The notes beneath the pieces are model-generated. The model was not told the origin of the DNA and made no database searches. It saw only the letters and a program-made list of their open reading frames with translations. A DNA stretch of 64,000 nt from Halobaculum limi (lineage in GTDB: Archaea > Halobacteriota > Halobacteria > Halobacteriales > Haloferacaceae). Numbering within the stretch: position 1 is the stretch's first letter; each line of letters starts with the position of its first letter. The stretch spans positions 1,240,001 to 1,304,000 of the forward strand of contig NZ_CP120468.1 in NCBI RefSeq assembly GCF_029490015.1. Reading direction: 5' to 3'. Both the position numbers and the translations under genes were made by a program. Shown here piece after piece: positions 1 to 64,000 of the stretch.

Positions 1-2
1 CG

Positions 3-506
3 CGGGCACGCGCGAGTGACCCGGCGTTGCTCGCGGCCGTCCTCCTCGTCTCCGGCGCCGCCGTCGCAGGGTACGGTGCGACGGCCGCCGGTGTGTACGC
101 GACACCCGAGGCGGACGACGAGTTCGCCCAGTTCGCCCAGTCCTCCGAGAACATCGACCCGATGCTCGCGGCCGCCGAGGCCGCGATGGAGGGGAACGAC
201 GGCGTCGACGTGGCGTACGTCGGCGGGGAGTTGTACGTCGGCCAGGAGTACTCGCTCCCGCCCATCGCCAGCGCGGACACCGAGGCGTGGGGGGCACGGC
301 TGCCGCTCCAGTGGTACTTCGAGCGGATGGACGCCGAGGTGACGAGCGTCCGGTCGGCGAGTCGGTTCGGCGGCGACGCCCCGCCCGTGGTCGTCACGAC
401 GCCCGACCGCCGCGTGTCGGTGAACACCAATCTCGACGGCTACCACCAGTTCGACGTGAACCTCGGCACGTGGGACCGGCGAGTTGTCGTGTTCGTCGAG
501 CAGTAA
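3..506 (+). CDS. C-terminal part of a TIGR03663-like multi-spanning membrane protein (5' end outside window)
   Basis: The frame is open to the left edge, so only the last ~167 residues are seen. It begins with one hydrophobic helix (LLAAVLLVSGAAVAGYG) and continues as a soluble extracytoplasmic tail. The tail contains LPLQWYFERMDA, then PPVVV and a closing hydrophobic VVVFVEQ strand. From memory, this layout (last membrane helix, short mixed domain with a 'LPLxWYLER' motif) matches the C-terminus of the haloarchaeal TIGR03663 / Agl23-like family, related to dolichyl-phosphate-mannose mannosyltransferases. That assignment is by recall, and the catalytic N-terminal part is not in the window, so function stays uncertain. 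Confidence 0.6.
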   Translation, partial: RARASDPALLAAVLLVSGAAVAGYGATAAGVYATPEADDEFAQFAQSSENIDPMLAAAEAAMEGNDGVDVAYVGGELYVGQEYSLPPIASADTEAWGARLPLQWYFERMDAEVTSVRSASRFGGDAPPVVVTTPDRRVSVNTNLDGYHQFDVNLGTWDRRVVVFVEQ

Positions 507-588
507 CGAGCGCCGTCGCTGACGGAGCAAGTCGGCGTGAAAATGAAGCCGCGAAGCCGTGGAAGTCAGCCCGTGCGTCGGCGTGCGT

Positions 589-1545
589 TCAGCGGAAGCC
601 CATCGCTTCGATCTGTTCTTGATACCGATTGCGGATGGTGACTTCCGTCACCTGTGCGACGTCTGCGACCTCGCGTTGGGTCTTCTTCTCGTTGCACAGC
701 AGCGAGGCGGCGTAGATAGCGGCGGCCGCGAACCCGGTGGGTGACTTGCCAGAGAGGAGACCCTGTTCGGCGGAGACGTCGATGATCTCGGTCGCTTTCG
801 CCTGCGTCTCCTCGCTGAGGTTGAGCGCGGAGGCGAAGCGGGGGACGAACTGCTTGGGGTCGACCGGCTTGAGTTCGAGACCGAGTTCCTGGGAGATGTA
901 GCGGTAGGTCCGACCGATCTCTTTCTGTTCGACACGCGAGACCTCGGCGACCTCGTCGAGGGAGCGGGGGATGCCCTCCTGTCGGCAGGCGGCGTACAGC
1001 GCCGCCGTCGCGACGCCCTCGATGGAGCGCCCGCGGATGAGGTCCTCTTTCAGCGCGCGGCGATAGATGACGGAGGCGACCTCCCGTACCGAGCGGGGAA
1101 CGCCCAGCGCGGAGGCCATCCGGTCGATCTCAGACAGCGCGAACTGGAGGTTACGCTCGCCGGCGTCTTTCGTCCGAATCCGCTCTTGCCACTTGCGGAG
1201 GCGGTGCATCTGCGACCGCTTCTCCGAGGAGAGACTGCGCCCGTAGGCGTCTTTGTCCTTCCAGTCGATGGTCGTCGTCAGCCCTTTGTCGTGCATCGTC
1301 TCGGTGACGGGCGCGCCGACGCGCGACTTCGACTGCCGTTCGGAGTGGTTGAACGCCCGCCACTCCGGCCCGCGGTCGATCTGACGCTCGTCGAGGACCA
1401 AGCCGCAGTCGTCACACACCAACTCCCCCTGGTCGGCGTCCATAACGACGTTGTCGCTGGAACACTCCGGGCACGAGAGTGTCTCGTCCGACTGTTTCTC
1501 CGACTCACCGGTCTCTCGCTGTCGCTGTCGGCTCGGACCTTCCAT
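589..1545 (-). CDS. tfb: Transcription initiation factor TFB (TFIIB)
   Basis: General archaeal transcription factor that bridges TBP at the promoter to RNA polymerase. The 318-residue protein has an N-terminal zinc ribbon (C25/C28 and C44/C47, CPEC and CDDC), the B-reader/linker region, and two cyclin-like repeats. The second repeat ends in a helix-turn-helix ([19 protein letters not shown]) for BRE recognition. A longer frame exists upstream, but the ATG at 1545 is preferred because TATTTAAATG lies 28 nt upstream on the minus strand, giving a leaderless mRNA, and because TFB homologues begin near the zinc ribbon. Haloarchaea usually carry several TFB paralogues; which one this is cannot be told here. 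Confidence 0.96.
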
Positions 1546-1568
1546 TATAAGTTTTCTGTCGCGGCTCG

Positions 1569-1578
1569 TATTTAAATG
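1569..1578 (-). promoter_or_regulatory. TATA box of tfb
   Basis: CATTTAAATA on the minus strand, centred about 28 nt before the ATG at 1545. This fits transcription starting at or next to the start codon and decides the start of tfb against the longer upstream frame. Confidence 0.6.
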
Positions 1579-1824
1579 TTTGGGTGGGGCGTGGAGAGAA
1601 TTCGGCTGCAGGGCCACGCCCAGGCACGCTTTTCGGGTCGGAATCGGGTTGTTCGAGAACCGACAGTCATATCCCGGATGGTTTCTCCGATATTCCGGTC
1701 TGTTCGGCACAGAGACACCTTCGCGCCGCCGGATTGCGTGTGTCTGACTATCGGTATCGATCGGTGTGGAATAACTATGGCTCATTCACAAACGCTTTTG
1801 TATTACCGGCTGTACGTGTGATGT

Positions 1825-2220
1825 ATGAGCACGCAGTCGCCCACCAACGTCCGGCAGGCCGTCGCCACGGCCGAACCGGTAGACGCCGAACCGGTCACCA
1901 TCGACGCGGCCGCCCTGGAGTCGACGGCACCGGGCGACCTCCGCGACCTCCGTGCGGCGTTGGCTGAGGAGGGGTACGTCCCCGCCGGCCTGCGCGTCAG
2001 TGCCGACTTCTCGACGGACTGCTCCATCGAGACCCAGCGTGAGGCCGACCGCCTTCGGTCGCTCGTGCGCGCGGCGACCCACCTCGGTGCTGGTGAGTTG
2101 GTCGTCGAGACTGGCGACGTGACGGACGCCTCGAAAGTTGACCCCGCGCTGTCGGCGCTGTCGGAACGCGCCGAACGTGAGGGCGTCGCGGTGACTATCC
2201 ACGGCGACCTCGACCGCTGA
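1825..2220 (+). CDS. Conserved haloarchaeal protein of unknown function
   Basis: An acidic 131-residue soluble protein with no signal peptide or membrane segment. I recognise no catalytic motif; the C-terminal half has an alternating strand/helix pattern (GELVVETGDV ... GVAVTIHGDL). The start is supported by an A/T-rich element (TTTTGTATTA, 1796-1805) at the leaderless distance. It ends three bases before the GTG of the METTL5-like methyltransferase and is probably co-transcribed with it, which hints at an RNA- or translation-related role, but this is only context. It is divergent from tfb. Confidence 0.75.
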   Translation: MSTQSPTNVRQAVATAEPVDAEPVTIDAAALESTAPGDLRDLRAALAEEGYVPAGLRVSADFSTDCSIETQREADRLRSLVRAATHLGAGELVVETGDVTDASKVDPALSALSERAEREGVAVTIHGDLDR

Positions 2221-2223
2221 GAC

Positions 2224-2871
2224 GTGTCGAGTCGTCGCGCGCTAGAAGGCGAGTTAGCGGTCGTCGCCGGCTTCTCTGACCCGAGCGCCAGTCTCGAACA
2301 GTACCCGACGCCGGCAGATGTGGCCGCGCACGTCGTCCACCTCGCGGACCTGCGCGACGACGTCGCGGGAAAAACGGTGCTCGATTTGGGCACGGGAACC
2401 GGAATGTTCGCGCTCGGTGCGGCGTTGCGCGGCGCACGCCGCGTCGTCGGCGTCGAACTCGACCGAGGAGCGCTCACGGTCGCTCGCGAGAACGAACGCC
2501 GTGTCGGCGCGCGCACTGACGTCCACTGGGTCGCGGGCGACGCGACGCGCCCGCCAGTCTCACGCGACCGCCTCACCGCCGACGGCCCGGTGACGGTGCT
2601 GATGAATCCACCGTTCGGCGCACAGACGGGGAACGAACACGCTGACCGCGCATTTCTCGAAACCGCGGCGTCGCTGGCGGACGTCTCCTACTCTGTCCAC
2701 AACGCCGGCAGCCGCGAGTTCGTCGAGGCGTTCGCCGCCGACGAGGGTGGCGCGGTGACCGACGCGTTCGCCGCGACGCTCACCGTCGACCGAACCTTCG
2801 ACCACCAGACCAGCGAGTCCGCCGACCTCGACGCCGAAGTGTTCCGGATCGAGTGGGAACGAGACCACTGA
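2224..2871 (+). CDS. METTL5-like SAM-dependent RNA methyltransferase
   Basis: A 215-residue class I methyltransferase. The SAM-binding motif I is LDLGTGTGMFALGA and the acidic loop after strand 2 is VGVELD. The catalytic NPPFGAQ motif marks N6-adenine or other exocyclic-amine methylation. The N-terminal 'LEQYPTPADVAAHV' and the overall length match the METTL5 / archaeal 'DNA methylase' family; the eukaryotic member modifies 18S rRNA at an adenine. The archaeal substrate is inferred to be RNA, not shown. Translation starts at GTG 2224, tightly behind the preceding gene, so the two form a bicistronic unit. Confidence 0.88.
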   Translation: MSSRRALEGELAVVAGFSDPSASLEQYPTPADVAAHVVHLADLRDDVAGKTVLDLGTGTGMFALGAALRGARRVVGVELDRGALTVARENERRVGARTDVHWVAGDATRPPVSRDRLTADGPVTVLMNPPFGAQTGNEHADRAFLETAASLADVSYSVHNAGSREFVEAFAADEGGAVTDAFAATLTVDRTFDHQTSESADLDAEVFRIEWERDH

Positions 2872-2895
2872 CGGCGACCGTCTGTCTCCGACCGC

Positions 2896-4608
2896 TCACT
2901 GCCCGCCGTAGCGCTCTTTCGTCGCCACCCGCACTCGCGTCGCGGTCGCGTTCCCGGTCGACGTGTTGCCCTCGCCGGCGAGTGCGTAGATGGCTCTCCC
3001 GTCACGCTCGAACTGGAGGCCGTTCGCCGCGACGGTCTCGTTTTCGGTCGGGAGCGCCGTTCGGACGCTCGCGTTGTCCCCCTCGACGAGCAACTCGAAG
3101 CCGCGGTCGGTAGGGACGACGGAGACGACCCGGCCCTCGATTCGTGGCTCCGCGCGGGAGGCGTTCGAGACGAACGCCACTCGCGAGTCGTTGTCGTGGC
3201 TGAGCGTCACGCGGTAAGCCGGGCCGTCGCCGCCGACGGTGGTCCACCCCTGGCGACGGACGGTGACGACCTCGCGCCAGCCGACGCCGCCGAGGACGAC
3301 TTGCTGGCGTCCGGCGAAGGCGAGTCGCCCCTTCGAAACGGCGGTCGTCCACACGCCGCGCTCGGGGTTGCGGACGACGACGCCGGAGGTGTTCACCGTC
3401 GTCGACTCGCCGAATGCCTCGAACTCGACGACCGACACCATCCCGTTCTCCACTCCTTCGGCGTACGTCACGCTGTACCCGTGCACCTCGATGGGGTCGC
3501 CCGGAAGCGGGTCGTCGTTGACGGCGGTGAAGTTGACGTACAGTGCGGGCCCAGTCAACATCGCGAGGACGACCAACAGCGCCGCGACGGAGCCACGACG
3601 CGGTGTGAGCGAGCGGAGCGCCTCACTGATCGACTCCGCTGGCGGCGCGTCGCGGCCGACCGCGAGGGCGGCGACGAGGACAGCCGCAACCGCCACTAGC
3701 GCGAGGCCGATGCCACGGTACAGCACGTACGTCCCGCCGCCGCGGAACCAGTAGACGGCCCACAGTGACTGTTCGACACCGACGAGCAGCGCCCCGATGG
3801 CGAGTCGACGCGGCGGGGGCAGGTCGTCGCCGCGGGCGGCCGCGAGCCACGCGGCCGCGAGAATCCCAAGAAGGAGGCCCAGCGCGTGCCCCTGGATGGC
3901 AATGTCGGCCCACCACGGCGTGACGAACGCCGGGCGGCCGCTCGCCTCGACGACCGGACTCGACAGCGCCCGGTACGTCGTCGAGACGACGCCGGCCGCC
4001 GACAGGGCGACGACGGTGCCGAGCGGGTAGTACAGCAGCGCCGCGCCCGCGAACGCAAAGACGACGCCGGAGAATCCGATGACGGGGCCGAGTGCGAACG
4101 CTCCCGAGAGGAGGCCGACGGCGACCGCTGCCGCCGGGAACAGCACGAACGCACGGACGTACGGGTTTTCGCGGTACGACCCGAACGAGGAACTCCCGCG
4201 GCGTCGGGGGTAGTGGCCCACGGCGTACTCGACGAGGGGCGCGAGCGCGAGCGTGCCGAACAGGTTACCCAACAGGTGGCCCGGGCCGGCGTGGGCGAAC
4301 GGCGAAACGACGACGCCCAGCGGGGCGAGATACGACCACGCGCGAAACGGGATGACGACCGGCGCATACCAGTGGCTCCAGCCGCCCTGCACGAACAGGT
4401 ACACCGCGAGGACGAACGCAGCGACGGTGAGCGTTCCCCAGGGGACGCCCAGCACGAATCGACGGCGGAGGGTCGGACCACGATCGGAGCCGGCCAGTCG
4501 CTCTAGCGCGACCGTCACCGCCACCGCGAGGACCGCCGCGACGACGACCGCCGCGCGGGAGACGAGCGCGAGGTCGGGGTTCACAGCAGGGGTCGGCGCC
4601 CGCGCCAC
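2896..4608 (-). CDS. Rhomboid-family intramembrane serine protease with C-terminal extracytoplasmic domain
   Basis: A 570-residue membrane protease. The catalytic dyad is visible as S180 in IGFSGVVFAF and H241 in IQGHALGLLLG; the supporting HxxxN-type motif is GHLLGN (H111, N115). About eight hydrophobic helices occupy residues 12-345. A ~220-residue soluble tail follows that is rich in N-glycosylation sequons (e.g. NTS, NAS, NDS, NTST), consistent with an external location. Rhomboids cleave single-pass membrane substrates within the bilayer; the substrate here is unknown. The start codon is GTG (4608), with an in-frame GTG 24 nt further on as an alternative. It is convergent with the METTL5-like gene. 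Confidence 0.9.
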   Translation of the reverse strand: MARAPTPAVNPDLALVSRAAVVVAAVLAVAVTVALERLAGSDRGPTLRRRFVLGVPWGTLTVAAFVLAVYLFVQGGWSHWYAPVVIPFRAWSYLAPLGVVVSPFAHAGPGHLLGNLFGTLALAPLVEYAVGHYPRRRGSSSFGSYRENPYVRAFVLFPAAAVAVGLLSGAFALGPVIGFSGVVFAFAGAALLYYPLGTVVALSAAGVVSTTYRALSSPVVEASGRPAFVTPWWADIAIQGHALGLLLGILAAAWLAAARGDDLPPPRRLAIGALLVGVEQSLWAVYWFRGGGTYVLYRGIGLALVAVAAVLVAALAVGRDAPPAESISEALRSLTPRRGSVAALLVVLAMLTGPALYVNFTAVNDDPLPGDPIEVHGYSVTYAEGVENGMVSVVEFEAFGESTTVNTSGVVVRNPERGVWTTAVSKGRLAFAGRQQVVLGGVGWREVVTVRRQGWTTVGGDGPAYRVTLSHDNDSRVAFVSNASRAEPRIEGRVVSVVPTDRGFELLVEGDNASVRTALPTENETVAANGLQFERDGRAIYALAGEGNTSTGNATATRVRVATKERYGGQ

Positions 4609-4638
4609 TTCACCGTGCCGCTCGGGTCCGTCATCAGA

Positions 4639-5817
4639 TCACAGCGTCCGCAGGTCGGTCTGTGGCGGCACGACCCACTCGGTGCCCGCCTCGGTGACGC
4701 GCACCATCTCCTCTTGCCCAACGTACCCCCACTCGGTGGCGACGCCCAACTCCATCGTGTATACCTCGCCGACGGCAACCTCGTGGCGTGGCGCGTCGCC
4801 GTAGCGGTCCCACTCGGGGCCCAGCAGCGTCCCGCCGTCGTGGGCCGCCCGTCCGACCTGGTGGCCGAACGCGTGTTCGAAGGCGGGCCATCCGCGGTCG
4901 GTGAGTTCAGCGCGGGCGGCGGCATCCACCTCGTGGCCGACCGCACCCGCCTCTAGCACGTCGTGCCCGGCGTCGATGGCCGCCCGCACGTCGCGGAACG
5001 CCTCGCGGAGGCCGTCGCTGACCTCGCCGCGGACCCACAGCCGCTGGATGTCGGAGGCGTAGCCGTCGCGTCTGATGCCGAAGTCGACGTGGAGGAGTTC
5101 GCCCTCGTCGACGGTGTGGTCGGCGGGGAGAGTGTGACCTACCTCGCGGTCGCCCATGTGGACCGTCGGGCAGTAGTCCCACGACCACGCCGAGTCGAGG
5201 CCGCGGTCGGTCATCCGTTCGTGGAGGAAGTCGGCGAACTCGCGTTCGGTCGTCTCGGGCGTCCACGTCGCGACGGCGGTCTGGAGGAGTTCTTCCGTCT
5301 CCTCGGCGGCGCGGCGCACGCGCTCGTACTCCGTCTCCGACTTCACGCCGCGGAGCCGTCGGATCAGTTCGCTCGCGCTGGTGAACTCGCGGTCGGGCAG
5401 ATAGTCGTGCAGTTGCAGGAATAGGCCGTGTGAGAGGCCGTCGGCGACCACGTCGTCGCGGTCGTAGTTCAGCGCCACCCGCTCGGCGTCCAGTCCGACA
5501 AGAACGTTGCGGAGGGGGTCAGCGATGGACTCATCGTACGCGTGGACCTCGTGGACGCCCATTTCGCGGGCGGTCGGCGCGTCGTGACGACCGAGGACGA
5601 CCGCCGACGACTCGGGACCGACGATGACCGCCGTGGGCCACACCACGTCGAACCCGAGGAGATACGGGAAACACGGCTCCGGGCTCACGTCCGTCTCGCG
5701 GCCGACCGACAGCCACGCGTCGGCGTCGTCGCTCTCGGCCACCGCCTCCCGTGCGGCCGCGACCTTCTCCTCGACGACCGCGGTATCGACACCCTCGACC
5801 TCGCCTGCGTCGCTCAT
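4639..5817 (-). CDS. M24-family metallopeptidase (Xaa-Pro dipeptidase-like)
   Basis: A 392-residue 'pita-bread' aminopeptidase-fold enzyme. The N-terminal creatinase-like domain spans about residues 1-155 and the catalytic domain follows. The five metal ligands typical of M24 can be placed: D245 (HVDFG), D256 (YASD), H319 (FGHQVG), E356 (TMELG) and E370 (QEEM). This predicts a cytosolic dinuclear metallo-exopeptidase acting on X-Pro dipeptides or related peptides. The real substrate cannot be read from sequence. The neighbours on the same strand (rhomboid downstream, menF upstream) look functionally unrelated. Confidence 0.9.
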   Translation of the reverse strand: MSDAGEVEGVDTAVVEEKVAAAREAVAESDDADAWLSVGRETDVSPEPCFPYLLGFDVVWPTAVIVGPESSAVVLGRHDAPTAREMGVHEVHAYDESIADPLRNVLVGLDAERVALNYDRDDVVADGLSHGLFLQLHDYLPDREFTSASELIRRLRGVKSETEYERVRRAAEETEELLQTAVATWTPETTEREFADFLHERMTDRGLDSAWSWDYCPTVHMGDREVGHTLPADHTVDEGELLHVDFGIRRDGYASDIQRLWVRGEVSDGLREAFRDVRAAIDAGHDVLEAGAVGHEVDAAARAELTDRGWPAFEHAFGHQVGRAAHDGGTLLGPEWDRYGDAPRHEVAVGEVYTMELGVATEWGYVGQEEMVRVTEAGTEWVVPPQTDLRTL

Positions 5818-5868
5818 TGTCGGGCCGACACGGTGACGGGTGTTAGTCGTTTCCCGAGGGCACTCGGT

Positions 5869-7221
5869 TCAGTCGTCCCGCTCCAGTTCGTCCATAATCG
5901 GCCGCACCTTCGGCTGAAGTTCGTCCCACTCGTCGTCGGGGTCGGAGTCGCCGACGATGCCGTTGCCGGCAAACAGCGTCGCCTCGCGGCCGCCGGCGAC
6001 GCCCGAGCGAATGCCGACCGCGAACTCGCCGTCACCGTCGGCGTCGAACCAGCCGACGGGCGAGGCGTACCACCCACGGTCGAACGTCTCCGTCTCGCGG
6101 ATGGTCGACAGCGCGACGTCTAACGGCAGGCCACCCACCGCGGGCGTCGGGTGGAGCGCCTCGACGAGTTCGAGGACGTGTGTGTCGGCGTCGAGGACGG
6201 CGTTGATCGGCGTCTGGAGGTGCTGGATGTTGGTGAGTTTGCGGACGCCCTGTTCGCCCTCGCCGACGGTGCCGAACGCGTCCAGTTGCTCACAGATGGT
6301 ATCGACGACGACCCCCTGTTCGTGCTGGAGTTTTTCCGACTCCAACAGCGACCGGGCGTACTCGTCGTCTTCCTCGTGGGTGTCGCCGCGGGGCATCGAT
6401 CCCGCCAGCGCCTCCGTCTGGACGACTTCACCCTCGCGGCGGACCAGTCGCTCCGGCGGCGGCCCGAAGAAGCCGTCGCCGTCCGTCGGTTGGATCAGAA
6501 AGCGGTAGCACTCGGGGTACGTGCGTCGGAGGCGACCCAGCGTGTCCGGAATGTCGATAGGGTCGACGAGGTCGACGTGCAGCGCCGTCGCCATCACCGC
6601 CTTGCGGAGGCCACCGTCGCGGATGCGATCGATGACGCTGGCGACCTGTGCGGTCCACGTCTCGCGGTCGACGACCCACTCGGTGTCGGCCACGCCCGGT
6701 TTCTCCCCGCGGGGACGCATCATCGGCAGCGACTCCAAGCGCTCGCGTGCCGCCGCCAGCGACGACTCGGCACCCTCGGCGTCGGCGTCCGGGGCGTAGC
6801 GATTGACGGTGAGGTAGGTGCGTTCGTCGGCGCGCGTCAGTTGCACGGCCGGGAGCGTGAACGACGCGCCGGGGAAGCCGGTCCACACGTCGCTTGCGTC
6901 GTGGTCGGGGTCGAACGCGAGGCCGCCGAACACGCGTGGCCGCGTCGCTTCGGGGCCTTCGTGGTCGACGGCCGAGAACAGCGTGTCGGCGTCCGTTCGA
7001 AGCCGTTCGAAGCGGTCGGGGCCGTCCGCGACGAGTCGCGCCGCAGCACCGCCGCCGGCGACTTCGAGGCCCTCGGGCGTCGCCCAGTGGACGCGATGTC
7101 GGTCGCCGGCCGCCAGGAACGACCCGAACGAGACGTCGGGCACCTCGCAACTCCTACTCACGAGCGCCGCGTCGGTGTCGGGGCGCACCGCCGCCCGCGC
7201 CTCGCCGTCCGGCGGATTCAT
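5869..7221 (-). CDS. menF: Isochorismate synthase
   Basis: A 450-residue chorismate-binding enzyme converting chorismate to isochorismate, the entry step to menaquinone. The C-terminal half carries the family pattern: FLIQPTDGDGFFGPPPERLVRR, EALAGSMPRG, EKLQHEQGVVVD and the Mg-binding signature GNGIVGDSDPDDEWDE near the end. A shorter, more variable N-terminal domain precedes it. The other men genes are not in the window, so the menaquinone role rests on the family. Anthranilate or aminodeoxychorismate synthase is less likely because ESEKLQHEQGVVVD and SDPDDEW follow the isochorismate synthase pattern. Confidence 0.9.
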   Translation of the reverse strand: MNPPDGEARAAVRPDTDAALVSRSCEVPDVSFGSFLAAGDRHRVHWATPEGLEVAGGGAAARLVADGPDRFERLRTDADTLFSAVDHEGPEATRPRVFGGLAFDPDHDASDVWTGFPGASFTLPAVQLTRADERTYLTVNRYAPDADAEGAESSLAAARERLESLPMMRPRGEKPGVADTEWVVDRETWTAQVASVIDRIRDGGLRKAVMATALHVDLVDPIDIPDTLGRLRRTYPECYRFLIQPTDGDGFFGPPPERLVRREGEVVQTEALAGSMPRGDTHEEDDEYARSLLESEKLQHEQGVVVDTICEQLDAFGTVGEGEQGVRKLTNIQHLQTPINAVLDADTHVLELVEALHPTPAVGGLPLDVALSTIRETETFDRGWYASPVGWFDADGDGEFAVGIRSGVAGGREATLFAGNGIVGDSDPDDEWDELQPKVRPIMDELERDD

Positions 7222-7288
7222 TACCGCGTGTTGGGCCGGGTCGCTCTTTACCCCGTTGGTTCTGGAAGTTCGCGTCCGGCCGCCTCGT

Positions 7289-7891
7289 CTAACTGTACCG
7301 CTCCTCGTTCCACGGGTTCGCCGTGTCGGAGTAGCCGCGCTTCTCCCAGTAGCCGCGCTCGGGTTCGGTGAGGAACTCCACGCCGGTCACCCACTTCGCC
7401 CCCTTGTAGGCGTACTTGTGGGGCGTGACGACGCGAAGCGGGCCGCCGTGGTCGGCGGGCAGGCGCTCGCCGTCGTAGTCGTACGCGAACAGCACCTCCT
7501 CACGGTCACACTCCGACAGCGGTAGGTCCGTCGTGTAGCCGTCGAGGGCGTGGAACATCACCCACTCGGCGTCGTCGTGGACGCCCGCCATCTCTGCGAG
7601 CGTCGGGAAGGTGACGCCGGTGAACTCACAGTCGAACTTCGACCACCCGGTGACGCAGTGGAAGTCCTGGCGTTGCGTCTCCGACGGCAACTCCCGGAAC
7701 TCGTCGTAGTCGAACGTCACCTGGTCGTCGACGGCACCCCACACCTCGAACGCCCAGTCGTCGGGGTTCCAGTCGGGCGTCCCCGACTTCGAGAGGACGG
7801 GAAACCGCTCGGTCTCTCGCTGCCCCGGCGGGAGTCGTTCGTCGGAGAACTCCTCGTAGAGGTCCGTGTAGTCTGCGACCTCGCTGCTCAT
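7289..7891 (-). CDS. Sulfite oxidase-like molybdopterin oxidoreductase (single-domain)
   Basis: A 200-residue protein of the SUOX/YedY (MsrP) molybdopterin fold. C79 in QDFHCVTGWS is the expected molybdenum ligand. Downstream motifs HALDGYTTDLPL, DHGGPLRVVTPHKYAYKGAKWV and the closing GYWEKRGYSDTANPW are typical of the family. It lacks both the C-terminal dimerisation domain of sulfite oxidases and a Tat signal, so it probably works in the cytoplasm. The ATG at 7891 is preferred to an upstream ATG at 7990, because the additional 33 residues are basic and unlike a haloarchaeal protein. Substrate unknown. Confidence 0.85.
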   Translation of the reverse strand: MSSEVADYTDLYEEFSDERLPPGQRETERFPVLSKSGTPDWNPDDWAFEVWGAVDDQVTFDYDEFRELPSETQRQDFHCVTGWSKFDCEFTGVTFPTLAEMAGVHDDAEWVMFHALDGYTTDLPLSECDREEVLFAYDYDGERLPADHGGPLRVVTPHKYAYKGAKWVTGVEFLTEPERGYWEKRGYSDTANPWNEERYS

Positions 7892-8049
7892 GGTCGATGA
7901 TTTCGGCGGGCTCACCTGAGGCTGTCGGCTTCGGAGGAACGGACCGACCCGACTGGTTCCGCTTTTGAGAAGAATTTTTCTGGTAACCATCAGTTAATGA
8001 AACGAGAGGCGATTTCGGATTCCCATGACGCGAATCTACCCCCGTAGAT

Positions 8050-8057
8050 TTTAAATA
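8050..8057 (+). promoter_or_regulatory. TATA box of the ribbon-helix-helix gene
   Basis: TTTAAATA centred about 28 nt before the ATG at 8082, implying a leaderless mRNA. Confidence 0.6.
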
Positions 8058-8081
8058 CTGCCTCCGTCAACCCCCGCGTAG

Positions 8082-8297
8082 ATGCCGAAAGTCGAGATCA
8101 CGGTCCCGGAGCACCTCGAGATGCAGATCGCCCAGATGGTCGAACAGGGGGAGTTCGTCAACCGCGAGGAGGCGATCGAGGAGTTGATCTCAACCGGGAT
8201 GAAAGCGTACAAGACGAGTGGACCGCAGGACAGCGAGACGGACCCCGGATTCGAGGACGACGGAATGATGGGGCACGAAGACGAGTACGTCTTCTGA
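8082..8297 (+). CDS. Ribbon-helix-helix (CopG-like) DNA-binding protein
   Basis: A 71-residue protein. The first ~45 residues have the RHH pattern: a short strand (PKVEITVPEHL), helix A (EMQIAQMVEQGEF) and helix B (NREEAIEELISTGMKAY). An acidic C-terminal tail of about 25 residues follows. RHH proteins dimerise and place the N-terminal strand in the major groove, usually to repress nearby genes; no antitoxin partner toxin is adjacent. A strong TATA box at the leaderless distance supports the start. The target is unknown. Confidence 0.85.
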   Translation: MPKVEITVPEHLEMQIAQMVEQGEFVNREEAIEELISTGMKAYKTSGPQDSETDPGFEDDGMMGHEDEYVF

Positions 8298-8320
8298 TCC
8301 CTCGGCGACCGTTCTGCACT

Positions 8321-8341
8321 GATTTGGGGTCGCTCCAAATC
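8321..8341. repeat. Inverted repeat after the RHH gene
   Basis: GATTTGG and CCAAATC, perfect 7-bp arms with a 7-nt loop, 24 bp after the RHH stop and about 35 bp before the TATA-like element of the UPF0058 gene. It could be an operator for the RHH protein acting on the next gene, or an mRNA 3' hairpin. Confidence 0.45.
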
Positions 8342-8408
8342 GCCCTCCGTTCGCTGTGCGACCGATTCGCGAACAACGCTTAACTCGGAGAGTAGCCAAT
8401 CGGTCGCT

Positions 8409-8687
8409 ATGCACAAGGACGAACTCCTCGAACTCCACGAGCAGATGGTCACCATCATGGAGCATTTCGCCGCACGCGAGGAGGTCCCCGACGACCTCTT
8501 CGAACCGTACCACGAACTCGGCGTCGACCCCTCCCACGTCCACAAGTCCAAGAGCGAGCACAAACACGCGGTGTTCGTCCTCGGCAACGCGCTGGCGACC
8601 GCGATGTCCGAAGACGAGTTCTCGAACGCGGGTCGCGTCGGCAAGCGGATGGAAGAACTCGCCGACGACGCCGAGTCGAAGCTCTGA
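8409..8687 (+). CDS. UPF0058 family protein
   Basis: A 92-residue, mostly helical soluble protein. The stretch PSHVHKSKSEHKHAVFVLG is the hallmark of UPF0058 (PF01893), an archaeal family without a known function; the conserved His/Lys-rich loop suggests nucleic-acid or metal contact, but this is a guess. A TATA-like GCTTAACT lies about 28 nt upstream. Its stop overlaps the ATG of the DUF4112 gene (TGATG), so the two are translationally coupled. Confidence 0.85.
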   Translation: MHKDELLELHEQMVTIMEHFAAREEVPDDLFEPYHELGVDPSHVHKSKSEHKHAVFVLGNALATAMSEDEFSNAGRVGKRMEELADDAESKL

Positions 8688-9139
8688 TGCCGGCCGTTCG
8701 CGGCGACGGCTCCGCGCCCGTGAGCGACGCTGCTCTGCTTTTGGCCGACGGCGGCGTCTCCCTGGCCGACCGCCCGGCGGAGTCGCTCGTCGCCGCGCCG
8801 GAGGGCGCTCGCCGTCTTCGCCGCGCCCGACGGCTCGCACACCTCCTCGACGATTCGATCAATGTTCCGCTCGTCCCCTACCGCATCGGGTTCGACGCAC
8901 TCGCGGGACTCGTCCCCGTCGTTGGCGACGCACTCGGGTCGCTCGTCGGGTTGCTCGTCGTCTGGGAGGCGTTCCGACTGGGTGCGCGCAAACGCACGCT
9001 CGCGCGGATGCTCCTGTACGTCGCCGTCGACTTCCTCGTGGGCACGGTTCCGCTCGTCGGCGACATCCTCGACGCGACGATGAAACTCAACCTCCGCAAC
9101 GTCCACGCGCTGGAACGCGACCTAGCACGACGCGGCTGA
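8687..9139 (+). CDS. DUF4112 membrane protein
   Basis: A 150-residue protein whose core matches DUF4112: the LLDDSINVPLVPYRIGFDALAGLVPVVGD motif region, followed by two hydrophobic helices (GSLVGLLVVW and MLLYVAVDFLVGTVPLVGD). Two GxxPxxGD repeats (LVPVVGD, TVPLVGD) flank a membrane hairpin. No catalytic function is known for the family. It overlaps the upstream UPF0058 gene by one base, indicating co-expression. Confidence 0.85.
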   Translation: MPAVRGDGSAPVSDAALLLADGGVSLADRPAESLVAAPEGARRLRRARRLAHLLDDSINVPLVPYRIGFDALAGLVPVVGDALGSLVGLLVVWEAFRLGARKRTLARMLLYVAVDFLVGTVPLVGDILDATMKLNLRNVHALERDLARRG

Positions 9140-9161
9140 ACGTCACGGTCGACGCGTCCGC

Positions 9162-10142
9162 TTACCCCTGCCACTCCTCGAACTCGCGGTAGACGCCCTT
9201 CGAGAGGTAGCGCTCGCTGGAGTCACAGAACACCGTGACGACGGTGTCGTGGGGGGCGTCCACGTCGCCGTCGCGAATCTCCTCGGCCACCTCGATGGCC
9301 GCCAGCGAGTTGGCGGCGGCGCTGGAGGCGACCAACTGCCCCTCCTCGCGGGCGAGGCGGGCCATCTCCTCGTGGATGGCGCGGTCGGAGAACGTCTTGA
9401 GGTCGTCCAGTTTCTCCGGGTCGACGAGTTCGTTGGTCGAGACGTCGTGGGTTCCGATGCCCTCGGTCTTGTACTCGCCCTCCTCAGCGTGCCCGCCGAA
9501 CAGGTCCTCGTACGTCGACCCTTCTGGCTGGACGCCGACGATCCGAGCGTCCGAGCCCTGTTCGCGGGCGTAGTCGGCCATCCCCATTAGCGTCCCACCG
9601 GTCCCCATCCCGGCGACGATGGCGCCCACCTCGCCGTCGAGGGCGTCGAACACCTCGGGCGCGGTCGTCGCGTAGTGCGACTCCGCGTTCAGCGGGTTCT
9701 GGAACTGTTGGGGGACGACCGCGTCGTCGAGTTCCGACGCGAGTTCGTGTGCGCGGTCAATAGCGCCGCCCATCCCGTCCTCGCTGGGCGTGTTCACCAC
9801 CTCCGCGCCGAGCGCACGCATCAACTGCTGTTTCTCGACGCTGAATCGCTCGGGCACGACGAACACCGCGTTCACGTTGAGTTGCCCCGCCGCGACAGCG
9901 AAGCCGATGCCCGTGTTGCCCGCCGTCGGTTCGATGACGGTGCCGCCGGGGGAGATGGTTCCATCCTCCAGCATCCGTTCGAGCATGTACTTCCCGATGC
10001 GGTCTTTCACCGACGCGCCGGGGTTGAACGTCTCCAACTTCGCGTACACCGGCACGTCGTCGGGCGAAGCGTGGACGCGGACGAGCGGCGTCTCCCCGAC
10101 CGTCTCCAGCACGGAGTCGAGGGGTTCGCGGTGAGTGGTCAT
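9162..10142 (-). CDS. cysK: Cysteine synthase (PLP-dependent O-acetylserine sulfhydrylase family)
   Basis: A 326-residue fold-type II PLP enzyme. K46 in NPGASVKDRIG is the PLP Schiff-base lysine, TAGNTG (73-78) binds substrate carboxylate, and GMGTGGTLMG is the PLP-phosphate loop. It forms cysteine from an activated serine and sulfide in the cytosol. Cystathionine beta-synthase activity cannot be excluded, but the size without a CBS domain fits cysteine synthase. The ATG at 10142 is chosen because the upstream extension is short and an A/T-rich AAAGATAC lies about 30 nt upstream. Confidence 0.92.
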   Translation of the reverse strand: MTTHREPLDSVLETVGETPLVRVHASPDDVPVYAKLETFNPGASVKDRIGKYMLERMLEDGTISPGGTVIEPTAGNTGIGFAVAAGQLNVNAVFVVPERFSVEKQQLMRALGAEVVNTPSEDGMGGAIDRAHELASELDDAVVPQQFQNPLNAESHYATTAPEVFDALDGEVGAIVAGMGTGGTLMGMADYAREQGSDARIVGVQPEGSTYEDLFGGHAEEGEYKTEGIGTHDVSTNELVDPEKLDDLKTFSDRAIHEEMARLAREEGQLVASSAAANSLAAIEVAEEIRDGDVDAPHDTVVTVFCDSSERYLSKGVYREFEEWQG

Positions 10143-10277
10143 ACGCTGGCAACGATTGCCGAAGAACACGTATCTTTCTATCGTGTGTGAGCGCCGCGGG
10201 CGACGATGCGTCGTCGACGGTCTGCGGACACCAGGCCGTACGGCGGTCCCGGAGCACCGCGGCAGCGAACGACCGGT

Positions 10278-10592
10278 TCAGGCCGCGTCCGACGCGCTAG
10301 AGGTGTCCGTCGTGTCGGACTCGCTCTCGGCGTCGGTGTCGACAGTCGCCTCCTCCAGGTCGACGGCGTCGGTCACGGCGTCGACGTCGATGCCCTCGGC
10401 GTCCGCCAGCGCCTCGACGAGCGCACGCTGTTCGGCTAGTTCGCGTTCGAGCGATTCGACGCGCGTCTCCGTGCTCTCGACGGAGCCTCTCACCGCCTCC
10501 ACCTGCTCACGGACCTCGTTGACCTTCGCGTACAGTTTCTCCGCCATATCGGCGACCGTCTGGAGTTTCTTCGCCGTGCTTCCGAGTCCCAT
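10278..10592 (-). CDS. Coiled-coil protein, DUF5798-like
   Basis: A 104-residue acidic protein. Residues ~8-70 form a long amphipathic helix/coiled coil (KKLQTVADMAEKLYAKVNEV, then a heptad run to EQRALVEALAD), followed by a low-complexity acidic Ser/Thr/Asp tail. The opening MGLGSTAKKLQ matches my recollection of the haloarchaeal DUF5798 family; no biochemical role is known. The ATG at 10592 is chosen over a longer, basic upstream extension. Divergent from the lipoprotein gene. Confidence 0.75.
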   Translation of the reverse strand: MGLGSTAKKLQTVADMAEKLYAKVNEVREQVEAVRGSVESTETRVESLERELAEQRALVEALADAEGIDVDAVTDAVDLEEATVDTDAESESDTTDTSSASDAA

Positions 10593-10681
10593 ATCGAGCC
10601 ACAGTCGCTCGCGGTTCCTGTGCGTTGCGGTCCGGCGTGCGTTGCCCGGGGATTTACCCGTCCGCTCGCGTACCGCAGGCC

Positions 10682-11134
10682 GTGTTCCGACGTTCCCTCC
10701 TCGCGGCCGCGACGGCGACGCTCGCTGGCTGCGGTCTTGCTCCATCCCCGCCCTCCACCGACGGATTCCCCGAAACGCTGCCGAACGCCTTCTTCGCGTT
10801 CGCGTGGGACGACGCCGCCTCCGCTTACGAGGTATCGTTCGTCCGCGGCAACCGCCTCACCGCCGCCAACACCGGCGCGCTCGCAGTCCTCGTCACGACC
10901 GACGAGACGGAGTCGACGACGCCGTGGGTCGGGGAGAACCCCCGCAGCGACGACTCCGACGCTCGGTCCCCGAAAGCGTCGCTGCCGCTGGTCCCCGAGG
11001 CGACGATTCGCGTCCCCGTCGAGCGACGCGGCGACGTGCGCGTTATCTGGACCGCCGCCGACGGCAGTCGAAGCCGCGTCGTCGGGATGTGGCCGCGTGC
11101 AGAACAGCCAGGTGTGGCGACGGAGGAGGCGTGA
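10682..11134 (+). CDS. Small secreted lipoprotein of unknown function
   Basis: Starting from the GTG at 10682, the 150-residue product begins MFRRSLLAAATATLAGC, an n-region with arginines, a short hydrophobic core and a lipobox (LAGC, C17). It should therefore be lipid-anchored outside the cell. The mature part is a small beta-rich domain with no motif I recognise. It overlaps the next Tat-substrate gene by four bases (GTGA), so the two secreted proteins are made together. An in-frame start further upstream would bury the signal peptide and is unlikely. Confidence 0.7.
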   Translation: MFRRSLLAAATATLAGCGLAPSPPSTDGFPETLPNAFFAFAWDDAASAYEVSFVRGNRLTAANTGALAVLVTTDETESTTPWVGENPRSDDSDARSPKASLPLVPEATIRVPVERRGDVRVIWTAADGSRSRVVGMWPRAEQPGVATEEA

Positions 11135-12099
11135 ACCGCCGCCAGTTCCTCGCGGGCGTCGGCGCGGCCGCCGCGACCGTAGCAGGCTACGGCGGCGTCC
11201 GGGCCGCCGACGTTCGACCGTACAACCCCGACCTGCCGAGCGAGCGTCTCGGGTCTGAGCCGACGCCGCGCGACCGCGTCCTCGCGGCGACGCGCCACCT
11301 GTTCGCGGTCGACCACCGCGCACTCACCCGCGTTCGCGTCCTCGACGACTGGACCGGCGACGCGCCGTATCGGCTGACGCGCCACCGCGAGCGACACGAA
11401 CACTCGCGGCGACGGCACGCACACGCGTTGACGACGTTCGGGAACGGGATGGTGCTCGTGGACCGCGACCGCGACGGCGTCGACCCGCGGGTGGCTTCCC
11501 CGTACGCGAGTATCGACGCGGTGTTGCACTTCTCGGACGCGGTGACCGCCGACCCGGAGACGCTCCCCGAGCGATTCGTCTTCCACGTCGGCGACGGCGC
11601 GATTCGCGTCGACCGCGACGCCCCGCCCCAGTCAGTCGGGGAACCGATCCGCGTGAACAGCGAGGGCTACTCGGGAGCAGTGCCCGTCCGCGAGTTCCCG
11701 CGGCCGATGCTCGGAGAGCCGATCCGTCCGCACCGCGCCGCGTGGACCGTCCACGAGCGAACGGCCGACACCCTGACGCTGGAACTCTCGGGCCCCGACG
11801 CGTACGCCCAAGTGGCTCCGCTGTACTCCCCTGCCGGAATCACGATCCGCGAGGGGTCGCGCGTTCGCGCGACGGTGCATCGTGAGACGGGCCGACTCCG
11901 CCGCGTCGTCGACCGCCGCGACATCGACGTCGACGTTGGTGTCGAGCGGCGAGACGTGCGTCGCGTGGTGATGCGCCGGGAGACGACGTTCGACCAGTAC
12001 GGTCGCGCGACTGCGCCGCCACCGACCGGCGAGTTGGGGTCGTCGCTGGGCCCGACCGACCGTCTCGCCGCCCTCGCGAACGACCTCTCGACGTACTGA
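11131..12099 (+). CDS. Tat-exported protein of unknown function
   Basis: A 322-residue product from GTG 11131. The N-terminus MNRRQFLAGVGAAAATVAGYGGVRA is a classical twin-arginine signal (RRQFL) ending in an Ala-rich cleavage region. The mature protein is beta-rich and rich in Arg/Asp without an enzyme motif that I recognise. It is the second gene of a tight pair with the lipoprotein, overlapping by four bases, which suggests the two act together at the cell surface. Confidence 0.75.
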   Translation: MNRRQFLAGVGAAAATVAGYGGVRAADVRPYNPDLPSERLGSEPTPRDRVLAATRHLFAVDHRALTRVRVLDDWTGDAPYRLTRHRERHEHSRRRHAHALTTFGNGMVLVDRDRDGVDPRVASPYASIDAVLHFSDAVTADPETLPERFVFHVGDGAIRVDRDAPPQSVGEPIRVNSEGYSGAVPVREFPRPMLGEPIRPHRAAWTVHERTADTLTLELSGPDAYAQVAPLYSPAGITIREGSRVRATVHRETGRLRRVVDRRDIDVDVGVERRDVRRVVMRRETTFDQYGRATAPPPTGELGSSLGPTDRLAALANDLSTY

Positions 12100-12146
12100 C
12101 GCGCTCGGAAGGGCTTAAGTGACAGCCGGCGAAGCAGTCGCCAACG

Positions 12147-12509
12147 ATGGCGTCCGACACCGCTCCGGTGACCGACCTGGCGAACAAGCCCGTGTTCACG
12201 GCCGATGGCTGGCGCGTCGGCCACGTCGTGGACGTCATACTCGACCTCGACACCGGCGCCCCCGTCGCCCTCGCCATCGAGGACGTAGAGACACAGACTG
12301 TCGGCGGCCTGCCTGCGGATGCGTCGGGTGTGCGCGTCCCCTACCGACTGATCCGCGGCGTCGGCGACGTCGTCGTCCTCGCGGCGTCCGCGCGAGAGGC
12401 CGCGTTCCCGCTTCCAGGGTCGCGCGACGCGGCATCGGCGGCCGACCGTGCCGGCGGTCGACGCGACGAGGACACGACGGGCGACGACGCCAACGATCCC
12501 ATCGTCTGA
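12147..12509 (+). CDS. PRC-barrel domain protein
   Basis: A 120-residue protein. The first ~85 residues form a PRC-barrel: LANKPVFTADGWRVGHVVDVILDLDTG ... VRVPYRLIRGVGDVVVL. A disordered acidic tail follows. In archaea such domains include CdpA/CdpB proteins of cell division and RNA-associated proteins. This single-barrel version could resemble CdpB, but the sequence alone cannot say so. A TATA-like GGCTTAAG lies about 28 nt before the ATG. Confidence 0.85.
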   Translation: MASDTAPVTDLANKPVFTADGWRVGHVVDVILDLDTGAPVALAIEDVETQTVGGLPADASGVRVPYRLIRGVGDVVVLAASAREAAFPLPGSRDAASAADRAGGRRDEDTTGDDANDPIV

Positions 12510-12600
12510 GACGAGTTCGACCCGGGCGGCCCCTTGCGACTGCGGCTCGGACGTGACAGCGAGCGGCGGGCTTTTGCACCTCCCGACCCACTCCCGACCA

Positions 12601-13422
12601 ATGAGTGCCAGCGACGCCCCGCGGTTTCTCCTGACGAACGACGACGGCATCGACAGCCCCGGCTTTCGCGCCCTCTACGACGCGCTCTCGGAACTGGGCG
12701 AGGTCGTCGCGGTCGCCCCCGCCGACGACCAGTCGGCGGTGGGTCGCAAACTCTCCGGACGCGTCGAGGTGCGCGAACACGAGTTGGGCTACGCCATCGT
12801 CGGGACGCCCGCCGACTGCGCCATCGCCGGCCTCGAATCGCTGTGTCCCGACGTGGACATGGTCGTCGCTGGCTGCAACAAGGGCGCGAACATCGGCGCG
12901 TACGTCCTTGGGCGCTCGGGCACCGTCTCGGCCGCCGTCGAGGCCGCCTTCTTCGGCGTGCCCGCGATGGCCGTCTCGCTGTACGTGCCCGGCGGGAGCG
13001 GCGACGACTGGCGCAGCAAGGCGAGCGACCCCGAGGACTACCACCAAGCGGCGGCGGCCGCACAGTATCTCGCCGCCAACGCCGAGGACGCCGGCGTGTT
13101 CGAGGAGGCAGACTACCTCAACGTGAACGCGCCGTGGAGCGAGCGCGACGCCCCGACTCGGATGGAGGTGACGCGCCCCTCGACGATGTACGATATGACT
13201 GCCCAACGCGACGGCGACCACGTGAACCTCATCGACCGGACGTGGGATCGGATGCTGGAGGGCGACATCCCCGACCCCGTCGGCACCGACCGCCGTGCGG
13301 TCGTTGAGGGTCGCGTGTCGGTGTCGCCGCTGACTGCGCCCCACACCACTCGGCACCACGAGTCGCTGGACGACCTCGCGGCGGCGTACGACCCCGAGTC
13401 GGTCACACCCGTCGAGGAGTGA
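12601..13422 (+). CDS. surE: 5'/3'-nucleotidase SurE
   Basis: A 273-residue SurE-family phosphatase that dephosphorylates nucleoside monophosphates. The metal-binding site is visible: D14 and D15 in LLTNDDGID, S45 in ADDQSAVG, and N93 in AGCNKGANIG. The APHTTRHH segment near the C-terminus belongs to the substrate region. The cysteine in AGCN replaces the usual Ser of the SGxNxGxN motif, a mild variation. The ATG at 12601 is chosen because the metal-binding NDDG must lie close to the N-terminus; the longer frame upstream overlaps the PRC-barrel gene. Confidence 0.93.
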   Translation: MSASDAPRFLLTNDDGIDSPGFRALYDALSELGEVVAVAPADDQSAVGRKLSGRVEVREHELGYAIVGTPADCAIAGLESLCPDVDMVVAGCNKGANIGAYVLGRSGTVSAAVEAAFFGVPAMAVSLYVPGGSGDDWRSKASDPEDYHQAAAAAQYLAANAEDAGVFEEADYLNVNAPWSERDAPTRMEVTRPSTMYDMTAQRDGDHVNLIDRTWDRMLEGDIPDPVGTDRRAVVEGRVSVSPLTAPHTTRHHESLDDLAAAYDPESVTPVEE

Positions 13423-13490
13423 CGCGCGACCGGTCGACGGATGCAGACGTGTTCGACTGACGGCGGCAGCGCTCGTGGACGATATACACG

Positions 13491-13498
13491 TTTATACT
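13491..13498 (+). promoter_or_regulatory. TATA box of the 38-residue membrane protein gene
   Basis: TTTATACT centred about 27 nt before the ATG at 13521, which is strong support that this very short reading frame is a real gene. Confidence 0.55.
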
Positions 13499-13520
13499 CC
13501 GGTCGGTCCCAGCGTCGTGT

Positions 13521-13637
13521 ATGAACGCGCTCCCGCTTGCCTCCGAGGCAACGATTCCAACGACGCTGTCGGCGTCGGTCGTGTTGATTGCGAGTCTGCT
13601 CGTCGTCGTTGGCTGGCTGGTGTACCTCTACCGCTGA
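13521..13637 (+). CDS. 38-residue single-pass membrane protein
   Basis: A very short frame: MNALPLASEATIPTTLSASV, then a ~20-residue hydrophobic helix (VVLIASLLVVVGWLVYLYR end) closing with Tyr/Arg at the membrane interface. The composition is unlike the surrounding shadow frames, and a good TATA box sits at the leaderless distance. The predicted topology is a short outside N-terminus, one helix and a positive inside end. Function is unknown; such small membrane proteins often act as subunits or regulators of larger membrane complexes. Confidence 0.65.
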   Translation: MNALPLASEATIPTTLSASVVLIASLLVVVGWLVYLYR

Positions 13638-13676
13638 GGGTCAGCCACCGTCTCTGACGGACTCGGGGCCTCCGCG

Positions 13677-14393
13677 TCAGTCGTCGCGGTCGGCGGTCGT
13701 GGGGTCGTCCGGGCGCTCGACCTGATTGCGGAACCACGTCGCCGCTTCCTCGACGAGCGTCTCGTCGGTGCTGGTGAACTTCACGCGGACGTTCTCTCCG
13801 GGATACGAACCGACGGCGACGTCGTAGCGCTGTTGGACCTCGTCCAGCCGATCCAACAGCCGTGACTCCGGTTCAGGCGTCTCGACGGTCACGGTGTACG
13901 GCTGTGCTCCCGCGAACTCCTCGGCGACGGCGTCGAACATCGCCTGCATCTCTGTCGGGACACCCGGGAACACGTAGATGGAGTCGATCACACATCCCGG
14001 CGCGACCCCTTTCTCGTTATGGATGACGCGGGCGCCGTCGGGGATGTGCGTCGTCCCCTCGGTGAGATCCGCTGCCGCGTAGCCGCCGTGTTCGGTGAGG
14101 TACGCCAGCGCCTCGTCGTTGGCCGCGAGGTCGACGCCGACGGCGGCGGCGACGCCGTCCATCGTCACGTCGTCGTGGGTGGGGCCGACGCCGCCGGTGA
14201 CGAGGACGGCGTCGTACGTGTCGCGATACTCGCGGACGACGCTCGCGATGTCGTCGACGCGGTCGGGGACGGTCGTCACTCGCTCCACGCGGACGCCGCG
14301 ACTCGTCAACTGTTCTGCGAGCCACGAGGCGTTCGTGTTCACCGTGTCGCCCGCGAGGAGTTCGTCGCCGACGGTCACGAGTGCGACCTGCAT
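13677..14393 (-). CDS. CinA N-terminal / MoaB-like domain protein
   Basis: A 238-residue protein of the CinA/MoeA-MogA (MoCF) superfamily. The N-terminus VALVTVGDELLAGDTVNTNASWLAEQL and the glycine-rich VTGGVGPTHDDVTMDG are the two hallmark motifs; PGVPTEMQAMFD is also typical. It lacks the C-terminal deamidase domain of bacterial CinA. In bacteria the domain is a pyrophosphatase acting on ADP-ribose or FAD; the archaeal role is unknown. The ATG at 14393 has CTTAAG about 28 nt upstream, so the start is leaderless. A longer start at 14435 would overlap that element. Confidence 0.88.
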   Translation of the reverse strand: MQVALVTVGDELLAGDTVNTNASWLAEQLTSRGVRVERVTTVPDRVDDIASVVREYRDTYDAVLVTGGVGPTHDDVTMDGVAAAVGVDLAANDEALAYLTEHGGYAAADLTEGTTHIPDGARVIHNEKGVAPGCVIDSIYVFPGVPTEMQAMFDAVAEEFAGAQPYTVTVETPEPESRLLDRLDEVQQRYDVAVGSYPGENVRVKFTSTDETLVEEAATWFRNQVERPDDPTTADRDD

Positions 14394-14480
14394 AGCGGTG
14401 ATGAAGGTGGCTCGGCGGCTTAAGTCCCGTGGCACCGGCGATGCGACGGCCGCGAGCGCACCGTCGACGACCGTCTCGGC

Positions 14481-15755
14481 TTATCGGTCGGCGGCCGCCT
14501 CTTCGACGACGTCGGCGTCGGCAGGCGAGCGTGCGTCGAACTCCGCCACTAGTTCGTCCACGCGTCCGGGGTCGTCTGCCCCAACCAACGGCGTCTCGGC
14601 GGTTCGCCCCTCCTCGTCGACGCCCAGCCTCTCGCACACGCGGTCGGCGACGGCTTCTGCCATTACGCGATGCGTGGTTAGTTTCCCGCCGACGATCGAA
14701 TAGAATCCCGCGACGCCGTCTTCCTCGTGGTCTAACAGAGTGAACTCCCGCGAAATGCCGCGCGCGTCTCCGGTTCCGGCCTCGTCGTCGGTCTCGGCTA
14801 CCCGCCGCGCCTCGTCGGGGGCAAACAGCGGCCTGACGCCCCAGTAATCGTCGAGAACCTCCGCGTCCGCAAACCCTGGGACCATCTGGGCACACTCGTC
14901 GATCACACGTCGGATATCCGCGTCGTCACGGTCGTACTCGTCGGGGTCGTCGACGACGACGCTCGTCGTCCCGAGGACGGTCCGCCCGCCGTGCGGCACC
15001 GCGATGTCGCCGTCCGACGGCGACCGTGCGCGGTTGAGCACCGGCCCGACCCCGGCGTAGTCGACGCCCACCATCACCCCCATCGTGGGCTGCATCGGCA
15101 CGTCGACGCCCGCGAGCGCCGCACAGCCTTCCGCCCACGCGCCTGCTGCGTTGACCACGACGTCGGCGTCGACGTGCTCACCGCCGACCGTCGCGCCGGC
15201 GATTGCCCCGTCTTCGACGCGGAGGTCAGTCACCGGCGCGTGGGTCCGGATGCACGCGCCACGCTCGCGGGCGTCGCCAGCGAGCGCGGCGACCAGCCGC
15301 GAGGGGTAGACGACGCCGTCGGGGACGCGCAGTACGCGTGACACCGACTCCGAGAGTCCCGGCACCGCTTCGCGGGCCGCCTCGAGGGACAGTTCCTCGA
15401 CTTCGATTCCGACCTCGCGGCAGGCGTCGCGCTTCGCGTCGAAGTAGTCGTCGTCGTCGGCTTCGAGCGAGACGAACAAGCCGCCGGTGTCGGCGATACA
15501 CGCGCCGGCGATGTCGCGCAGGGTCTGGTTCTCCGCGATGCACTCTGCGGCCCCCGTCGGGTCCGACTCGGCGTAGCGCGCGCCCGAGTGGAGCACGCCG
15601 TGTGAGCGGCCGGTGGCCCCGGCCGAGAGGCCGCCACGCTCGGCGAGGGTGACAGCCACCCCCCGCATTGCCAGGTCGCGCGCGACGCCCGCGCCGGTCG
15701 CGCCGCCGCCGATAACCAGTACGTCTGGGTCGCGGCCGTCGTCAGTTTGGGTCAC
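14481..15755 (-). CDS. GlpA-like FAD-dependent glycerol-3-phosphate dehydrogenase, short form
   Basis: A 424-residue flavoprotein from GTG 15755. DVLVIGGGATGAGVARDLAMRG is the Rossmann FAD site. GLSAGATGRSHGVLHSGARY, NAAGAWAEGCAALAGVDVPM and FYSIVGGKLTTHRVMAEAVAD match glycerol-3-phosphate dehydrogenases. Unlike the GlpA at 20104 it stops soon after the FAD domain and lacks the C-terminal Cys-rich (CQC ... CxxxxC) domain. It lies downstream of glpK and glpX on the same strand after a 160-bp gap. It could be a second G3P dehydrogenase or act on a related hydroxy acid phosphate. Confidence 0.85.
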   Translation of the reverse strand: MTQTDDGRDPDVLVIGGGATGAGVARDLAMRGVAVTLAERGGLSAGATGRSHGVLHSGARYAESDPTGAAECIAENQTLRDIAGACIADTGGLFVSLEADDDDYFDAKRDACREVGIEVEELSLEAAREAVPGLSESVSRVLRVPDGVVYPSRLVAALAGDARERGACIRTHAPVTDLRVEDGAIAGATVGGEHVDADVVVNAAGAWAEGCAALAGVDVPMQPTMGVMVGVDYAGVGPVLNRARSPSDGDIAVPHGGRTVLGTTSVVVDDPDEYDRDDADIRRVIDECAQMVPGFADAEVLDDYWGVRPLFAPDEARRVAETDDEAGTGDARGISREFTLLDHEEDGVAGFYSIVGGKLTTHRVMAEAVADRVCERLGVDEEGRTAETPLVGADDPGRVDELVAEFDARSPADADVVEEAAADR

Positions 15756-15915
15756 ACAGACGTTACGAGTGGGACGTGTTGAGACTGTCGCCCGGTGTCG
15801 TCGGCGCTGCCGTGAGTGGTGTCGTAATCGGCACCACCGCCGCGAACCTCGCGTGCGGCCGCTCGACAGAACGGCGATGCAAAAAACTGGACAGGGCCGA
15901 CCGACTGGCCGGTGT

Positions 15916-16992
15916 TCAGAGGTAGCCCGCGTTGGGCAACACGCCGAGTAGCGCGAGGATAGCCACGACCAGCATCGCGATGGCGATGGCCATCGCGGGC
16001 GGGTCGACGTGGGTGCCTGAGTGGGCGTACAGCAGGCGTTGGGTGACTTCACCCAGCAGTCCGCTGATCACGCCGAACGCGCCCGCTGCGAGCAGCGCGA
16101 CGACGCTCCCGGCGACCGGGTCGACGACGACCGCTCCGACGGCACCGATGAGCGTGATGTGGTGCGTGACGGGTATCTTCTCGACGCCCAACTCCAAGAA
16201 CAGGAGGCTGATGGCCGAGATGGCGTAGCCGAGGAAGATGCTCCCCGTCTGAATCCAGATGTAGCCGCCGAGAATGCCGCCGACGAGACCGATGGTGGCG
16301 ACGCCGGCCCACTTGTACTGGTGAGGGAGCCACGGCTCCGTGGCGAGGCGACCGGCGTGTTCTTCGGCGACCGCACCGCCGTCGGGGACCGAACGCGGTT
16401 CCTCACGCTCGAACGGCGACATATCGAGCAGGCTCGATCCGGCCGCCTTCCCGACGAGTGGGTAGCCGAACACGACGCGAGCGATCAACGCCGTCAGTAC
16501 GACCGACAGCGCGATGGTGTCGGTCGGCGTCCCGACGGCCGCGCCGACCTGATTGATCAACATACCGAGCAGACCGAACACCGCGCCGACCGCGAGGATG
16601 TCCGGCTTGGTGCCGAACGCGTAGAGGATGTTCTTCCCGAAGTGGTAGTCCCAGCCCTCGGGTTCCATCTCTGGATACTTTTTCCCGGCATACGCCGAGG
16701 CGGCGACGCCGCCGGCGAACGCGATGTGCGGGCCAGTGACGGCGCCGAAGCCGATGACGCCGGTGACGCCGGCGGCGAGTTCGCCGCCGTTGATGCCGGG
16801 GAGCGTCCCGATCTCACGCTGGAGGATCGCGAGCCCCTCACCGAGGAAGACGACGAACCCGGTGAAGATGAACGCTGGGAGTGCGCCGATCGCCGCACCG
16901 AACGCGCCGCCCGCCAGCGCCGTGATCAACAGGAGGAGGAACGGTTCCCACTCCATCCCGATGAGCGGTACTTGGATGAACAGTTCCTGCAT
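15916..16992 (-). CDS. glpX: Putative glycerol facilitator GlpX (multi-pass membrane protein)
   Basis: A 358-residue membrane protein with about ten hydrophobic helices. Motifs shared with the paralogue at 24566 include GGAFGAA, GPHIAFAGG, KPDILAVGAVFG, ARVVFGYPLVG, LLDMSPFER, EPWLPHQYKW, IPVTHHI and YAHSGTHVDPPA. It follows glpK by six bases, so it belongs to the glycerol operon. In Haloferax volcanii the gene after glpK was named glpX and proposed to be the glycerol facilitator; the name there is unrelated to the bacterial GlpX fructose bisphosphatase. It has no NPA motifs, so it is not an aquaporin-type channel. The transport role is inferred from context. Confidence 0.8.
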   Translation of the reverse strand: MQELFIQVPLIGMEWEPFLLLLITALAGGAFGAAIGALPAFIFTGFVVFLGEGLAILQREIGTLPGINGGELAAGVTGVIGFGAVTGPHIAFAGGVAASAYAGKKYPEMEPEGWDYHFGKNILYAFGTKPDILAVGAVFGLLGMLINQVGAAVGTPTDTIALSVVLTALIARVVFGYPLVGKAAGSSLLDMSPFEREEPRSVPDGGAVAEEHAGRLATEPWLPHQYKWAGVATIGLVGGILGGYIWIQTGSIFLGYAISAISLLFLELGVEKIPVTHHITLIGAVGAVVVDPVAGSVVALLAAGAFGVISGLLGEVTQRLLYAHSGTHVDPPAMAIAIAMLVVAILALLGVLPNAGYL

Positions 16993-16998
16993 ACACTT

Positions 16999-18531
16999 TC
17001 ACTCCTCTGTCGCCCAGTCCAGCGAGCGTTCGACGGCGTCGTCCCAGCGATCGTACATCGCGTCGACCTCTGCGGCGTCCTTCTCGGGCGTGAACTCGCG
17101 GTCGATCTGCCAGTTCTTGCGGAGGTCGTCCACGGAGTCCCAGTAGCCGACGGCGAGGCCAGCGGCGTACGCCGACCCGAGTGCGGTCGTCTCGTCGACC
17201 TCGGGCCGCGCGATCTCCGTCTGGATGATGTCGGACTGCAACTGACACAGGAAGTTGTTCTTCACCGCACCGCCGTCGACACGCAGACTGGTCGTCTCGA
17301 CGCCGGAGTCGGCCTCCATCGCCTCGGCGACGTCGCGCGTCTGGTAGGCGATCGCCTCCAGCGTCGCCCGGACGATGTGCTCCTTGCGGGTGCCGCGGGT
17401 CATCCCGACGATGGTCCCGCGGGCGCGACCGTCCCAGTGCGGCGCACCGAGGCCGGTGAACGCCGGGACCATGTAGACGCCGTCGGTCGAGTCGACCGAC
17501 CGCGCGAGTTCGGCCGTCTGGGCGGCGTTGTTGATGAGGTCGACGTCCTCCAGCCACTCGATGGCCGCGCCCGTGACGAAGATAGAGCCCTCCAGCGCGT
17601 ACTGGACGGGTTCGCCGGACAACTGGAACCCGATCGTCGTCAGGAGGCCGTGATCGGATTTGACAGCCTCGTTCCCGGTGTTCATCAGGTAGAACGACCC
17701 GGTTCCGTAGGTGTTCTTCGCGTCGCCCTTGTCGAAGCAGGTCTGGCCGAACATCGCCGCCTGCTGGTCGCCGAGAGCGCCCGCGACGGGAACCTCGGCG
17801 CCGAGGAAGCCGTCGGCGTCGGTCGTTCCGTAGAACGCCTCGTCGGAGGACGGTCGGACCTCGGGCACCATCTCTTCTGGAACGTCGAACTCCGCCAGCA
17901 GTTCGTCGTCCCACTCCATCTCGCGGATGTTGTACAACATGGTCCGCGAGGCGTTCGTCACGTCGGTGATGTGGTTGCCCGTGAGGTTGTAGATGAGCCA
18001 ACTGTCGATGGTGCCCATCAACAGGTCGCCGCTGCGGGCGCGGTCGCGGAGGTCTTGATCCCGCGAGGCGCTCAGTTTCAACGGCTCCGCGTTGTCCAAG
18101 ATCCACTCCGTCTTCGTCGCGGAGAAGTAGGCGTCACACTCCAGTCCCGTCTTCTCGCGGATCCACTCGACTTTGTCTGCCTCCTGTATCTCCTCGACGC
18201 GGTCGGTCGTCCGGCGGTCCTGCCAGACGAGTGCGTTGTGGACGGGTCGCCCGGTCTCCGAGTCCCAGACGATGGTCGTCTCCCGCTGGTTCGTGATGCC
18301 GATGGCCTCGAGTTGGTCTGCGGAGAGTCCCGCGTCGTCGAGGCCAGCCAGCACTACTTCCTTCGTGTTCTCCCAGATTTCCGTGGGATCGTGTTCGACC
18401 CACCCTGGGTTCGGGTAGATCTGTTCGTGCTTCTCGTAGGCGTTCGCGATCACCTGCCCCGCGTGATCGAACACCATAAATCTAGTCCCGGTCGTTCCCT
18501 GATCGATCGCGCCGACGTATGTGTCTGACAT
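16999..18531 (-). CDS. glpK: Glycerol kinase
   Basis: A 510-residue FGGY-family kinase phosphorylating glycerol to sn-glycerol 3-phosphate with ATP. It opens with AIDQGTTGTRFMVFD (phosphate 1 loop). PGWVEHDPTEIW, ITNQRETTIVWD, the glycerol-contacting LVWQDRRT, GTIDSWLIYNLTG, ALGDQQAAMFGQ, GTGSFYLMNTG and VDGGAVKNNFLCQLQ are all in family order. The ATG at 18531 is chosen because the sequence must begin near the P-loop strand. The TATA-like GTTTATAAT (18598-18606) then leaves a 5' leader of some 40 nt. It is the first gene of glpK-glpX and is divergent from the Orc-like ATPase and glpABC. Confidence 0.97.
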   Translation of the reverse strand: MSDTYVGAIDQGTTGTRFMVFDHAGQVIANAYEKHEQIYPNPGWVEHDPTEIWENTKEVVLAGLDDAGLSADQLEAIGITNQRETTIVWDSETGRPVHNALVWQDRRTTDRVEEIQEADKVEWIREKTGLECDAYFSATKTEWILDNAEPLKLSASRDQDLRDRARSGDLLMGTIDSWLIYNLTGNHITDVTNASRTMLYNIREMEWDDELLAEFDVPEEMVPEVRPSSDEAFYGTTDADGFLGAEVPVAGALGDQQAAMFGQTCFDKGDAKNTYGTGSFYLMNTGNEAVKSDHGLLTTIGFQLSGEPVQYALEGSIFVTGAAIEWLEDVDLINNAAQTAELARSVDSTDGVYMVPAFTGLGAPHWDGRARGTIVGMTRGTRKEHIVRATLEAIAYQTRDVAEAMEADSGVETTSLRVDGGAVKNNFLCQLQSDIIQTEIARPEVDETTALGSAYAAGLAVGYWDSVDDLRKNWQIDREFTPEKDAAEVDAMYDRWDDAVERSLDWATEE

Positions 18532-18586
18532 TCGTATTGCCTCCGTATCGGCCCCGCTCCGTCGGGACGCCTTCGTCTGTAATACC

Positions 18587-18606
18587 ATAGTGAACTATTA
18601 TAAACG
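18587..18606 (-). promoter_or_regulatory. glpK promoter with overlapping palindrome
   Basis: On the minus strand GTTTATAAT (18598-18606) is the best TATA element ahead of glpK. It abuts a palindrome ATAGT-GA-ACTAT (18587-18598, 5-bp arms) placed between TATA and the expected transcription start, where a repressor would block initiation. Which regulator binds is unknown. Confidence 0.4.
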
Positions 18607-18707
18607 TTACTGACGCATAGGGTACTAACGGTAAATAATGTGTGTCGTACTACCCGTTCGACTCTGCAGTCTGCTGGCCCGTGCTCCCGCAGTCGCCACA
18701 CCGGGAG

Positions 18708-18729
18708 GGCGGCGCGTGTGGGCGCCGCC
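18708..18729. repeat. GC-only inverted repeat between glpK and the Orc-like gene
   Basis: GGCGGCGC and GCGCCGCC, perfect 8-bp arms around a 6-nt loop, in the divergent region 94 bp before the Orc-like ATG. The region around it (18532-18822) has no other gene. It could be a leader hairpin or a protein-binding site. Confidence 0.45.
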
Positions 18730-18822
18730 GCCGGCCGCAAAGAAATCGGTTCGATTAGAAGTCCACAGTCCGAACAGCCAGCAACACGACGACATCCACC
18801 GCAACCCCGGTATCTGCAAGTT

Positions 18823-20001
18823 ATGAACATCCAAGACAGGATCGACCGCCGCCAACGGACGGACGACCGAAACCGACTCCTGCTCGACGAGGAGCAGTTG
18901 AGCCCCGTGTGGCACCCGGACGAGCCAACCGGCCGGGGAACCCTCATCGAGCGATTGCTCGACCACTTCGACCCCGCCTTCGACGGTCAGTGTCCCCCCA
19001 ACGGCTACCTCCACGGACCCGGCGGGGCGGGGAAATCCGCCGTCGTGTCGGCGCTCGTCCGGCATCTCGCGTCCTCGATGGCTCCCCCGACGAACGCCGT
19101 CTTCACGACGACGCGTGGCGGGAGCGCACGGGCAGTCTCGTTCGTCTATGTCGACCTCCGAGCGGCGGACTCCGCGTTCGAGTTCTCGCACGCAGTGGTC
19201 GACTCGCTCGTCGCTGAACCGGTCCCCCGGCGGGGCGTCGGCACCACCGACCTCCACGAGCGACTGCAGCGGCGCGTCCGCGGTACCGGTCCGGTCGTCG
19301 TCGTCGCCGACCACGTCGGCGAACCCGAGACGGTCGAGGCGGCGACCGTCGACGACCGCCTCGCCGACATCGACGGCGCGTTCGCGTGGCTCGCGGTTGG
19401 TCGGAAGGCTCCTGCTGAGGTTGGCGTCCCGGCCGATAGTGCAGACATCCGTGTCGAGCAGTATTCGCGCGCAGCGCTGACGGACGTGCTATCGGCGCGC
19501 GCCGACGCCGGCCTCGGCCAGGGAACGTTGGCCCACAGTGCGATCCGCCGCATCGCAGAGTGGGCAGAGGGCGACGCGAGCGTGGCACTATCGGCGCTGC
19601 TCGGCGCTGTCGAAGTCGCGTCCAGCGAGGGAGAGGCGTTGCTCGACGACGACGCCATCGACGCCGGGATGGCGGCGGTGCCGTGGCCGTACGTCCCGCT
19701 GGGGCGGGTACTCTCGCTCCCGCGAAACCGGATCCGGACGCTGGCGTGTCTGGTCGACCTCCCGCCGGAGGCCCGCGCGCCTGTCGGCGATTGTGCTGAA
19801 CGGATCGCCGAGCGAATCGACCTGACCGCGTCGACCGTGGAGCGGTTCCTCTACGAACTCGCGGAATCGGGAATCGTCGAACGTGTCCGCGTGCAGGACT
19901 CTGACGGCCCCGGACGACCGCCCAGCAGGGTCGAACCCCGATTCCCCACGCTGGCGTTTCGCCGCCTCGCACGAGCGATGCTGAACGACACGTTCGTGTG
20001 A
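18823..20001 (+). CDS. Orc1/Cdc6-like AAA+ ATPase with C-terminal winged helix
   Basis: A 392-residue protein with Orc1/Cdc6 layout. LLDEEQLSPVWHPDEPTGRGTLIERLL is the initiator N-terminus, GPGGAGKS (65-72) the Walker A, GDASVALSALLGAVEVA the sensor-2 helix, and a C-terminal winged helix lies around residues 315-350 (IDLTASTVERFLYELAESGIVERV). Walker B is degenerate: VVVVADH instead of hhhhDE, so the catalytic Glu is missing and ATP may be bound but poorly hydrolysed. It sits between divergent glpK and glpA, suggesting a regulatory role for the glycerol genes; this is inference. A replication initiator role is less likely, since no repeated origin boxes are visible nearby. Confidence 0.75.
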   Translation: MNIQDRIDRRQRTDDRNRLLLDEEQLSPVWHPDEPTGRGTLIERLLDHFDPAFDGQCPPNGYLHGPGGAGKSAVVSALVRHLASSMAPPTNAVFTTTRGGSARAVSFVYVDLRAADSAFEFSHAVVDSLVAEPVPRRGVGTTDLHERLQRRVRGTGPVVVVADHVGEPETVEAATVDDRLADIDGAFAWLAVGRKAPAEVGVPADSADIRVEQYSRAALTDVLSARADAGLGQGTLAHSAIRRIAEWAEGDASVALSALLGAVEVASSEGEALLDDDAIDAGMAAVPWPYVPLGRVLSLPRNRIRTLACLVDLPPEARAPVGDCAERIAERIDLTASTVERFLYELAESGIVERVRVQDSDGPGRPPSRVEPRFPTLAFRRLARAMLNDTFV

Positions 20002-20103
20002 CTGTCACTCATATTCTCATTAGTTGTTATCTACTCTCGCTTCCCGACGACCGATAACATAATGGCGGCACACGACGTGGTACCCGACATACGGGGACAC
20101 ACA

Positions 20104-21873
20104 ATGACCGAACGGACCGAGGTGGTCGTGATCGGCGGCGGGTCGACTGGCTGTGGGGTGGCACGCGACCTGGCCATCCGCGGCGTCGACGTCACGCTCG
20201 TCGAGCAGGGCAACCTCACCCACGGGACGACGGGGCGGATGCACGGACTCCTCCACAGCGGCGGCCGCTACGCCGTCTCCGACCAGGCCAGCGCCAAGGA
20301 GTGTATCGAGGAGAATCGCGTGTTGCGCGACATCGCGAGCCACTGCGTCGAGATGACGGGCGGCCTGTTCGTGAAACGGCCCGAGGACACCGAGGAGTAC
20401 TTCCAACAGAAGTTGGAGGGCTGCCGCGAGTGCGGCATCCCCGCGGAGGTACTCACCCCCGAGGAGGCCCGCGAAGTCGAACCGTTCCTCGCGGGAGACA
20501 TCGACAAAGCGATCGAGGTTCCCGACGGCGCTATCGACCCATTTCGGCTGTGTGTCGCGAACGCCGCCGACGCCGAGCGACACGGCGCCCGCATCGAGAC
20601 GCACTCGCCGGTGACGGACGTCCTCGTCGAAGACGGCGAAATCGTCGGCGTCGAGGTGACCCACGAGTCCGGTCCCGGCAAGCGCGTCCACGGCGTCGAG
20701 AGCGGCACCGAGGAGATATACGCCGACCACGTCGTCAACGCGACGGGCGCGTGGGCCGGTCGCATCGGTGACATGGCCGGTGTGAACGTCGAAGTCCGCC
20801 CGAGCAAGGGCGTGATGACGGTGATGAACGTCCGCGAAGTCGACACCGTCGTCAACCGCTGTAAGCCGAAGGGCGACGCAGACATCATCGTCCCCCACGA
20901 GACCACCTGCATCCTCGGCACGACCGACGAGGAGGTGGAAGACCCCGAGGACTACCCCGAGGAGGCGTGGGAAGTCGACCTGATGATCGAGGAGTTGTCG
21001 AAACTCGTCCCGATGCTGGCGGACGCCCGGACCATCCGCTCGTACTGGGGCGTCCGGCCGCTGTACGAACCGCCAGGCACCGGCACGACCGACCCGACGG
21101 ACATCACACGGGACTTCTTCCTCCTCGACCACGCCGACCGCGACGACCTGCCGGGGATGACCTCCATCGTCGGCGGGAAGTTCACCACCTACCGGCTGAT
21201 GGCCGAGCAGATATCCGACCACGTCTGCGACCTCCTCGGCGTCGACGCCGAGTGTACGACCGCCGAGAAGCCGCTCCCCGGCAGCGAGGACTTCTCGGTG
21301 CTTCGCGACTATATGGACGAGTTCGGCCTCCGGTCGCCCATCGGCCGCCGGAGTATGCAACGACTCGGCTCGCGTGCCGACGAGGTGCTGAAGACGGATG
21401 ACCCGAACCCGGTCGTCTGCCAGTGTGAGGCGGTCACGCGTGCGGAACTGCAGGACGCCATCGGGCAGTCGGGGTCGGATCTGAACGCCGTCCGCCTGCG
21501 AACGCGGGCGTCGATGGGCAACTGTCAGGGCGGCTTCTGTGCCCACCGGATGGCGAACGAACTCCACGCGGGCGGAGAGTTCGACCGCGACGTGGTCGAC
21601 CCCGCGCTGGAGGAACTGTGGCAGGAGCGCTGGAAAGGGCAACGGCACGCGCTGTGGGGCGAGCAACTGTCGCAGGCGATGCTCAACCACCTCCTGCACG
21701 CGACGACGATGAACCGCGACGGCGCGACGCCAGACGACTTCGCGGCGTTCGACGCCGGGGAGACGACCGACGCGGCCGGCGTCGACGACGCTGGCGACGT
21801 TGCCGGCGGCGCGACTGCGCCCGACGGTGGCTACCTGGTCGACGAGCGCGGAGGTGAGTCGGGTGGCGATTGA
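20104..21873 (+). CDS. glpA: Anaerobic-type glycerol-3-phosphate dehydrogenase, subunit A
   Basis: A 589-residue FAD flavoprotein oxidising glycerol 3-phosphate to dihydroxyacetone phosphate. [21 protein letters not shown] is the FAD site, followed by [18 protein letters not shown] and [19 protein letters not shown]-terminal BFD-like domain carries C439/C441 (VCQCE) and C474/C479 (GNCQGGFC), expected to hold an iron-sulfur cluster for electron transfer to GlpB/GlpC. A ~100-residue acidic tail follows. The ATG at 20104 is chosen close to the FAD loop; an in-frame ATG at 20062 would add 14 residues. It overlaps glpB by 11 nt. Confidence 0.95.
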
Positions 21874-23137
21874 GTCGGACGTGGTCGTCGTCGGCGGCGG
21901 TCTCGCCGGCGTGACGGCAGCGCTGTCGGCCGCCCGAGAGGGCGCGTTCGTGCGCCTCCTCTCCTCGAAAGAGAGCACGCTCCGGCAGGCGAGCGGTCTG
22001 ATCGACGCGCTCGGCTACCCCGACCCCGATTCGGGCACGGGTCCCGTCGCGGACCCGTTCGAGGCGGTCGGTGACCTCCCTGAGACCCACCCGTACCAGA
22101 TCCTCGGGAGCGAGGCGCTCCGCGAGGGACTCGCGCTGTTCGACGACGCCGTCGGCGACGAGTACCTCGGCGGTCACACCGACCGCAACGCCCTCGTAGC
22201 GACCACCTCTGGCCGGGCGAAGCCGACCGCCCGCTACCCGCGGAGTATGGCGCCGGGCCTCGCCAGCGACGACCGCGACACCCTGCTCGTCGGCTTCGAG
22301 GCCGACACCGACTTCGACGCGTCGCTGGCGGCGAAGCGACTCGACGCCGCGGGCGTCCCGTTCGCCGTCGAGGGCGTGACCGTCGAGTTCCCCGGCGAGT
22401 ACCGCGCCGACGCCGCGGTGACGCGGTTGGCGCACGCACTCGAACGCGACGAGGACGCTGGCGAGGGACGGACGACGCGCCAGCGACTCGCCGACCGCGT
22501 TCGTCCGCATCTCGGTGACGCCGAACGGGTCGGCTTCCCGGCGATGCTCGGTGACACGCACGTCGAGGAGGTTCGCGCCGACCTCGGGGAGCGACTGGAC
22601 TGCGAGGTGTTCGAGATTCCCACCGCACCGCCGAGTCTGCCGGGGATCAGACTCGGCGACCGCCTGTTCGACGCACTCGACGAAGCGGGCGTCTCCATCA
22701 CGACCGGGAACCCGGTAGTCGACTACGAGGCGGACGGCGACCGCATCGACCGGGTGTTCATCGACCGCAACGGCGCGAAGATACCGTACGAGGCCGAGCG
22801 GTTCGTCCTCGCGACCGGCGGACTGGTCGGGAAGGGACTCGACTCGACCCGCGAGGGCGCGACGGAGGCGATATTCGACTGCCACGTCCCCCAACCGGAC
22901 GACCGGATGGCGTGGTCTGCGGAGGGGGCGTTCGCGGACCACGCGTTCGCCCGCTTCGGCGTACGACCGGACGAGTGGATGCGACCGCTCGACGCGAGTG
23001 GGAGTCCGGAGTACGAGAATCTCCACGCCGCCGGCGGCGTCGTCGGCGGCGCGGACGTTGCACGGGAGAAATCGGCGAGCGGCGTCTCGCTCGCTACGGG
23101 GCTTGTCGCGGGCCGCACCGCGGCGGAGGAGGTATGA
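21863..23137 (+). CDS. glpB: Anaerobic-type glycerol-3-phosphate dehydrogenase, subunit B
   Basis: A 424-residue flavoprotein subunit that passes electrons between GlpA and Glp[22 protein letters not shown] is the dinucleotide-binding site, [15 protein letters not shown] and [17 protein letters not shown] are typical of GlpB, and the end ([28 protein letters not shown]) is the second FAD contact. Translation starts at GTG 21863, inside the glpA tail, and the stop overlaps the glpC ATG (ATGA); all three subunits are thus translationally coupled. Confidence 0.93.
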
Positions 23138-24537
23138 GCGACACACACGACACCAACGATATCGACGACACCGACGACGCGACCGGCGCGTGTACCGACT
23201 GCGGCACGGACGACCCGCCAACGGCGACCGACGGCGGCACCGCCGCGGAGAGCGGCGGCGAGTTCGAACCCGTCGACGTGTTCGACGAGACGGATATGGA
23301 CCTCCGACCGGGTGCAGACTCTTGTTACAAGTGCTCAACGTGCGATACTTCGTGCCCGGTCGCGGAGGTGGACGACTCCTTCCCCGGGCCGAAGTTCCAG
23401 GGGCCCGAGCAGTGGCGCCTCAAGCGCAAAGAGGACACCGGCGTCGACGACTCGATTATGGGCTGTTCGAACTGTATGCGCTGTGACGGCGCGTGCCCCT
23501 CGGACGTGCCGCTCTCGCAGATGCACAACAGCGCCCGCGGGGAGTACGTCGACGAGCAGATGGACAAACTCTCGCGGGAGTACATCCGGAACCGCATCCT
23601 CGCGAACTACGGCACGCTCGCCCGCTTCGGGTCGAAAGTCCCCCGCCTGACCAACTTCGTGATGGGCAACTCGCTCGTCCAGAAGGTCAACGAGAAGGTG
23701 CTCGGGATCACCGCCGAACGCGACTTCCCCGAGTTCTCACAGCAGACGTTCCGCTCGTGGTGGAAGGAACGCGGTGGCCCGAAGGTCAAAAGCGAGGAGA
23801 AGCGCATCGCGTACTTCCACGGCGACTACGCCAACTACAACACCGTCGAGGTGGCGAAGGCGCTCGTCCGCGTGTACGAGGAGTTCGGCTACGAGATTGC
23901 CGTCCCCGACCAGCGGTGTTCGGGCACGCCGATGTTCGCCAACGGAATGCTCGACGACGCTCGCCGGTCGGCGGCGGTCAACGTCGAGAACCTCGGCGAG
24001 ATGATCGAGCAAGGGTACGACGTCGTCGCCTCCTGTACCTCCTGTTCGATGGCGCTCCGCCAGGAGTACCCCGAACTGTTCGACTTCGAGGGGACCGAGA
24101 CGGTCGCCGCGAACACCTACGACGCCCTGGAGTACCTGCTGATCAACGAGAACGTCATCGACCCGCTGAGCGAGGTCGACGGCGACCAACTCGACGTCCC
24201 GGACTTCGCGTACCACGCGCCGTGTCACTCCCGCAATCAGGGCCTCGACCGGCAGGCGGTCGAACTGTTCCGCCACCTCGACGGCGTCGACGTCGAGGAC
24301 GTGGGTGACTCCTGTTCGGGCATCTCGGGCACCTACGGCTGGAAAGAGGAGAAGTACGAGTACTCGATGGAGATCGGCGAGGAGATGTTCGAGCACATGG
24401 AACACGCCGAGGGCGAGACGGGGATGACCGAGTGTCCCACCTGCTCGATGCAGATGGAACACGGCACGGGCTACGAGATCAACCACCCGCTGGAAGTGCT
24501 GGAGAAGGCGTTGGTCGACACCGACGTCGAAGTCTGA
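23134..24537 (+). CDS. glpC: Anaerobic-type glycerol-3-phosphate dehydrogenase, subunit C (Fe-S)
   Basis: A 467-residue iron-sulfur subunit that delivers electrons to the quinone pool at the membrane. Two 4Fe-4S motifs are present: C64/C67/C70/C74 (CYKCSTCDTSCP) and C111/C114/C117/C121 (CSNCMRCDGACP). Two heterodisulfide-reductase-like cysteine domains follow (SCTSCSMALRQEYP, then HAPCHSRNQG and CPTCSMQ). The first ~60 residues are an acidic, poorly conserved extension containing an extra CxxC pair (C20/C23). Last gene of glpABC; convergent with the GlpX paralogue. Confidence 0.94.
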   Translation: MSDTHDTNDIDDTDDATGACTDCGTDDPPTATDGGTAAESGGEFEPVDVFDETDMDLRPGADSCYKCSTCDTSCPVAEVDDSFPGPKFQGPEQWRLKRKEDTGVDDSIMGCSNCMRCDGACPSDVPLSQMHNSARGEYVDEQMDKLSREYIRNRILANYGTLARFGSKVPRLTNFVMGNSLVQKVNEKVLGITAERDFPEFSQQTFRSWWKERGGPKVKSEEKRIAYFHGDYANYNTVEVAKALVRVYEEFGYEIAVPDQRCSGTPMFANGMLDDARRSAAVNVENLGEMIEQGYDVVASCTSCSMALRQEYPELFDFEGTETVAANTYDALEYLLINENVIDPLSEVDGDQLDVPDFAYHAPCHSRNQGLDRQAVELFRHLDGVDVEDVGDSCSGISGTYGWKEEKYEYSMEIGEEMFEHMEHAEGETGMTECPTCSMQMEHGTGYEINHPLEVLEKALVDTDVEV

Positions 24538-24565
24538 AGCGACCGCTTCCGTTTTCGCCGCTTCG

Positions 24566-25696
24566 TTATCCCAGTGGAATCCACGCGCTAGCCGGCAGGA
24601 CACCGACCCACGCGAGCAACCCGAGCAACAGCGACGACGCGACGATGCTCGCGGCGGGCGGGTCGAGGTGCGTCTCCGCGTGCGCGAAGAACACGCGCTG
24701 GAGGAGTTCGCCGAACGCTGCGCCGACGAGACCGAACAGCCCCGCCGCGAGCAACGCGACGGTCAGCGACACCTCGCCGGCTACGGTCCCCGGCAGGACC
24801 AATCCCTGCGACGTGCCGGCGAGTGCGAGAACCACCGTACTCGCGGGGAGTGCCATGTGGTGTGTGACGGGGATGCGTGCGGTGCCGCCGACGAGGAACG
24901 CGAGGGCGGCGACGCTGATACCGAACGCGAGGAACGCGCTCCCGGTCAGGTAGGCGACGTATCCCGAGAGGACGCCGATAATCGCCCCCAGCGACAGCAC
25001 TTCCGACCAGCGGTAGAGGTACGGCAGCCACGGCTCCACCCGCGTCGAGTCCGTCGGTCCATCGTGGACGCGCACGGCCCCGCCGTCGGCGGCGACCTCT
25101 TCGGGGTCGCTCCCGTCGCCAGTCTGCGTCGAGCGCCCACCCGGAAGGCCAGTCAGGCCCTCTCCGCGTTCGTAGGGCGTCATATCGAGGAGTTTCGAGA
25201 GCGGTGCGCCGATCAGGCTGTAGCCGAAGACGACGCGGTGGGCGAGCGCCGAGAGGACGACACCGAGGGCAACAGGGTCTGTCGGGATGCCGAGCGACCC
25301 CGAGACGGTCGCGACGGCGAACCCGAAGATGCCGAAAACGCCGCCAACGGCGAGAACGTCCGGGCGCGATCCGACGCCCACCGTCACCTCCTTCGCGGGG
25401 TGGTAGTCGAAGCCGGGCGTGTCGACGTAGCCCTGCTTGACGGCGTACGCGAGCGCTGCCGCCCCGCCGCCGAAGGCGACGTGTGGGCCGAGGACGACGC
25501 CGAAGGCGATGTCGCCGGTGACGTTCACCGGGACGGTGCCGCCGCCGGCCCGCGTCGCCAGCGCGTACAGTTCGCCGACGATGACCGTGAACCCACAGAG
25601 GACGAACGTGTTGAGTGCGCCCAGCGCCGCGCCGAACGCACCGCCGGCGAACGCCGCGAGCAGGAGTTCGACCGCGAGGAGATCCGACAGCGGCAC
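24566..25696 (-). CDS. GlpX-family membrane protein, paralogue in an ars-like operon
   Basis: A 376-residue protein from GTG 25696 with about ten hydrophobic helices. It aligns end to end with the GlpX at 15916: GGAFGAA, GPHVAFGGG, RPDVLAVGGVFG, HRVVFGYSLIG, LLDMTPYER, EPWLPYLYRW, IPVTHHM and FAHAETHLDPPA are shared. A ~35-residue acidic insertion follows the LLDMTPYER loop. It starts three bases after the stop of the LMW phosphatase/arsenate-reductase gene, which itself overlaps an ArsR regulator. Context therefore points to metalloid or related small-solute transport rather than glycerol; glycerol uptake remains possible because glpABC is adjacent. Confidence 0.8.
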   Translation of the reverse strand: MPLSDLLAVELLLAAFAGGAFGAALGALNTFVLCGFTVIVGELYALATRAGGGTVPVNVTGDIAFGVVLGPHVAFGGGAAALAYAVKQGYVDTPGFDYHPAKEVTVGVGSRPDVLAVGGVFGIFGFAVATVSGSLGIPTDPVALGVVLSALAHRVVFGYSLIGAPLSKLLDMTPYERGEGLTGLPGGRSTQTGDGSDPEEVAADGGAVRVHDGPTDSTRVEPWLPYLYRWSEVLSLGAIIGVLSGYVAYLTGSAFLAFGISVAALAFLVGGTARIPVTHHMALPASTVVLALAGTSQGLVLPGTVAGEVSLTVALLAAGLFGLVGAAFGELLQRVFFAHAETHLDPPAASIVASSLLLGLLAWVGVLPASAWIPLG

Positions 25697-25699
25697 CGA

Positions 25700-26149
25700 T
25701 CAGGCCTCCGCGTCGTCGAACGTCCCAAACACTTCGTCGAACAGGGCGACGACGCGCGATTCGATGTCATCACGGATCGCGGCCACCTCCTCGGGTGACT
25801 TTCCGTCGGGGTCGTCGAGCGCCCAGTCGCGCGTGTTCACCGTCTCCGCGAGCGAGAGCGTCGAACACCCCATCGTGGCGACGTAGTCGCAGTCGTTCAG
25901 TTCCTCGTCAGTCAGCTTCTGGGGCGTCCGCTCTGACACGTCGATGTCGAGTTCGGCCATCGCGTCGATAACCTCGTCGTGGACGTGGTCAGCGGGGTGG
26001 GTACCGCCGGTGAGCAGTTCCACGCGGTCGCCGAGGCCGCGCCGCTGGGCCTCTCGCTGGGCGAACGCGTACGACATCTGCGAGCGCCCGGCGTTCTGGA
26101 CGCAGACGAACGCGAGTCGAACCGGGCCGTCGTGGTCGATCTCGCTCAT
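25700..26149 (-). CDS. Low-molecular-weight phosphatase / arsenate reductase (ArsC-like)
   Basis: A 149-residue LMW-PTP-fold enzyme. FVCVQNAGRSQMSYAF is the CxxNxxRS P-loop (catalytic Cys in VCVQNAGRS); WALDDPDGKSPEEVAAIRD contains the catalytic DDPDGK Asp loop. A second cysteine in ATMGCSTLS is the kind used for the intramolecular disulfide in thioredoxin-coupled arsenate reductases. It overlaps the ArsR stop by ATGA and is followed by the GlpX paralogue. Arsenate reduction is inferred from this context; a protein phosphatase role cannot be excluded. Confidence 0.88.
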   Translation of the reverse strand: MSEIDHDGPVRLAFVCVQNAGRSQMSYAFAQREAQRRGLGDRVELLTGGTHPADHVHDEVIDAMAELDIDVSERTPQKLTDEELNDCDYVATMGCSTLSLAETVNTRDWALDDPDGKSPEEVAAIRDDIESRVVALFDEVFGTFDDAEA

Positions 26150-26544
26150 TCGTCCACCTCCCGTGTCGCGTCGAGTGCGTCGATAAGCGCCTCCGCGCGG
26201 GCGGTCGTGTCGTAGTAGCGCCACCGGCCCTCCTTGCGCCGGGTGAGCAGGCCCGCGTCGGTCAGCGTCGACAGGGCGTGGCTGACGGCCGACTCACTCA
26301 CGTCGACGAGCGGTTCGAGTTCACAGACGCACAAGTCGCCCTCGGCGGCCGCGAGCAGTCGCGTGAGTCGGTATCGCGTGTCGCTCCCGAGCGCCGAGAG
26401 CGCGTCCACGTCCTCGGCGGCGTCGGCCAGTTCCACGCGTTCTGCGAGGCTACGGAGGTCGGACAGTCGGTCGTCGACGTCGGCGGCACAGCACTCGCCG
26501 ACCTCGTCGGTGATGAGACGTTCGAGGCGGTTGGTCGATTCCAT
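26146..26544 (-). CDS. ArsR-family transcriptional repressor
   Basis: A 132-residue winged-helix regulator. The ELEPLVDVSESAVSHALSTL helix-turn-helix is preceded by DLCVCELEPL, the CxC of the ArsR alpha-3 metalloid site, and a vicinal CC pair lies near the N-terminus (ECCAAD). Arsenite, antimonite or another soft metal would release it from DNA. The ATG at 26544 is preferred over 26568 because the TATA-like palindrome TTCATATGAA lies 28 nt upstream of it and an inverted repeat fills the gap. First gene of arsR-arsC-glpX-like operon. Confidence 0.9.
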   Translation of the reverse strand: MESTNRLERLITDEVGECCAADVDDRLSDLRSLAERVELADAAEDVDALSALGSDTRYRLTRLLAAAEGDLCVCELEPLVDVSESAVSHALSTLTDAGLLTRRKEGRWRYYDTTARAEALIDALDATREVDE

Positions 26545-26547
26545 ACC

Positions 26548-26573
26548 AACGATTGCAGAATCGTTCATATGAA
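26548..26573 (-). promoter_or_regulatory. Operator/promoter of the arsR-like operon
   Basis: A perfect inverted repeat AACGATT-GCAG-AATCGTT (26548-26565) directly abuts the A/T palindrome TTCATATGAA (26564-26573), the TATA candidate. The repeat covers the predicted transcription start of arsR, the usual place for ArsR autorepression. Confidence 0.55.
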
Positions 26574-26877
26574 TCTGCCGAAACTCACTCTACCCCGGGT
26601 AAACACACGTTCTCGCCCGTCTGTAACCGTAATAGTGATTCAGGAGGATACCACCCGAAGGAGAAACTGTCGTTCGTGAGCCATCGCGCGTTGCGGACGA
26701 CGTCGGAGACACCCTCCGTGTTCCAAACCGCCACGACGTGCGGTCGTCGCCCGCCGGCCAGGCACTCTGGCGGGACACGACGACCGTCTCTCGCGGCAGC
26801 GTAGAAGTCGGCCTTTTGTACGAATTGCCGAAACGACTCTCGGTGTCGGCGACCCGAGGAAGCGAGTCCGGTGCCCC
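26574..26877. other. Intergenic region between ileS and arsR without a convincing gene
   Basis: About 300 bp of lower-GC sequence between the end of ileS and the arsR promoter. A minus-strand frame (to 26585) reads through part of it but has no start, no TATA element and no recognisable domain. It may be decayed coding DNA; I see no RNA gene or repeat. Confidence 0.4.
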
Positions 26878-29800
26878 TCAGTCGTCGGCGGGCGACTCGG
26901 CTTCGACGCGCGCGACGCCGATGGTGACGGCCACGTCCTCGACGGACCACTCCTCACGGAGGTCGAAGTCGCCGTCGTCACCGACGAACGCGTCCGTCCG
27001 CGTCTCCTCGGCGATGTACTCCCGGTGTTCGTCGACGAAGCCGGCGACCCGGTCGTCGTTGACGTCGACGGAGATGCGTATGCGTTCGTCGACGTCGAGG
27101 TCGAGTTCCTTACGCATCTCTTGGATACGGCGAACTACGTCGCGGGCGTACCCCTCGGACTCGACGTCCTCCGTCAGTTCGGTGTCGACGTAGACGGTTC
27201 CGTCGTCGAACTCGGCGCTGACGACGCCTTCGGGGGCCTGCGAGTGGAACGTGACCATCTCCTCGTCGAGGTCGTACACCTCGCCGTCGACTTCGACGGC
27301 GAGCGTGCCGCTCTTCTCCAACTCGGCGCGGGTAGTGCCCTGAATCGCGGTCATCACTTCCTGTGCGTCGCCGCCGAAGGCGGGGCCGAGTTTCGACATC
27401 TCGGGTTCGGCCACCTCGACGAGTTCGCCGTAGGAGTCGACCACCTCGACCGACCGACTGTTGACGCGGTCGGCGAGTAACCCGCGGAGGTTGTCGACGG
27501 AGGCACGGGTCGCCTCGTCGCCGCTCTCGACGACGACGCGCGTGACGGGCCAGCGGAGTTTGCGTTCTGCACGCTGGCGGGCGTTCGCGGCCGCCTCCTC
27601 GACGCCCCGCAGGACGGCCATGTCCGTCTCCAACTGCTCGTCGCGAAGATCCGCGTCTACGTCGGGGTAATCGAGTTGGTGGACCGTCGTGGCCGCGCCG
27701 TCGAGGTGCTGGTACATCCGCTCGGTGAGGTACGGCGCGTACGGCGCGAGCAGGCGCGTCACCTCGTCGAGCAGCGTCGCCATCGTGTCGTAGGCAGCCT
27801 GCTTGCTCGGGGAGTCTTCGTCCTCCCACATCCGCTCGCGGATGGCCTTCACGTAGAAGCGGGAGACGTCGCCGGTGACGAAGTCGAGCAGCGCGTTGAG
27901 CGCGTCGTCGACCTCGTAGTCGTCCCACGCGGTGTCCATCTCCGCTTTCACGGTCTGCAGGCGCGAGAGCACCCACTCGTCGACGACCTCCAGTTCTGCA
28001 CCGTCGAGGTCAGCCTCGGCGGGGTCGTAGCCGTCGAGGCGCATGTACGGCAGCGGGAACCGGAAGACGTTCCAGAGGATGTTGAGGGTGGACTGCATCT
28101 CGTGGAGGCCGTCCCACTCGAACGCGAGGTTCTTCTCCTGTTGCTCGTGGCTCAGGAGGTAACACCGGAGCGGGTCGCGCCCGGCAGCGTCGATGGCCTC
28201 CTCAGGCTCGACGATGTTCCCCTTCGACTTGGACATCTTCGACCCGTCGCCCATCGTGGTGAACCCGTGCATCAGCACCTCGTTGTACGGCACCTTCCCG
28301 AGCGCCGCGGTTCCCATCCCGAGTTGCGACCAGAACCACCCGCGGGTCTGGTCGTGCGCCTCGATGATGAGGTCGGCGGGCCACAACTCCTCGAAGTCGT
28401 CCTCGTTGCCGGGGTAGCCGATGGTGCCGAGGCTGGCGACGGAGGAGTCGAACCAGACGTCGAACACGTCGGGGACACGCTCGTAGGTCGTGCCGTCCTC
28501 GGTGATGGTGAGGTCGTCGACCGACGGACGGTGCAGGTCGATGGTCTCGGGGTCGACGTCTTGGTCGACGCGGTCGGCGAGTTCCTCGCGCGTGCCGACG
28601 ACGACGAGGTCTTCGGCGTCGTACTGCTCTTGCCCCTCGGGCACCCAGATGGGGAGCGGGATGCCCCAGTAGCGCTGGCGAGAGACGTTCCAGTCGGGAG
28701 CCTCCTCGACGAAGTTGCGGAAGCGGCCGTCGCGGGCGGACTGCGGGTGCCACTCGGAGTCGTCGATGTTGGCGAGCAACTCGTCTTTGATCTCGGTGAT
28801 CCGGATGAACCACTGGTCGGTCGCGAGAAAGACGATGGGGGTGTCACACCGCCAGCAGTGGCCGTAACTGTGCTCGTGCGTCTCGCTGGCGAGGAGGAGG
28901 CCTTTCTCTTCCAAATCCGCGATGATGTCGTCGTTGGCGTCGCGGACGAACTCGCCCGCGTACTCGCCTGCGAGGTCGGTGTAGACGCCGTCGCCGCCGA
29001 CGGGACAGAACGCCTCGAGACCGAGTTCCGACCCGCGCTCGAAGTCCTCCTGCCCGTGGCCGGGCGCGGAGTGAACTAACCCGGTGCGGTCTGCCTCGAC
29101 GTAGTCGGCGGTGTACACCTGTCCAGCACCCTCGAAACTCGGGTGTTCGGGCACCTCTTCGGCGAGTGGGTGGTCGTACTCCCAGCCGACCAGGTCCTCG
29201 CCCGAGTGCTCGGCGACGACCTCGTAGTCGTCGTAGCGGCCACGGCGAAGCGCGTCTTCCACCGTCGACTCTGCGAGGAACAGCGTCTCCGTCTCGCCGT
29301 CCTTCGTCGCCTCGACCTCTTGGTACGTGAGGTCGGCGCCGACGGCGATGAACGTGTTCGCGGGGATGGTCCACGGCGTCGTCGTCCAGATGACGAGGCT
29401 CCCCTCGCGGTCGCGGAGGGGGAACTTCACGTAGATGGACGGTGATTCGATGTCCTCGTACTCGACTTCGTTGTTGGCGATGGCCGTCTCACAGCGGGGA
29501 CACTGCGAGATGGAGCGTTTGCCCTGTTCGACGAGGCCGCGGTCGTGGACCTGCGAGAGCGCCCACCACGCCGACTCCATGTACTCGGCGTCGATGGTCT
29601 GGTAGGGGTTATCCCAGTCCATCCACGCGCCGATGGACTGGAAGTCCTCGTCCATGTTCTTCCGGTTGCGCTGGGCGAACTCTCGGCACTCCTCGATGAA
29701 GTTCTCCATCCCGAACTCCTCGATGTCCCGCTTGGTCTCGAAGCCGAGTTCCTGCTCCACCTTCGTCTCGATGGGCAGGCCGTGCATGTCGTAGCCGGGG

Positions 29801-30048
29801 CGGTCGGTGACGTCGTGGCCCTGCATCCGGGTGTAGCGGATGACGGTGTCCTTCAGCGTCTTGTTCCACGCCGTCCCCAGGTGCATCTGTCCGGTCGTGT
29901 ACGGCGGGCCGTCGACGAAGAAGAAAGAGGGGTCGTCGGCGTGCGCCTCCTTGGCCGTCTCGTAGGCGTTCGTCTCGTCCCAGCGCTCGGAGACGGCGGC
30001 CTCCACCGCCTCCGGCGTGTACTGGTCCGAGATGTCGCTGTCGTCCAT
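26878..30048 (-). CDS. ileS: Isoleucyl-tRNA synthetase
   Basis: A 1056-residue class I synthetase charging tRNA-Ile. The HIGH signature is HLGTAWNK (after FVDGPPYTTGQM) and the KMSKSKGN loop follows the connective editing domain, which has TTTPWTIPANT and GHGQEDFERG motifs. The C-terminal zinc and anticodon-binding regions are full length for the archaeal/eukaryotic type. The ATG at 30048 is chosen because CTTGATAACC lies 27 nt upstream (leaderless). An ATG ten codons earlier would overlap that TATA element. No frameshift or truncation seen. Confidence 0.97.
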   Translation of the reverse strand: MDDSDISDQYTPEAVEAAVSERWDETNAYETAKEAHADDPSFFFVDGPPYTTGQMHLGTAWNKTLKDTVIRYTRMQGHDVTDRPGYDMHGLPIETKVEQELGFETKRDIEEFGMENFIEECREFAQRNRKNMDEDFQSIGAWMDWDNPYQTIDAEYMESAWWALSQVHDRGLVEQGKRSISQCPRCETAIANNEVEYEDIESPSIYVKFPLRDREGSLVIWTTTPWTIPANTFIAVGADLTYQEVEATKDGETETLFLAESTVEDALRRGRYDDYEVVAEHSGEDLVGWEYDHPLAEEVPEHPSFEGAGQVYTADYVEADRTGLVHSAPGHGQEDFERGSELGLEAFCPVGGDGVYTDLAGEYAGEFVRDANDDIIADLEEKGLLLASETHEHSYGHCWRCDTPIVFLATDQWFIRITEIKDELLANIDDSEWHPQSARDGRFRNFVEEAPDWNVSRQRYWGIPLPIWVPEGQEQYDAEDLVVVGTREELADRVDQDVDPETIDLHRPSVDDLTITEDGTTYERVPDVFDVWFDSSVASLGTIGYPGNEDDFEELWPADLIIEAHDQTRGWFWSQLGMGTAALGKVPYNEVLMHGFTTMGDGSKMSKSKGNIVEPEEAIDAAGRDPLRCYLLSHEQQEKNLAFEWDGLHEMQSTLNILWNVFRFPLPYMRLDGYDPAEADLDGAELEVVDEWVLSRLQTVKAEMDTAWDDYEVDDALNALLDFVTGDVSRFYVKAIRERMWEDEDSPSKQAAYDTMATLLDEVTRLLAPYAPYLTERMYQHLDGAATTVHQLDYPDVDADLRDEQLETDMAVLRGVEEAAANARQRAERKLRWPVTRVVVESGDEATRASVDNLRGLLADRVNSRSVEVVDSYGELVEVAEPEMSKLGPAFGGDAQEVMTAIQGTTRAELEKSGTLAVEVDGEVYDLDEEMVTFHSQAPEGVVSAEFDDGTVYVDTELTEDVESEGYARDVVRRIQEMRKELDLDVDERIRISVDVNDDRVAGFVDEHREYIAEETRTDAFVGDDGDFDLREEWSVEDVAVTIGVARVEAESPADD

Positions 30049-30098
30049 ACTCGGTGTGAACCAACGCGAGGTTATCAAGTCGGTGGTCCTGTGGCGTG

Positions 30099-30246
30099 CG
30101 TTGCCGAGGAGTGCGAGGCCGAACGAAGTGAGGCCTCGGTGCGAGCGGGGAGTGTAACGACCCGCGAGCGAAGTGAGTGAGGCAACGGAGAGCGGCGGCG
30201 AGGTCCGAAGGGTAGAGCCGCCTACAACGGTCCTTTGCCGAGGAGT
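30099..30246. repeat. Structured intergenic element bounded by 12-bp direct repeats
   Basis: TTGCCGAGGAGT occurs at 30101-30112 and again at 30235-30246. Between them an outer stem CGTTGCC (30099-30105) / GGCAACG (30181-30187) encloses two hairpins, CGAGGCC/GGCCTCG (30114-30138) and GCGGG/CCCGC, with GAACGAAGTGAG-like loops. It lies just upstream of the ileS promoter. Similar GA-CGAAGTGAG palindromic sequences are, from memory, scattered in haloarchaeal intergenic DNA. Together with the inverted repeat at 30284 it fills the 303-bp gap before the next gene. Confidence 0.5.
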
Positions 30247-30283
30247 ATAACACCGAACAGCGCGAGATCAAAACCGGGGTTCT

Positions 30284-30312
30284 GCGGTTCTGCTCTCACC
30301 GCTGAGAACCGC
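30284..30312. promoter_or_regulatory. Inverted repeat upstream of the acidic protein gene
   Basis: GCGGTTCT and AGAACCGC, perfect 8-bp arms with a 13-nt spacer, placed just before the TATA-like TTCATACG (30322-30329) of the gene at 30352. This is the usual location of an activator or BRE-proximal operator; the binding protein is unknown. Confidence 0.35.
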
Positions 30313-30351
30313 GGCGGTGTGTTCATACGTGGGCCACGGAAACCGGCGCGT

Positions 30352-30981
30352 ATGAGCGACGCCGACGACACGCCCGCGTCCGACCCCGGCGACGACGCGG
30401 AGGACGGGGACATCCGCGAAGTCGTCAGCGCGGGTGACACCGGCGACGCCAGCGATGCCGACAGCGACGACACCGAGACGGGTGACGGCGGCCCACCGGT
30501 CGGTCGTGAGGGCGTGATAGACCCCGACGACCTCGACATCCGTGACCGCGACGGCGTCGACGAGACGGACGACGGCCGCTACGTCATCTCGACCGGGGCA
30601 GAGCGTGAGGCGGGCCTCCGCCAAGTTCCAGATGCCGCCGCGATGACCACCGACGACGCAACTGCGGACCCCGACCCCGAAGACGAATGCACCGAACCGG
30701 GAGTGACGGAGTGTGATCAGTCGCCACCAGCGGCCGGCACGAGCGACGAGGACCCGCTGGACGCCGTCGCGGCGGAACTCGGGTCGCTCTCGTCTTCGCA
30801 CGGCTTCGCACTCGCGGTCGCGGCGGGCGGGGAGACGGCCACCCTCCGCGTCGCCTCCGGCGACCCGACCGACACGCTCGCGACGGCGCTGCGCTGGTAC
30901 GCGCGGCAGGTGAACCCCGGTGAAGACGCCGACGAGACGCTCGCACAGCTGCTGGCGGCGTCGGACCTGGACGTGGGCTGA
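30352..30981 (+). CDS. Acidic haloarchaeal protein of unknown function
   Basis: A 209-residue product. Residues 1-60 are extremely acidic and probably disordered; a short middle motif (VIDPDDLDIRDRDGVDETDDGRYVIS) precedes a C-terminal folded domain of ~70 residues (FALAVAAGGETATLRVASGD ... ALRWYARQVNP). No enzyme motif is recognised. The ATG at 30352 has a TATA-like element about 27 nt upstream. It precedes the CDC48 gene by 70 bp on the same strand; co-transcription is possible. Confidence 0.75.
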   Translation: MSDADDTPASDPGDDAEDGDIREVVSAGDTGDASDADSDDTETGDGGPPVGREGVIDPDDLDIRDRDGVDETDDGRYVISTGAEREAGLRQVPDAAAMTTDDATADPDPEDECTEPGVTECDQSPPAAGTSDEDPLDAVAAELGSLSSSHGFALAVAAGGETATLRVASGDPTDTLATALRWYARQVNPGEDADETLAQLLAASDLDVG

Positions 30982-31051
30982 CCCGGCGCGTCGGCGTGCC
31001 GACAGCCGTGACGTGGAAAGGGGTAAGCCCCCTGCCTCCAAACCGGGTGAC

Positions 31052-33325
31052 ATGAGCGACGACGAAGGGGTCGCGCTGACGGTCCGCGGCGCGGCCAAGC
31101 GCGACGCCGGGCGCGGCATCGCGCGACTCTCCGATCCCACGATGAGCCGACTCGGCGTGTTGTCCGGTGAGACGATTATCGTCAGCGGGGACCGCGAGAC
31201 GGCGGCGAAGGTGTGGCCCGCCGGCACCGACGCCGGGGACGGTGAGGTCCTGATCGACGGCGAGACGCGGGCCAACGCTGGCGCGAAGATCGGATCGCAG
31301 GTGCGCGTTCGGAAACAGCGGGTCGGCGAGGCCGACGCGGTGACGTTGACCGCGCCCGCCGCACTCGACAACGTCGACATCGACGAGCGAACGTTGGCGC
31401 GAGCGGCCAAACGTGACCTCGACGGCCGCCCGGTGAGCGAGGGCGAACGAGTGCGCCTCGCACATCTCGGCGGCAACGTGTTCGTCGTCGCCGAGACGAC
31501 CCCCGACGGCCCGGTGAAAGTCACCGGCGGGACGGACGTGACGGTGCGGCGCGCACGCGACGCCGCCGACGCTCCTGCGGCCGGCGGTGTGAACACGTCG
31601 ACGTCGGGAACCGGTGCGTCTGTCGACTTGCCGACGCGGGACCGGCGGGCGGGCGATACAGACGACAGCGGAGACGGCGAGGGCGGAGGTGGGAGCGGGC
31701 CGGCCGCGGCGGCTCCGGCCCCCGCGACCGGCGGCATCACTTACGAGGACATCGGCGGTCTCGACGAGGAACTCGACCTGGTTCGTGAGACGATCGAACT
31801 CCCGCTCTCCGAACCGGAGGTGTTCGCGCGGCTCGGTATCGACCCACCGAAGGGCGTCCTCCTCCACGGCCCGCCGGGAACCGGAAAGACGCTCATCGCG
31901 AAGGCCGTCGCCAACGAGGTCGACGCGACGTTCATCTCGGTGTCGGGCCCTGAGATCACCTCGAAGTACAAGGGCGAGAGCGAGGAACGCTTGCGCGAGA
32001 TATTCGCCGAGGCGAACGAGTCGGCACCCAGCATCATCTTCTTCGACGAGATAGACTCCATCGCTGGACAGCGCGAGGACGGCGGCGATATGGAGAACCG
32101 CGTCGTCGGGCAACTCCTCTCGCTGATGGACGGCCTCGACGCCCGAGAGGACGTCATCGTCATCGGCGCGACCAACCGCGTCGACGCTATCGACCCGGCG
32201 CTCCGACGTGGCGGACGCTTCGACCGCGAGATCGAGATCGGCGTCCCCGGCGAGGCTGGCCGACGCGAGATTCTGGAGGTCCACACCCGCCGGATGCCGC
32301 TGGCCGACGACGTGGACGTGGACCGTCTCGCCGCCCGAACCTACGGCTTCGTCGGCGCGGACATCGACTCGCTGACGACGGAGGCGGCGCTGACCGCCCT
32401 GCGCCGCGCCCGCCACGACGACAGCGAGGTGGACCTGGCGACCGTCGAGGTGACGCGCGCGGACTTCGAGTCGGCGCTGGCGGCGGTCGAACCCTCGGCG
32501 ATGCGGGAGTACGTCGCCGAGCAACCGGACACCACCTTCGACGATGTTGGTGGTCTCGACGACGCGAAGGCGACGCTCGAACGTGCGGTGACGTGGCCGC
32601 TGACGTACGCACCGCTGTTCGACGCCGCGGGCGCGGACCCGCCGACCGGTGTCCTCCTGTACGGCCCGCCCGGAACCGGAAAGACCCTCCTCGCGCGGGC
32701 TATCGCGGGTGAATCCGAGGTGAACTTCATCGAGGTCGCTGGCCCGGAACTGCTCGACCGCTACGTCGGCGAGTCCGAGAAGGCCGTCCGAGAGGTGTTC
32801 GAGCGGGCACGACAGGCCGCGCCGAGCATCATCTTCTTCGACGAAATCGACGCCATCGCCGTCGACCGCGACGGGATGGGCGACTCCTCGGGCGTCGGCG
32901 AGCGTGTCGTCTCCCAGTTGCTCACGGAACTGGACCGCGCGAGTAGCAACCCCAACCTCGCGGTCATCGCCGCCACGAACCGCCGCGACGCCCTCGACGA
33001 CGCTCTCGTGCGCCCCGGTCGACTGGAGAGCCACGTCGAAGTCCCCCTACCAGACGTGGAGGGTCGCCGGAAGATTCTCGCGGTCCACACCGTCCGGACG
33101 CCCCTCGCCGAGGACGTCGACCTCGACGACGTGGCCGACCACACCGAAGGCTACTCCGGCGCGGAACTCACGGCGGTCGTCCGCGAGGCGACGATGCGGG
33201 CGGTCGAACGCGTCGCCGAGGAGTTCGGCGAGGAAGCGAACGACCACGCCGACGCCCTCTCGGTGACGATGGCCGACTTCGAAGCGGCGATCGAACGGGT
33301 GTCACCACCGGAGACGGCCGACTGA
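31052..33325 (+). CDS. CDC48/VAT-family AAA+ ATPase
   Basis: A 757-residue unfoldase with the p97 architecture. An N-terminal substrate-recruiting domain (residues 1-~170: double-psi barrel plus 4-stranded barrel) is followed by D1 with Walker A GPPGTGKT and FFDEIDSIA, and D2 with GPPGTGKT and FFDEIDAIA; both have arginine fingers ([23 protein letters not shown]). It extracts and unfolds proteins in the cytosol, feeding the proteasome. A ~65-residue Gly/Ala/Asp-rich linker between N and D1 is much longer than in VAT. Both ATPase modules appear active. Haloarchaea carry several cdc48 paralogues. Confidence 0.94.
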
Positions 33326-33559
33326 GTCGCGTCCACTCGCTCGGCGCTGTCGATGCTGATTCACTCACTCAGTGACAGTCGGTCGAGACGAGAGCGTCCG
33401 AAGCACAGGCTGTGTCCCTCGGTAGATCGCCGTCGGAGAATGCCGCGTGGCGCGGATGCGTATGGCAACGATCCAACCCGCGGCGACTGACCTTCTCTGA
33501 GGGTCAAAAATAAACTTTGTGGGCCAGGATGACAGCCGGGCGAACGAACTGCGACCGGC

Positions 33560-34300
33560 CTACGCCGTCGCCAACACGGCTTCGTAGTGGTGGTCGTTCG
33601 AGTACCTGACCTCCTCGACCGTCCACGCTGCCCCGGCGCAGGCCTCCCGAAGGACATCCGGCGTGAATGGTCTGAACAGGAGCGTCTCGCCGACGTCGTC
33701 CTCGTACTCGAAGTGCAGCACGCGGTAGCCCACCCCCGGTGTCGGGTCCGGCCGGTGGCCGAGGAGGTCACGGAAGCCCTCCGTCTCGGGGTCGTAGTTG
33801 TCCAGCACTGCCACGGCGTCGTCGGTCGTCACGAACGCCAGATCAGCGAGGAACTCCCGGAGGCGGTGGGGCGGCCGCGCGAGACCCAACTGCGTCCCGT
33901 GGGCGTACACCGCGCGAAACTGATTCTGGTCGAACGACTCACGCAACGCGAACATATCGCCCTCGACGGCGCGGTCGACGCCGCGGTCACGCATCGTCTC
34001 GACGAGGTAGTGAGACGGTTCGAGGCCGACGACCGGACCGTCGTACCGCTCCTGAAATCGGAGCACGTCGCGACCCGCACCCGCCCCCAAATCGAGGAGC
34101 GGTGCGTCGAGGCCGTCGTCGTCGAGTGTCTCGTACACCGCCTCGGGTCGCCCGTCGAAGTAGAACTGCTCGATGGGGTGTTCGAGTCGCTCGTCGCCGT
34201 CGACACACCACAGCGGATCGGTCTGCTCGCCGTGGTGGAAGTCGCGAATCGCGCGGCCGAACGGGTCTGTTCGCTCGGAGTCGGTCACACTCTGCGGCAT
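33560..34300 (-). CDS. SAM-dependent class I methyltransferase
   Basis: A 246-residue protein. PLLDLGAGAGRDVLRFQ is SAM motif I and VVGLEPSHYLVETM the acidic strand-2 loop (E in GLEPS). The middle VYAHGTQLGLARPPHRLREFLADLAF resembles small-molecule methyltransferases rather than rRNA enzymes, as no NPPY motif is present. The ATG at 34300 has a T-rich element about 27 nt upstream; the longer frame adds a basic stretch. Substrate unknown. It is convergent with cdc48 across a 234-bp gap that contains only short inverted repeats (e.g. TGACC/GGTCA near 33490-33505) and an A5 run. Confidence 0.8.
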   Translation of the reverse strand: MPQSVTDSERTDPFGRAIRDFHHGEQTDPLWCVDGDERLEHPIEQFYFDGRPEAVYETLDDDGLDAPLLDLGAGAGRDVLRFQERYDGPVVGLEPSHYLVETMRDRGVDRAVEGDMFALRESFDQNQFRAVYAHGTQLGLARPPHRLREFLADLAFVTTDDAVAVLDNYDPETEGFRDLLGHRPDPTPGVGYRVLHFEYEDDVGETLLFRPFTPDVLREACAGAAWTVEEVRYSNDHHYEAVLATA

Positions 34301-34434
34301 CGCGACCGCCCTGAAAAACCGTGCGTGAGCATCGGTAGCGAGGAGCGAACGGCGACGCACTCGGTTGTGTATGCTTACCGGCAAGAATCTCTGCAACCCA
34401 CTCGGTTGAACGGCCTGGCCGGGAGGTGGTGGGT

Positions 34435-34824
34435 ATGTCACAACTCCTGCCCGACGAGGCGGCCGAGCGACTCGTCTCGACGTGTCGAACGACGGTCGGC
34501 GACAACGCGCGGTCGGTGACGTACTTCTCGCGGACGGACCACGAGCAACTGTACCTGCGCGACGACCTGGAACAGGACGCCGACCTGATGGCGTTCATCG
34601 GCACCGAGCGGCAGGACTTCGCGATGGCGAGCGACGGCTACTCCGGGACGGAACTCGGCAAGTACCGCTACACGCTCCGGGTGTTCGAGAACGGCTACGC
34701 CATCCGCGTCGACGGCCGCGACAAGGGCGTGCTCGTCACCTGCGACGGGATGGCGCTGCGCGACTTCAACCACCTCGCGAGCGCGGTGGGCGCGACCCTG
34801 GAGGAGTGGGAAGGCGAGGACTGA
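34435..34824 (+). CDS. Conserved haloarchaeal protein of unknown function
   Basis: A 129-residue alpha/beta protein. Visible segments are a helical N-terminus (LLPDEAAERLVSTCRTTVGDNARSV), then strands typical of a small sensor-like domain (YRYTLRVFENGYAIRVDGRDKGVLVTCD). I recall similar proteins in many haloarchaea without an assigned role. The ATG at 34435 is preferred; in-frame GTG codons lie at 34426 and 34429. Divergent from the methyltransferase. Confidence 0.75.
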   Translation: MSQLLPDEAAERLVSTCRTTVGDNARSVTYFSRTDHEQLYLRDDLEQDADLMAFIGTERQDFAMASDGYSGTELGKYRYTLRVFENGYAIRVDGRDKGVLVTCDGMALRDFNHLASAVGATLEEWEGED

Positions 34825-34828
34825 GCAC

Positions 34829-36238
34829 TCACTCCTTCTTCTGCAAATAGTCGAGACACACTAGCCCCGCCCGCGCTTGGATCGCGACGAGGTCACGGAT
34901 CGGGACGACGTCGTAGTCGAGTCCCTGCTGCAGTTCGGCGATGTGGTTGGTGAACACGCGCTCGACGGCCGCCTTTGCGTCGACGAGACGCCGACGGGCC
35001 GCCTCGTCGTCGACCGCCATCGCCGCGTGGTCGAGCGTCCGGAGCAACATCCCAGCGTTCGTGAGCAGGTGGTACGTCCACGTGTAGCGCTCCTCCACCT
35101 GCTGGGCGACGGTTGCGGGGTCGTCCGTCTCGTCTTCCGACTCGGCCCACGCCAGCCGCGACTCGTCCTCTTCGGCGTACCAGTCGAACACGCCACGCAC
35201 CTCACGCGCCATTGATGTATCCGGAAACCACTCGACGGTGGCGGCGACCGCCGCTCGAAGTTCCGTGACGAGCGGTCGTCGTTCGGCGACTGCCTCGCGG
35301 ATCACCGTCTCCCGGCTTCGATCCAGTTCCGTCTCGTCGCCGACGCGGGGGTCGCGGAAGTACGGGAGTTCCACGACGAACTGGACCGGCGGGTCGCCGT
35401 CGGTCGCTCGGCGGGCGTAGTCGTACGCGTTCCCGCCCAAGAGCGCCTCCTGGGGGGGTTCGTCGCCGTCGGCGACATCGTCGTACCTGTCCTCGAACGT
35501 CGGGAGTCGAAACACGCCGTCAGCGAACGCCTCGTTTCGGTGGTTCTCGGGGTCGCCGCGGTTGAGCGGGACGCCGTACTCCTCCGGGAGCGACTGGAGC
35601 GTGTCGTGGAGTGGCTCCAACGCCTCGCTGCTGTAGTAGTAACACCCGCCGAACGGTGCGTTGTGGAGGCTGAACTGGAACGCGGGGTCGTACTCGTCGA
35701 CGAGGTCCGCGAGCGCCTCGGTTCCCGCCGTCGCGTCGGAGAAGGTGTACTCCTCGTGTTCGATGGGGAACGTGGCCTCGATCTGTTCGTCCGGCGGGGG
35801 TCGATAGAAGTTCTGTGCGTAGTTCGAGAGGGTGAACGGCCCGTCGAACCACCCCTCGTTCTGTCGGACGCCGTCGGGGTCGGCCACGGGGACGCAGACG
35901 AACTCGTAGTCTAGGGAGTCGCGCAACGCCGCGTTCGCCGCGAGTTCGTGCAGGAGGAAGTCGACCGTCATCGACCCGATGGGTTCGTTCGGGTGGGGCG
36001 CGCCGAACAGTAGGGCCGCGCGGTCGCCCTCGCCGACCGTCACCGCCCACAGATCCTCGCCGCCGGGGGTCTCGCCCAACTCGCGGTAGGCGACGTGGTC
36101 GTGTTCGGCCGCGAGGGCGCGACTGCGGTCGCGGTGGTCCGCGACGGTGTGGAACGACTGGTAGCGAGGGACGGCGTCGCCGACCCACGCGAACGTTCGC
36201 GCGGGCGACGAGGAGGACTCCGACGGGGGGCCTGTCAT
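34829..36238 (-). CDS. M14-family zinc carboxypeptidase-like protein
   Basis: A 469-residue metallopeptidase. Zinc ligands are H82 and E85 in GAPHPNEPIGS and H192 in FSLHNAPFGG; the catalytic Glu is E290 in QFVVELPYF. A helical C-terminal region of ~160 residues (WTYHLLTNAGMLLRTLDHAAMA ...) is extra. No signal peptide, so it is probably cytosolic, with succinylglutamate desuccinylase/carboxypeptidase-like specificity possible. The ATG at 36238 has GGTTATTTGAC 29 nt upstream, which supports it over the ATG at 36265. Only four bases separate its end from the plus-strand gene at 34435. Confidence 0.88.
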   Translation of the reverse strand: MTGPPSESSSSPARTFAWVGDAVPRYQSFHTVADHRDRSRALAAEHDHVAYRELGETPGGEDLWAVTVGEGDRAALLFGAPHPNEPIGSMTVDFLLHELAANAALRDSLDYEFVCVPVADPDGVRQNEGWFDGPFTLSNYAQNFYRPPPDEQIEATFPIEHEEYTFSDATAGTEALADLVDEYDPAFQFSLHNAPFGGCYYYSSEALEPLHDTLQSLPEEYGVPLNRGDPENHRNEAFADGVFRLPTFEDRYDDVADGDEPPQEALLGGNAYDYARRATDGDPPVQFVVELPYFRDPRVGDETELDRSRETVIREAVAERRPLVTELRAAVAATVEWFPDTSMAREVRGVFDWYAEEDESRLAWAESEDETDDPATVAQQVEERYTWTYHLLTNAGMLLRTLDHAAMAVDDEAARRRLVDAKAAVERVFTNHIAELQQGLDYDVVPIRDLVAIQARAGLVCLDYLQKKE

Positions 36239-36349
36239 ACGGACATCGGGACGGGGCTCGGTCAAATAACCCCGTGACGGGGGAGGCGAGGGTCGGCGGC
36301 CGGCGTGCGCGGTCGGGCGGCCGGCGGTACCGTCGTCGCCACCGTCCCG

Positions 36350-39187
36350 CTACTCCCAGAAACTCTTGGTCCGCGCGTACTCTCGCTCCTGCTTGAGGAT
36401 GTCGCGGTAGAAATCGTCCTCGTTCTCACGCAGTTTCCCGATGATGCGAGCGGCGTTGTGTGGGCCGACACCGCGTGCCGCGAGGGCGATGACGGCCTGT
36501 TTCCCGTGCGCCTGCACGAGGTTCGCGGCGCGGTTCGCCTTCCGCGTGAGTTTCTCCTGTTCGTCGTCCTTCTCGCTCGCGCGAACCGCCTTCACGGTGT
36601 CCTCGTCCCACGGATTCAGCGCGGCGATGCGGGTCGACCCACACTCGGGACACTCGGGTGTGTCGCGGACACGTCGCACCTTCGTCCGCTGTTTCCAGTC
36701 GCCGCAGTGGACGCACAGTTGGATGACGTGGTCGTCCATGATGCGGTCGCGGATGGTCTCGATGACTGAGGCGTCGGCGTTCTCGGGGACGAGGAACTCC
36801 CGACCCGACGAGCGTCCGTCTGTTCCCAGCGGGGTGCGCTCCCGGGCGGCGACCAGTTCGACGTCGCCCGCGTCGATGGCGTCCAGCAACTCGGCCGTCT
36901 CCTCGACGGCGAGTTCGGTGTGGAACACCTCTCGTACCGCCTCGTCGAACACCGGGGTATCTTCCAGCGCGGCCATCAGGCGGTCACCGCCGAAGCGCTT
37001 GTTCCCCTGATACCGCTTGAGCGCCCCGAACTTCGCGGCGACGTGTGCGAGCGTGAACTTCAGCGTGTCCGACCGCTTCAGCGCCAGTTCGAGGAGGGCT
37101 TCGACGTGCGCGGGGTCCGTCTCCTCCAACACCTCGATGACTGTGCCTGGAGTGACACCGTTCGGGACCTCCAGTTCGATCCGGTACGGGTCGGCTTCCA
37201 TCCCGACCGACGACCCGGTTCGCTGGCCGACGAGCGCCGAGAGCAGACGGCCGATGGTGCGGTTCACGCGGTGGCCGAACGCGGCGTTGAGCGCGATGGA
37301 CCGCCCGAGGCCCTCGACGACGATGCGGCCGTCCGTGGGCATCGGGTGGCCCGCCTCGACATGGCGGGAGACGGTGTCGAGGCCGACGCCGATAGTGTCA
37401 GGGTCGGCGGGGTAGCGTCCCGCGAACTCCCGCGAGACGGACTCAACGGACGCGCCGCCGGCGAACTGCGGTTCGGCGACGCCACGCATCTCGCCCACCT
37501 CGGCGGCGACGGCGCGGGGAACTGGTATCTCTTGGCCAGTCCACGACGGCACCTCACCCGCCGGATCCTCGATGGGCGTGACGTTCACGCGCGACTCGTC
37601 CTCGTCGATGTCGTTGATGCGCCACATCTCCCCGCGTTGGATGAACGCCTCTCCCGGTTGGGCGAAGTTGAGGACGTATCGCTCGTCGAGGGTCCCGATC
37701 TGTCGCCGCGAGGAGATGTCGTGGACCTCGTACGTCTCCTCGTCGGGAATCATCGAGAGGTTCTGGTAGTAGTACTGCCACGTCCCACCCGACGTCTCGA
37801 GAACGTCGCGTTCCTCGTCGATCCACAGGAGACGATTGCCCGACAGTTCTCGTGCGACTTCGCGGAACGTCTCCTCGGGGAGGTCGCGGAAGGGGTATGC
37901 CCGAGTGATCAACTCGTACGCTTCGCGAGCGTCGACTTCACCCATATCCATCAGGAGGCCGACGATCTGATTCGCGAGCGTGTCGAGACTGCCGTGGTGG
38001 ATACCCGAGTCTTCGACCTCGCCGGCGATAGCCCGTCGGGCGATGGCCAGCGCCTCCATCGTGTCGTCGGGGGCGTCGGTGACGACCGTGCCGCGACTCA
38101 CCTCGTCGCGGCGGTGACCCGCCCGTCCGACTCGCTGGAGGAGGCGGGCGACCTCTCGGGGAGAGTTGTACTGGACGACGTGGTCGACGCGCCCCACGTC
38201 GATCCCCAACTCCATCGAGGAAGTACACACGAGACCGTCCATCTCGCCGGCTTTGAACGCGTCTTCGACCTCGATGCGGGCCTCCTTCGACAGCGACCCG
38301 TGGTGGACGCCGATCGGTTCGCCAAGCGTCTTGAACCGCGATCCGAGCGCCTCTGCGGTCTGTCGCGTGTTGACGAAGATCAGGACAGACTCGTGATCGC
38401 GGACGATGTCGCGGATGAGGCGCACGTGACTCGCGATGTCGGCGTCGGTCGCGAGTTTGCCCGCGAGGCGTTCGTCCTCTGTCGTTATCTCGGGCGAGAT
38501 GACGTCGAACTCGACCTTGCTCCCCACGTCGACCTCGATGATCTCACAGGGGCGGCCGCCGGTGAGGAACGCGCCGACCTCCTCGGGGTCGCCGACGGTT
38601 GCGGAGAGGCCGATGCGCTGGAAGTCGCCGGAGAGCCGTCGGACGCGTTCGAGGCCGACGGTCAACTGCGCGCCGCGCTTGGAGGCAGCGAGTTCGTGGA
38701 CCTCGTCGACGACGACGTGGTCGACGTCCGAGAGCGCCGCCCGGAGTTTCTTGCCGGTGAGCATCGCCTGCAGCGTCTCGGGCGTCGTCACGAGGACGTC
38801 CGGCGGGTCGTTCGCCTGCTTGCTCCGCTGGTAGTCGCTGGTGTCGCCGTGGCGCACCTGCACGTCGAGGTCGAGATACTCGCCCCACCACTCCAAGCGC
38901 TCGCGCATATCGCGGTTGAGCGCCCGCAGTGGCGTCACGTACAGCGCACCCAAGCCCTCGGGACGGGTCTCCGCGAGCGCCGAGAACACGGGCAACATCG
39001 CCGTCTCGGTTTTCCCGGTTCCGGTCGGGGCGATGACGAGGCCGTCCTTGCCGGCCGCGAGTGGTGGGATCGCTCGGCGCTGGGGAGCAGTTGGCGTGGT
39101 GAAACCCCGTTCAGAGAGAGCCGATCGCACCTCCTCGCCGAGCGCCGCGAAGGCGTCCATCCCCGTCGCTCGCGGCGTGTCGCTCAT
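36350..39187 (-). CDS. Lhr-type superfamily 2 DNA/RNA helicase
   Basis: A 945-residue helicase. Motif I is APTGTGKTETA, motif II DEVHELAASKRG, motif III LSATVGDP, motif V SSMELGIDVG and motif VI LLQRVGRAGHRRDE. The RecA pair is followed by the Lhr-core winged helix/beta domain (QRGEMWRINDID, PSWTGQEIPVPRAVA, FGHRVNRTIGRLLSAL). A C-terminal extension carries a CxxC ... CxxC zinc knuckle (LCVHCGDWKQ, ECPECGS) and a helical tail with a helix-hairpin-helix-like AARGVGPHNAARIIGKL. It likely acts in DNA repair or RNA surveillance. The ATG at 39187 has a TATA-like CCCTTAACC about 26 nt upstream. Confidence 0.93.
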   Translation of the reverse strand: MSDTPRATGMDAFAALGEEVRSALSERGFTTPTAPQRRAIPPLAAGKDGLVIAPTGTGKTETAMLPVFSALAETRPEGLGALYVTPLRALNRDMRERLEWWGEYLDLDVQVRHGDTSDYQRSKQANDPPDVLVTTPETLQAMLTGKKLRAALSDVDHVVVDEVHELAASKRGAQLTVGLERVRRLSGDFQRIGLSATVGDPEEVGAFLTGGRPCEIIEVDVGSKVEFDVISPEITTEDERLAGKLATDADIASHVRLIRDIVRDHESVLIFVNTRQTAEALGSRFKTLGEPIGVHHGSLSKEARIEVEDAFKAGEMDGLVCTSSMELGIDVGRVDHVVQYNSPREVARLLQRVGRAGHRRDEVSRGTVVTDAPDDTMEALAIARRAIAGEVEDSGIHHGSLDTLANQIVGLLMDMGEVDAREAYELITRAYPFRDLPEETFREVARELSGNRLLWIDEERDVLETSGGTWQYYYQNLSMIPDEETYEVHDISSRRQIGTLDERYVLNFAQPGEAFIQRGEMWRINDIDEDESRVNVTPIEDPAGEVPSWTGQEIPVPRAVAAEVGEMRGVAEPQFAGGASVESVSREFAGRYPADPDTIGVGLDTVSRHVEAGHPMPTDGRIVVEGLGRSIALNAAFGHRVNRTIGRLLSALVGQRTGSSVGMEADPYRIELEVPNGVTPGTVIEVLEETDPAHVEALLELALKRSDTLKFTLAHVAAKFGALKRYQGNKRFGGDRLMAALEDTPVFDEAVREVFHTELAVEETAELLDAIDAGDVELVAARERTPLGTDGRSSGREFLVPENADASVIETIRDRIMDDHVIQLCVHCGDWKQRTKVRRVRDTPECPECGSTRIAALNPWDEDTVKAVRASEKDDEQEKLTRKANRAANLVQAHGKQAVIALAARGVGPHNAARIIGKLRENEDDFYRDILKQEREYARTKSFWE

Positions 39188-39313
39188 CGACCGAGTCTTG
39201 GTCGCAAGCGGGTTAAGGGTCGCGCTACCGGGCGGTCCGGCCGCTCACCGGTGAAGCAGGACGCGCAGAAACCGCGGTGTCGAGGTGGGTCGTGCCCGCG
39301 TAGGCGGGTGGTG

Positions 39314-39463
39314 TCACTCCCGACTGATGGAGATGTTCTGAACGCTGCCGTCACAACTCGGGCAGGTGCCCGGATGACTGGCCGACTGGACGCGACTCCC
39401 GCAGACGTGACACTCGAACAGCCCCTCCGACGCACTGTACGGGTCTATGTCGTTAGCTGGCAT
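39314..39463 (-). CDS. 49-residue zinc-ribbon (rubrerythrin-like) protein
   Basis: A very short frame, MPANDIDPYSASEGLFECHV..., with two knuckles C18/C21 (CHVC) and C34/C37 (CPSC). This matches the small haloarchaeal 'rubrerythrin-like domain' proteins, which keep only the rubredoxin-type metal site. It may bind zinc or iron and contact protein or nucleic acid. The ATG at 39463 has ACGTTTACC about 29 nt upstream on the minus strand (leaderless). It is separate from the Lhr gene (126 bp). Confidence 0.75.
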   Translation of the reverse strand: MPANDIDPYSASEGLFECHVCGSRVQSASHPGTCPSCDGSVQNISISRE

Positions 39464-39586
39464 ACCCCACAGTCACTGCCGTGCGTTGGTAAACGTTGTC
39501 TACAAACTGATGCGTACAAACATAGGGAATAATACGCATACTGATTGACGAACGTCCACCGATAGTCCGTCACGCCGCCGATTCGG

Positions 39587-40729
39587 TTACGACAACTCCT
39601 CGTTGACGAGGTCGCGCGCCTTCCGCACGGCACCGACCGACGTGAGATAGCCCGCGCCGACCGACGCCTTCGACGCCTTCGCCGCCGCTCCCGTGAGCAC
39701 GGTCGGGCCGAGTTGCGCCACTGCGCCGTCGCCGACAGAGACGAGCCACCCGGGTACCTCGAAGCGGTACTGTGTGAGTCGCGGCGCGAAGTCGTCGGCG
39801 CTCCCGTCGCGGTCGTGGGCGACGAGTCGTCCGATGTTCGTCGCGGCAGTTCGTGCCTCGCGGATGGCCGCCGACGCCGACGCCGGCACGGGTTCGCCGT
39901 CGGTGTCGACGACGCGGGCGGCGTCACCGAGGGCGAACGTTCGGTCGGTGAGGCGCAGGTCGCCGCGGACGACGGGCCGGTCGCCGTCGACGGCGTCGTC
40001 GCCGGCGATACCGCCGGTCCAGACGAACTGGTCGTAGCCGAGGTCGCCGTCGTCGGTCACGATTCGGTCGTCGAAGACGCGTTCGACGGTCGTCCCCGTC
40101 TCGATGTCGACGCCACGCTGTTCCAGTTGTTCCCGCACGGCCTGTCGGAAGTTCGCGGGGAAGTTCGGTGCGACCTCGCCCAACTGTTCGACGAGGACGA
40201 TCTCCACGTCTTCTGGAACCGACGCGCCCTCTTCGCTCGCGAGCGTAGCGAGTTCACCCGCCACTTGCACACCCGAGAGGCCGGCCCCGCCGACGACGAC
40301 GCGGCCACCGTGGTCGACCACGTCGAGGAATGCCTCACGGATGGCCGCCGCGTCGTCGAGCGACTTGAGCGGCGTGGCGTGTTCCCGGAGGCCGTCGATG
40401 CCGTAGTAGGCGGTCTCGGAGCCGAGACACAGCGCCCCGTAGTCCCACTCGACGGTGTCGCCGCCGGCCAACTCGGCGTGGCCCGCCTCGGCGTCGACGT
40501 CGACGACGCGGTCGACGACCACCTCGGCGCGGTCGAACAGGTCGGCGAGAGGAACGGAGATTGCCTCCGCGACTCTCGGACGGCGAATCGCGCGGTGAAT
40601 CTCGTGGACGAGGACGTGGTCGCTCGCCTCGTCGACGAGCGTGATGTCGACTTCGGGCGGGAGTCGTGCTTCGAGTTTGCGGGTCAGGGCGACGCCGGCG
40701 TAGCCAGCGCCGAGAACGGCGACGTGCAT
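39587..40729 (-). CDS. NDH-2-like FAD/NAD(P)H oxidoreductase
   Basis: A 380-residue two-dinucleotide-domain flavoprotein. FAD site HVAVLGAGYAGVALTRKL at the N-terminus, NAD(P)H site GGRVVVGGAGLSGVQVAGEL in the middle, FVWTGGIAGDD and the second FAD contact FALGDAARV near residue 290. This is the layout of type II NADH dehydrogenases and sulfide:quinone reductases. No SQR-type catalytic cysteines are visible, so NADH:quinone or a related reductase is favoured. The C-terminus ends with a helical stretch that could attach to the membrane. The ATG at 40729 is fixed by the FAD loop. Confidence 0.88.
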   Translation of the reverse strand: MHVAVLGAGYAGVALTRKLEARLPPEVDITLVDEASDHVLVHEIHRAIRRPRVAEAISVPLADLFDRAEVVVDRVVDVDAEAGHAELAGGDTVEWDYGALCLGSETAYYGIDGLREHATPLKSLDDAAAIREAFLDVVDHGGRVVVGGAGLSGVQVAGELATLASEEGASVPEDVEIVLVEQLGEVAPNFPANFRQAVREQLEQRGVDIETGTTVERVFDDRIVTDDGDLGYDQFVWTGGIAGDDAVDGDRPVVRGDLRLTDRTFALGDAARVVDTDGEPVPASASAAIREARTAATNIGRLVAHDRDGSADDFAPRLTQYRFEVPGWLVSVGDGAVAQLGPTVLTGAAAKASKASVGAGYLTSVGAVRKARDLVNEELS

Positions 40730-40925
40730 CAGTACTGATGCTACGGGGCGTACGGCAAAGGGACTGACGGGGGTGCAGGACGCCACGCCCGAACGAGCGT
40801 TCAAACAGGATGATGGGTCCACTTCGACGCGACCCGATGCGTTGACTCCGACCCGCGGGCGACAAGCGGTTGTGCGGCGCACCGCCCGCGGAGCGACTGC
40901 GCCGCCTGTCAGCCCCTCAGACCGC

Positions 40926-41927
40926 TCAGAACAGTGCCTTCGACTCGCCGAGGACGCGGGCCGGACCACCCACCTCCCAGATGTTCGTCTCGACGCCCAC
41001 CTCAGCGATGCGTTCCTCGACGCGGTCGGCGTACGCGGCGGGCGTGTTGACGTAGACGCTCGCGCCCGTGTCCGTCGAGAAGTAGACGGGGATGTCCTCC
41101 TCTTGGCGGAGTTCCCGCACCGCGTTGAACACGGCGATGGTCTCCGGTTGCCAGTACACCCAGCCTGCGGGCCCGGTCATCGTCGTCGCCGTCAGCGACA
41201 ACGAGTCGTGTTCTGCGATCTCGAAGATGCCCGAGAACTCGCCGACTCGAAGGCGGTCGCGCATCCGCTGGAGCTGTTCGTGGACGTGCGCCATCCGCGC
41301 GTCGAACATGTGGCTCGCCTCCGCCTCGCGGTGGGCCTCCTCAGTCTCTTTGTACGCGGGGACGAGCGCCGTCACCACGCGCAGGTCCTCCTCGGGGTCG
41401 AAGCCGTCGGGACCCGTTCCCACGTCGAGTCGTTGTGAGCGGCAGTCCTCGTCGTTCATCCCGGCGTATAGCACGGAGTACGCGCCGGTGACGGCGCGGG
41501 CGGCCGACGAAGAGCCACGGCGAGCGATCGTCGAGATCTCCGGGCGGGTCATCTCGAGGCCGGCCGCCTCCACGAGCGACATCGCCAGCGCCGCGAACCC
41601 AGACGAGGAGGAGCCGAATCCGACGTTCGACGGGAAGGAGTTCTCCGACTCGACGCGAACGGCGGCGTCGAGGTCTGCGACCTCGCGGACGTAGTCGGTC
41701 ACGAGTTCGATCCGTTCGGCACCGCGCCCCTCGACGACCTCGCCGTCGATGCGGTACTCGTCGTCTGCGGGCGTCGCGTCCGGTTCCCACTCGACGGTCG
41801 TCGTCGTCCGTGAGGGGGCCGTACAGACGCTGATCGAGTCGTGGTACGGCAGCCGTCGCTCCGTGTCGCGCATCCCGTGGTACTTCACGAGGCCCTGGAT
41901 GGGGTGAGCCGTCGCGGTAGCTTTCAT
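40926..41927 (-). CDS. mvaD: Phosphomevalonate decarboxylase (GHMP family)
   Basis: A 333-residue GHMP-fold enzyme of isoprenoid (archaeal lipid) synthesis. KATATAHPIQGLVKYHG is the family N-terminus and SFPSNVGFGSSSSGFAALAMSL the ATP loop; YFSTDTGASVYV lies near the C-terminus. Diphosphomevalonate decarboxylases start with a similar AxxNIALxKYWG; here IQGLVKYHG fits the haloarchaeal enzyme shown in Haloferax volcanii to decarboxylate mevalonate 5-phosphate to isopentenyl phosphate. The assignment to the monophosphate enzyme is by this knowledge. A TATA-like ACTAACCC is about 27 nt upstream of ATG 41927. Confidence 0.88.
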   Translation of the reverse strand: MKATATAHPIQGLVKYHGMRDTERRLPYHDSISVCTAPSRTTTTVEWEPDATPADDEYRIDGEVVEGRGAERIELVTDYVREVADLDAAVRVESENSFPSNVGFGSSSSGFAALAMSLVEAAGLEMTRPEISTIARRGSSSAARAVTGAYSVLYAGMNDEDCRSQRLDVGTGPDGFDPEEDLRVVTALVPAYKETEEAHREAEASHMFDARMAHVHEQLQRMRDRLRVGEFSGIFEIAEHDSLSLTATTMTGPAGWVYWQPETIAVFNAVRELRQEEDIPVYFSTDTGASVYVNTPAAYADRVEERIAEVGVETNIWEVGGPARVLGESKALF

Positions 41928-41952
41928 ATCCGCCGAACGGTCGCCCCGTGGG

Positions 41953-43674
41953 TTAGTCGTTCCGAATGGTCGCATCCTCGCCCGTCGATCCGCCGTCGCC
42001 GCCGAACGGGTCGACGGCCTGAGACAGGTCGGCATCGCGAACGACGAACCGGGCACCGACGGCCGTCTCGTCCACCTCGACAGTCCACCCGTGAGCCGTC
42101 GCGACCGACTGGACGATGGCGAGACCGAGTCCCGTCCCGTCGCCGCTGGTCGTCCCCGACTCGAACGCCGTCTCGACGATCTCCGGCGAGAGGCCCGGCC
42201 CGTCGTCGACGACGGCGAACCAGTCGTCGCCGGCCTCGACGGTGACGGTCACAGCGTCGCCGCCGTGTTCGACGCTGTTGCGAAACAGGTTCTCGAACAG
42301 GCGGGCGAGTCGGCCGCGGTCGGCACGGACGGTGAGGTCAGCGGCGGCGTCGACGGCGAGCGTCGCATCCGCCGTCGCGACGTGGCTCCACGCGTCGTGT
42401 GCGGCCTCCGTCAGCGGCACCGGCTCCGGGTCGAGGTCGTCCGTCTGTGCCAACGCGAGTAGGTCGTCGATGATGTCGGCCATCCGGCCGTGTGCGTCGG
42501 CGACCCGGTCGAGATGGTCGTTCGCCTCGCTCTCTTCGGCGGCGAGTTCGAGGTAGCCTTCGGCGACGTTCAGTGGGTTGCGGAGGTCGTGGCTGACGAC
42601 GGACGCGAACCGGTCGAGTTCGTCGTTTCGGCGTCGGAGGTCTTCCTCACGGCGTCGGCGTTCGGTCACGTCTCTGAACAGCAGGACGTGCGCCGCCGTG
42701 TCACCAGCCGTATCCGTCAACGCGGTCTGCCGCACGTCGAAACTCCGAGTCTCGCCGTCGGCGCTGAGGTCGACTGTCTCTTCGACGCACCCGGTGTCAT
42801 CGTCCGGATCCAACAGGCCGACGAGTTCCGCGGGGACGGCTTCGTCGAACTGGTCGCCAGCAGGACCCGACCGGAGATACGGGCGCATCGTCGCGTTGTA
42901 GTCGACGAGTCGGCCGTCCGTGTCGACGACCAACACGCCGTCGTCAAGGTGGTCGAGGATCGCACCGCGTGCGACCGGCGCGGCGTCGAGGACGCGGTAT
43001 CGGTACACGTCCATCGCCAGCAATGCGCCCCCGAAGGGGACCGCAACGACGGTCGGGTCGAACGGAACCGACGTCGGCGCCGCGACCGCGACCACGTTCG
43101 ACGCCCACGGGACCACCGCGAAGGTGACGACGGCCGCCGCCTGTCGTCTGAACAGCCGTCGGGTTCTGACCGCTCGTCGGACTACGAGGACGGTGCTGAT
43201 GGCGATGAGGAGGTACGCGTAGCCGACGTGGGCCCAATAGACCGGTCCATAAGGGAATACGCCTCGTGGAATCCCGTCGACGACGACGTACGCTCCGGGG
43301 CCGTAGAACAGGTCGTGAAGGTGGGTGGTGGACACGACCGCCGCGAGCGAGACGGCGATGGCGGCCAGTCCGAGCCGAACCCGGCGTGTCGTGAACCAGT
43401 TGGTCCCGGCGTACTCGGCCGTGAACAGCAGGTACGCGGGCGCGATACCGATGTATCCAACCTGTCGAACCTGCCGCCAGAATTGGATCTCGCCGATCCC
43501 GTCGGCGGTGAACCCGGCGAGCGCCGCGACCGCCGTCACCGCCGCCGCGACCATCAGGAGCGAGAGGTAGCGTGCTCCGCGTTCCCCACGGTTTCGCCAC
43601 GCGACCACGGCGGTCCAGACGGACACGAGTGCGGCCGCAGCAACGAGAAGCGATACGTCGACCCGTGGCGTCAC
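41953..43674 (-). CDS. 7TM-PAS sensor histidine kinase
   Basis: A 573-residue membrane sensor from GTG 43674. Residues 5-225 form seven hydrophobic helices (histidine-kinase 7TM N-terminal domain). A PAS domain (~235-335) follows, then the HisKA helix with H362 in VVSHDLRNPLN. The ATP domain has N466 (FENLFRNSVEH), DDGPG (490-494) and GTGLGLAI (513-520), so all catalytic boxes are intact. No response regulator is adjacent, making it an orphan kinase. The GTG start is supported by GCTTTTATCATA 26 nt upstream; the longer frame would include that TATA box. Confidence 0.92.
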   Translation of the reverse strand: MTPRVDVSLLVAAAALVSVWTAVVAWRNRGERGARYLSLLMVAAAVTAVAALAGFTADGIGEIQFWRQVRQVGYIGIAPAYLLFTAEYAGTNWFTTRRVRLGLAAIAVSLAAVVSTTHLHDLFYGPGAYVVVDGIPRGVFPYGPVYWAHVGYAYLLIAISTVLVVRRAVRTRRLFRRQAAAVVTFAVVPWASNVVAVAAPTSVPFDPTVVAVPFGGALLAMDVYRYRVLDAAPVARGAILDHLDDGVLVVDTDGRLVDYNATMRPYLRSGPAGDQFDEAVPAELVGLLDPDDDTGCVEETVDLSADGETRSFDVRQTALTDTAGDTAAHVLLFRDVTERRRREEDLRRRNDELDRFASVVSHDLRNPLNVAEGYLELAAEESEANDHLDRVADAHGRMADIIDDLLALAQTDDLDPEPVPLTEAAHDAWSHVATADATLAVDAAADLTVRADRGRLARLFENLFRNSVEHGGDAVTVTVEAGDDWFAVVDDGPGLSPEIVETAFESGTTSGDGTGLGLAIVQSVATAHGWTVEVDETAVGARFVVRDADLSQAVDPFGGDGGSTGEDATIRND

Positions 43675-43694
43675 GAGTTTACTAATTGACAGGT

Positions 43695-43705
43695 ATGATA
43701 AAAGC
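43695..43705 (-). promoter_or_regulatory. TATA box of the 7TM histidine kinase
   Basis: GCTTTTATCAT on the minus strand centred 26 nt before the GTG at 43674, which decides this start. Confidence 0.55.
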
Positions 43706-43720
43706 GTATAGTCCCGAGTC

Positions 43721-44575
43721 TCAGTACTCGTAGAATCCCTTGCCGGTCTTCTTACCGAGGTCGCCGGCGGCAACCTTCCGCTTGAGGAGGTACGCGGGCT
43801 TGTAGCGGTCGCCCAGTTCCTCGTGAAGCGTCTCGCTGGCGTCGAGACAGATGTCGAGGCCGATGTGGTCGGCTAGTTCGAGCGGTCCCATCGGGACGTT
43901 CGTGCCGAGTTTCATCCCCTTGTCCATATCCTCCTTCGAGGCGACGCCCTCGTCGTACGCGCGGATGCCCTCGTTGATCCACGGCATCAGCACGCGGTTG
44001 GTGACGAAGCCGGGTTTGTCGTCGCTCTCCCACGTCTCCTTGCCCAACTCCTCGGCGAACGCGTGCGCCAACTCCGTGACTGCGGGATCGGTCTTCTCGC
44101 CGGTGACGACTTCGACGCCCTTCATTACGGGGACCGGATTCATGAAGTGGAGGCCGACGACGAGGGCTTCGCGGTCCGTCGCCGACGCGATGGTCGTAAT
44201 CGACAGCGTCGAGGTGTTCGTCGCGAGGACGACGTCGTCGTCGGTGACCGCTTCTAGGTCCGCGAAGATGTCCTGTTTCACCTCCATATTCTCCAGCGCC
44301 GCCTCGACGACGAGGTCGGCGTCCGCGAGGTCGGCCAGATCGGTCGTGCCTGTGATCCGATCGAGAACCGTCTCGGGCGATTCGTCGAGGGCGTCTTTCG
44401 CGTCGAGACGCGAGAGCGACGATTCCATCGCATCGAAGCCGTCGTCGACGAACGCCTGTTCGATGTCGCGCATCACCACGTCGTAACCGGCGGTCGCGGC
44501 CACCTGTGCGATGCCGTTGCCCATCGTTCCCGCGCCCACGACGCCTACCGTGTCGATGTCGGAGAGTCCGCGCAT
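43721..44575 (-). CDS. 3-hydroxyacyl-CoA dehydrogenase
   Basis: A 284-residue NAD-dependent enzyme oxidising 3-hydroxyacyl-CoA (or, in reverse, reducing acetoacetyl-CoA). TVGVVGAGTMGNGIAQVAATAGYDV is the NAD site. NTSTLSITTIASAT, GLHFMNPVPVMKGVEVVTG (catalytic His in GLHF; PVPVMK signature) and PGFVTNRVLMPWINEG are in order. The end KKTGKGFYEY is the canonical C-terminus, so the gene is complete. It acts in beta-oxidation or polyhydroxyalkanoate/butanoyl metabolism. Confidence 0.94.
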   Translation of the reverse strand: MRGLSDIDTVGVVGAGTMGNGIAQVAATAGYDVVMRDIEQAFVDDGFDAMESSLSRLDAKDALDESPETVLDRITGTTDLADLADADLVVEAALENMEVKQDIFADLEAVTDDDVVLATNTSTLSITTIASATDREALVVGLHFMNPVPVMKGVEVVTGEKTDPAVTELAHAFAEELGKETWESDDKPGFVTNRVLMPWINEGIRAYDEGVASKEDMDKGMKLGTNVPMGPLELADHIGLDICLDASETLHEELGDRYKPAYLLKRKVAAGDLGKKTGKGFYEY

Positions 44576-44736
44576 ACACGCTCATCGCCAGTCGCCGACC
44601 GTAAGCGTAGCGGAGCGACCCCCATCCGAGGGAGCGACGTCACGCCGACCGACGTCGGCGTGTCAGACAAATTATCCACCACCGTCGTCCGCGCAGAAAG
44701 GTTAAAGTGTTCGGCTTCGAGGCTCCCCGTAGGTGA

Positions 44737-45390
44737 GTGCTCGTGGGGGATGAGGACGTCAGGGAGTTGAAATACGTGGGACCGGCGACCGGAGCGGTTC
44801 TCTCGGAGGCCGGTGTCGACGCCGAGGCCGTTCGACGCAAGGCGGTGTCCTACCGGATGCTCGTCGACGCTGGCGTCAACCCCGGCGTGGCCGCCCGCAT
44901 CCGTCGAGAACACTCGCTGGCGTGGTCGTTCGAGTCCGAGGGGGAGGACCTCCGCCGTCGCTCGGCGCAGGTTCGCGGACTGGGCGACGCCGAACGAGCG
45001 TGGGTCGCCGCCTCGTCGGGGGACTGGCAGGCGGGGGAGCGACCGACCGACCCACCCAGGGGCGAGGGTGGTGATGAGTCCGGAGACGAGACTGACGACG
45101 GCGAACGGGCGTGGGTCGCCGCCAGCGGCGATACTGCGTCGTCGACGAAGACCGACGGGTCGGGCGACCCCGTCGCCGCCGAGTCGGCGTGGCGCGAGCG
45201 GTCGCGGCCGACGCCGGTCGGGTCGCTCGACGTCGTGTCTCCCGAGGAGGCGGCCGACCTCGCGGAGGCCGGCATCACCTCCGTTCGAGCGTTGGCGCTC
45301 GCGGACCCCGCAGAGGTGGCAGACGCACTCGACCGGGACGCCGACCGCGTCGCAGAACTCCGGGACGCGGCCGCCGCCCGCGCCGACTAG
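44737..45390 (+). CDS. Helix-hairpin-helix-like protein of unknown function
   Basis: A 217-residue product from GTG 44737. Two short helical repeats of the HhH/SAM-like kind are visible: N-terminal VRELKYVGPATGAVLSEAGVD and C-terminal VSPEEAADLAEAGITSVRALALADPAEVADALD. They are joined by a disordered acidic linker that holds a repeated motif (ERAWVAASSGD at residues ~87, ERAWVAASGD at ~123, then ESAWRERS). HhH pairs often bind nucleic acid without sequence specificity. A TATA-like GGTTAAAG lies about 33 nt before the start; an alternative GTG is at 44743. Confidence 0.75.
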   Translation: MLVGDEDVRELKYVGPATGAVLSEAGVDAEAVRRKAVSYRMLVDAGVNPGVAARIRREHSLAWSFESEGEDLRRRSAQVRGLGDAERAWVAASSGDWQAGERPTDPPRGEGGDESGDETDDGERAWVAASGDTASSTKTDGSGDPVAAESAWRERSRPTPVGSLDVVSPEEAADLAEAGITSVRALALADPAEVADALDRDADRVAELRDAAAARAD

Positions 45391-45400
45391 TCGAAGTCGC

Positions 45401-45416
45401 TACTCGCCGGCGAGTA
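45401..45416. promoter_or_regulatory. TrmB-type operator upstream of fba-fbp
   Basis: TACTCGCCGGCGAGTA, a 16-bp perfect palindrome that fits the TACT-N7-GAGTA consensus described for the haloarchaeal sugar regulator TrmB in Halobacterium salinarum. It lies ~26 bp before the fba TATA box. In that organism sites upstream of the promoter go with activation of gluconeogenic genes when glucose is absent. Confidence 0.7.
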
Positions 45417-45441
45417 AATATCAGTCTGCGTACACCATTCA

Positions 45442-45448
45442 TTTTATG
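45442..45448 (+). promoter_or_regulatory. TATA box of fba
   Basis: TTTTATG centred 28 nt before the ATG at 45473; leaderless start. Confidence 0.55.
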
Positions 45449-45472
45449 CCACCTGAGGTTGCCGTTTAGTGT

Positions 45473-46288
45473 ATGCTCCCCGACGCGGACGCGGCAATCA
45501 CCCGGGACGGAAAGGCACTCATTCTCGCGTACGACCACGGGATCGAACACGGGCCGGTCGACTTCGAACCGAACCCCGAGACCGCGGACCCCGAGCGAGT
45601 GTTCGAACTCGCCACCCACGACGCGGTCACTGCCCTCGCGGTCGGGAAAGGCGTCGCGGAGGCGTACTACCCGCAGTTCGAGGACGACGTGACGCTGTTG
45701 GCGAAACTCAACGGCACGTCGAACCTCTGGATGGGCGAACCCGACTCGGCGGTCAACTGGTCGGTCGAGTACGCCGCCGAGCTGGGCGCCGACGCCATCG
45801 GCTTCACGCTGTACGGCGGGTCGAACAATGAGGTGGAGATGGCCGAGGAGTTCCGCGAGGCACAGGAGGCCGCCCGCGCCCACGACATGGGCGTCGTGAT
45901 GTGGTCGTACCCGCGCGGGCAGGGACTCAAGAACGACACAGCGCCAGACACCATCGCGTACGCGGCCCGTCTCGGCCTCGAACTCGGCGCAGACATCGCG
46001 AAGGTGAAGTACCCCGGATCGCCGGACGCGATGGCGGCGGCGACGCGGATGGCCGGCCCGACGAAGGTGGTGATGTCCGGCGGGTCGAAGGCGAACGACC
46101 TCCAACTGCTCGAGACGGTCGCCGACGCGATGGCCGCCGGCGCGAAGGGACTCGCGGTCGGTCGGAACGTCTTCCAGCGTGAGAACCCCGAGGAGATGCT
46201 CGACGCACTCGAGGCCGTCATCTTCGAGGACGCCACCGTCGAGGAGGCGTTGGAACTGACCTCTTCGACGCCCGTCGTGGACGACTGA
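45473..46288 (+). CDS. fba: Archaeal class I fructose-1,6-bisphosphate aldolase
   Basis: A 271-residue Schiff-base aldolase of the archaeal DhnA type, joining DHAP and glyceraldehyde 3-phosphate in gluconeogenesis. [15 protein letters not shown] is the FBP-aldolase signature; related 2-amino-3,7-dideoxyheptulosonate synthases have a different DHG loop. K177 in [10 protein letters not shown] is the Schiff-base lysine. MSGGSKAND and [10 protein letters not shown] bind phosphate. It overlaps the fbp ATG by one base (TGATG), so the two enzymes of the same pathway are coupled. A TrmB-type site precedes the promoter. Confidence 0.93.
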
Positions 46289-47151
46289 TGGAGAGACTCG
46301 ACGCCGCGGAGTCGGTCCTCGACGCCGCCGCGGCCGCCGCGCCCGAAATCCGTGCTGGCCTCCCCGGGAGACGCCGCTATCTCGACGAGGAGAACCCCTC
46401 CGGCGAGGAGGTGCTCGCGGCCGACGTGTTCGCGGACGACCTGCTTGAAACCGCGCTCGGCGACCTCGACGCTGTCGGCACGTACGCCAGCGAGGAACGA
46501 GCCTCGGCGGTCGACACCGGCGACGGGCCGCTCTCGGTCGCGGTCGACCCCCTCGACGGGTCCTCGAACCTCGAGTCGAACAACCCGATGGGAACCGTCG
46601 TCGCCGTCTACGACGGGACGTTGCCGGCGGCCGGGCGCGACCTCGTCGCCGCCGGGTTCGTCCTCTACGGTCCGGTGACAACGATGGTTGCCGGCGTCGG
46701 CGCACCCGGCGAGGCCGACGTCTACGAGTACCTCGTCACCGCCGACGGCGACCGGGAAGAGATGGGCGTCATCGCGCTTCCTGACGACCCCACGGTGTAC
46801 GGCTTCGGTGGCCGCGTCCCCGACTGGCCGGCCGACTTCGCCGCGTACGTCGACGAGGTCGAAGACGAACTGAAACTCCGCTACGGCGGCGCGATGATCG
46901 CGGACGTGAGTCAGGTGCTCAGTTACGGCGGCGTGTTCGCGTACCCCGCGCTGGAGTCGGCCCCGAACGGCAAACTCCGCCTCCAGTTCGAGGGCAATCC
47001 CGTCGCGTACCTTGTGGAGGGGGCGGGTGGGCGCTCTTCGGACGGAACCGGACCGATTCTCGATGTGACCGCGACCGACCTCCACCAGCGGGTTCCCGTC
47101 CACGTCGGGAACGCGTCGCTCATCGAGCGTCTCGAATCCGCTCTCCAGTAG
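46288..47151 (+). CDS. fbp: Fructose-1,6-bisphosphatase
   Basis: A 287-residue class I FBPase that hydrolyses fructose 1,6-bisphosphate in gluconeogenesis. The metal-binding signature DPLDGSSN (87-94) and the upstream E69/E70 pair (YASEERA) are present, as are the substrate-binding [26 protein letters not shown] and the final [14 protein letters not shown]. It is the second gene of the fba-fbp operon and follows fba with a one-base overlap. The length is slightly shorter than bacterial FBPases but complete. Confidence 0.92.
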
Positions 47152-47247
47152 ACTGCTCGGTCGCGCGGTCGCCTTCTCTACCGGAACGGCTGCCAGTAGT
47201 CGATCCGGACCGATAGACACTCACTTGCTCGGACGCGACCACGGGCA

Positions 47248-47475
47248 ATGAGAGACCGATACAAGGCGTTGATGCTGCGCAGCTTCAAAGACGCGATGGA
47301 CGTCGTCGACGAGTACAACACCTGGGCTGGCGAGGCGTTCGACGACGGATCGCCGGTTCCGCCGCAGGCCGTCCCGCAGGTTGCGATGATGCTGTATCAG
47401 AGTCGCGTGATGGACGGGTGGGGCGGCGAGGGTGGCTTCGACGTGCCCGAGTTCGACGACAAGATGTTCGACTAG
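47248..47475 (+). CDS. Small conserved haloarchaeal protein of unknown function
   Basis: A 75-residue mainly helical acidic protein (MRDRYKALMLRSFKDAMDVVDEYNTW, then a loop and PQAVPQVAMMLYQSRVMDGWGG). No motif is recognised. The reading frame differs in composition from shadow frames and ends before the convergent S9 peptidase gene. A weak A/T element (GATAGACA, 47211-47218) is about 30 nt upstream. Confidence 0.6.
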   Translation: MRDRYKALMLRSFKDAMDVVDEYNTWAGEAFDDGSPVPPQAVPQVAMMLYQSRVMDGWGGEGGFDVPEFDDKMFD

Positions 47476-47552
47476 CACGGTCGGGCGAAGCGACGATGCG
47501 TGACAGCGACCAGAGCGAGCGAGACCGTGGACGCCGAGTCGGGGTCGCGTCC

Positions 47553-49439
47553 TCAGTCGTCGCCCGCAGCGACCACGTCGGATTCTGCGGTCCCGATCCG
47601 CCGGTCGAGGAAGTCGTCGAGTAGTTCGAGACTTCTGATTTTGTCGTCGATGTCGGAGGAACCGTGGCCCTCCTCACCCAGTTCCTCGTACTCGTAGTCG
47701 TCGCCCTCGTCGAATCCAGCGTCGTCGAGGGCGTCCCGGAAGATGCGCGCCTGCGAGACGGGGACCCGGCGGTCGTTGACGCCGTGGACGATGAGCAGCG
47801 GGGCGGCGAGGTTCCCGGCGTACGTGACCGGGGACCGTTCTTCGTACAGCGCCGCGTTGTCGTCGGGTTCACCGAGGTACTTGACCATCAACTCCGACCG
47901 GAAGTGTGGCATCGTGTTCTCGGCCATGTCGAACAGGTCGGAGACGCCGACCCACGAGATACCCGCGTCGTACAGGTCGGGGAACTGGACCAGTTGCCAG
48001 TACGCCGAGTAGCCGCCGTAGGAACCGCCGTACACGACGACGCGGTCGTCGTCGAGCCAGTCGTACTCCGCGAGGACGTGTTCGGCCGCGGCGGCCACGT
48101 CGCCCTGTTCGGCACCGCCCCAGTCGTCGTACAGTTCCTCGACGAACTCGCGGCCGCGGCCGGTCGACCCGCGGTAGTTCACCTGCAACACGGAGAAGCC
48201 GCGCGAGAGGAGGAACTGCGTGCGATAGCCGAAGGAGAGGCGGTCGTGGTGGCGCGGGCCGCCGTGGGGGTTGACGATGAGCGGCGACGGGCGCTCGCCC
48301 GAGTCGTAGAAGATGGCGCCGATCTCCATCTCCTCGTAGGGTGCGTGGTCGACCGCGCGCTGGGGCGTCTCGGGGACGCCGTCCGAGTCGAAGGTGAAGT
48401 ACTCGGCGTCGACGAAGTCGTCGGGCGAGAACGGCCCGTACTCCGCTTCCAGCACCGTCTCGTACTCGTCGGTAGCGAGGTCGTACGCGACCAGTTCCGA
48501 CCGGCGGGTGGGCGTCGTGTGCTGGACCAGCAGTCGACCGTCGTCGAGGAGGGTGTCGTCCGCCAGCGACGCGACACCGCTGGGCAGGTCGAGTTCCCGC
48601 CCTTCACCGGTCTCCACGTCGTAGACGACGGGCACGTCCTCCGCGCCGCGCATCCGCGTGGCGAGGAAGCGGTCACCGTCGGGGAGGAAGAAGCCGGCCG
48701 ACTCCTCGAACTCGCCGTCGCCGTACCACGTCACTGACTCCGTATCGAAGTCGTACACGCCACAGCGGCCCTTGTCAGGGCTGTTGTCGGAGACGAGGAG
48801 AGCATCGCCGTCGGGGTGCCAGTCGGCAGGGGCAGACTCCGCACCCGTCTCGCCGATGGCGAGATTCCGGGCGCTCGACCCGTCGACGTCGGCGACGTAG
48901 GTGTCGACGTTGTCGTAGTCGTCGGCCTCGTTTGTCGCGTACGCGAAGCGGTCGCAGTCGGGCGACAGCGTCGCCGCGCCGGCCGCGCGGTCGTGGTCGG
49001 TGAGTTTCGTCGCCTCGCCGCTGGGGAGGTCGTGGCGGTAGACGTTCATCTGGCCGTCGCGGCTCGACCCGAACAGGAGCGTCTCGCCGTCCTCGCCGAC
49101 CGACGCGAGACTGATCTGGCCGTCGTCTTCGACGACGACTTCGGTGTCACCGTCGCGGTCGATGGCGTGTATGTCGTTCTGCTCGTTGCCGGCCTCGTCG
49201 AGGTGGAAGAACACGCGGTCGCCGTCGGCGTCCCACGCGAAGCCGTGGCGGGCGTCCTTCGGAACTTGTCCGTCGGACCACTGCTCCAACTCCCCGCTTG
49301 TGGGGTTGAGCAGGTACAGTTGGTTGCGGCCGTCGACGTCGTAGTACAGGGCCACCTCGTCGCCGTCGGGCGTCGGCGCGGGGTGGGCCATCGTCGGCAA
49401 CTCGGCTAAGGCTCGGAGGGTGTCGTCGGTGTCGCTCAC
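47553..49439 (-). CDS. S9-family prolyl oligopeptidase / acylaminoacyl peptidase
   Basis: A 628-residue serine peptidase from GTG 49439. An N-terminal beta-propeller (residues ~10-350, repeated 'WDADGDRVFF', 'SPDCDRFAYA' blades) caps a C-terminal alpha/beta-hydrolase. The catalytic triad is Ser in YGGSYGGYSAYW, Asp in HGVNDRRVPVS and His in LGEEGHGSS. It degrades short peptides in the cytosol; the oligopeptidase subtype is uncertain. The upstream ATG at 49505 lies on the TATA box (AAATATAT 49491-49498), so translation must begin later; GTG 49439 leaves a ~28-nt leader. Confidence 0.92.
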   Translation of the reverse strand: MSDTDDTLRALAELPTMAHPAPTPDGDEVALYYDVDGRNQLYLLNPTSGELEQWSDGQVPKDARHGFAWDADGDRVFFHLDEAGNEQNDIHAIDRDGDTEVVVEDDGQISLASVGEDGETLLFGSSRDGQMNVYRHDLPSGEATKLTDHDRAAGAATLSPDCDRFAYATNEADDYDNVDTYVADVDGSSARNLAIGETGAESAPADWHPDGDALLVSDNSPDKGRCGVYDFDTESVTWYGDGEFEESAGFFLPDGDRFLATRMRGAEDVPVVYDVETGEGRELDLPSGVASLADDTLLDDGRLLVQHTTPTRRSELVAYDLATDEYETVLEAEYGPFSPDDFVDAEYFTFDSDGVPETPQRAVDHAPYEEMEIGAIFYDSGERPSPLIVNPHGGPRHHDRLSFGYRTQFLLSRGFSVLQVNYRGSTGRGREFVEELYDDWGGAEQGDVAAAAEHVLAEYDWLDDDRVVVYGGSYGGYSAYWQLVQFPDLYDAGISWVGVSDLFDMAENTMPHFRSELMVKYLGEPDDNAALYEERSPVTYAGNLAAPLLIVHGVNDRRVPVSQARIFRDALDDAGFDEGDDYEYEELGEEGHGSSDIDDKIRSLELLDDFLDRRIGTAESDVVAAGDD

Positions 49440-49490
49440 ATCTGCGGATTCGACTCGGATGACTTGAGTCTGTTCAGAACGACCGTTCGG

Positions 49491-49498
49491 AAATATAT
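49491..49498 (-). promoter_or_regulatory. TATA box of the S9 peptidase gene
   Basis: ATATATTT on the minus strand. It overlaps the first ATG of the long frame, ruling that ATG out as a start. Confidence 0.5.
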
Positions 49499-49582
49499 CT
49501 GACACGTTCCGGAAGCAGGGTCGGCGACGCCGTGCCGTCGCCCATAGAAAACCCTTTCCGCAATTCTTGCGGAGGATCGATT

Positions 49583-51379
49583 ATGAAAGTCCACGTGGGC
49601 GCGGCCGCGTCCGCAGAGGAGGCGTCGGCCATCGCAGAGGCGATGGCCGAGCACTTCGGCGTCGACATCGAGGTGTACGCCGGCGACGACGCCGACGACC
49701 CCCTCGCGACGGCCGAACCGCCGGAGATCGAGTACCCTCTGGACGACGACCTCGGTCCGACCGACCGCGAACGGGCGCTTCGCGCCGAGATCGACGACAT
49801 CCTCCAAGGCGGCCCCGAGAAGTACAAACAACGCCTCCCCGACCAGGGGAAACTGTTCGTCCGCGACCGCCTCGACCTGTGGTTCGGCGAGGCCGGGACC
49901 GGCGGTCCCGGCGACGCCGACCGCGAGGGCGCCGCCGACGGCGTGAAGTTCGAGGACGGCAAGTTCGCTCACTTCGACGGCTGGCACGAGAACTCCCCCG
50001 ACGTGGACGAATACGACGAGGGTAACCGCCTCCCCGCGGACGGCCTCATCACCGGTGCGGCGGAGTTCGAGGGGCGCGACCTGCACTTTATGGCCAACGA
50101 CTTCACCGTGAAGGCGGGGTCGATGGCCGGCAAGGGCGTCGAGAAGTTCCTCCGGATGCAACAGCGAGCGCTGAAGAACGGCAAGCCGGTGCTGTATCTG
50201 ATGGACTCCTCTGGTGGCCGGATCGACCAGCAGACGGGCTTTTTCGCCAACCGTGAGGGTATCGGGAAGTACTACTACAACCACTCGATGCTCTCTGGGC
50301 GGGTCCCCCAGATCTGCGTCCTCTACGGCCCGTGTATCGCGGGTGCGGCGTACACACCCGTCTTCGCCGATTTCACCGTGATGGTCGAGAGGATGTCCGC
50401 GATGGCCATCGCCTCCCCGCGGATGGTGAAGATGGTGACTGGCGAGGAGATTGAGATGAACGATCTGGGCGGCCCGGACGTCCACGCGAAGTACTCCGGG
50501 AGCGCCGACCTCGTCGCCGAGGACGAACGCCACGCCCGCCAACTGGTCGCGGACCTGATGACGTACCTGCCGGACAAGGCGGGTAAGAAACCGCCGCGAA
50601 GCGACACCAAGCCGCCGACGTACTCGCCCGAGGGCATCGACGAACTGATCCCCGAGGCGCCGAACCGTCCGTACGACGTTCACGACCTTCTCGACCGCAT
50701 CTGCGACGCCGAATCCGTCTTCGAATTGAAGTCGGAGTACGGCAAAGAAATCGTTACCGCGTTCGCCCGCATCGACGGCCGCCCCGTCGGCATCGTCGCG
50801 AACCAACCGACCGAACGCTCGGGCGCTATCTTCCCCGATGCCGCCGAGAAGGCCGCGGAGTTCATCTGGACCTGTGACGCCTACGAAGTTCCCCTGCTGT
50901 ACCTCTGTGACACGCCGGGGTTCATGGCTGGGTCACAGGTCGAGAAAGACGCCATCTTGGAGAAGGGGAAGAAATTCATCTACGCCACCTCCTCGGCGAC
51001 CGTCCCCCAGCAGACCGTCGTCGTCCGCAAGGCGTACGGCGCGGGCATCTACGCGATGGGCGGCCCTGCCTACGAACCTGAGTCGGTGATCGGTCTCCCG
51101 TCCGGCGAGATCGGGATTATGGGACCGGAAGCGGCGATCAACGCGGTGTACGCGAACAAACTCGCCGCCATCGACGACCCCGAGGAACGAGCCGAACGCG
51201 AGGACGAACTCCGCGAGGAGTACCGCCGTGACATCGACATCCACCGAATGGCCAGTGAGGTCGTCATCGACGAGATCGTCGAACCCTCGCGCCTGCGCGA
51301 GGAACTCGTCCAGCGGTTCGACTTCTACGCGGACATCGAGAAGTCGGTGCCCGACAAGAAGCACGGCACGATCTTGTAA
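49583..51379 (+). CDS. Acyl-CoA carboxylase, carboxyltransferase subunit
   Basis: A 598-residue biotin-dependent carboxyltransferase of the PCC/MCC beta type, transferring CO2 from carboxybiotin to propionyl-CoA or a similar acyl-CoA. The N-half crotonase-like domain has GSMAGKGVEKFLRMQQRALKNG, YLMDSSGGRIDQQ and GPCIAGAAYTP. The C-half has NQPTERSGAIFPDAAEKAAEFI, CDTPGFMAGSQVEK and MGGPAYEPE. An extra ~50-residue N-terminal segment (MKVHVGAAASAEEASAIAEA ...) is unusual. The ATG at 49583 is preceded by GGAGG at 49571, a leadered start. The biotin carboxylase subunit is not in the window; the acyl specificity is open. Confidence 0.9.
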   Translation: MKVHVGAAASAEEASAIAEAMAEHFGVDIEVYAGDDADDPLATAEPPEIEYPLDDDLGPTDRERALRAEIDDILQGGPEKYKQRLPDQGKLFVRDRLDLWFGEAGTGGPGDADREGAADGVKFEDGKFAHFDGWHENSPDVDEYDEGNRLPADGLITGAAEFEGRDLHFMANDFTVKAGSMAGKGVEKFLRMQQRALKNGKPVLYLMDSSGGRIDQQTGFFANREGIGKYYYNHSMLSGRVPQICVLYGPCIAGAAYTPVFADFTVMVERMSAMAIASPRMVKMVTGEEIEMNDLGGPDVHAKYSGSADLVAEDERHARQLVADLMTYLPDKAGKKPPRSDTKPPTYSPEGIDELIPEAPNRPYDVHDLLDRICDAESVFELKSEYGKEIVTAFARIDGRPVGIVANQPTERSGAIFPDAAEKAAEFIWTCDAYEVPLLYLCDTPGFMAGSQVEKDAILEKGKKFIYATSSATVPQQTVVVRKAYGAGIYAMGGPAYEPESVIGLPSGEIGIMGPEAAINAVYANKLAAIDDPEERAEREDELREEYRRDIDIHRMASEVVIDEIVEPSRLREELVQRFDFYADIEKSVPDKKHGTIL

Positions 51380-51511
51380 CGGGGTTGTCCTAAAGACCGG
51401 GACCACACTCGCCGTGACCTACCCACCACCGGGCGATAATCCACGGGTGTACGGCACCCCGTCGTTCGGGCGGCCGTGCCGACTGTTCGCCACCGGACCG
51501 TCCAGTCCCGT

Positions 51512-52090
51512 CTACAGCTCCAGCGCCGCTCGGAGGAGTCTGACCTCTTCGCGAACTGCCCGCCAGGAGTCGAGCGATCCGGGGATCGAATCGGCGGTCT
51601 GGCCGTCGCTCCCACCGCCGACGTGTTCGTCGACGAGCGAGCGAACGCTGCTCGGGTCGTCGACCCGGCGGAACGAGACACCGCCGCCGGCCGTCTCCAG
51701 CGTGACCGTCCCGTAGCCGAACAGCGACCCCGTAGCCGACTGCTCGTACGACGAGTTCTCCACCATCGACAGTCGCGCACGGTCGACGCGCCGACCGACG
51801 ACGCCCGTCTTGACGCTGGCCGCGCGGTCGGTGAGGACGTAGCGCGTGTTCACCAGCGAGAGGACCGCGAGCGCGGGTATCGAGAGGCCGACGAGGACGG
51901 CGAGGGCACCGACCGCGAGGCCGCCGCCGGTGTCAGCGACCGGGCCGACGGCGATAGCCATCCCGACGCCGGCGACGACGATGCCGACGAACACGGCGGG
52001 GAGGGCCGCCGAGAGCCGTGGACTCCCCGTCCAGAGCACCGTCTCGTCGGCCGCGACGGGCACCGCGTCGGGCACGTCGTCGCTCGTCAT
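51512..52090 (-). CDS. PH-domain (YdbS-like) membrane protein, second of a tandem pair
   Basis: A 192-residue protein. It has TVLWTGSPRLSA at the start, two hydrophobic helices (residues ~25-85), then a bacterial-PH domain (NTRYVLTDRAASVKTGVVGRRVDRARLSMVENSSYEQS ... GYGTVTLET). The same layout is found in the overlapping upstream gene, so they are probably paralogues forming a heteromer. A TrmB- or enzyme-like motif is absent. Function unknown. It overlaps its partner by four bases (ATGA). Confidence 0.8.
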   Translation of the reverse strand: MTSDDVPDAVPVAADETVLWTGSPRLSAALPAVFVGIVVAGVGMAIAVGPVADTGGGLAVGALAVLVGLSIPALAVLSLVNTRYVLTDRAASVKTGVVGRRVDRARLSMVENSSYEQSATGSLFGYGTVTLETAGGGVSFRRVDDPSSVRSLVDEHVGGGSDGQTADSIPGSLDSWRAVREEVRLLRAALEL

Positions 52091-52758
52091 CGGTGGTCGT
52101 CGGACGGCGACTGGTCGGCCGCAGTCGAGTCGGTCGTGTGGTCCACGTCGTCGGCCGGGGGTTCCGTGTCGTCGACCGTCGTCTCCGCAGGTGGGTTCAC
52201 AGTGGCTTCGTCACCGCCTTCGACGGCGGTTCGGATCGCACGCAGTTCCGTGAGGATGTCGTCGAGGACGTCACCTTTCGTCTCGGCGTCTCCGTCCCGA
52301 CTCCGGCCGTCGCGGGCCCGGATACGCTCGTTGACGAGTTCCTGGATGCGTTTGGGGTCTTCGACGCTGTCGAAGCGTAGTTCGACGCCGGACCCACCGG
52401 CCGTCGAGATGTCGACGTCGCCGTAGCCGAACTGCGTGCCGAAGAAGCCCTGCGTGTAAGAGGTGTCTTGCACCTTCTCGAAGCCAACCCGCTTCACGTC
52501 CCGTGAGAGGATACCGCGCTTCTTGTACAGCGCCTCGGTCGTGATGACGTACTCCGTGTTCTCGCGGGTGAGGTACGCCGAGGCGATGATGAACAGGCCG
52601 ATGAGAATCAGCGACAGCGGAATCCCGATGACGAGCGCGGGGACGAGACTCATCGAGTGGGGGTTGCCGGTCCAGACGACCTCTTCTTCGGGGTCGAGCG
52701 AGAGCCAGTCGAAGCCGTCCGGGAGGGCTGTGTCCGTCTCAATGGAGGGAGCTGCCAT
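52087..52758 (-). CDS. PH-domain (YdbS-like) membrane protein, first of a tandem pair
   Basis: A 223-residue protein. EEVVWTGNPHSMS precedes two hydrophobic helices (LVPALVIGIPLSLILIGLFIIASAYL), followed by the PH core NTEYVITTEALYKKRGILSRDVKRVGFEKVQDTSYTQGFFGTQFGYGDVDIS, and ends in a long acidic, Pro-rich disordered tail. Family members are membrane-anchored and of unknown role. The TATA-like TTTAAG (52783-52788) is about 28 nt upstream of the ATG. Confidence 0.85.
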   Translation of the reverse strand: MAAPSIETDTALPDGFDWLSLDPEEEVVWTGNPHSMSLVPALVIGIPLSLILIGLFIIASAYLTRENTEYVITTEALYKKRGILSRDVKRVGFEKVQDTSYTQGFFGTQFGYGDVDISTAGGSGVELRFDSVEDPKRIQELVNERIRARDGRSRDGDAETKGDVLDDILTELRAIRTAVEGGDEATVNPPAETTVDDTEPPADDVDHTTDSTAADQSPSDDHR

Positions 52759-52821
52759 TGCTCTCCGGTTGCTCCGGTGGCGACTTAAATGGACACCACC
52801 GCTTGAATCGACCGCAGTCGT

Positions 52822-53241
52822 TCACTCGTCGCCGACGAGCGACGCCCGCAGGACCGCCCACGCCAGTCCCGCGAGACCGATGTCGCGGGCCAACACGTCT
52901 CCGAACGCGCCGACAGTGAGCCACACGACCGCGAGGTAGAGACAGGTCGCCGTCAACGACACCGCTGCCACGAACGACGCGACCGGGACGAACCGATTCG
53001 CGAGCAACGCGGCCCCGAACCCGACCTCGAGATAGCCGTTGACGAGCATAAACGCCGTCGGCGAGACGACCAGCAGCGGAGCGAGCCAGTCGACGACGTA
53101 CACCGTCCACGCCGCGGGGTCCAGCAGTTTGTGGACGCCCGCCGCCAGCACCATCGCGCCGAGTCCCCACCGCGCGAGCGTCGTCGCCGACGGAGACTGC
53201 GCCGCCAGCGACGTTGCCTCCCGTTCGACCCAGTCGATCAT
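52822..53241 (-). CDS. DoxX-like four-helix membrane protein
   Basis: A 139-residue protein with four hydrophobic helices. WGLGAMVLAAGVHKLLDPAAW fits the first helix and loop of DoxX/SURF4-type proteins, and VNGYLEVGFGAALLANRF follows the second. DoxX proteins are linked to thiol or quinone chemistry in bacteria; the haloarchaeal role is unknown. The ATG at 53241 begins with a short amphipathic segment. Confidence 0.75.
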   Translation of the reverse strand: MIDWVEREATSLAAQSPSATTLARWGLGAMVLAAGVHKLLDPAAWTVYVVDWLAPLLVVSPTAFMLVNGYLEVGFGAALLANRFVPVASFVAAVSLTATCLYLAVVWLTVGAFGDVLARDIGLAGLAWAVLRASLVGDE

Positions 53242-53290
53242 CGCCCCACACCTGGGACCCCGTGGGCAAATGCCGTCCGGTCGCCGTCGC

Positions 53291-53794
53291 TCACTCCGCG
53301 TGTTCGCGCTTCAGCGACAGCACCGTTCGCTCGAACGTACAGACGAGCGTCTCGTCGTCGCTCGCGCCGTCTCTATCGTCGTCCTCGCCCGACCCGTCGC
53401 TGTTCACCTTGTACGCGTTCACCCGCATCGTCACGACGCCGCGTTCGCCGTCGCTCGTCTCCCGTCTGTCGAGGACGGTCGACTCTGCGCGGATCGTGTC
53501 TCCGTGAAACACTGGGTTCGGGTGCTCTACGTCGTCGTACGAGAGGTTCGCGACGATGGTGCCGTCGGTCGTGTCGGGAATCGATAGCCCCGTCGCGAGC
53601 GCCATCGTGTAGATGCCGTTGACGAGTCGCTCGCCGAACTGGGTGTCGGCCGCGAACTCGGCATCGAGGTGGAGCGGTTGCTGGTTCATAGTCATATCGC
53701 AGAACACCTGGTTGTCCCGCTCGGAGACGGTACGACGCTTCTCGTGGGCGATGGTCTCACCGACCTCGAACTCCTCGTAATACTTGCCGGCCAT
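53291..53794 (-). CDS. MaoC-family (single hot-dog) acyl-CoA dehydratase
   Basis: A 167-residue hot-dog-fold hydratase. YYEEFEVGETIAHEKRRTVSERDNQVFCDMTMNQQPLHLDAEFA carries the MaoC catalytic pair (Asp in FCDMT, His in PLHLD). RLVNGIYTMALATGLS and NPVFHGDTI are also typical. It adds water to an enoyl-CoA. It is divergent from a CitE-type lyase, so the pair may hydrate and cleave a branched C4-C5 acyl-CoA. The ATG at 53794 fits the family N-terminus; upstream residues are a translated promoter. Confidence 0.88.
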   Translation of the reverse strand: MAGKYYEEFEVGETIAHEKRRTVSERDNQVFCDMTMNQQPLHLDAEFAADTQFGERLVNGIYTMALATGLSIPDTTDGTIVANLSYDDVEHPNPVFHGDTIRAESTVLDRRETSDGERGVVTMRVNAYKVNSDGSGEDDDRDGASDDETLVCTFERTVLSLKREHAE

Positions 53795-53904
53795 ACTCGG
53801 AGGGTCTGCGGGCCGGGTGAAAACCGTGCGGGAACCGGGTCGGTTGGATCTGGTAGGGGTCGGTGTCGCTGGGATTGATACGGCTCTCCAGAGAACGTCG
53901 CAGT

Positions 53905-54777
53905 ATGACCAGACGCAGCGTGCTGTTCTCGCCGGGCGACCGCCCGGAACTGATGCGGAAGGCACCGGCAACCGGCGCGGATACGGTCGTCTTCGACCTG
54001 GAGGACGCCGTCGCGCCCGGTCGGAAGGAAGAGGCGCGGGCGGCCGTCTACGACGTTCTCTCGGACCCCGAGTTCGACCCGGACGCGGAGGTGTGCATCC
54101 GCGTCACCGGGACGGAGACGTACCGCGACTTGGAGGTGATCGCAGACGACGATGCCGCCGGCTTCGACGCGGTGATGCTTCCGAAGGCGGAGTCGAGTGA
54201 CGCGGTCGCGCATCTGGACAAGCAGTTGCGCGAACACGACCGGCGTGTCCCCGTCATCGCTCTCGTCGAGACGGCCCGTGGCGTCCTCCACGCTGAGGAG
54301 ATAGCCGACGCGGGGCCGACCGCAGCAGTGGCGTTCGGCGCAGAGGACCTCTCGGCGGACGTTGGTGCGACGCGGACCGACGAGGGAACCGAGGTGCTGT
54401 ACGCCCGCGAGAAGGCCGTGACGGCGGCCGCTGCCGCCGATGTCGACGCCATCGACACAGTCTACACCGACTTCTCTGACGGCGAGGGTCTCCGCGAGGA
54501 GACGCAGTTCGCGGCGGGGCTTGGGTACGACGGCAAGATGGCGATCCACCCCTCGCAGGTGCCGATCATCAACGAGGCGTTCACGCCCAACGCCGACGAG
54601 ATTGCGTGGGCGCGGCGCGTCCTCGCCGCCCGCGACGACGCGGCCGACGACGACCGCGGCGTGTTCCAGGTGGACGGCGAGATGATCGACGCACCCCTCA
54701 TCGCGCAGGCGGAGCGCGTACGGGAGTACGCAACGCTCGCTGGCGAGTGGTCGGACGCCGACGCGATCGGGGAGTAG
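53905..54777 (+). CDS. HpcH/HpaI aldolase / citrate-lyase beta-like (CitE family) acyl-CoA lyase
   Basis: A 290-residue TIM-barrel lyase. RSVLFSPGDRPELMRKAP, TVVFDLEDAVAPGRKEEAR (metal-binding Glu/Asp), IALVETARGVLHAEEI (catalytic Glu) and GYDGKMAIHPSQVPIINEAF are the CitE hallmarks. Stand-alone members cleave malyl-CoA, beta-methylmalyl-CoA or citramalyl-CoA. Pairing with the divergent MaoC hydratase and the nearby acyl-CoA carboxylase suggests beta-methylmalyl-CoA or citramalyl-CoA chemistry, which is inference. A TATA-like TTGATACG sits about 28 nt before the ATG. Confidence 0.9.
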   Translation: MTRRSVLFSPGDRPELMRKAPATGADTVVFDLEDAVAPGRKEEARAAVYDVLSDPEFDPDAEVCIRVTGTETYRDLEVIADDDAAGFDAVMLPKAESSDAVAHLDKQLREHDRRVPVIALVETARGVLHAEEIADAGPTAAVAFGAEDLSADVGATRTDEGTEVLYAREKAVTAAAAADVDAIDTVYTDFSDGEGLREETQFAAGLGYDGKMAIHPSQVPIINEAFTPNADEIAWARRVLAARDDAADDDRGVFQVDGEMIDAPLIAQAERVREYATLAGEWSDADAIGE

Positions 54778-54807
54778 AACCGGACTCGACTCCTCAGGCG
54801 CGGCGAC

Positions 54808-56139
54808 TCAGGGCCACAGACCGCGGACGCTCTTCGCCTCCGCGATGCGCCCGAGGGCGACGACGTAGGCGGCGTCGCGCCACGTGATATCGCGGGCTTC
54901 GACCTCTTGGCGAACGTCGTTCCACGCCGAGAGCATCTCCGACTCCAGTTCCGTCTGCACCTGTTCGAGCGTCCACGTCCGGCGGTTGATGTCCTGAAGC
55001 CACTCGAAGTAACTGACGGTGACGCCGCCGGCGTTCGCGAGGATGTCGGGGATGACGTGGACGCCGCGTTCGGCGAGCATCTCGTCGGCGGCGAACGTCG
55101 TCGGCCCGTTCGCACCCTCGACGACGATGTTTGCACGCACGTCTGCGGCGTTGTCGGCGGTGATGACGTTGCCGACGGCGGCGGGGATGAGCACGTCGAC
55201 GTCGAGGGTGAGGATGTCGTTCCCGTCGTCGAGCAGATCCGCGCCGTCCGTCTCCGCGGCGTAGCCGGTGACGGCGTTCGGTTCTTCGGAGAAACTCGGG
55301 ATCGAGTGGGTGTCGAGACCGTCTGCGTCGTAGACGGCGCCGCCGGTGTCGGACACCGAGACGACGTCTGCGCCCCACTCGTCGAGGAGGCGGGCGGCGT
55401 TCGCGCCGACCGACCCGTACCCCTGCACGGCGACGGTCAGGCCGTCGAGGTCGTAGTCGTAGTACTCCGCGGCCTCACGGACGACGATGGCGACGGAGCG
55501 ACCGGGCGCTTCTTCGCGGCCCTCGGTGCCGCCGACGACTGGCGGCTTGCCGGTGACGACGCCGGGGACCGTCTCGCCCTCCTGCATCGAGTACGCGTCC
55601 ATAAACCACGCCATCGTCTGGGAGTTTGTTCCCATGTCCGGCGCGGGGATATCCTTCTTCGGCCCGACGAACTTCCGCAGTTCCTCGGCGAAGCGGCGGG
55701 TGAGCCGTTCCTTCTCGCCGTCAGAGAGCGCCTTTGGGTCGACGACGACGCCGCCCTTCCCGCCGCCGAACGGGAGGTCCATCACGGCGCACTTCCAGGT
55801 CATCCACATCGAGAGGCCGACGCACTCCTCCTCGCTGACGTGCGGGTGGAAGCGCAGGCCGCCCTTGTACGGGCCGCGCACGTCGTCGTGTTGGGCACGG
55901 TAGCCGGTGAACACCTCGACGGAGCCGTCGTCACGTTCCAGGGGAACGGCGACGCGGTGGACCGTGGTGGGGTGTTTCAGCCGTTCGATGACGCCGGGGT
56001 CGACGTCGAGGTGGACGGCCGCGTGTTCCAACTGCCGGCGGGCCGTCTCCAGAGCAGATTCCGGTTCCGTCTCGTGGTCATCCGATTGTTCGTCCGCGGT
56101 GACGCGAGTCTCGTCTGTGTCTGCGGTTCCGGTTGACAT
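54808..56139 (-). CDS. Glutamate dehydrogenase (longer paralogue)
   Basis: A 443-residue Glu/Leu/Phe/Val dehydrogenase. [10 protein letters not shown], the catalytic-lysine motif [33 protein letters not shown] and the dinucleotide site [17 protein letters not shown] are complete, and [15 protein letters not shown] lies near the end. It converts 2-oxoglutarate and ammonium to glutamate or the reverse. The N-terminus has an acidic extension of ~25 residues absent from its divergent paralogue. No TATA element lies at the leaderless distance, so a 5' leader of about 35-70 nt is expected from the A/T-rich elements at 56200-56240. Confidence 0.95.
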
Positions 56140-56464
56140 GGTGGTGTGTCCGTCGCCGCGACGTGCGGCGGGTCGATGTCGCCTCCTGCGGGGGTCCTGA
56201 TTATAGTATTAATGATGTGTGTTAATCTAAGGTATATATACACATACTACCACTGTAGCGATCGGATCGACCAATCGGTCTCTGGTGGTCGTCGTTTCCG
56301 CAGCGAGGGTCGGTTTGTCGGGTTCTCGGCGACGTAACACGTCGATTCTCGCCGACGACCGATCGTCGGCCGTTCTCCAACTCGATCGAACCGGACCGCT
56401 GTCGGGCGATCTTGGGCACACGCTCGATGCTATGCTGTCGGTGTGACTATTATGGTCCTTAGTG

Positions 56465-56479
56465 AATATCTATGATATT
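56465..56479. promoter_or_regulatory. Inverted repeat upstream of the plus-strand glutamate dehydrogenase
   Basis: AATATC-TAT-GATATT, 6-bp perfect arms with 3-nt spacer, ending 11 bp before the TATA element. Size and spacing resemble Lrp/AsnC-type sites, regulators often controlling glutamate metabolism in archaea, but the binding protein is not known. Confidence 0.45.
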
Positions 56480-56489
56480 GATTCGTCAC

Positions 56490-56498
56490 GGTTAAGAA
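56490..56498 (+). promoter_or_regulatory. TATA box of the plus-strand glutamate dehydrogenase
   Basis: GGTTAAGAA centred about 28 nt before the ATG at 56521; leaderless. Confidence 0.5.
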
Positions 56499-56520
56499 CG
56501 GGCACGGTGCGTGGATACGT

Positions 56521-57780
56521 ATGTCCGGTGACGAGGCCAACCCCTTCGAGAGCCTCCAAGAGCAAATCGACGACGCGGCGGCATATCTCGACGTCAACGA
56601 CGACGTCATCGACCGACTCAAACACCCCGAGCGAGTCCTCGAGACGAACCTCTCTGTCAAGATGGACGACGGCTCACTGGGGCGGTTCAAAGCGTTCCGC
56701 TCGGAGTTCAACGGTGACCGCGGCCCGTACAAGGGCGGCATCCGCTATCACCCGGGCGTCTCCCGCGACGAGGTGAAGGCGCTGTCGGGGTGGATGGTGT
56801 ACAAGTGCGCCGTCGTCGACATCCCCTACGGTGGCGGGAAAGGTGGCATCGTCATCGACCCCTCGCAGTACTCCACGAGCGAACTCGAACGCGTGACGCG
56901 GTCGTTCGCGACGGAACTGCGCCCGTTCATCGGCGAGGACAAGGACATCCCCGCACCCGACGTGAACACGGGTCAGCGGGAGATGAACTGGATCAAAGAC
57001 ACCTACGAGACGCTGGAGAACACCACCGAACCCGGCGTCGTCACCGGGAAGTCGCTGGAGGCCGGTGGCTCGGAGGGCCGTGTCGAGGCGACGGGTCGCT
57101 CGACGATGCTCACCGCTCGCGAGGCGTTCGACTACCTCGACAAGGAGATGGACGGCGCGAGCGTCGCCGTGCAGGGGTACGGCAACGCCGGGCACATCGC
57201 CGCCTACCTCATCGAAGACCTGGGCGCGAACATCGTCGCCGTCTCCGACTCTTCGGGTGCGGTGTACGCCGAAGACGGCCTCGACGCCCGCGACGTGAAA
57301 GCCCACAAGAACGAGACGGGGTCGGTTTCGGGATACGCCGGTGCCGACGAGGAGTTCTCTAACGACGACCTGCTCACGCTCGATGTCGACCTCCTCGTCC
57401 CCGCGGCGCTGGAGAACGCCATCGACGGCGACCTCGCGAACGACGTGAAAGCCGACGTCATCGTCGAGGCGGCCAACGGCCCCCTCACGCCCGACGCCGA
57501 CGACGTGCTCACTGAGGCCGACGTCCACGTGTTCCCCGACATCCTCGCGAACGCTGGCGGCGTCACAGTCAGTTACTTCGAATGGGTGCAGAACCGCCAG
57601 CGCTTCTACTGGACCGAAGAACGGGTCAACGAGGAACTGGAGCGCCACATCGTGAGCGCCTTCGACGACCTGACCGAGTGTTACGAGGAACGTGAGGTGC
57701 CGAACTTCCGGACCGCCGCATACGTCGTCGCGATTCAGCGCGTCGTCGACGCGTTCCTCGACAGCGGCAACTGGCCCTGA
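56521..57780 (+). CDS. Glutamate dehydrogenase (shorter paralogue)
   Basis: A 419-residue Glu/Leu/Phe/Val dehydrogenase. [33 protein letters not shown] (catalytic Lys), [34 protein letters not shown] (GxGxxG) and [18 protein letters not shown] are complete. It is divergent from a second GDH whose coding region differs clearly, so they are old paralogues. One may be NADP-linked and assimilatory and the other NAD-linked and catabolic, but coenzyme choice cannot be read with confidence. Confidence 0.95.
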
Positions 57781-57885
57781 GAACCCGGGTTCGTCGACGC
57801 TGACCCGCTCTCCTATGGTGACCCGAGTTCTCGGTATCTGAATCTGACAGGAGCGCCTTTGTCCGACCTTCGCGTACGTGAGCAT

Positions 57886-58287
57886 ATGATCGGCCGAGCC
57901 CTCCCCCTCGCACTCGCCAGCGGCGTCACGACCCTGCTGGTCGCGGGTACCGTCGCCATCGAGGCGTCCACCGCCTCGGGTCTCGGCGGCCCGGGCGTCG
58001 GGATTCTCGGCGTCCTCGTCGGTTTGGTCGCCGCCCTCCTCGCTGCCATCGCGGTCGGCCTCCTCGTCGCCTCCGAGCGCCTGCCTCCGAGTGCGATGGC
58101 TGTACTCGTCGCCTACGGGACGTTCGGCGTCGCGTTCCTCGCGGTCGCCGCCCTCCGGTACGTGAACGTGCCCGGGGCCGACGAGACGCTCTCGATGCCG
58201 ATTCAGGTCGGCCTGAGTCTCGTCTGTGCGCTCGCCGCCGGCGTCGTCGCCGCCCGCGGTGGCCGCCCGCGTGCGGAGACTGCCTGA
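57886..58287 (+). CDS. Four-helix membrane protein of unknown function
   Basis: A 133-residue hydrophobic protein with four predicted helices (ALPLALASGVTTLLVAGTVAI; GVGILGVLVGLVAALLAAIA; AVLVAYGTFGVAFLAVAAL; IQVGLSLVCALAAGVVAA). No charged membrane residues or motifs point to a function. The ATG at 57886 is preferred to 57859, because the extra nine residues (MSDLRVREH) would place charges before the first helix and overlap the promoter. Confidence 0.7.
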   Translation: MIGRALPLALASGVTTLLVAGTVAIEASTASGLGGPGVGILGVLVGLVAALLAAIAVGLLVASERLPPSAMAVLVAYGTFGVAFLAVAALRYVNVPGADETLSMPIQVGLSLVCALAAGVVAARGGRPRAETA

Positions 58288-58358
58288 GTGCCGACGATGC
58301 GACACCGTCGCGACGGCTCCGAGTGGGTTCATACGCTCGGGCCACCTCTACTACGCCG

Positions 58359-58904
58359 ATGAACGCTCGCGTCGAGGCGCTGTTCACCGCGCCCGAGGGG
58401 TCTGCACCGATGGTCGACCACGACCGGATCCGACTCGTCGACGGCGGCATCGAGGGTGACCGCTACCTAAACGGGTCGGGGTACTACTCGCCGTTCGACG
58501 TGTGTGAGGTGACGCTCGTCGACGCCGCCGCACTCGACACGATTCGCGAGGAGGCCGGTATCGACCTCACCGACGGCCGGCACCGGCGCAATGTCGTCGT
58601 CCGCGGCGCCGACCTCGACGAATTGCTGGAGGCGACGTTCCGTCTCGGCGACGCCGAGACCGGGGCCGTGCTTCGCGGCACGCGCCCGCGGCCACCGTGT
58701 ACGCACGTCGAGCAAGTGGGCGGGCAGGATGGCATCGCTCGGGCGCTGAAGGGGCGACGTGGCGGCATCTGTGCGGACGTGGTCGACCCCGGCAGGGTCG
58801 CCGTCGGCGACGGCGTGGAGATACTCGAAGCCGACCCCCGAACCGAGGGTCGTCGGATCGTCGACCGCCTCAAGCGATCGCTCGGTCGGACGCACGGCGA
58901 GTGA
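58359..58904 (+). CDS. MOSC-domain protein
   Basis: A 181-residue MOSC domain, the C-terminal sulfur-carrier domain of molybdenum-cofactor sulfurases, here stand-alone. Conserved features: IEGDRYLNGSGYYSP, HRRNVVVRGADLDELL, the Cys in RPRPPCTHVEQ thought to carry sulfur, and GRRGGICADVVDPGRVAVGD. It probably handles sulfur or molybdopterin ligands. The ATG at 58359 has GTTCATACGC about 28 nt upstream. Confidence 0.88.
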   Translation: MNARVEALFTAPEGSAPMVDHDRIRLVDGGIEGDRYLNGSGYYSPFDVCEVTLVDAAALDTIREEAGIDLTDGRHRRNVVVRGADLDELLEATFRLGDAETGAVLRGTRPRPPCTHVEQVGGQDGIARALKGRRGGICADVVDPGRVAVGDGVEILEADPRTEGRRIVDRLKRSLGRTHGE

Positions 58905-59012
58905 GCGGCCGACGGTCGTGTGTGGTTCGAGAACCACTGTGCCTGCCGGTCCCGTGCGGGTCACTCGCACGACCGGCCTACTGCTTTCCGAGGATACGTC
59001 GTACCGATTGGT

Positions 59013-60101
59013 ATGTCACCATCACTCTCACGTCGGCGGTTTCTCGGTAGCGTCGGCGTTGCTGGCGTCGCGTCGGTCGCTGGCTGTCTCGACGGGACGT
59101 CCGTTCCTGGGAGTGGTGATGGCGACCTCCTCGGTACCGACGGGAATCCACCTCCGGCCCGCGAGACTGGCCTGTACCAGCCGTGGGATCTCGACCGCGT
59201 CAGCGACGCCACCGTCAGCGGTGGCCCCGGCAAAGACGGCATCCCGTCTATCGACTCCCCGCAGTTCGCCCCCGCGAGTGATGTGTCGTTCCCCGACGAT
59301 CGCGTCGTGTTCGGGTACGCCGGCGAGTCGGACGTGAAGGCGTACTCCCAGCACATCCTCGTGTGGCACGAGATCGCGAACGACGTCCTCGACGGGACGA
59401 ACGTCGCGGTCACCTACTGCCCGCTGACGGGTACTGCGATGGGGTTCGAGCGTGGCGACACCACCTTCGGCGTCTCGGGCCGTCTCGTAAACAACAATCT
59501 CGTGATGTACGACCGCGCGACCGACTCGCGGTGGCCGCAGATTCTCGCGGCGGCCGTGTCGGGGCCGCAGGCGGGCGACCAACTCCGCGAGTTCCGCCTC
59601 GTGTGGACGACGTGGGGGCAGTGGCGGCGTGCCCACCCCGATACGGAGATTATGACGGAAAACACGGGCTACTCGCGGCGCTACGGTGGCGACCCGTACG
59701 GCAACTACAACCCCGACACCGGCTACTACGCGTCGTTCAGTCAGCCGCTGTTCCCGTCGCTCGATGAAGGGTATGAGGAGACGCAGGAGGACGCCAAGCG
59801 CGTGGTGGTCGGCACGCGAACCGCTGACCGCGCCGTCGCCTTCGACAAGCCGACGCTCCGCGAGGAGACGGTGCTCGCCACCGACGACGGCGCACTCGTC
59901 GCCGTCTACGACTCCACCCTCGATACGGGATACGTGTACCGCACGGAAGGCGCGACCGTCACCGCGAGCGGCGACGGACTACTCGTCGTCGACGGCGAGA
60001 CGTACGCCGCCGACTCGCTCCCTCTTGACCGAGCGTACGCCTTCGACGCGATGTGGCACGCGATGGGCGGTTTCTATCCGGAGACGGTATATGTCACCTG
60101 A
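59013..60101 (+). CDS. DUF3179 Tat lipoprotein
   Basis: A 362-residue exported protein. The N-terminus SRRRFLGSVGVAGVASVAGC combines a twin-arginine motif (RRRFLG) with a lipobox (VAGC), so it is exported folded and lipid-anchored. The mature part is DUF3179: HILVWHEIANDVLDGTNVAVTYCPLTGTAMGFERG, FGVSGRLVNNNLVMYDRATDSRWPQ, and a single conserved Cys in VTYCPLTGTA that may bind metal or thiols. Function unknown. It overlaps the next membrane-protein gene by 11 nt. Confidence 0.9.
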   Translation: MSPSLSRRRFLGSVGVAGVASVAGCLDGTSVPGSGDGDLLGTDGNPPPARETGLYQPWDLDRVSDATVSGGPGKDGIPSIDSPQFAPASDVSFPDDRVVFGYAGESDVKAYSQHILVWHEIANDVLDGTNVAVTYCPLTGTAMGFERGDTTFGVSGRLVNNNLVMYDRATDSRWPQILAAAVSGPQAGDQLREFRLVWTTWGQWRRAHPDTEIMTENTGYSRRYGGDPYGNYNPDTGYYASFSQPLFPSLDEGYEETQEDAKRVVVGTRTADRAVAFDKPTLREETVLATDDGALVAVYDSTLDTGYVYRTEGATVTASGDGLLVVDGETYAADSLPLDRAYAFDAMWHAMGGFYPETVYVT

Positions 60102-60741
60102 GACGGCTGCTGACGACGGATTCGCGCCGCGAGTGCTCGCCATCGCCGCGGACGCGGCTGCTCGGACGCGACGGGCGCTCGCGGCGACACTCAACGACCG
60201 CGTCTCGGTGGGCGTGTTGCTCGCGACGACGCTCGCGTACGTCCTTGTGTACCTGTTCGCTGTCGGCGACCTGGGTCAGTCGACGGCCGGCGTCCTCGAA
60301 ACGGGGTCAACCGTCGCAGTGAGCGTGTCTGCCGCGCCGCTTGTCCGTTCCCTCAGTGGTGAGGCGGTGGCGCTCGTGACGCTCGGACCCGTAGAACTGC
60401 TCGTCTCGCCAGCGACGCTCGCAATTGGGGCACTGCTAGGCGTCCTCGTAGGCGCGAACCTCGCGCTGTCAACGCTCGCGTGGCGACGCCCGACGGTGTG
60501 TGAGATCTCTCCTGCGTCGGGACTCGCGGCGGGGCTTCCGGCGCTGCTGTCAGGGACTGCGTGTTGCGGTCCGTTGCTGTTCATCGTTCTCGGCCTCCAG
60601 GCGACGAGTGCGGCGCTGACGGCGGTCGCGTGGCTCCGGCCAGTGGCGACGTTCCTACTTGTGGCGTCGCTCATATGGGCCGCCTGGCGACTCGACGTAC
60701 AACTGTCGGCAGCCGACATCAGTGGTCGCTCGGACAGGTGA
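60091..60741 (+). CDS. Six-helix membrane protein with a TACCGP cysteine motif
   Basis: A 216-residue protein with about six hydrophobic helices. It begins inside the DUF3179 gene (11-nt overlap), so the two are coupled. The key feature is SGTACCGPLLFIVLG, a vicinal cysteine pair at the entrance of a helix, followed by LRPVATFLLVASLIWAAW. Similar CC(G/A)P loops occur in membrane thiol/metal transfer proteins, e.g. MerT-like or thiol-oxidoreductase families, but no homology is certain. It may work with the lipoprotein's conserved Cys. Confidence 0.75.
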   Translation: MSPETAADDGFAPRVLAIAADAAARTRRALAATLNDRVSVGVLLATTLAYVLVYLFAVGDLGQSTAGVLETGSTVAVSVSAAPLVRSLSGEAVALVTLGPVELLVSPATLAIGALLGVLVGANLALSTLAWRRPTVCEISPASGLAAGLPALLSGTACCGPLLFIVLGLQATSAALTAVAWLRPVATFLLVASLIWAAWRLDVQLSAADISGRSDR

Positions 60742-60772
60742 GTCGGCGTTCACCTGAGCGGTAGCGCGGAGG

Positions 60773-61182
60773 CCCCTTCCTCAACGAACGAGTGGAGCGA
60801 GCGAGTAGGGAGGGGAGGAAGCGCGTTCGTTTCAAGCGCAAACGCTTATAATGACGAACCGTCAATCGTGGCATAGTTTCACACGGGCAGAAGTACTCCT
60901 GTGAAGGGGGCCACAGCAATCTTGGGAGGGTCCAAGCACGGTGGTTTCTCGGGTGGAACGGGCCACAGTCAACTGGCCCTAACGTGGGAACGACGACCGC
61001 GAACGTGACGCCACGTGCCTCTCCGTACCCACACGGGTCAGAGCGTGAGAACACCGACAATTAAATTGCCTCTGCTGGTCCGACCTGCCAGCAAACAAGT
61101 CCAGACGGGCGTGCAACCTACCCCCGCTGGAAGCCACGCAAGCCCCGTCCTCAAACCGCCGAAGGCGGTTAGCGCGGGGTAG
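60773..61182 (+). mobile_element. Decayed IS200/IS605-type (TnpB, IS1341-like) element remnant
   Basis: About 400 bp with both ends of a haloarchaeal TnpB element but no intact transposase. On the left is an imperfect hairpin (CTTCCTC ... GAGGAAG, about 60776-60830) followed by a TATA-like TTATAATG. In the interior one frame (60967-60984) reads SQLALT, similar to the QLALKSGT C-terminus I recall in haloarchaeal TnpB proteins. On the right is the nested hairpin CCCCG ... CGGGG (61143-61179) around AACCGCC-GAA-GGCGGTT, then TAGTTGAC. The element fills most of the 564-bp gap 60742-61305; 61183-61305 holds nothing I recognise. Confidence 0.6.
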
Positions 61183-61305
61183 TTGACTCGATGCACACCG
61201 GTTGCCGGGCTTAACCTTCTGCAGTGTCGCAATCCGAGCAGTACGGGCCGGTGAGATGTGACGAGCTTACCGGTTGGAACCTGCTCGTCGGTCCGTGACT
61301 GTCGC

Positions 61306-62301
61306 TCAGTTCTCCTCGGCGCTGTCCGGGAAGATGCTCTCGGGAATGTACGCGGTCACCGTCCAGTTCGGTGCGTCGACGACCTCGCTGATCTTGAGGT
61401 CCATCGCCGCCGAACAGAGGATGTACGCCTCACCCCGCGTCAGGCCGCGGTGGTCGTGGAGGTGGGTGATCATATGTCGGGTCGCCTTCTTTGTCGCCTC
61501 CATCAGGTCGGCGTCGATGCCGGTCGTCGCGTACATCGGTTCGTCGACGCCCGTCGGCGTGAACGGCCCCGTCGTCGTGAACTCCGGTTGCTCGATGTCG
61601 AGGTCCTTACGGACGCGGAACCGGGCGGTGACGAACATCGGTGCCTCGACGCCGGTGACACACACCTCGCCGTCACCCTGTGCGGCGTGACAGTCCCCCG
61701 TCGAGAACAACGCGCCCTCAACTTCGACCGGCAGCCGGACGGTCGATCCTGCAGTCATGTGCTTCACGTCCATATTGCCGCCGACGCTCCGCGGCGGGAG
61801 CGTGTCGTGTTCGCCGTCTTCGGCGGGTGCGTTGCCGATGACGCCCGGGAATGGGTCGAGTGGGACCTCGATACCGTTGACAAACTTCCCGACGTCGCCC
61901 TGAAGATCCCAGATGTGAATGCCAGGGTCCTCGAAGTCCTCGGGAAGCAGTCCCAGTCCCATCTCACCGGGGAAGTAGACGTTGTACCCCCAGCCTTTGT
62001 GCTGGAGATCGAGGAGGTCGACCTCGAGGACGTCGCCCGGTTCCGCTCCCTCGACGTACACAGGACCCGTGAGCGGGTGGACTGGGTCGAAGCTCACGCC
62101 CATCACGTCCTCAGCGGTGGTCTCGACATCAATCTGGCCGTCGACGGCGTCGCGACACTCGAAGCGAACCACGTCGCCGTCGGTGACCGTCAGCGCGGGT
62201 TCCAACGAGTTGTCCCACGCCGAGTGGATGTTCCGGTCTGCATCCGAGAGGTGGTGGTCGACGGTGTAGCCAGGATCGCTGTTGTTGCTACTGTGTGACA
62301 T
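61306..62301 (-). CDS. Acetamidase/formamidase family protein
   Basis: A 331-residue FmdA/AmdA-family amidohydrolase that releases ammonium from formamide or acetamide. GPVYVEGAEPGDVLEVDLLDL, PGVIGNAPAEDGEHDTLPPRSVGGNMDVKHM and ALFSTGDCHAAQGDGEVCVTG (metal-binding GDxHAxQGDGE) are hallmark motifs. The final ~60 residues include ATRHMITHLHDHRGLTRGEAYILCSAAMDLKISEVVD. The ATG at 62301 has ACTTTATGC 28 nt upstream. True substrate unknown. Confidence 0.92.
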   Translation of the reverse strand: MSHSSNNSDPGYTVDHHLSDADRNIHSAWDNSLEPALTVTDGDVVRFECRDAVDGQIDVETTAEDVMGVSFDPVHPLTGPVYVEGAEPGDVLEVDLLDLQHKGWGYNVYFPGEMGLGLLPEDFEDPGIHIWDLQGDVGKFVNGIEVPLDPFPGVIGNAPAEDGEHDTLPPRSVGGNMDVKHMTAGSTVRLPVEVEGALFSTGDCHAAQGDGEVCVTGVEAPMFVTARFRVRKDLDIEQPEFTTTGPFTPTGVDEPMYATTGIDADLMEATKKATRHMITHLHDHRGLTRGEAYILCSAAMDLKISEVVDAPNWTVTAYIPESIFPDSAEEN

Positions 62302-62390
62302 AATCACAACCACCACGGCGCCGCGCATAAAGTTACAGGCGGATTCGCCTCGCTCGCCGATTATCCAATCCGAAACACAGGGTTGTGCCT

Positions 62391-62400
62391 TCTTGTATCT
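62391..62400 (+). promoter_or_regulatory. TATA box of the soluble histidine kinase
   Basis: TCTTGTATCT centred about 27 nt before the GTG at 62423; it decides this start. Confidence 0.45.
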
Positions 62401-62422
62401 CCAGGGCGTTGGCTATTCCCGA

Positions 62423-63592
62423 GTGAGTTCCCGCACGCTTCCCGAAGCCGGATTCGACGCTCTTCCCCTCCAAGTCGCGGTCGTAGACCAGAGCGGGGTG
62501 ATCGTCGACACGAACCAGGATTGGCGACGCTACGTCGACTGGGAACCCGACGCAGATGTGGTCGACCCTGTCGGGCGCAACTATATTCGAGTGTGTCGTG
62601 ACGCTGCGACCGACCCAAACGACGAGGATCGGTCACACGCCGTCGACGGTGGAGTGATCACGGCGGAAACGCCCGGTGACGGCTTCGACGGAAGCATCGT
62701 CGCTGATGGACTCGAAGCTGTTCTCGCGGGCGACCGCGAGACGTTCGATCACGAGTACCCCTGTCACTCGCCGGAAGAACAGCGATGGTTCCTCGCGCGA
62801 GTGTCCGGGTTCGAGTACGAAGGGACGACCCACGCGCAGGTGGTCCACCTCGACATCACTGAGCGAAAGCGGACCGAACAGCGATTAGAGGCACAGAACG
62901 ACCGACTGGAGACGCTCGCAGACGTGCTCTCACACGACCTCAGAAACCCACTGAACGTCGTCCTCGGTCGCGTCGAGTTACTCGCAGAGCGGCTCGACGC
63001 GACTGATGACGGGTTGGAGGAGCAGTCACCTGGCGACCGCTCGGAAGCCACGGCCGCCGGAAACCTCGAGTCGATCAAGTCGTCCGCGACCCGCATCGAA
63101 GACATCATCACCGACGCGTTGCGTCTCGCTCGCGGCCGTATCACCGAAGACGACCCACCGACCGAAGTCTCGCTGCGCGACCGGGCACAGGCGGCGTGGG
63201 GACACGTTCAGGCCGATGATGCGCGTCTGCGGGTCGTCGACTCATTCTGCTTCACCGCACAGGAGGGACCGCTCGGACAGATGTTCGAGAATCTCTTTCG
63301 CAACGCTGTCGACCACGTCGGCGCGGACGTGACGGTGACCGTCGGTAGCATCGGCGATGGGAGAGCCGACGCACCGAACGCTGGGTTCTACGTCGCCGAC
63401 GATGGCCCCGGCATTCCACCAGACGACCGCGATCAGGTGTTCGAACCTGGCCATAGCACGCACGCGGACGGGACAGGCCTCGGCCTCGCCATCGTCGAAC
63501 GCTTCTCCGAGACGCAAGGGTGGCACGTCGACATTACTGCGGCCGCCGACGGCGGCACCCGCGTGGAAATACGCGGCGTCGACTCGGTCTAA
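62423..63592 (+). CDS. Soluble PAS sensor histidine kinase
   Basis: A 389-residue kinase from GTG 62423, with no membrane segment. An N-terminal PAS-like sensor (LQVAVVDQSGVIVDTNQDWRRY ... VVHLDITERKR, residues 15-148) is followed by HisKA with H171 in VLSHDLRNPLN, and an ATPase domain with N294 (FENLFRNAVDH), DDGPG (326-330) and GTGLGLAI (350-357). All catalytic boxes are intact. No response regulator lies nearby. Translation from ATG codons upstream would start inside the divergent promoter region of the acetamidase gene and is rejected. Confidence 0.92.
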   Translation: MSSRTLPEAGFDALPLQVAVVDQSGVIVDTNQDWRRYVDWEPDADVVDPVGRNYIRVCRDAATDPNDEDRSHAVDGGVITAETPGDGFDGSIVADGLEAVLAGDRETFDHEYPCHSPEEQRWFLARVSGFEYEGTTHAQVVHLDITERKRTEQRLEAQNDRLETLADVLSHDLRNPLNVVLGRVELLAERLDATDDGLEEQSPGDRSEATAAGNLESIKSSATRIEDIITDALRLARGRITEDDPPTEVSLRDRAQAAWGHVQADDARLRVVDSFCFTAQEGPLGQMFENLFRNAVDHVGADVTVTVGSIGDGRADAPNAGFYVADDGPGIPPDDRDQVFEPGHSTHADGTGLGLAIVERFSETQGWHVDITAAADGGTRVEIRGVDSV

Positions 63593-63610
63593 CCCAACGA
63601 CGGAGTCCGT

Positions 63611-64000
63611 TCACGCGACGAGCGACCCGGTTCGGTCGCGGGTGGTTGCTCGTTCGACTGCGGTGTCGGTGTCGTTGGTTCCGTTCCCATTGCCGGAGTT
63701 GCCGTTTCCATTGCCGTTCCCGTTGCCGGAGTTCCCATTGCCGGAGTTGCCGTTTCCATTGCCGTTCCCGTTGCCAGCGTTGCCGTTCCCGTTACCAGCG
63801 GCGCCATCAGTTCCGTTGCCGTTCCCTGAACTGCCATTCCCAGTCCCACTCGTGCCGTTTTGACCGCCCCCTGAACTCCCAGACCGTGTTGAGTTCGTCG
63901 CGTTGGTAGTGGTGTCACTCTGGTTGCCGTTCCCGTTTCCATTCGCGGCGCCATTGCCGTTCCCATTTCCGTTGCCGTTGCCGGAGTTGCCGTTGGCGTT
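63611..64000 (-). CDS. C-terminus of an Asn/Gly-repeat, probably surface-exposed protein (5' part outside window)
   Basis: The minus-strand frame ending at TGA 63611-63613 is open to the window edge, giving 129 residues. They are almost entirely NG, NGNG and NSGN repeats (e.g. GNGNGNGNSGN, GNGNAGNGNGN), with a short charged end DTDTAVERATTRDRTGSLVA. Eight N-x-S/T sequons are present (NQS, NAT, NST, NGT, NGS, NGT, NGT, NDT), which fits an N-glycosylated extracellular region. The nature of the folded part is unknown. It is convergent with the histidine kinase. Confidence 0.7.
   Translation of the reverse strand, partial: NANGNSGNGNGNGNGNGAANGNGNGNQSDTTTNATNSTRSGSSGGGQNGTSGTGNGSSGNGNGTDGAAGNGNGNAGNGNGNGNGNSGNGNSGNGNGNGNGNSGNGNGTNDTDTAVERATTRDRTGSLVA

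Follow-up and report, generated by a model that had tools for sequence, protein, structure and literature searches.

A glycerol-permease relative as the probable metalloid exit route of a haloarchaeal ars operon

Within the 64,000-nucleotide stretch of the Halobaculum limi genome analysed here (the window, on which all coordinates are given), one gene for a membrane protein closes an arsR-arsC operon and a second gene of the same family directly follows glpK. What would a relative of a glycerol permease do in an arsenic operon? The initial annotation proposed that the family had been put to double use, one member serving glycerol and one serving trivalent metalloid. Our reading, to which we assign a probability of roughly 0.8, is that the permease encoded at 24566-25696 of the minus strand would let metalloid out of the cell as part of an arsR-arsC-permease operon under ArsR control, carrying As(OH)3 and Sb(OH)3, descended from the glpK-linked family and standing in the place of Acr3.

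The gene order on the minus strand is ileS-arsR-arsC-permease, with the operon spanning 24566-26568; ileS (26878-30078, minus strand) lies outside the system and is the conserved flank that we used to align this slot between species. The regulator gene arsR (26146-26544, minus strand, from its likelier start) overlaps arsC (25700-26149, minus strand) by 4 nt, and the permease gene, which has a GTG start and encodes 376 residues, follows arsC after a gap of 3 nt. The overlap originally described for the whole operon is therefore limited to its first junction. ArsR matched HTH_5 (E=2.8e-9) and NCBIfam HTH_metalloreg (75.7 bits against a cut-off of 55) and carries a CVC motif that is invariant among the ars-clade ArsRs examined, bearing out the CxC sensor noted at the outset; it is predicted to be a regulator of the ArsR/SmtB type whose metalloid site is formed by the cysteines of CxC in helix 3. 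An N-terminal CC pair (GECC..DV; window 26440-26520), nearly invariant in the ars-clade ArsRs besides the CVC motif, possibly supplies extra As(III) ligands. ArsC has the CX5R loop CVQNAGRS and a DDPDGK motif, and its LMW-PTP fold was likewise upheld by the Pfam LMWPc match (E=4.8e-27) and by its nearest solved chains, which are arsenate reductases (3t38, E=8e-18). It did not attain the NCBIfam ArsC equivalog cut-offs. We regard it as a putative arsenate reductase predicted to share a transcription unit with arsR.

The inverted repeat reported at the arsR promoter was found at 26542-26571, in an AT-rich promoter/start region, with 13-nt arms (26542-26554 and 26559-26571, 85% complementary) and a 4-nt spacer. 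The element TTCATATGAACGATTCTGCAATCGTTGGTATGG, which contains this 13-base inverted repeat, lies immediately 5' of the second arsR ATG and is kept before arsR in both permease-type and acr3-type operons of sister species; its CAATCGTT half was found again 5' of the second arsR in two acr3 operons. We predict that the repeat is a probable ArsR operator. Its placement relative to arsR required revision, however: because the repeat covers the ATG at 26568 and alignments with relatives begin at the second ATG, a start at 26544 is likelier, and the start at 26568 is probably too early. AT-rich TTCATATGAA, about 25 bases 5' of the second ATG, would occupy the position expected for the archaeal TATA box of a leaderless transcript.

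The permease matched no Pfam family and no NCBIfam family up to E=1, and none of its 98 relatives gave a meaningful match to either collection. No solved chain related to it by sequence was found, either with the single protein or with a 98-row profile. As it matched no corresponding profile, a hidden Acr3, ArsB or MIP identity is ruled out, in agreement with the earlier statement that the route is not of the ArsB/Acr3 type. The name GlpX, applied to the permease in the initial annotation, is only a label for a family that has no Pfam or NCBIfam model; bacterial GlpX is an enzyme and is unrelated to the haloarchaeal permease.

The paralogue at 15916-16992 of the minus strand lies directly downstream of glpK (glycerol kinase; 16999-18528, minus strand) and is 43% identical to the ars permease over the full length (E=3e-73). 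No further family member occurs in this genome, and the two genes start about 8.7 kb apart, close to the 8.6 kb given previously. Full-length homology and shared invariant columns in the 98-row alignment place the ars permease in the glpK-linked family, in which the charged or polar residues K102, R154, H279, E330, R334, H339, H343 and D345 are invariant. Profile searches of 17 haloarchaeal genomes gave no MIP gene (positive controls gave matches), which makes the glpK-linked family the natural candidate for the glycerol facilitator of haloarchaea, organisms without GlpF, and we propose this role for the paralogue. The glycerol-3-phosphate dehydrogenase genes glpA-glpB-glpC (20104-24537, plus strand) are convergent with the ars operon. 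The glycerol genes are split by an Orc1/Cdc6-like AAA ATPase gene between glpK and glpA (18640-20001), and a second GlpA-like dehydrogenase (14481-15800) lies 3' of the glycerol permease on the same strand; this glpK-permease-glpA2 order was seen at two other loci (L064 and L078).

We then consider how often the family is linked to ars genes. In a first set of 60 related genomes, 39 carried the family; glpK adjoined most members, and arsC, usually with arsR, adjoined a minority from several genera. A wider scan of 84,980 named genomes added loci from Halobaculum, Halosimplex, Haloglomus, Haloferax elongans, Natronobiforma, Haloarcula pellucida, Halovenus, Salinarchaeum and Halorarius, and these loci are enriched for the ars type because they were picked by similarity to the ars-type permease. 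The arsR-arsC-permease arrangement, with tight spacing, occurs in many genera at a distance from glp genes. A link confined to this one locus had been named as the outcome that would speak against the double use, and the link proved widespread. Clusters in which glycerol and arsenic genes are joined also agree with the proposed double use. The pair glpK-permease is directly followed, on the same strand, by arsC in Haladaptatus species and one relative (G153) and by arsR in Halorussus aquaticus; an ars gene likewise follows it in G059, on a distant branch of the tree. The hybrid clusters of Haladaptatus and a relative, at L086, L090 (with both arsC and arsR), L091, L101, L104 and L236 (about 9200-10060 in the L08x-L10x loci), fall outside the ars clade.

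Several other neighbourhoods were recorded. Two tandem arsC-like genes lie 5' of the permease in Haloferax elongans (L232:5101-5993; also L083). In a metagenome-assembled genome, arsC-permease is immediately preceded by the end of a PhoU-like gene (L055:1-737), hinting at a phosphate-arsenate link. At two loci the permease is directly 3' of a different FGGY-family kinase, 24-26% identical to GlpK (L118:6342-9002 and L144:6326-8990), suggesting further polyol- or sugar-specific branches. A long-branch pair of permeases adjoins alcohol-dehydrogenase-like genes (L151 and L154, 7932-9044). The family also occurs in Balneolaceae and other Bacteroidota-like bacteria (L095, L097, L098, L116, L139-L141) away from any adjoining glp or ars operon; in the loci read from bacterial members (Balneolaceae, Rhodothermota), no ars genes lay alongside apart from one arsM-like gene in L140 (40% identity), encoded on the other strand at a distance of 300 bp from the permease.

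The ars-linked permeases have a single-clade origin. In a tree of 131 rows, a single branch sets apart all 18 permeases whose only context is ars, drawn from many genera, so that the context changes once on the tree, compared with about 15-17 changes when labels were shuffled; most of the other permeases lie after glpK. In a careful 52-row tree the ars clade has support of 98/93 and appears in 96% of bootstrap trees. Members of the clade carry the substitutions A76G, A107G, I104V, A262V, A289V and A350S at sites that are almost fixed in the glycerol members, and since near-fixed positions are the ones replaced, the clade looks like a functional split and not drift. The alignment contained no conserved cysteine for As(III) binding in the permease, which rules out binding by that means.

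The best evidence that the permease does the job of Acr3 is the non-orthologous replacement at one locus. For ten species of the genus we aligned the region bounded by ileS and glpC. In three of them, the window's species plus G003 and G008, this slot holds arsR-arsC-permease; six have arsR-arsC with acr3, and one (G007) has arsR-arsC only. Among the six, three (G005, G006, G009) are arranged as arsR-arsC-acr3, with arsC overlapping acr3 by 4 nt in every case, and three (G001, G002, G004) have arsR-arsC together with arsR-acr3. From this comparison of gene order, the permease probably substitutes for Acr3, occupying the locus and operon position that acr3 has in sister species. The genus as a whole (11 genomes) divides into seven with Acr3 only, three with the ars permease only, one with neither and none with both (Fisher P=0.024, ignoring shared ancestry). 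Acr3 scored above cut-off in 77 of 145 genomes of the class. Of the 16 genomes that carry an ars-clade permease, duplicates merged, three had such a score (G137, G047 and G413), versus 76 of the 142 other genomes of the class (Fisher P=0.015, with kinship ignored). Profile searches of the window's genome gave no Acr3 (TIGR00832), ArsB (PF02040) or MIP gene. An ArsP_1-family permease is encoded elsewhere in this genome, so a second arsenic route is possible in the window's species; as it is found in both permease-type and acr3-type sister species, it does not explain the Acr3/permease pattern.

AlphaFold (AF2) models of the ars permease (pLDDT 91.3) and the glycerol paralogue (pLDDT 92.6) have the same predicted fold. 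Foldseek searches gave no match at E<=0.001 (all E>0.03), and a likeness to MFS proteins in the top rows was dismissed as meaningless at a TM of about 0.2. When 1000 Foldseek candidates were ranked by structural alignment, the top rows were urea transporters only, with Z of 7.5-8.0 for the ars permease and 6.8-7.6 for the paralogue, at 10-15% identity over about half of the chain; Amt/Rh ammonia channels followed near Z 5 for both models. A profile comparison of the permease halves points to an internal two-fold repeat (P=5.6e-6). The urea-transporter profile PF03253 had zero matches in 145 haloarchaea, with positive controls equally silent. Because a Z of this size can reflect a common helical arrangement, we treat the urea-transporter likeness of the models as a lead only, one that would fit the internal repeat and a channel for small neutral solutes.

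As(III) carries no charge at the pH of the cell, where it takes the form As(OH)3 and mimics glycerol. In the proposed pathway arsenate would enter by phosphate transport, a known route that we presume to operate here, and ArsC would reduce it to As(III), which would release ArsR. As(OH)3, and probably Sb(OH)3, would then leave the cell through the permease, a descendant of the candidate glycerol facilitators. We infer the substrate, direction and regulation of the permease. As to mechanism, we somewhat favor a facilitated-diffusion channel, as in AqpS-type ars operons, over an ion-coupled pump, with the caveat that a passive channel could also admit external arsenite. An active, ion-coupled As(III)/Sb(III) exporter, a true functional replacement of Acr3, is conceivable but unlikely. 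The occupied Acr3 slot and the invariant residues from K102 to D345, which could couple ions, would suit such a pump, but the nearest folds of the two models are passive channels, and relatives adjoin kinases that trap imported solute, as expected for facilitators.

The cargo might also differ from inorganic arsenite. Three operons (L054, L088, L234) have the order arsR-arsC-arsM-permease, with arsM immediately 5' of the permease, and aquaglyceroporins are reported to conduct methylarsonous acid (PMC1440775), which would suit a methylated arsenical (MAs(III)) or antimonite as the main cargo. Most ars-clade operons, that of the window included, lack arsM within the sampled flanks, however, and we hold this reading to be improbable. 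More doubtful still is a permease that remains a glycerol or polyol facilitator under ArsR control with no direct role in metalloid export. It would agree with the association of the whole family with glpK and other FGGY kinases and with the missing cysteine motif, but it leaves poorly matched the clade-specific changes A76G, A107G, A262V and A289V, the Acr3 found in the same slot of sister species, and an ars linkage that is recurrent and of single origin. GlpF and AqpS-type channels, moreover, are not known to require a cysteine. Finally, the glycerol operon lies a few kb off in the window, as it would if a duplicated glycerol permease merely happened to sit beside an ars pair. Chance linkage is nonetheless ruled out by the neighbourhood survey and the trees, in which the arrangement appears in many genera far from glp genes, tightly spaced and with one clade origin. 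Collectively, the metalloid exit permease is the reading we retain. Beyond it, we see an even chance that the ars clade represents a class of arsenite/antimonite channel not described before, with a fold like that of urea transporters and Amt, which arose from a haloarchaeal glycerol facilitator and displaced Acr3 in several haloarchaeal lineages.

The transporters catalogued in ars operons are Acr3, ArsB, ArsP, MFS and MIP proteins (PMC4435449). As far as the literature searched shows, the kind of solution proposed here is known, and no link of this protein family to arsenic resistance had been made. We found no description of the permease in an ars context, though older Haloferax and haloarchaeal glycerol-operon papers fell outside the search, so earlier naming is possible, and we found no arsenic experiment on the family. 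For Halobacterium NRC-1, a model among haloarchaea, a review states that arsB plays no role and that an unknown exporter unrelated to ArsB has been proposed (PMC3600143). A Pfam-less family that alternates with Acr3 at one locus is a concrete candidate for routes of this kind. The analysis also names a likely glycerol facilitator for archaea without GlpF, and it would help to annotate arsenic genes in hypersaline metagenomes, in which the ars permease gene now goes unseen.

Among known systems, Acr3 (ArsY; TIGR00832) is found in sister species at the locus of the permease, likewise placed after arsC in the operon, but the permease has no sequence match to it, no conserved cysteine and another predicted fold family; likewise, it has no profile match to ArsB (PF02040). 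The haloarchaeal glpK-linked family shares full-length homology, 43% to the window paralogue, and the same predicted fold, although the ars members branch apart as a supported clade in which residues of their own are fixed. Urea transporters (SLC14/UT) and Amt/Rh proteins are the best structural matches of both models and, with a two-fold internal repeat, are channels for small uncharged solutes; however, no sequence relationship to the permease was detected, and Z is only 7-8 for UT over about half the chain. The closest parallel in arrangement is the AqpS-type ars operon of Sinorhizobium meliloti (PMC6205960, PMC4435449), in which a glycerol-permease relative accompanies ArsR and ArsC in place of ArsB or Acr3. 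Glycerol channels conduct As(OH)3, and in the AqpS scheme As(OH)3 formed in the cell is proposed to exit through the permease (PMC6205960). A survey of bacteria never found ArsB or Acr3 alongside the MIP transporters of ars operons (PMC4435449), the same pattern as seen here. Unlike AqpS, the window permease is archaeal and of an unrelated protein family, with no match to MIP (PF00230) or any other Pfam family; the haloarchaeal genomes searched have no MIP gene, and its predicted fold is nearer to urea transporters and Amt than to aquaporin. Haloarchaea would thus have converged on the solution reached by bacteria, in which a channel for glycerol becomes a way out for arsenite.
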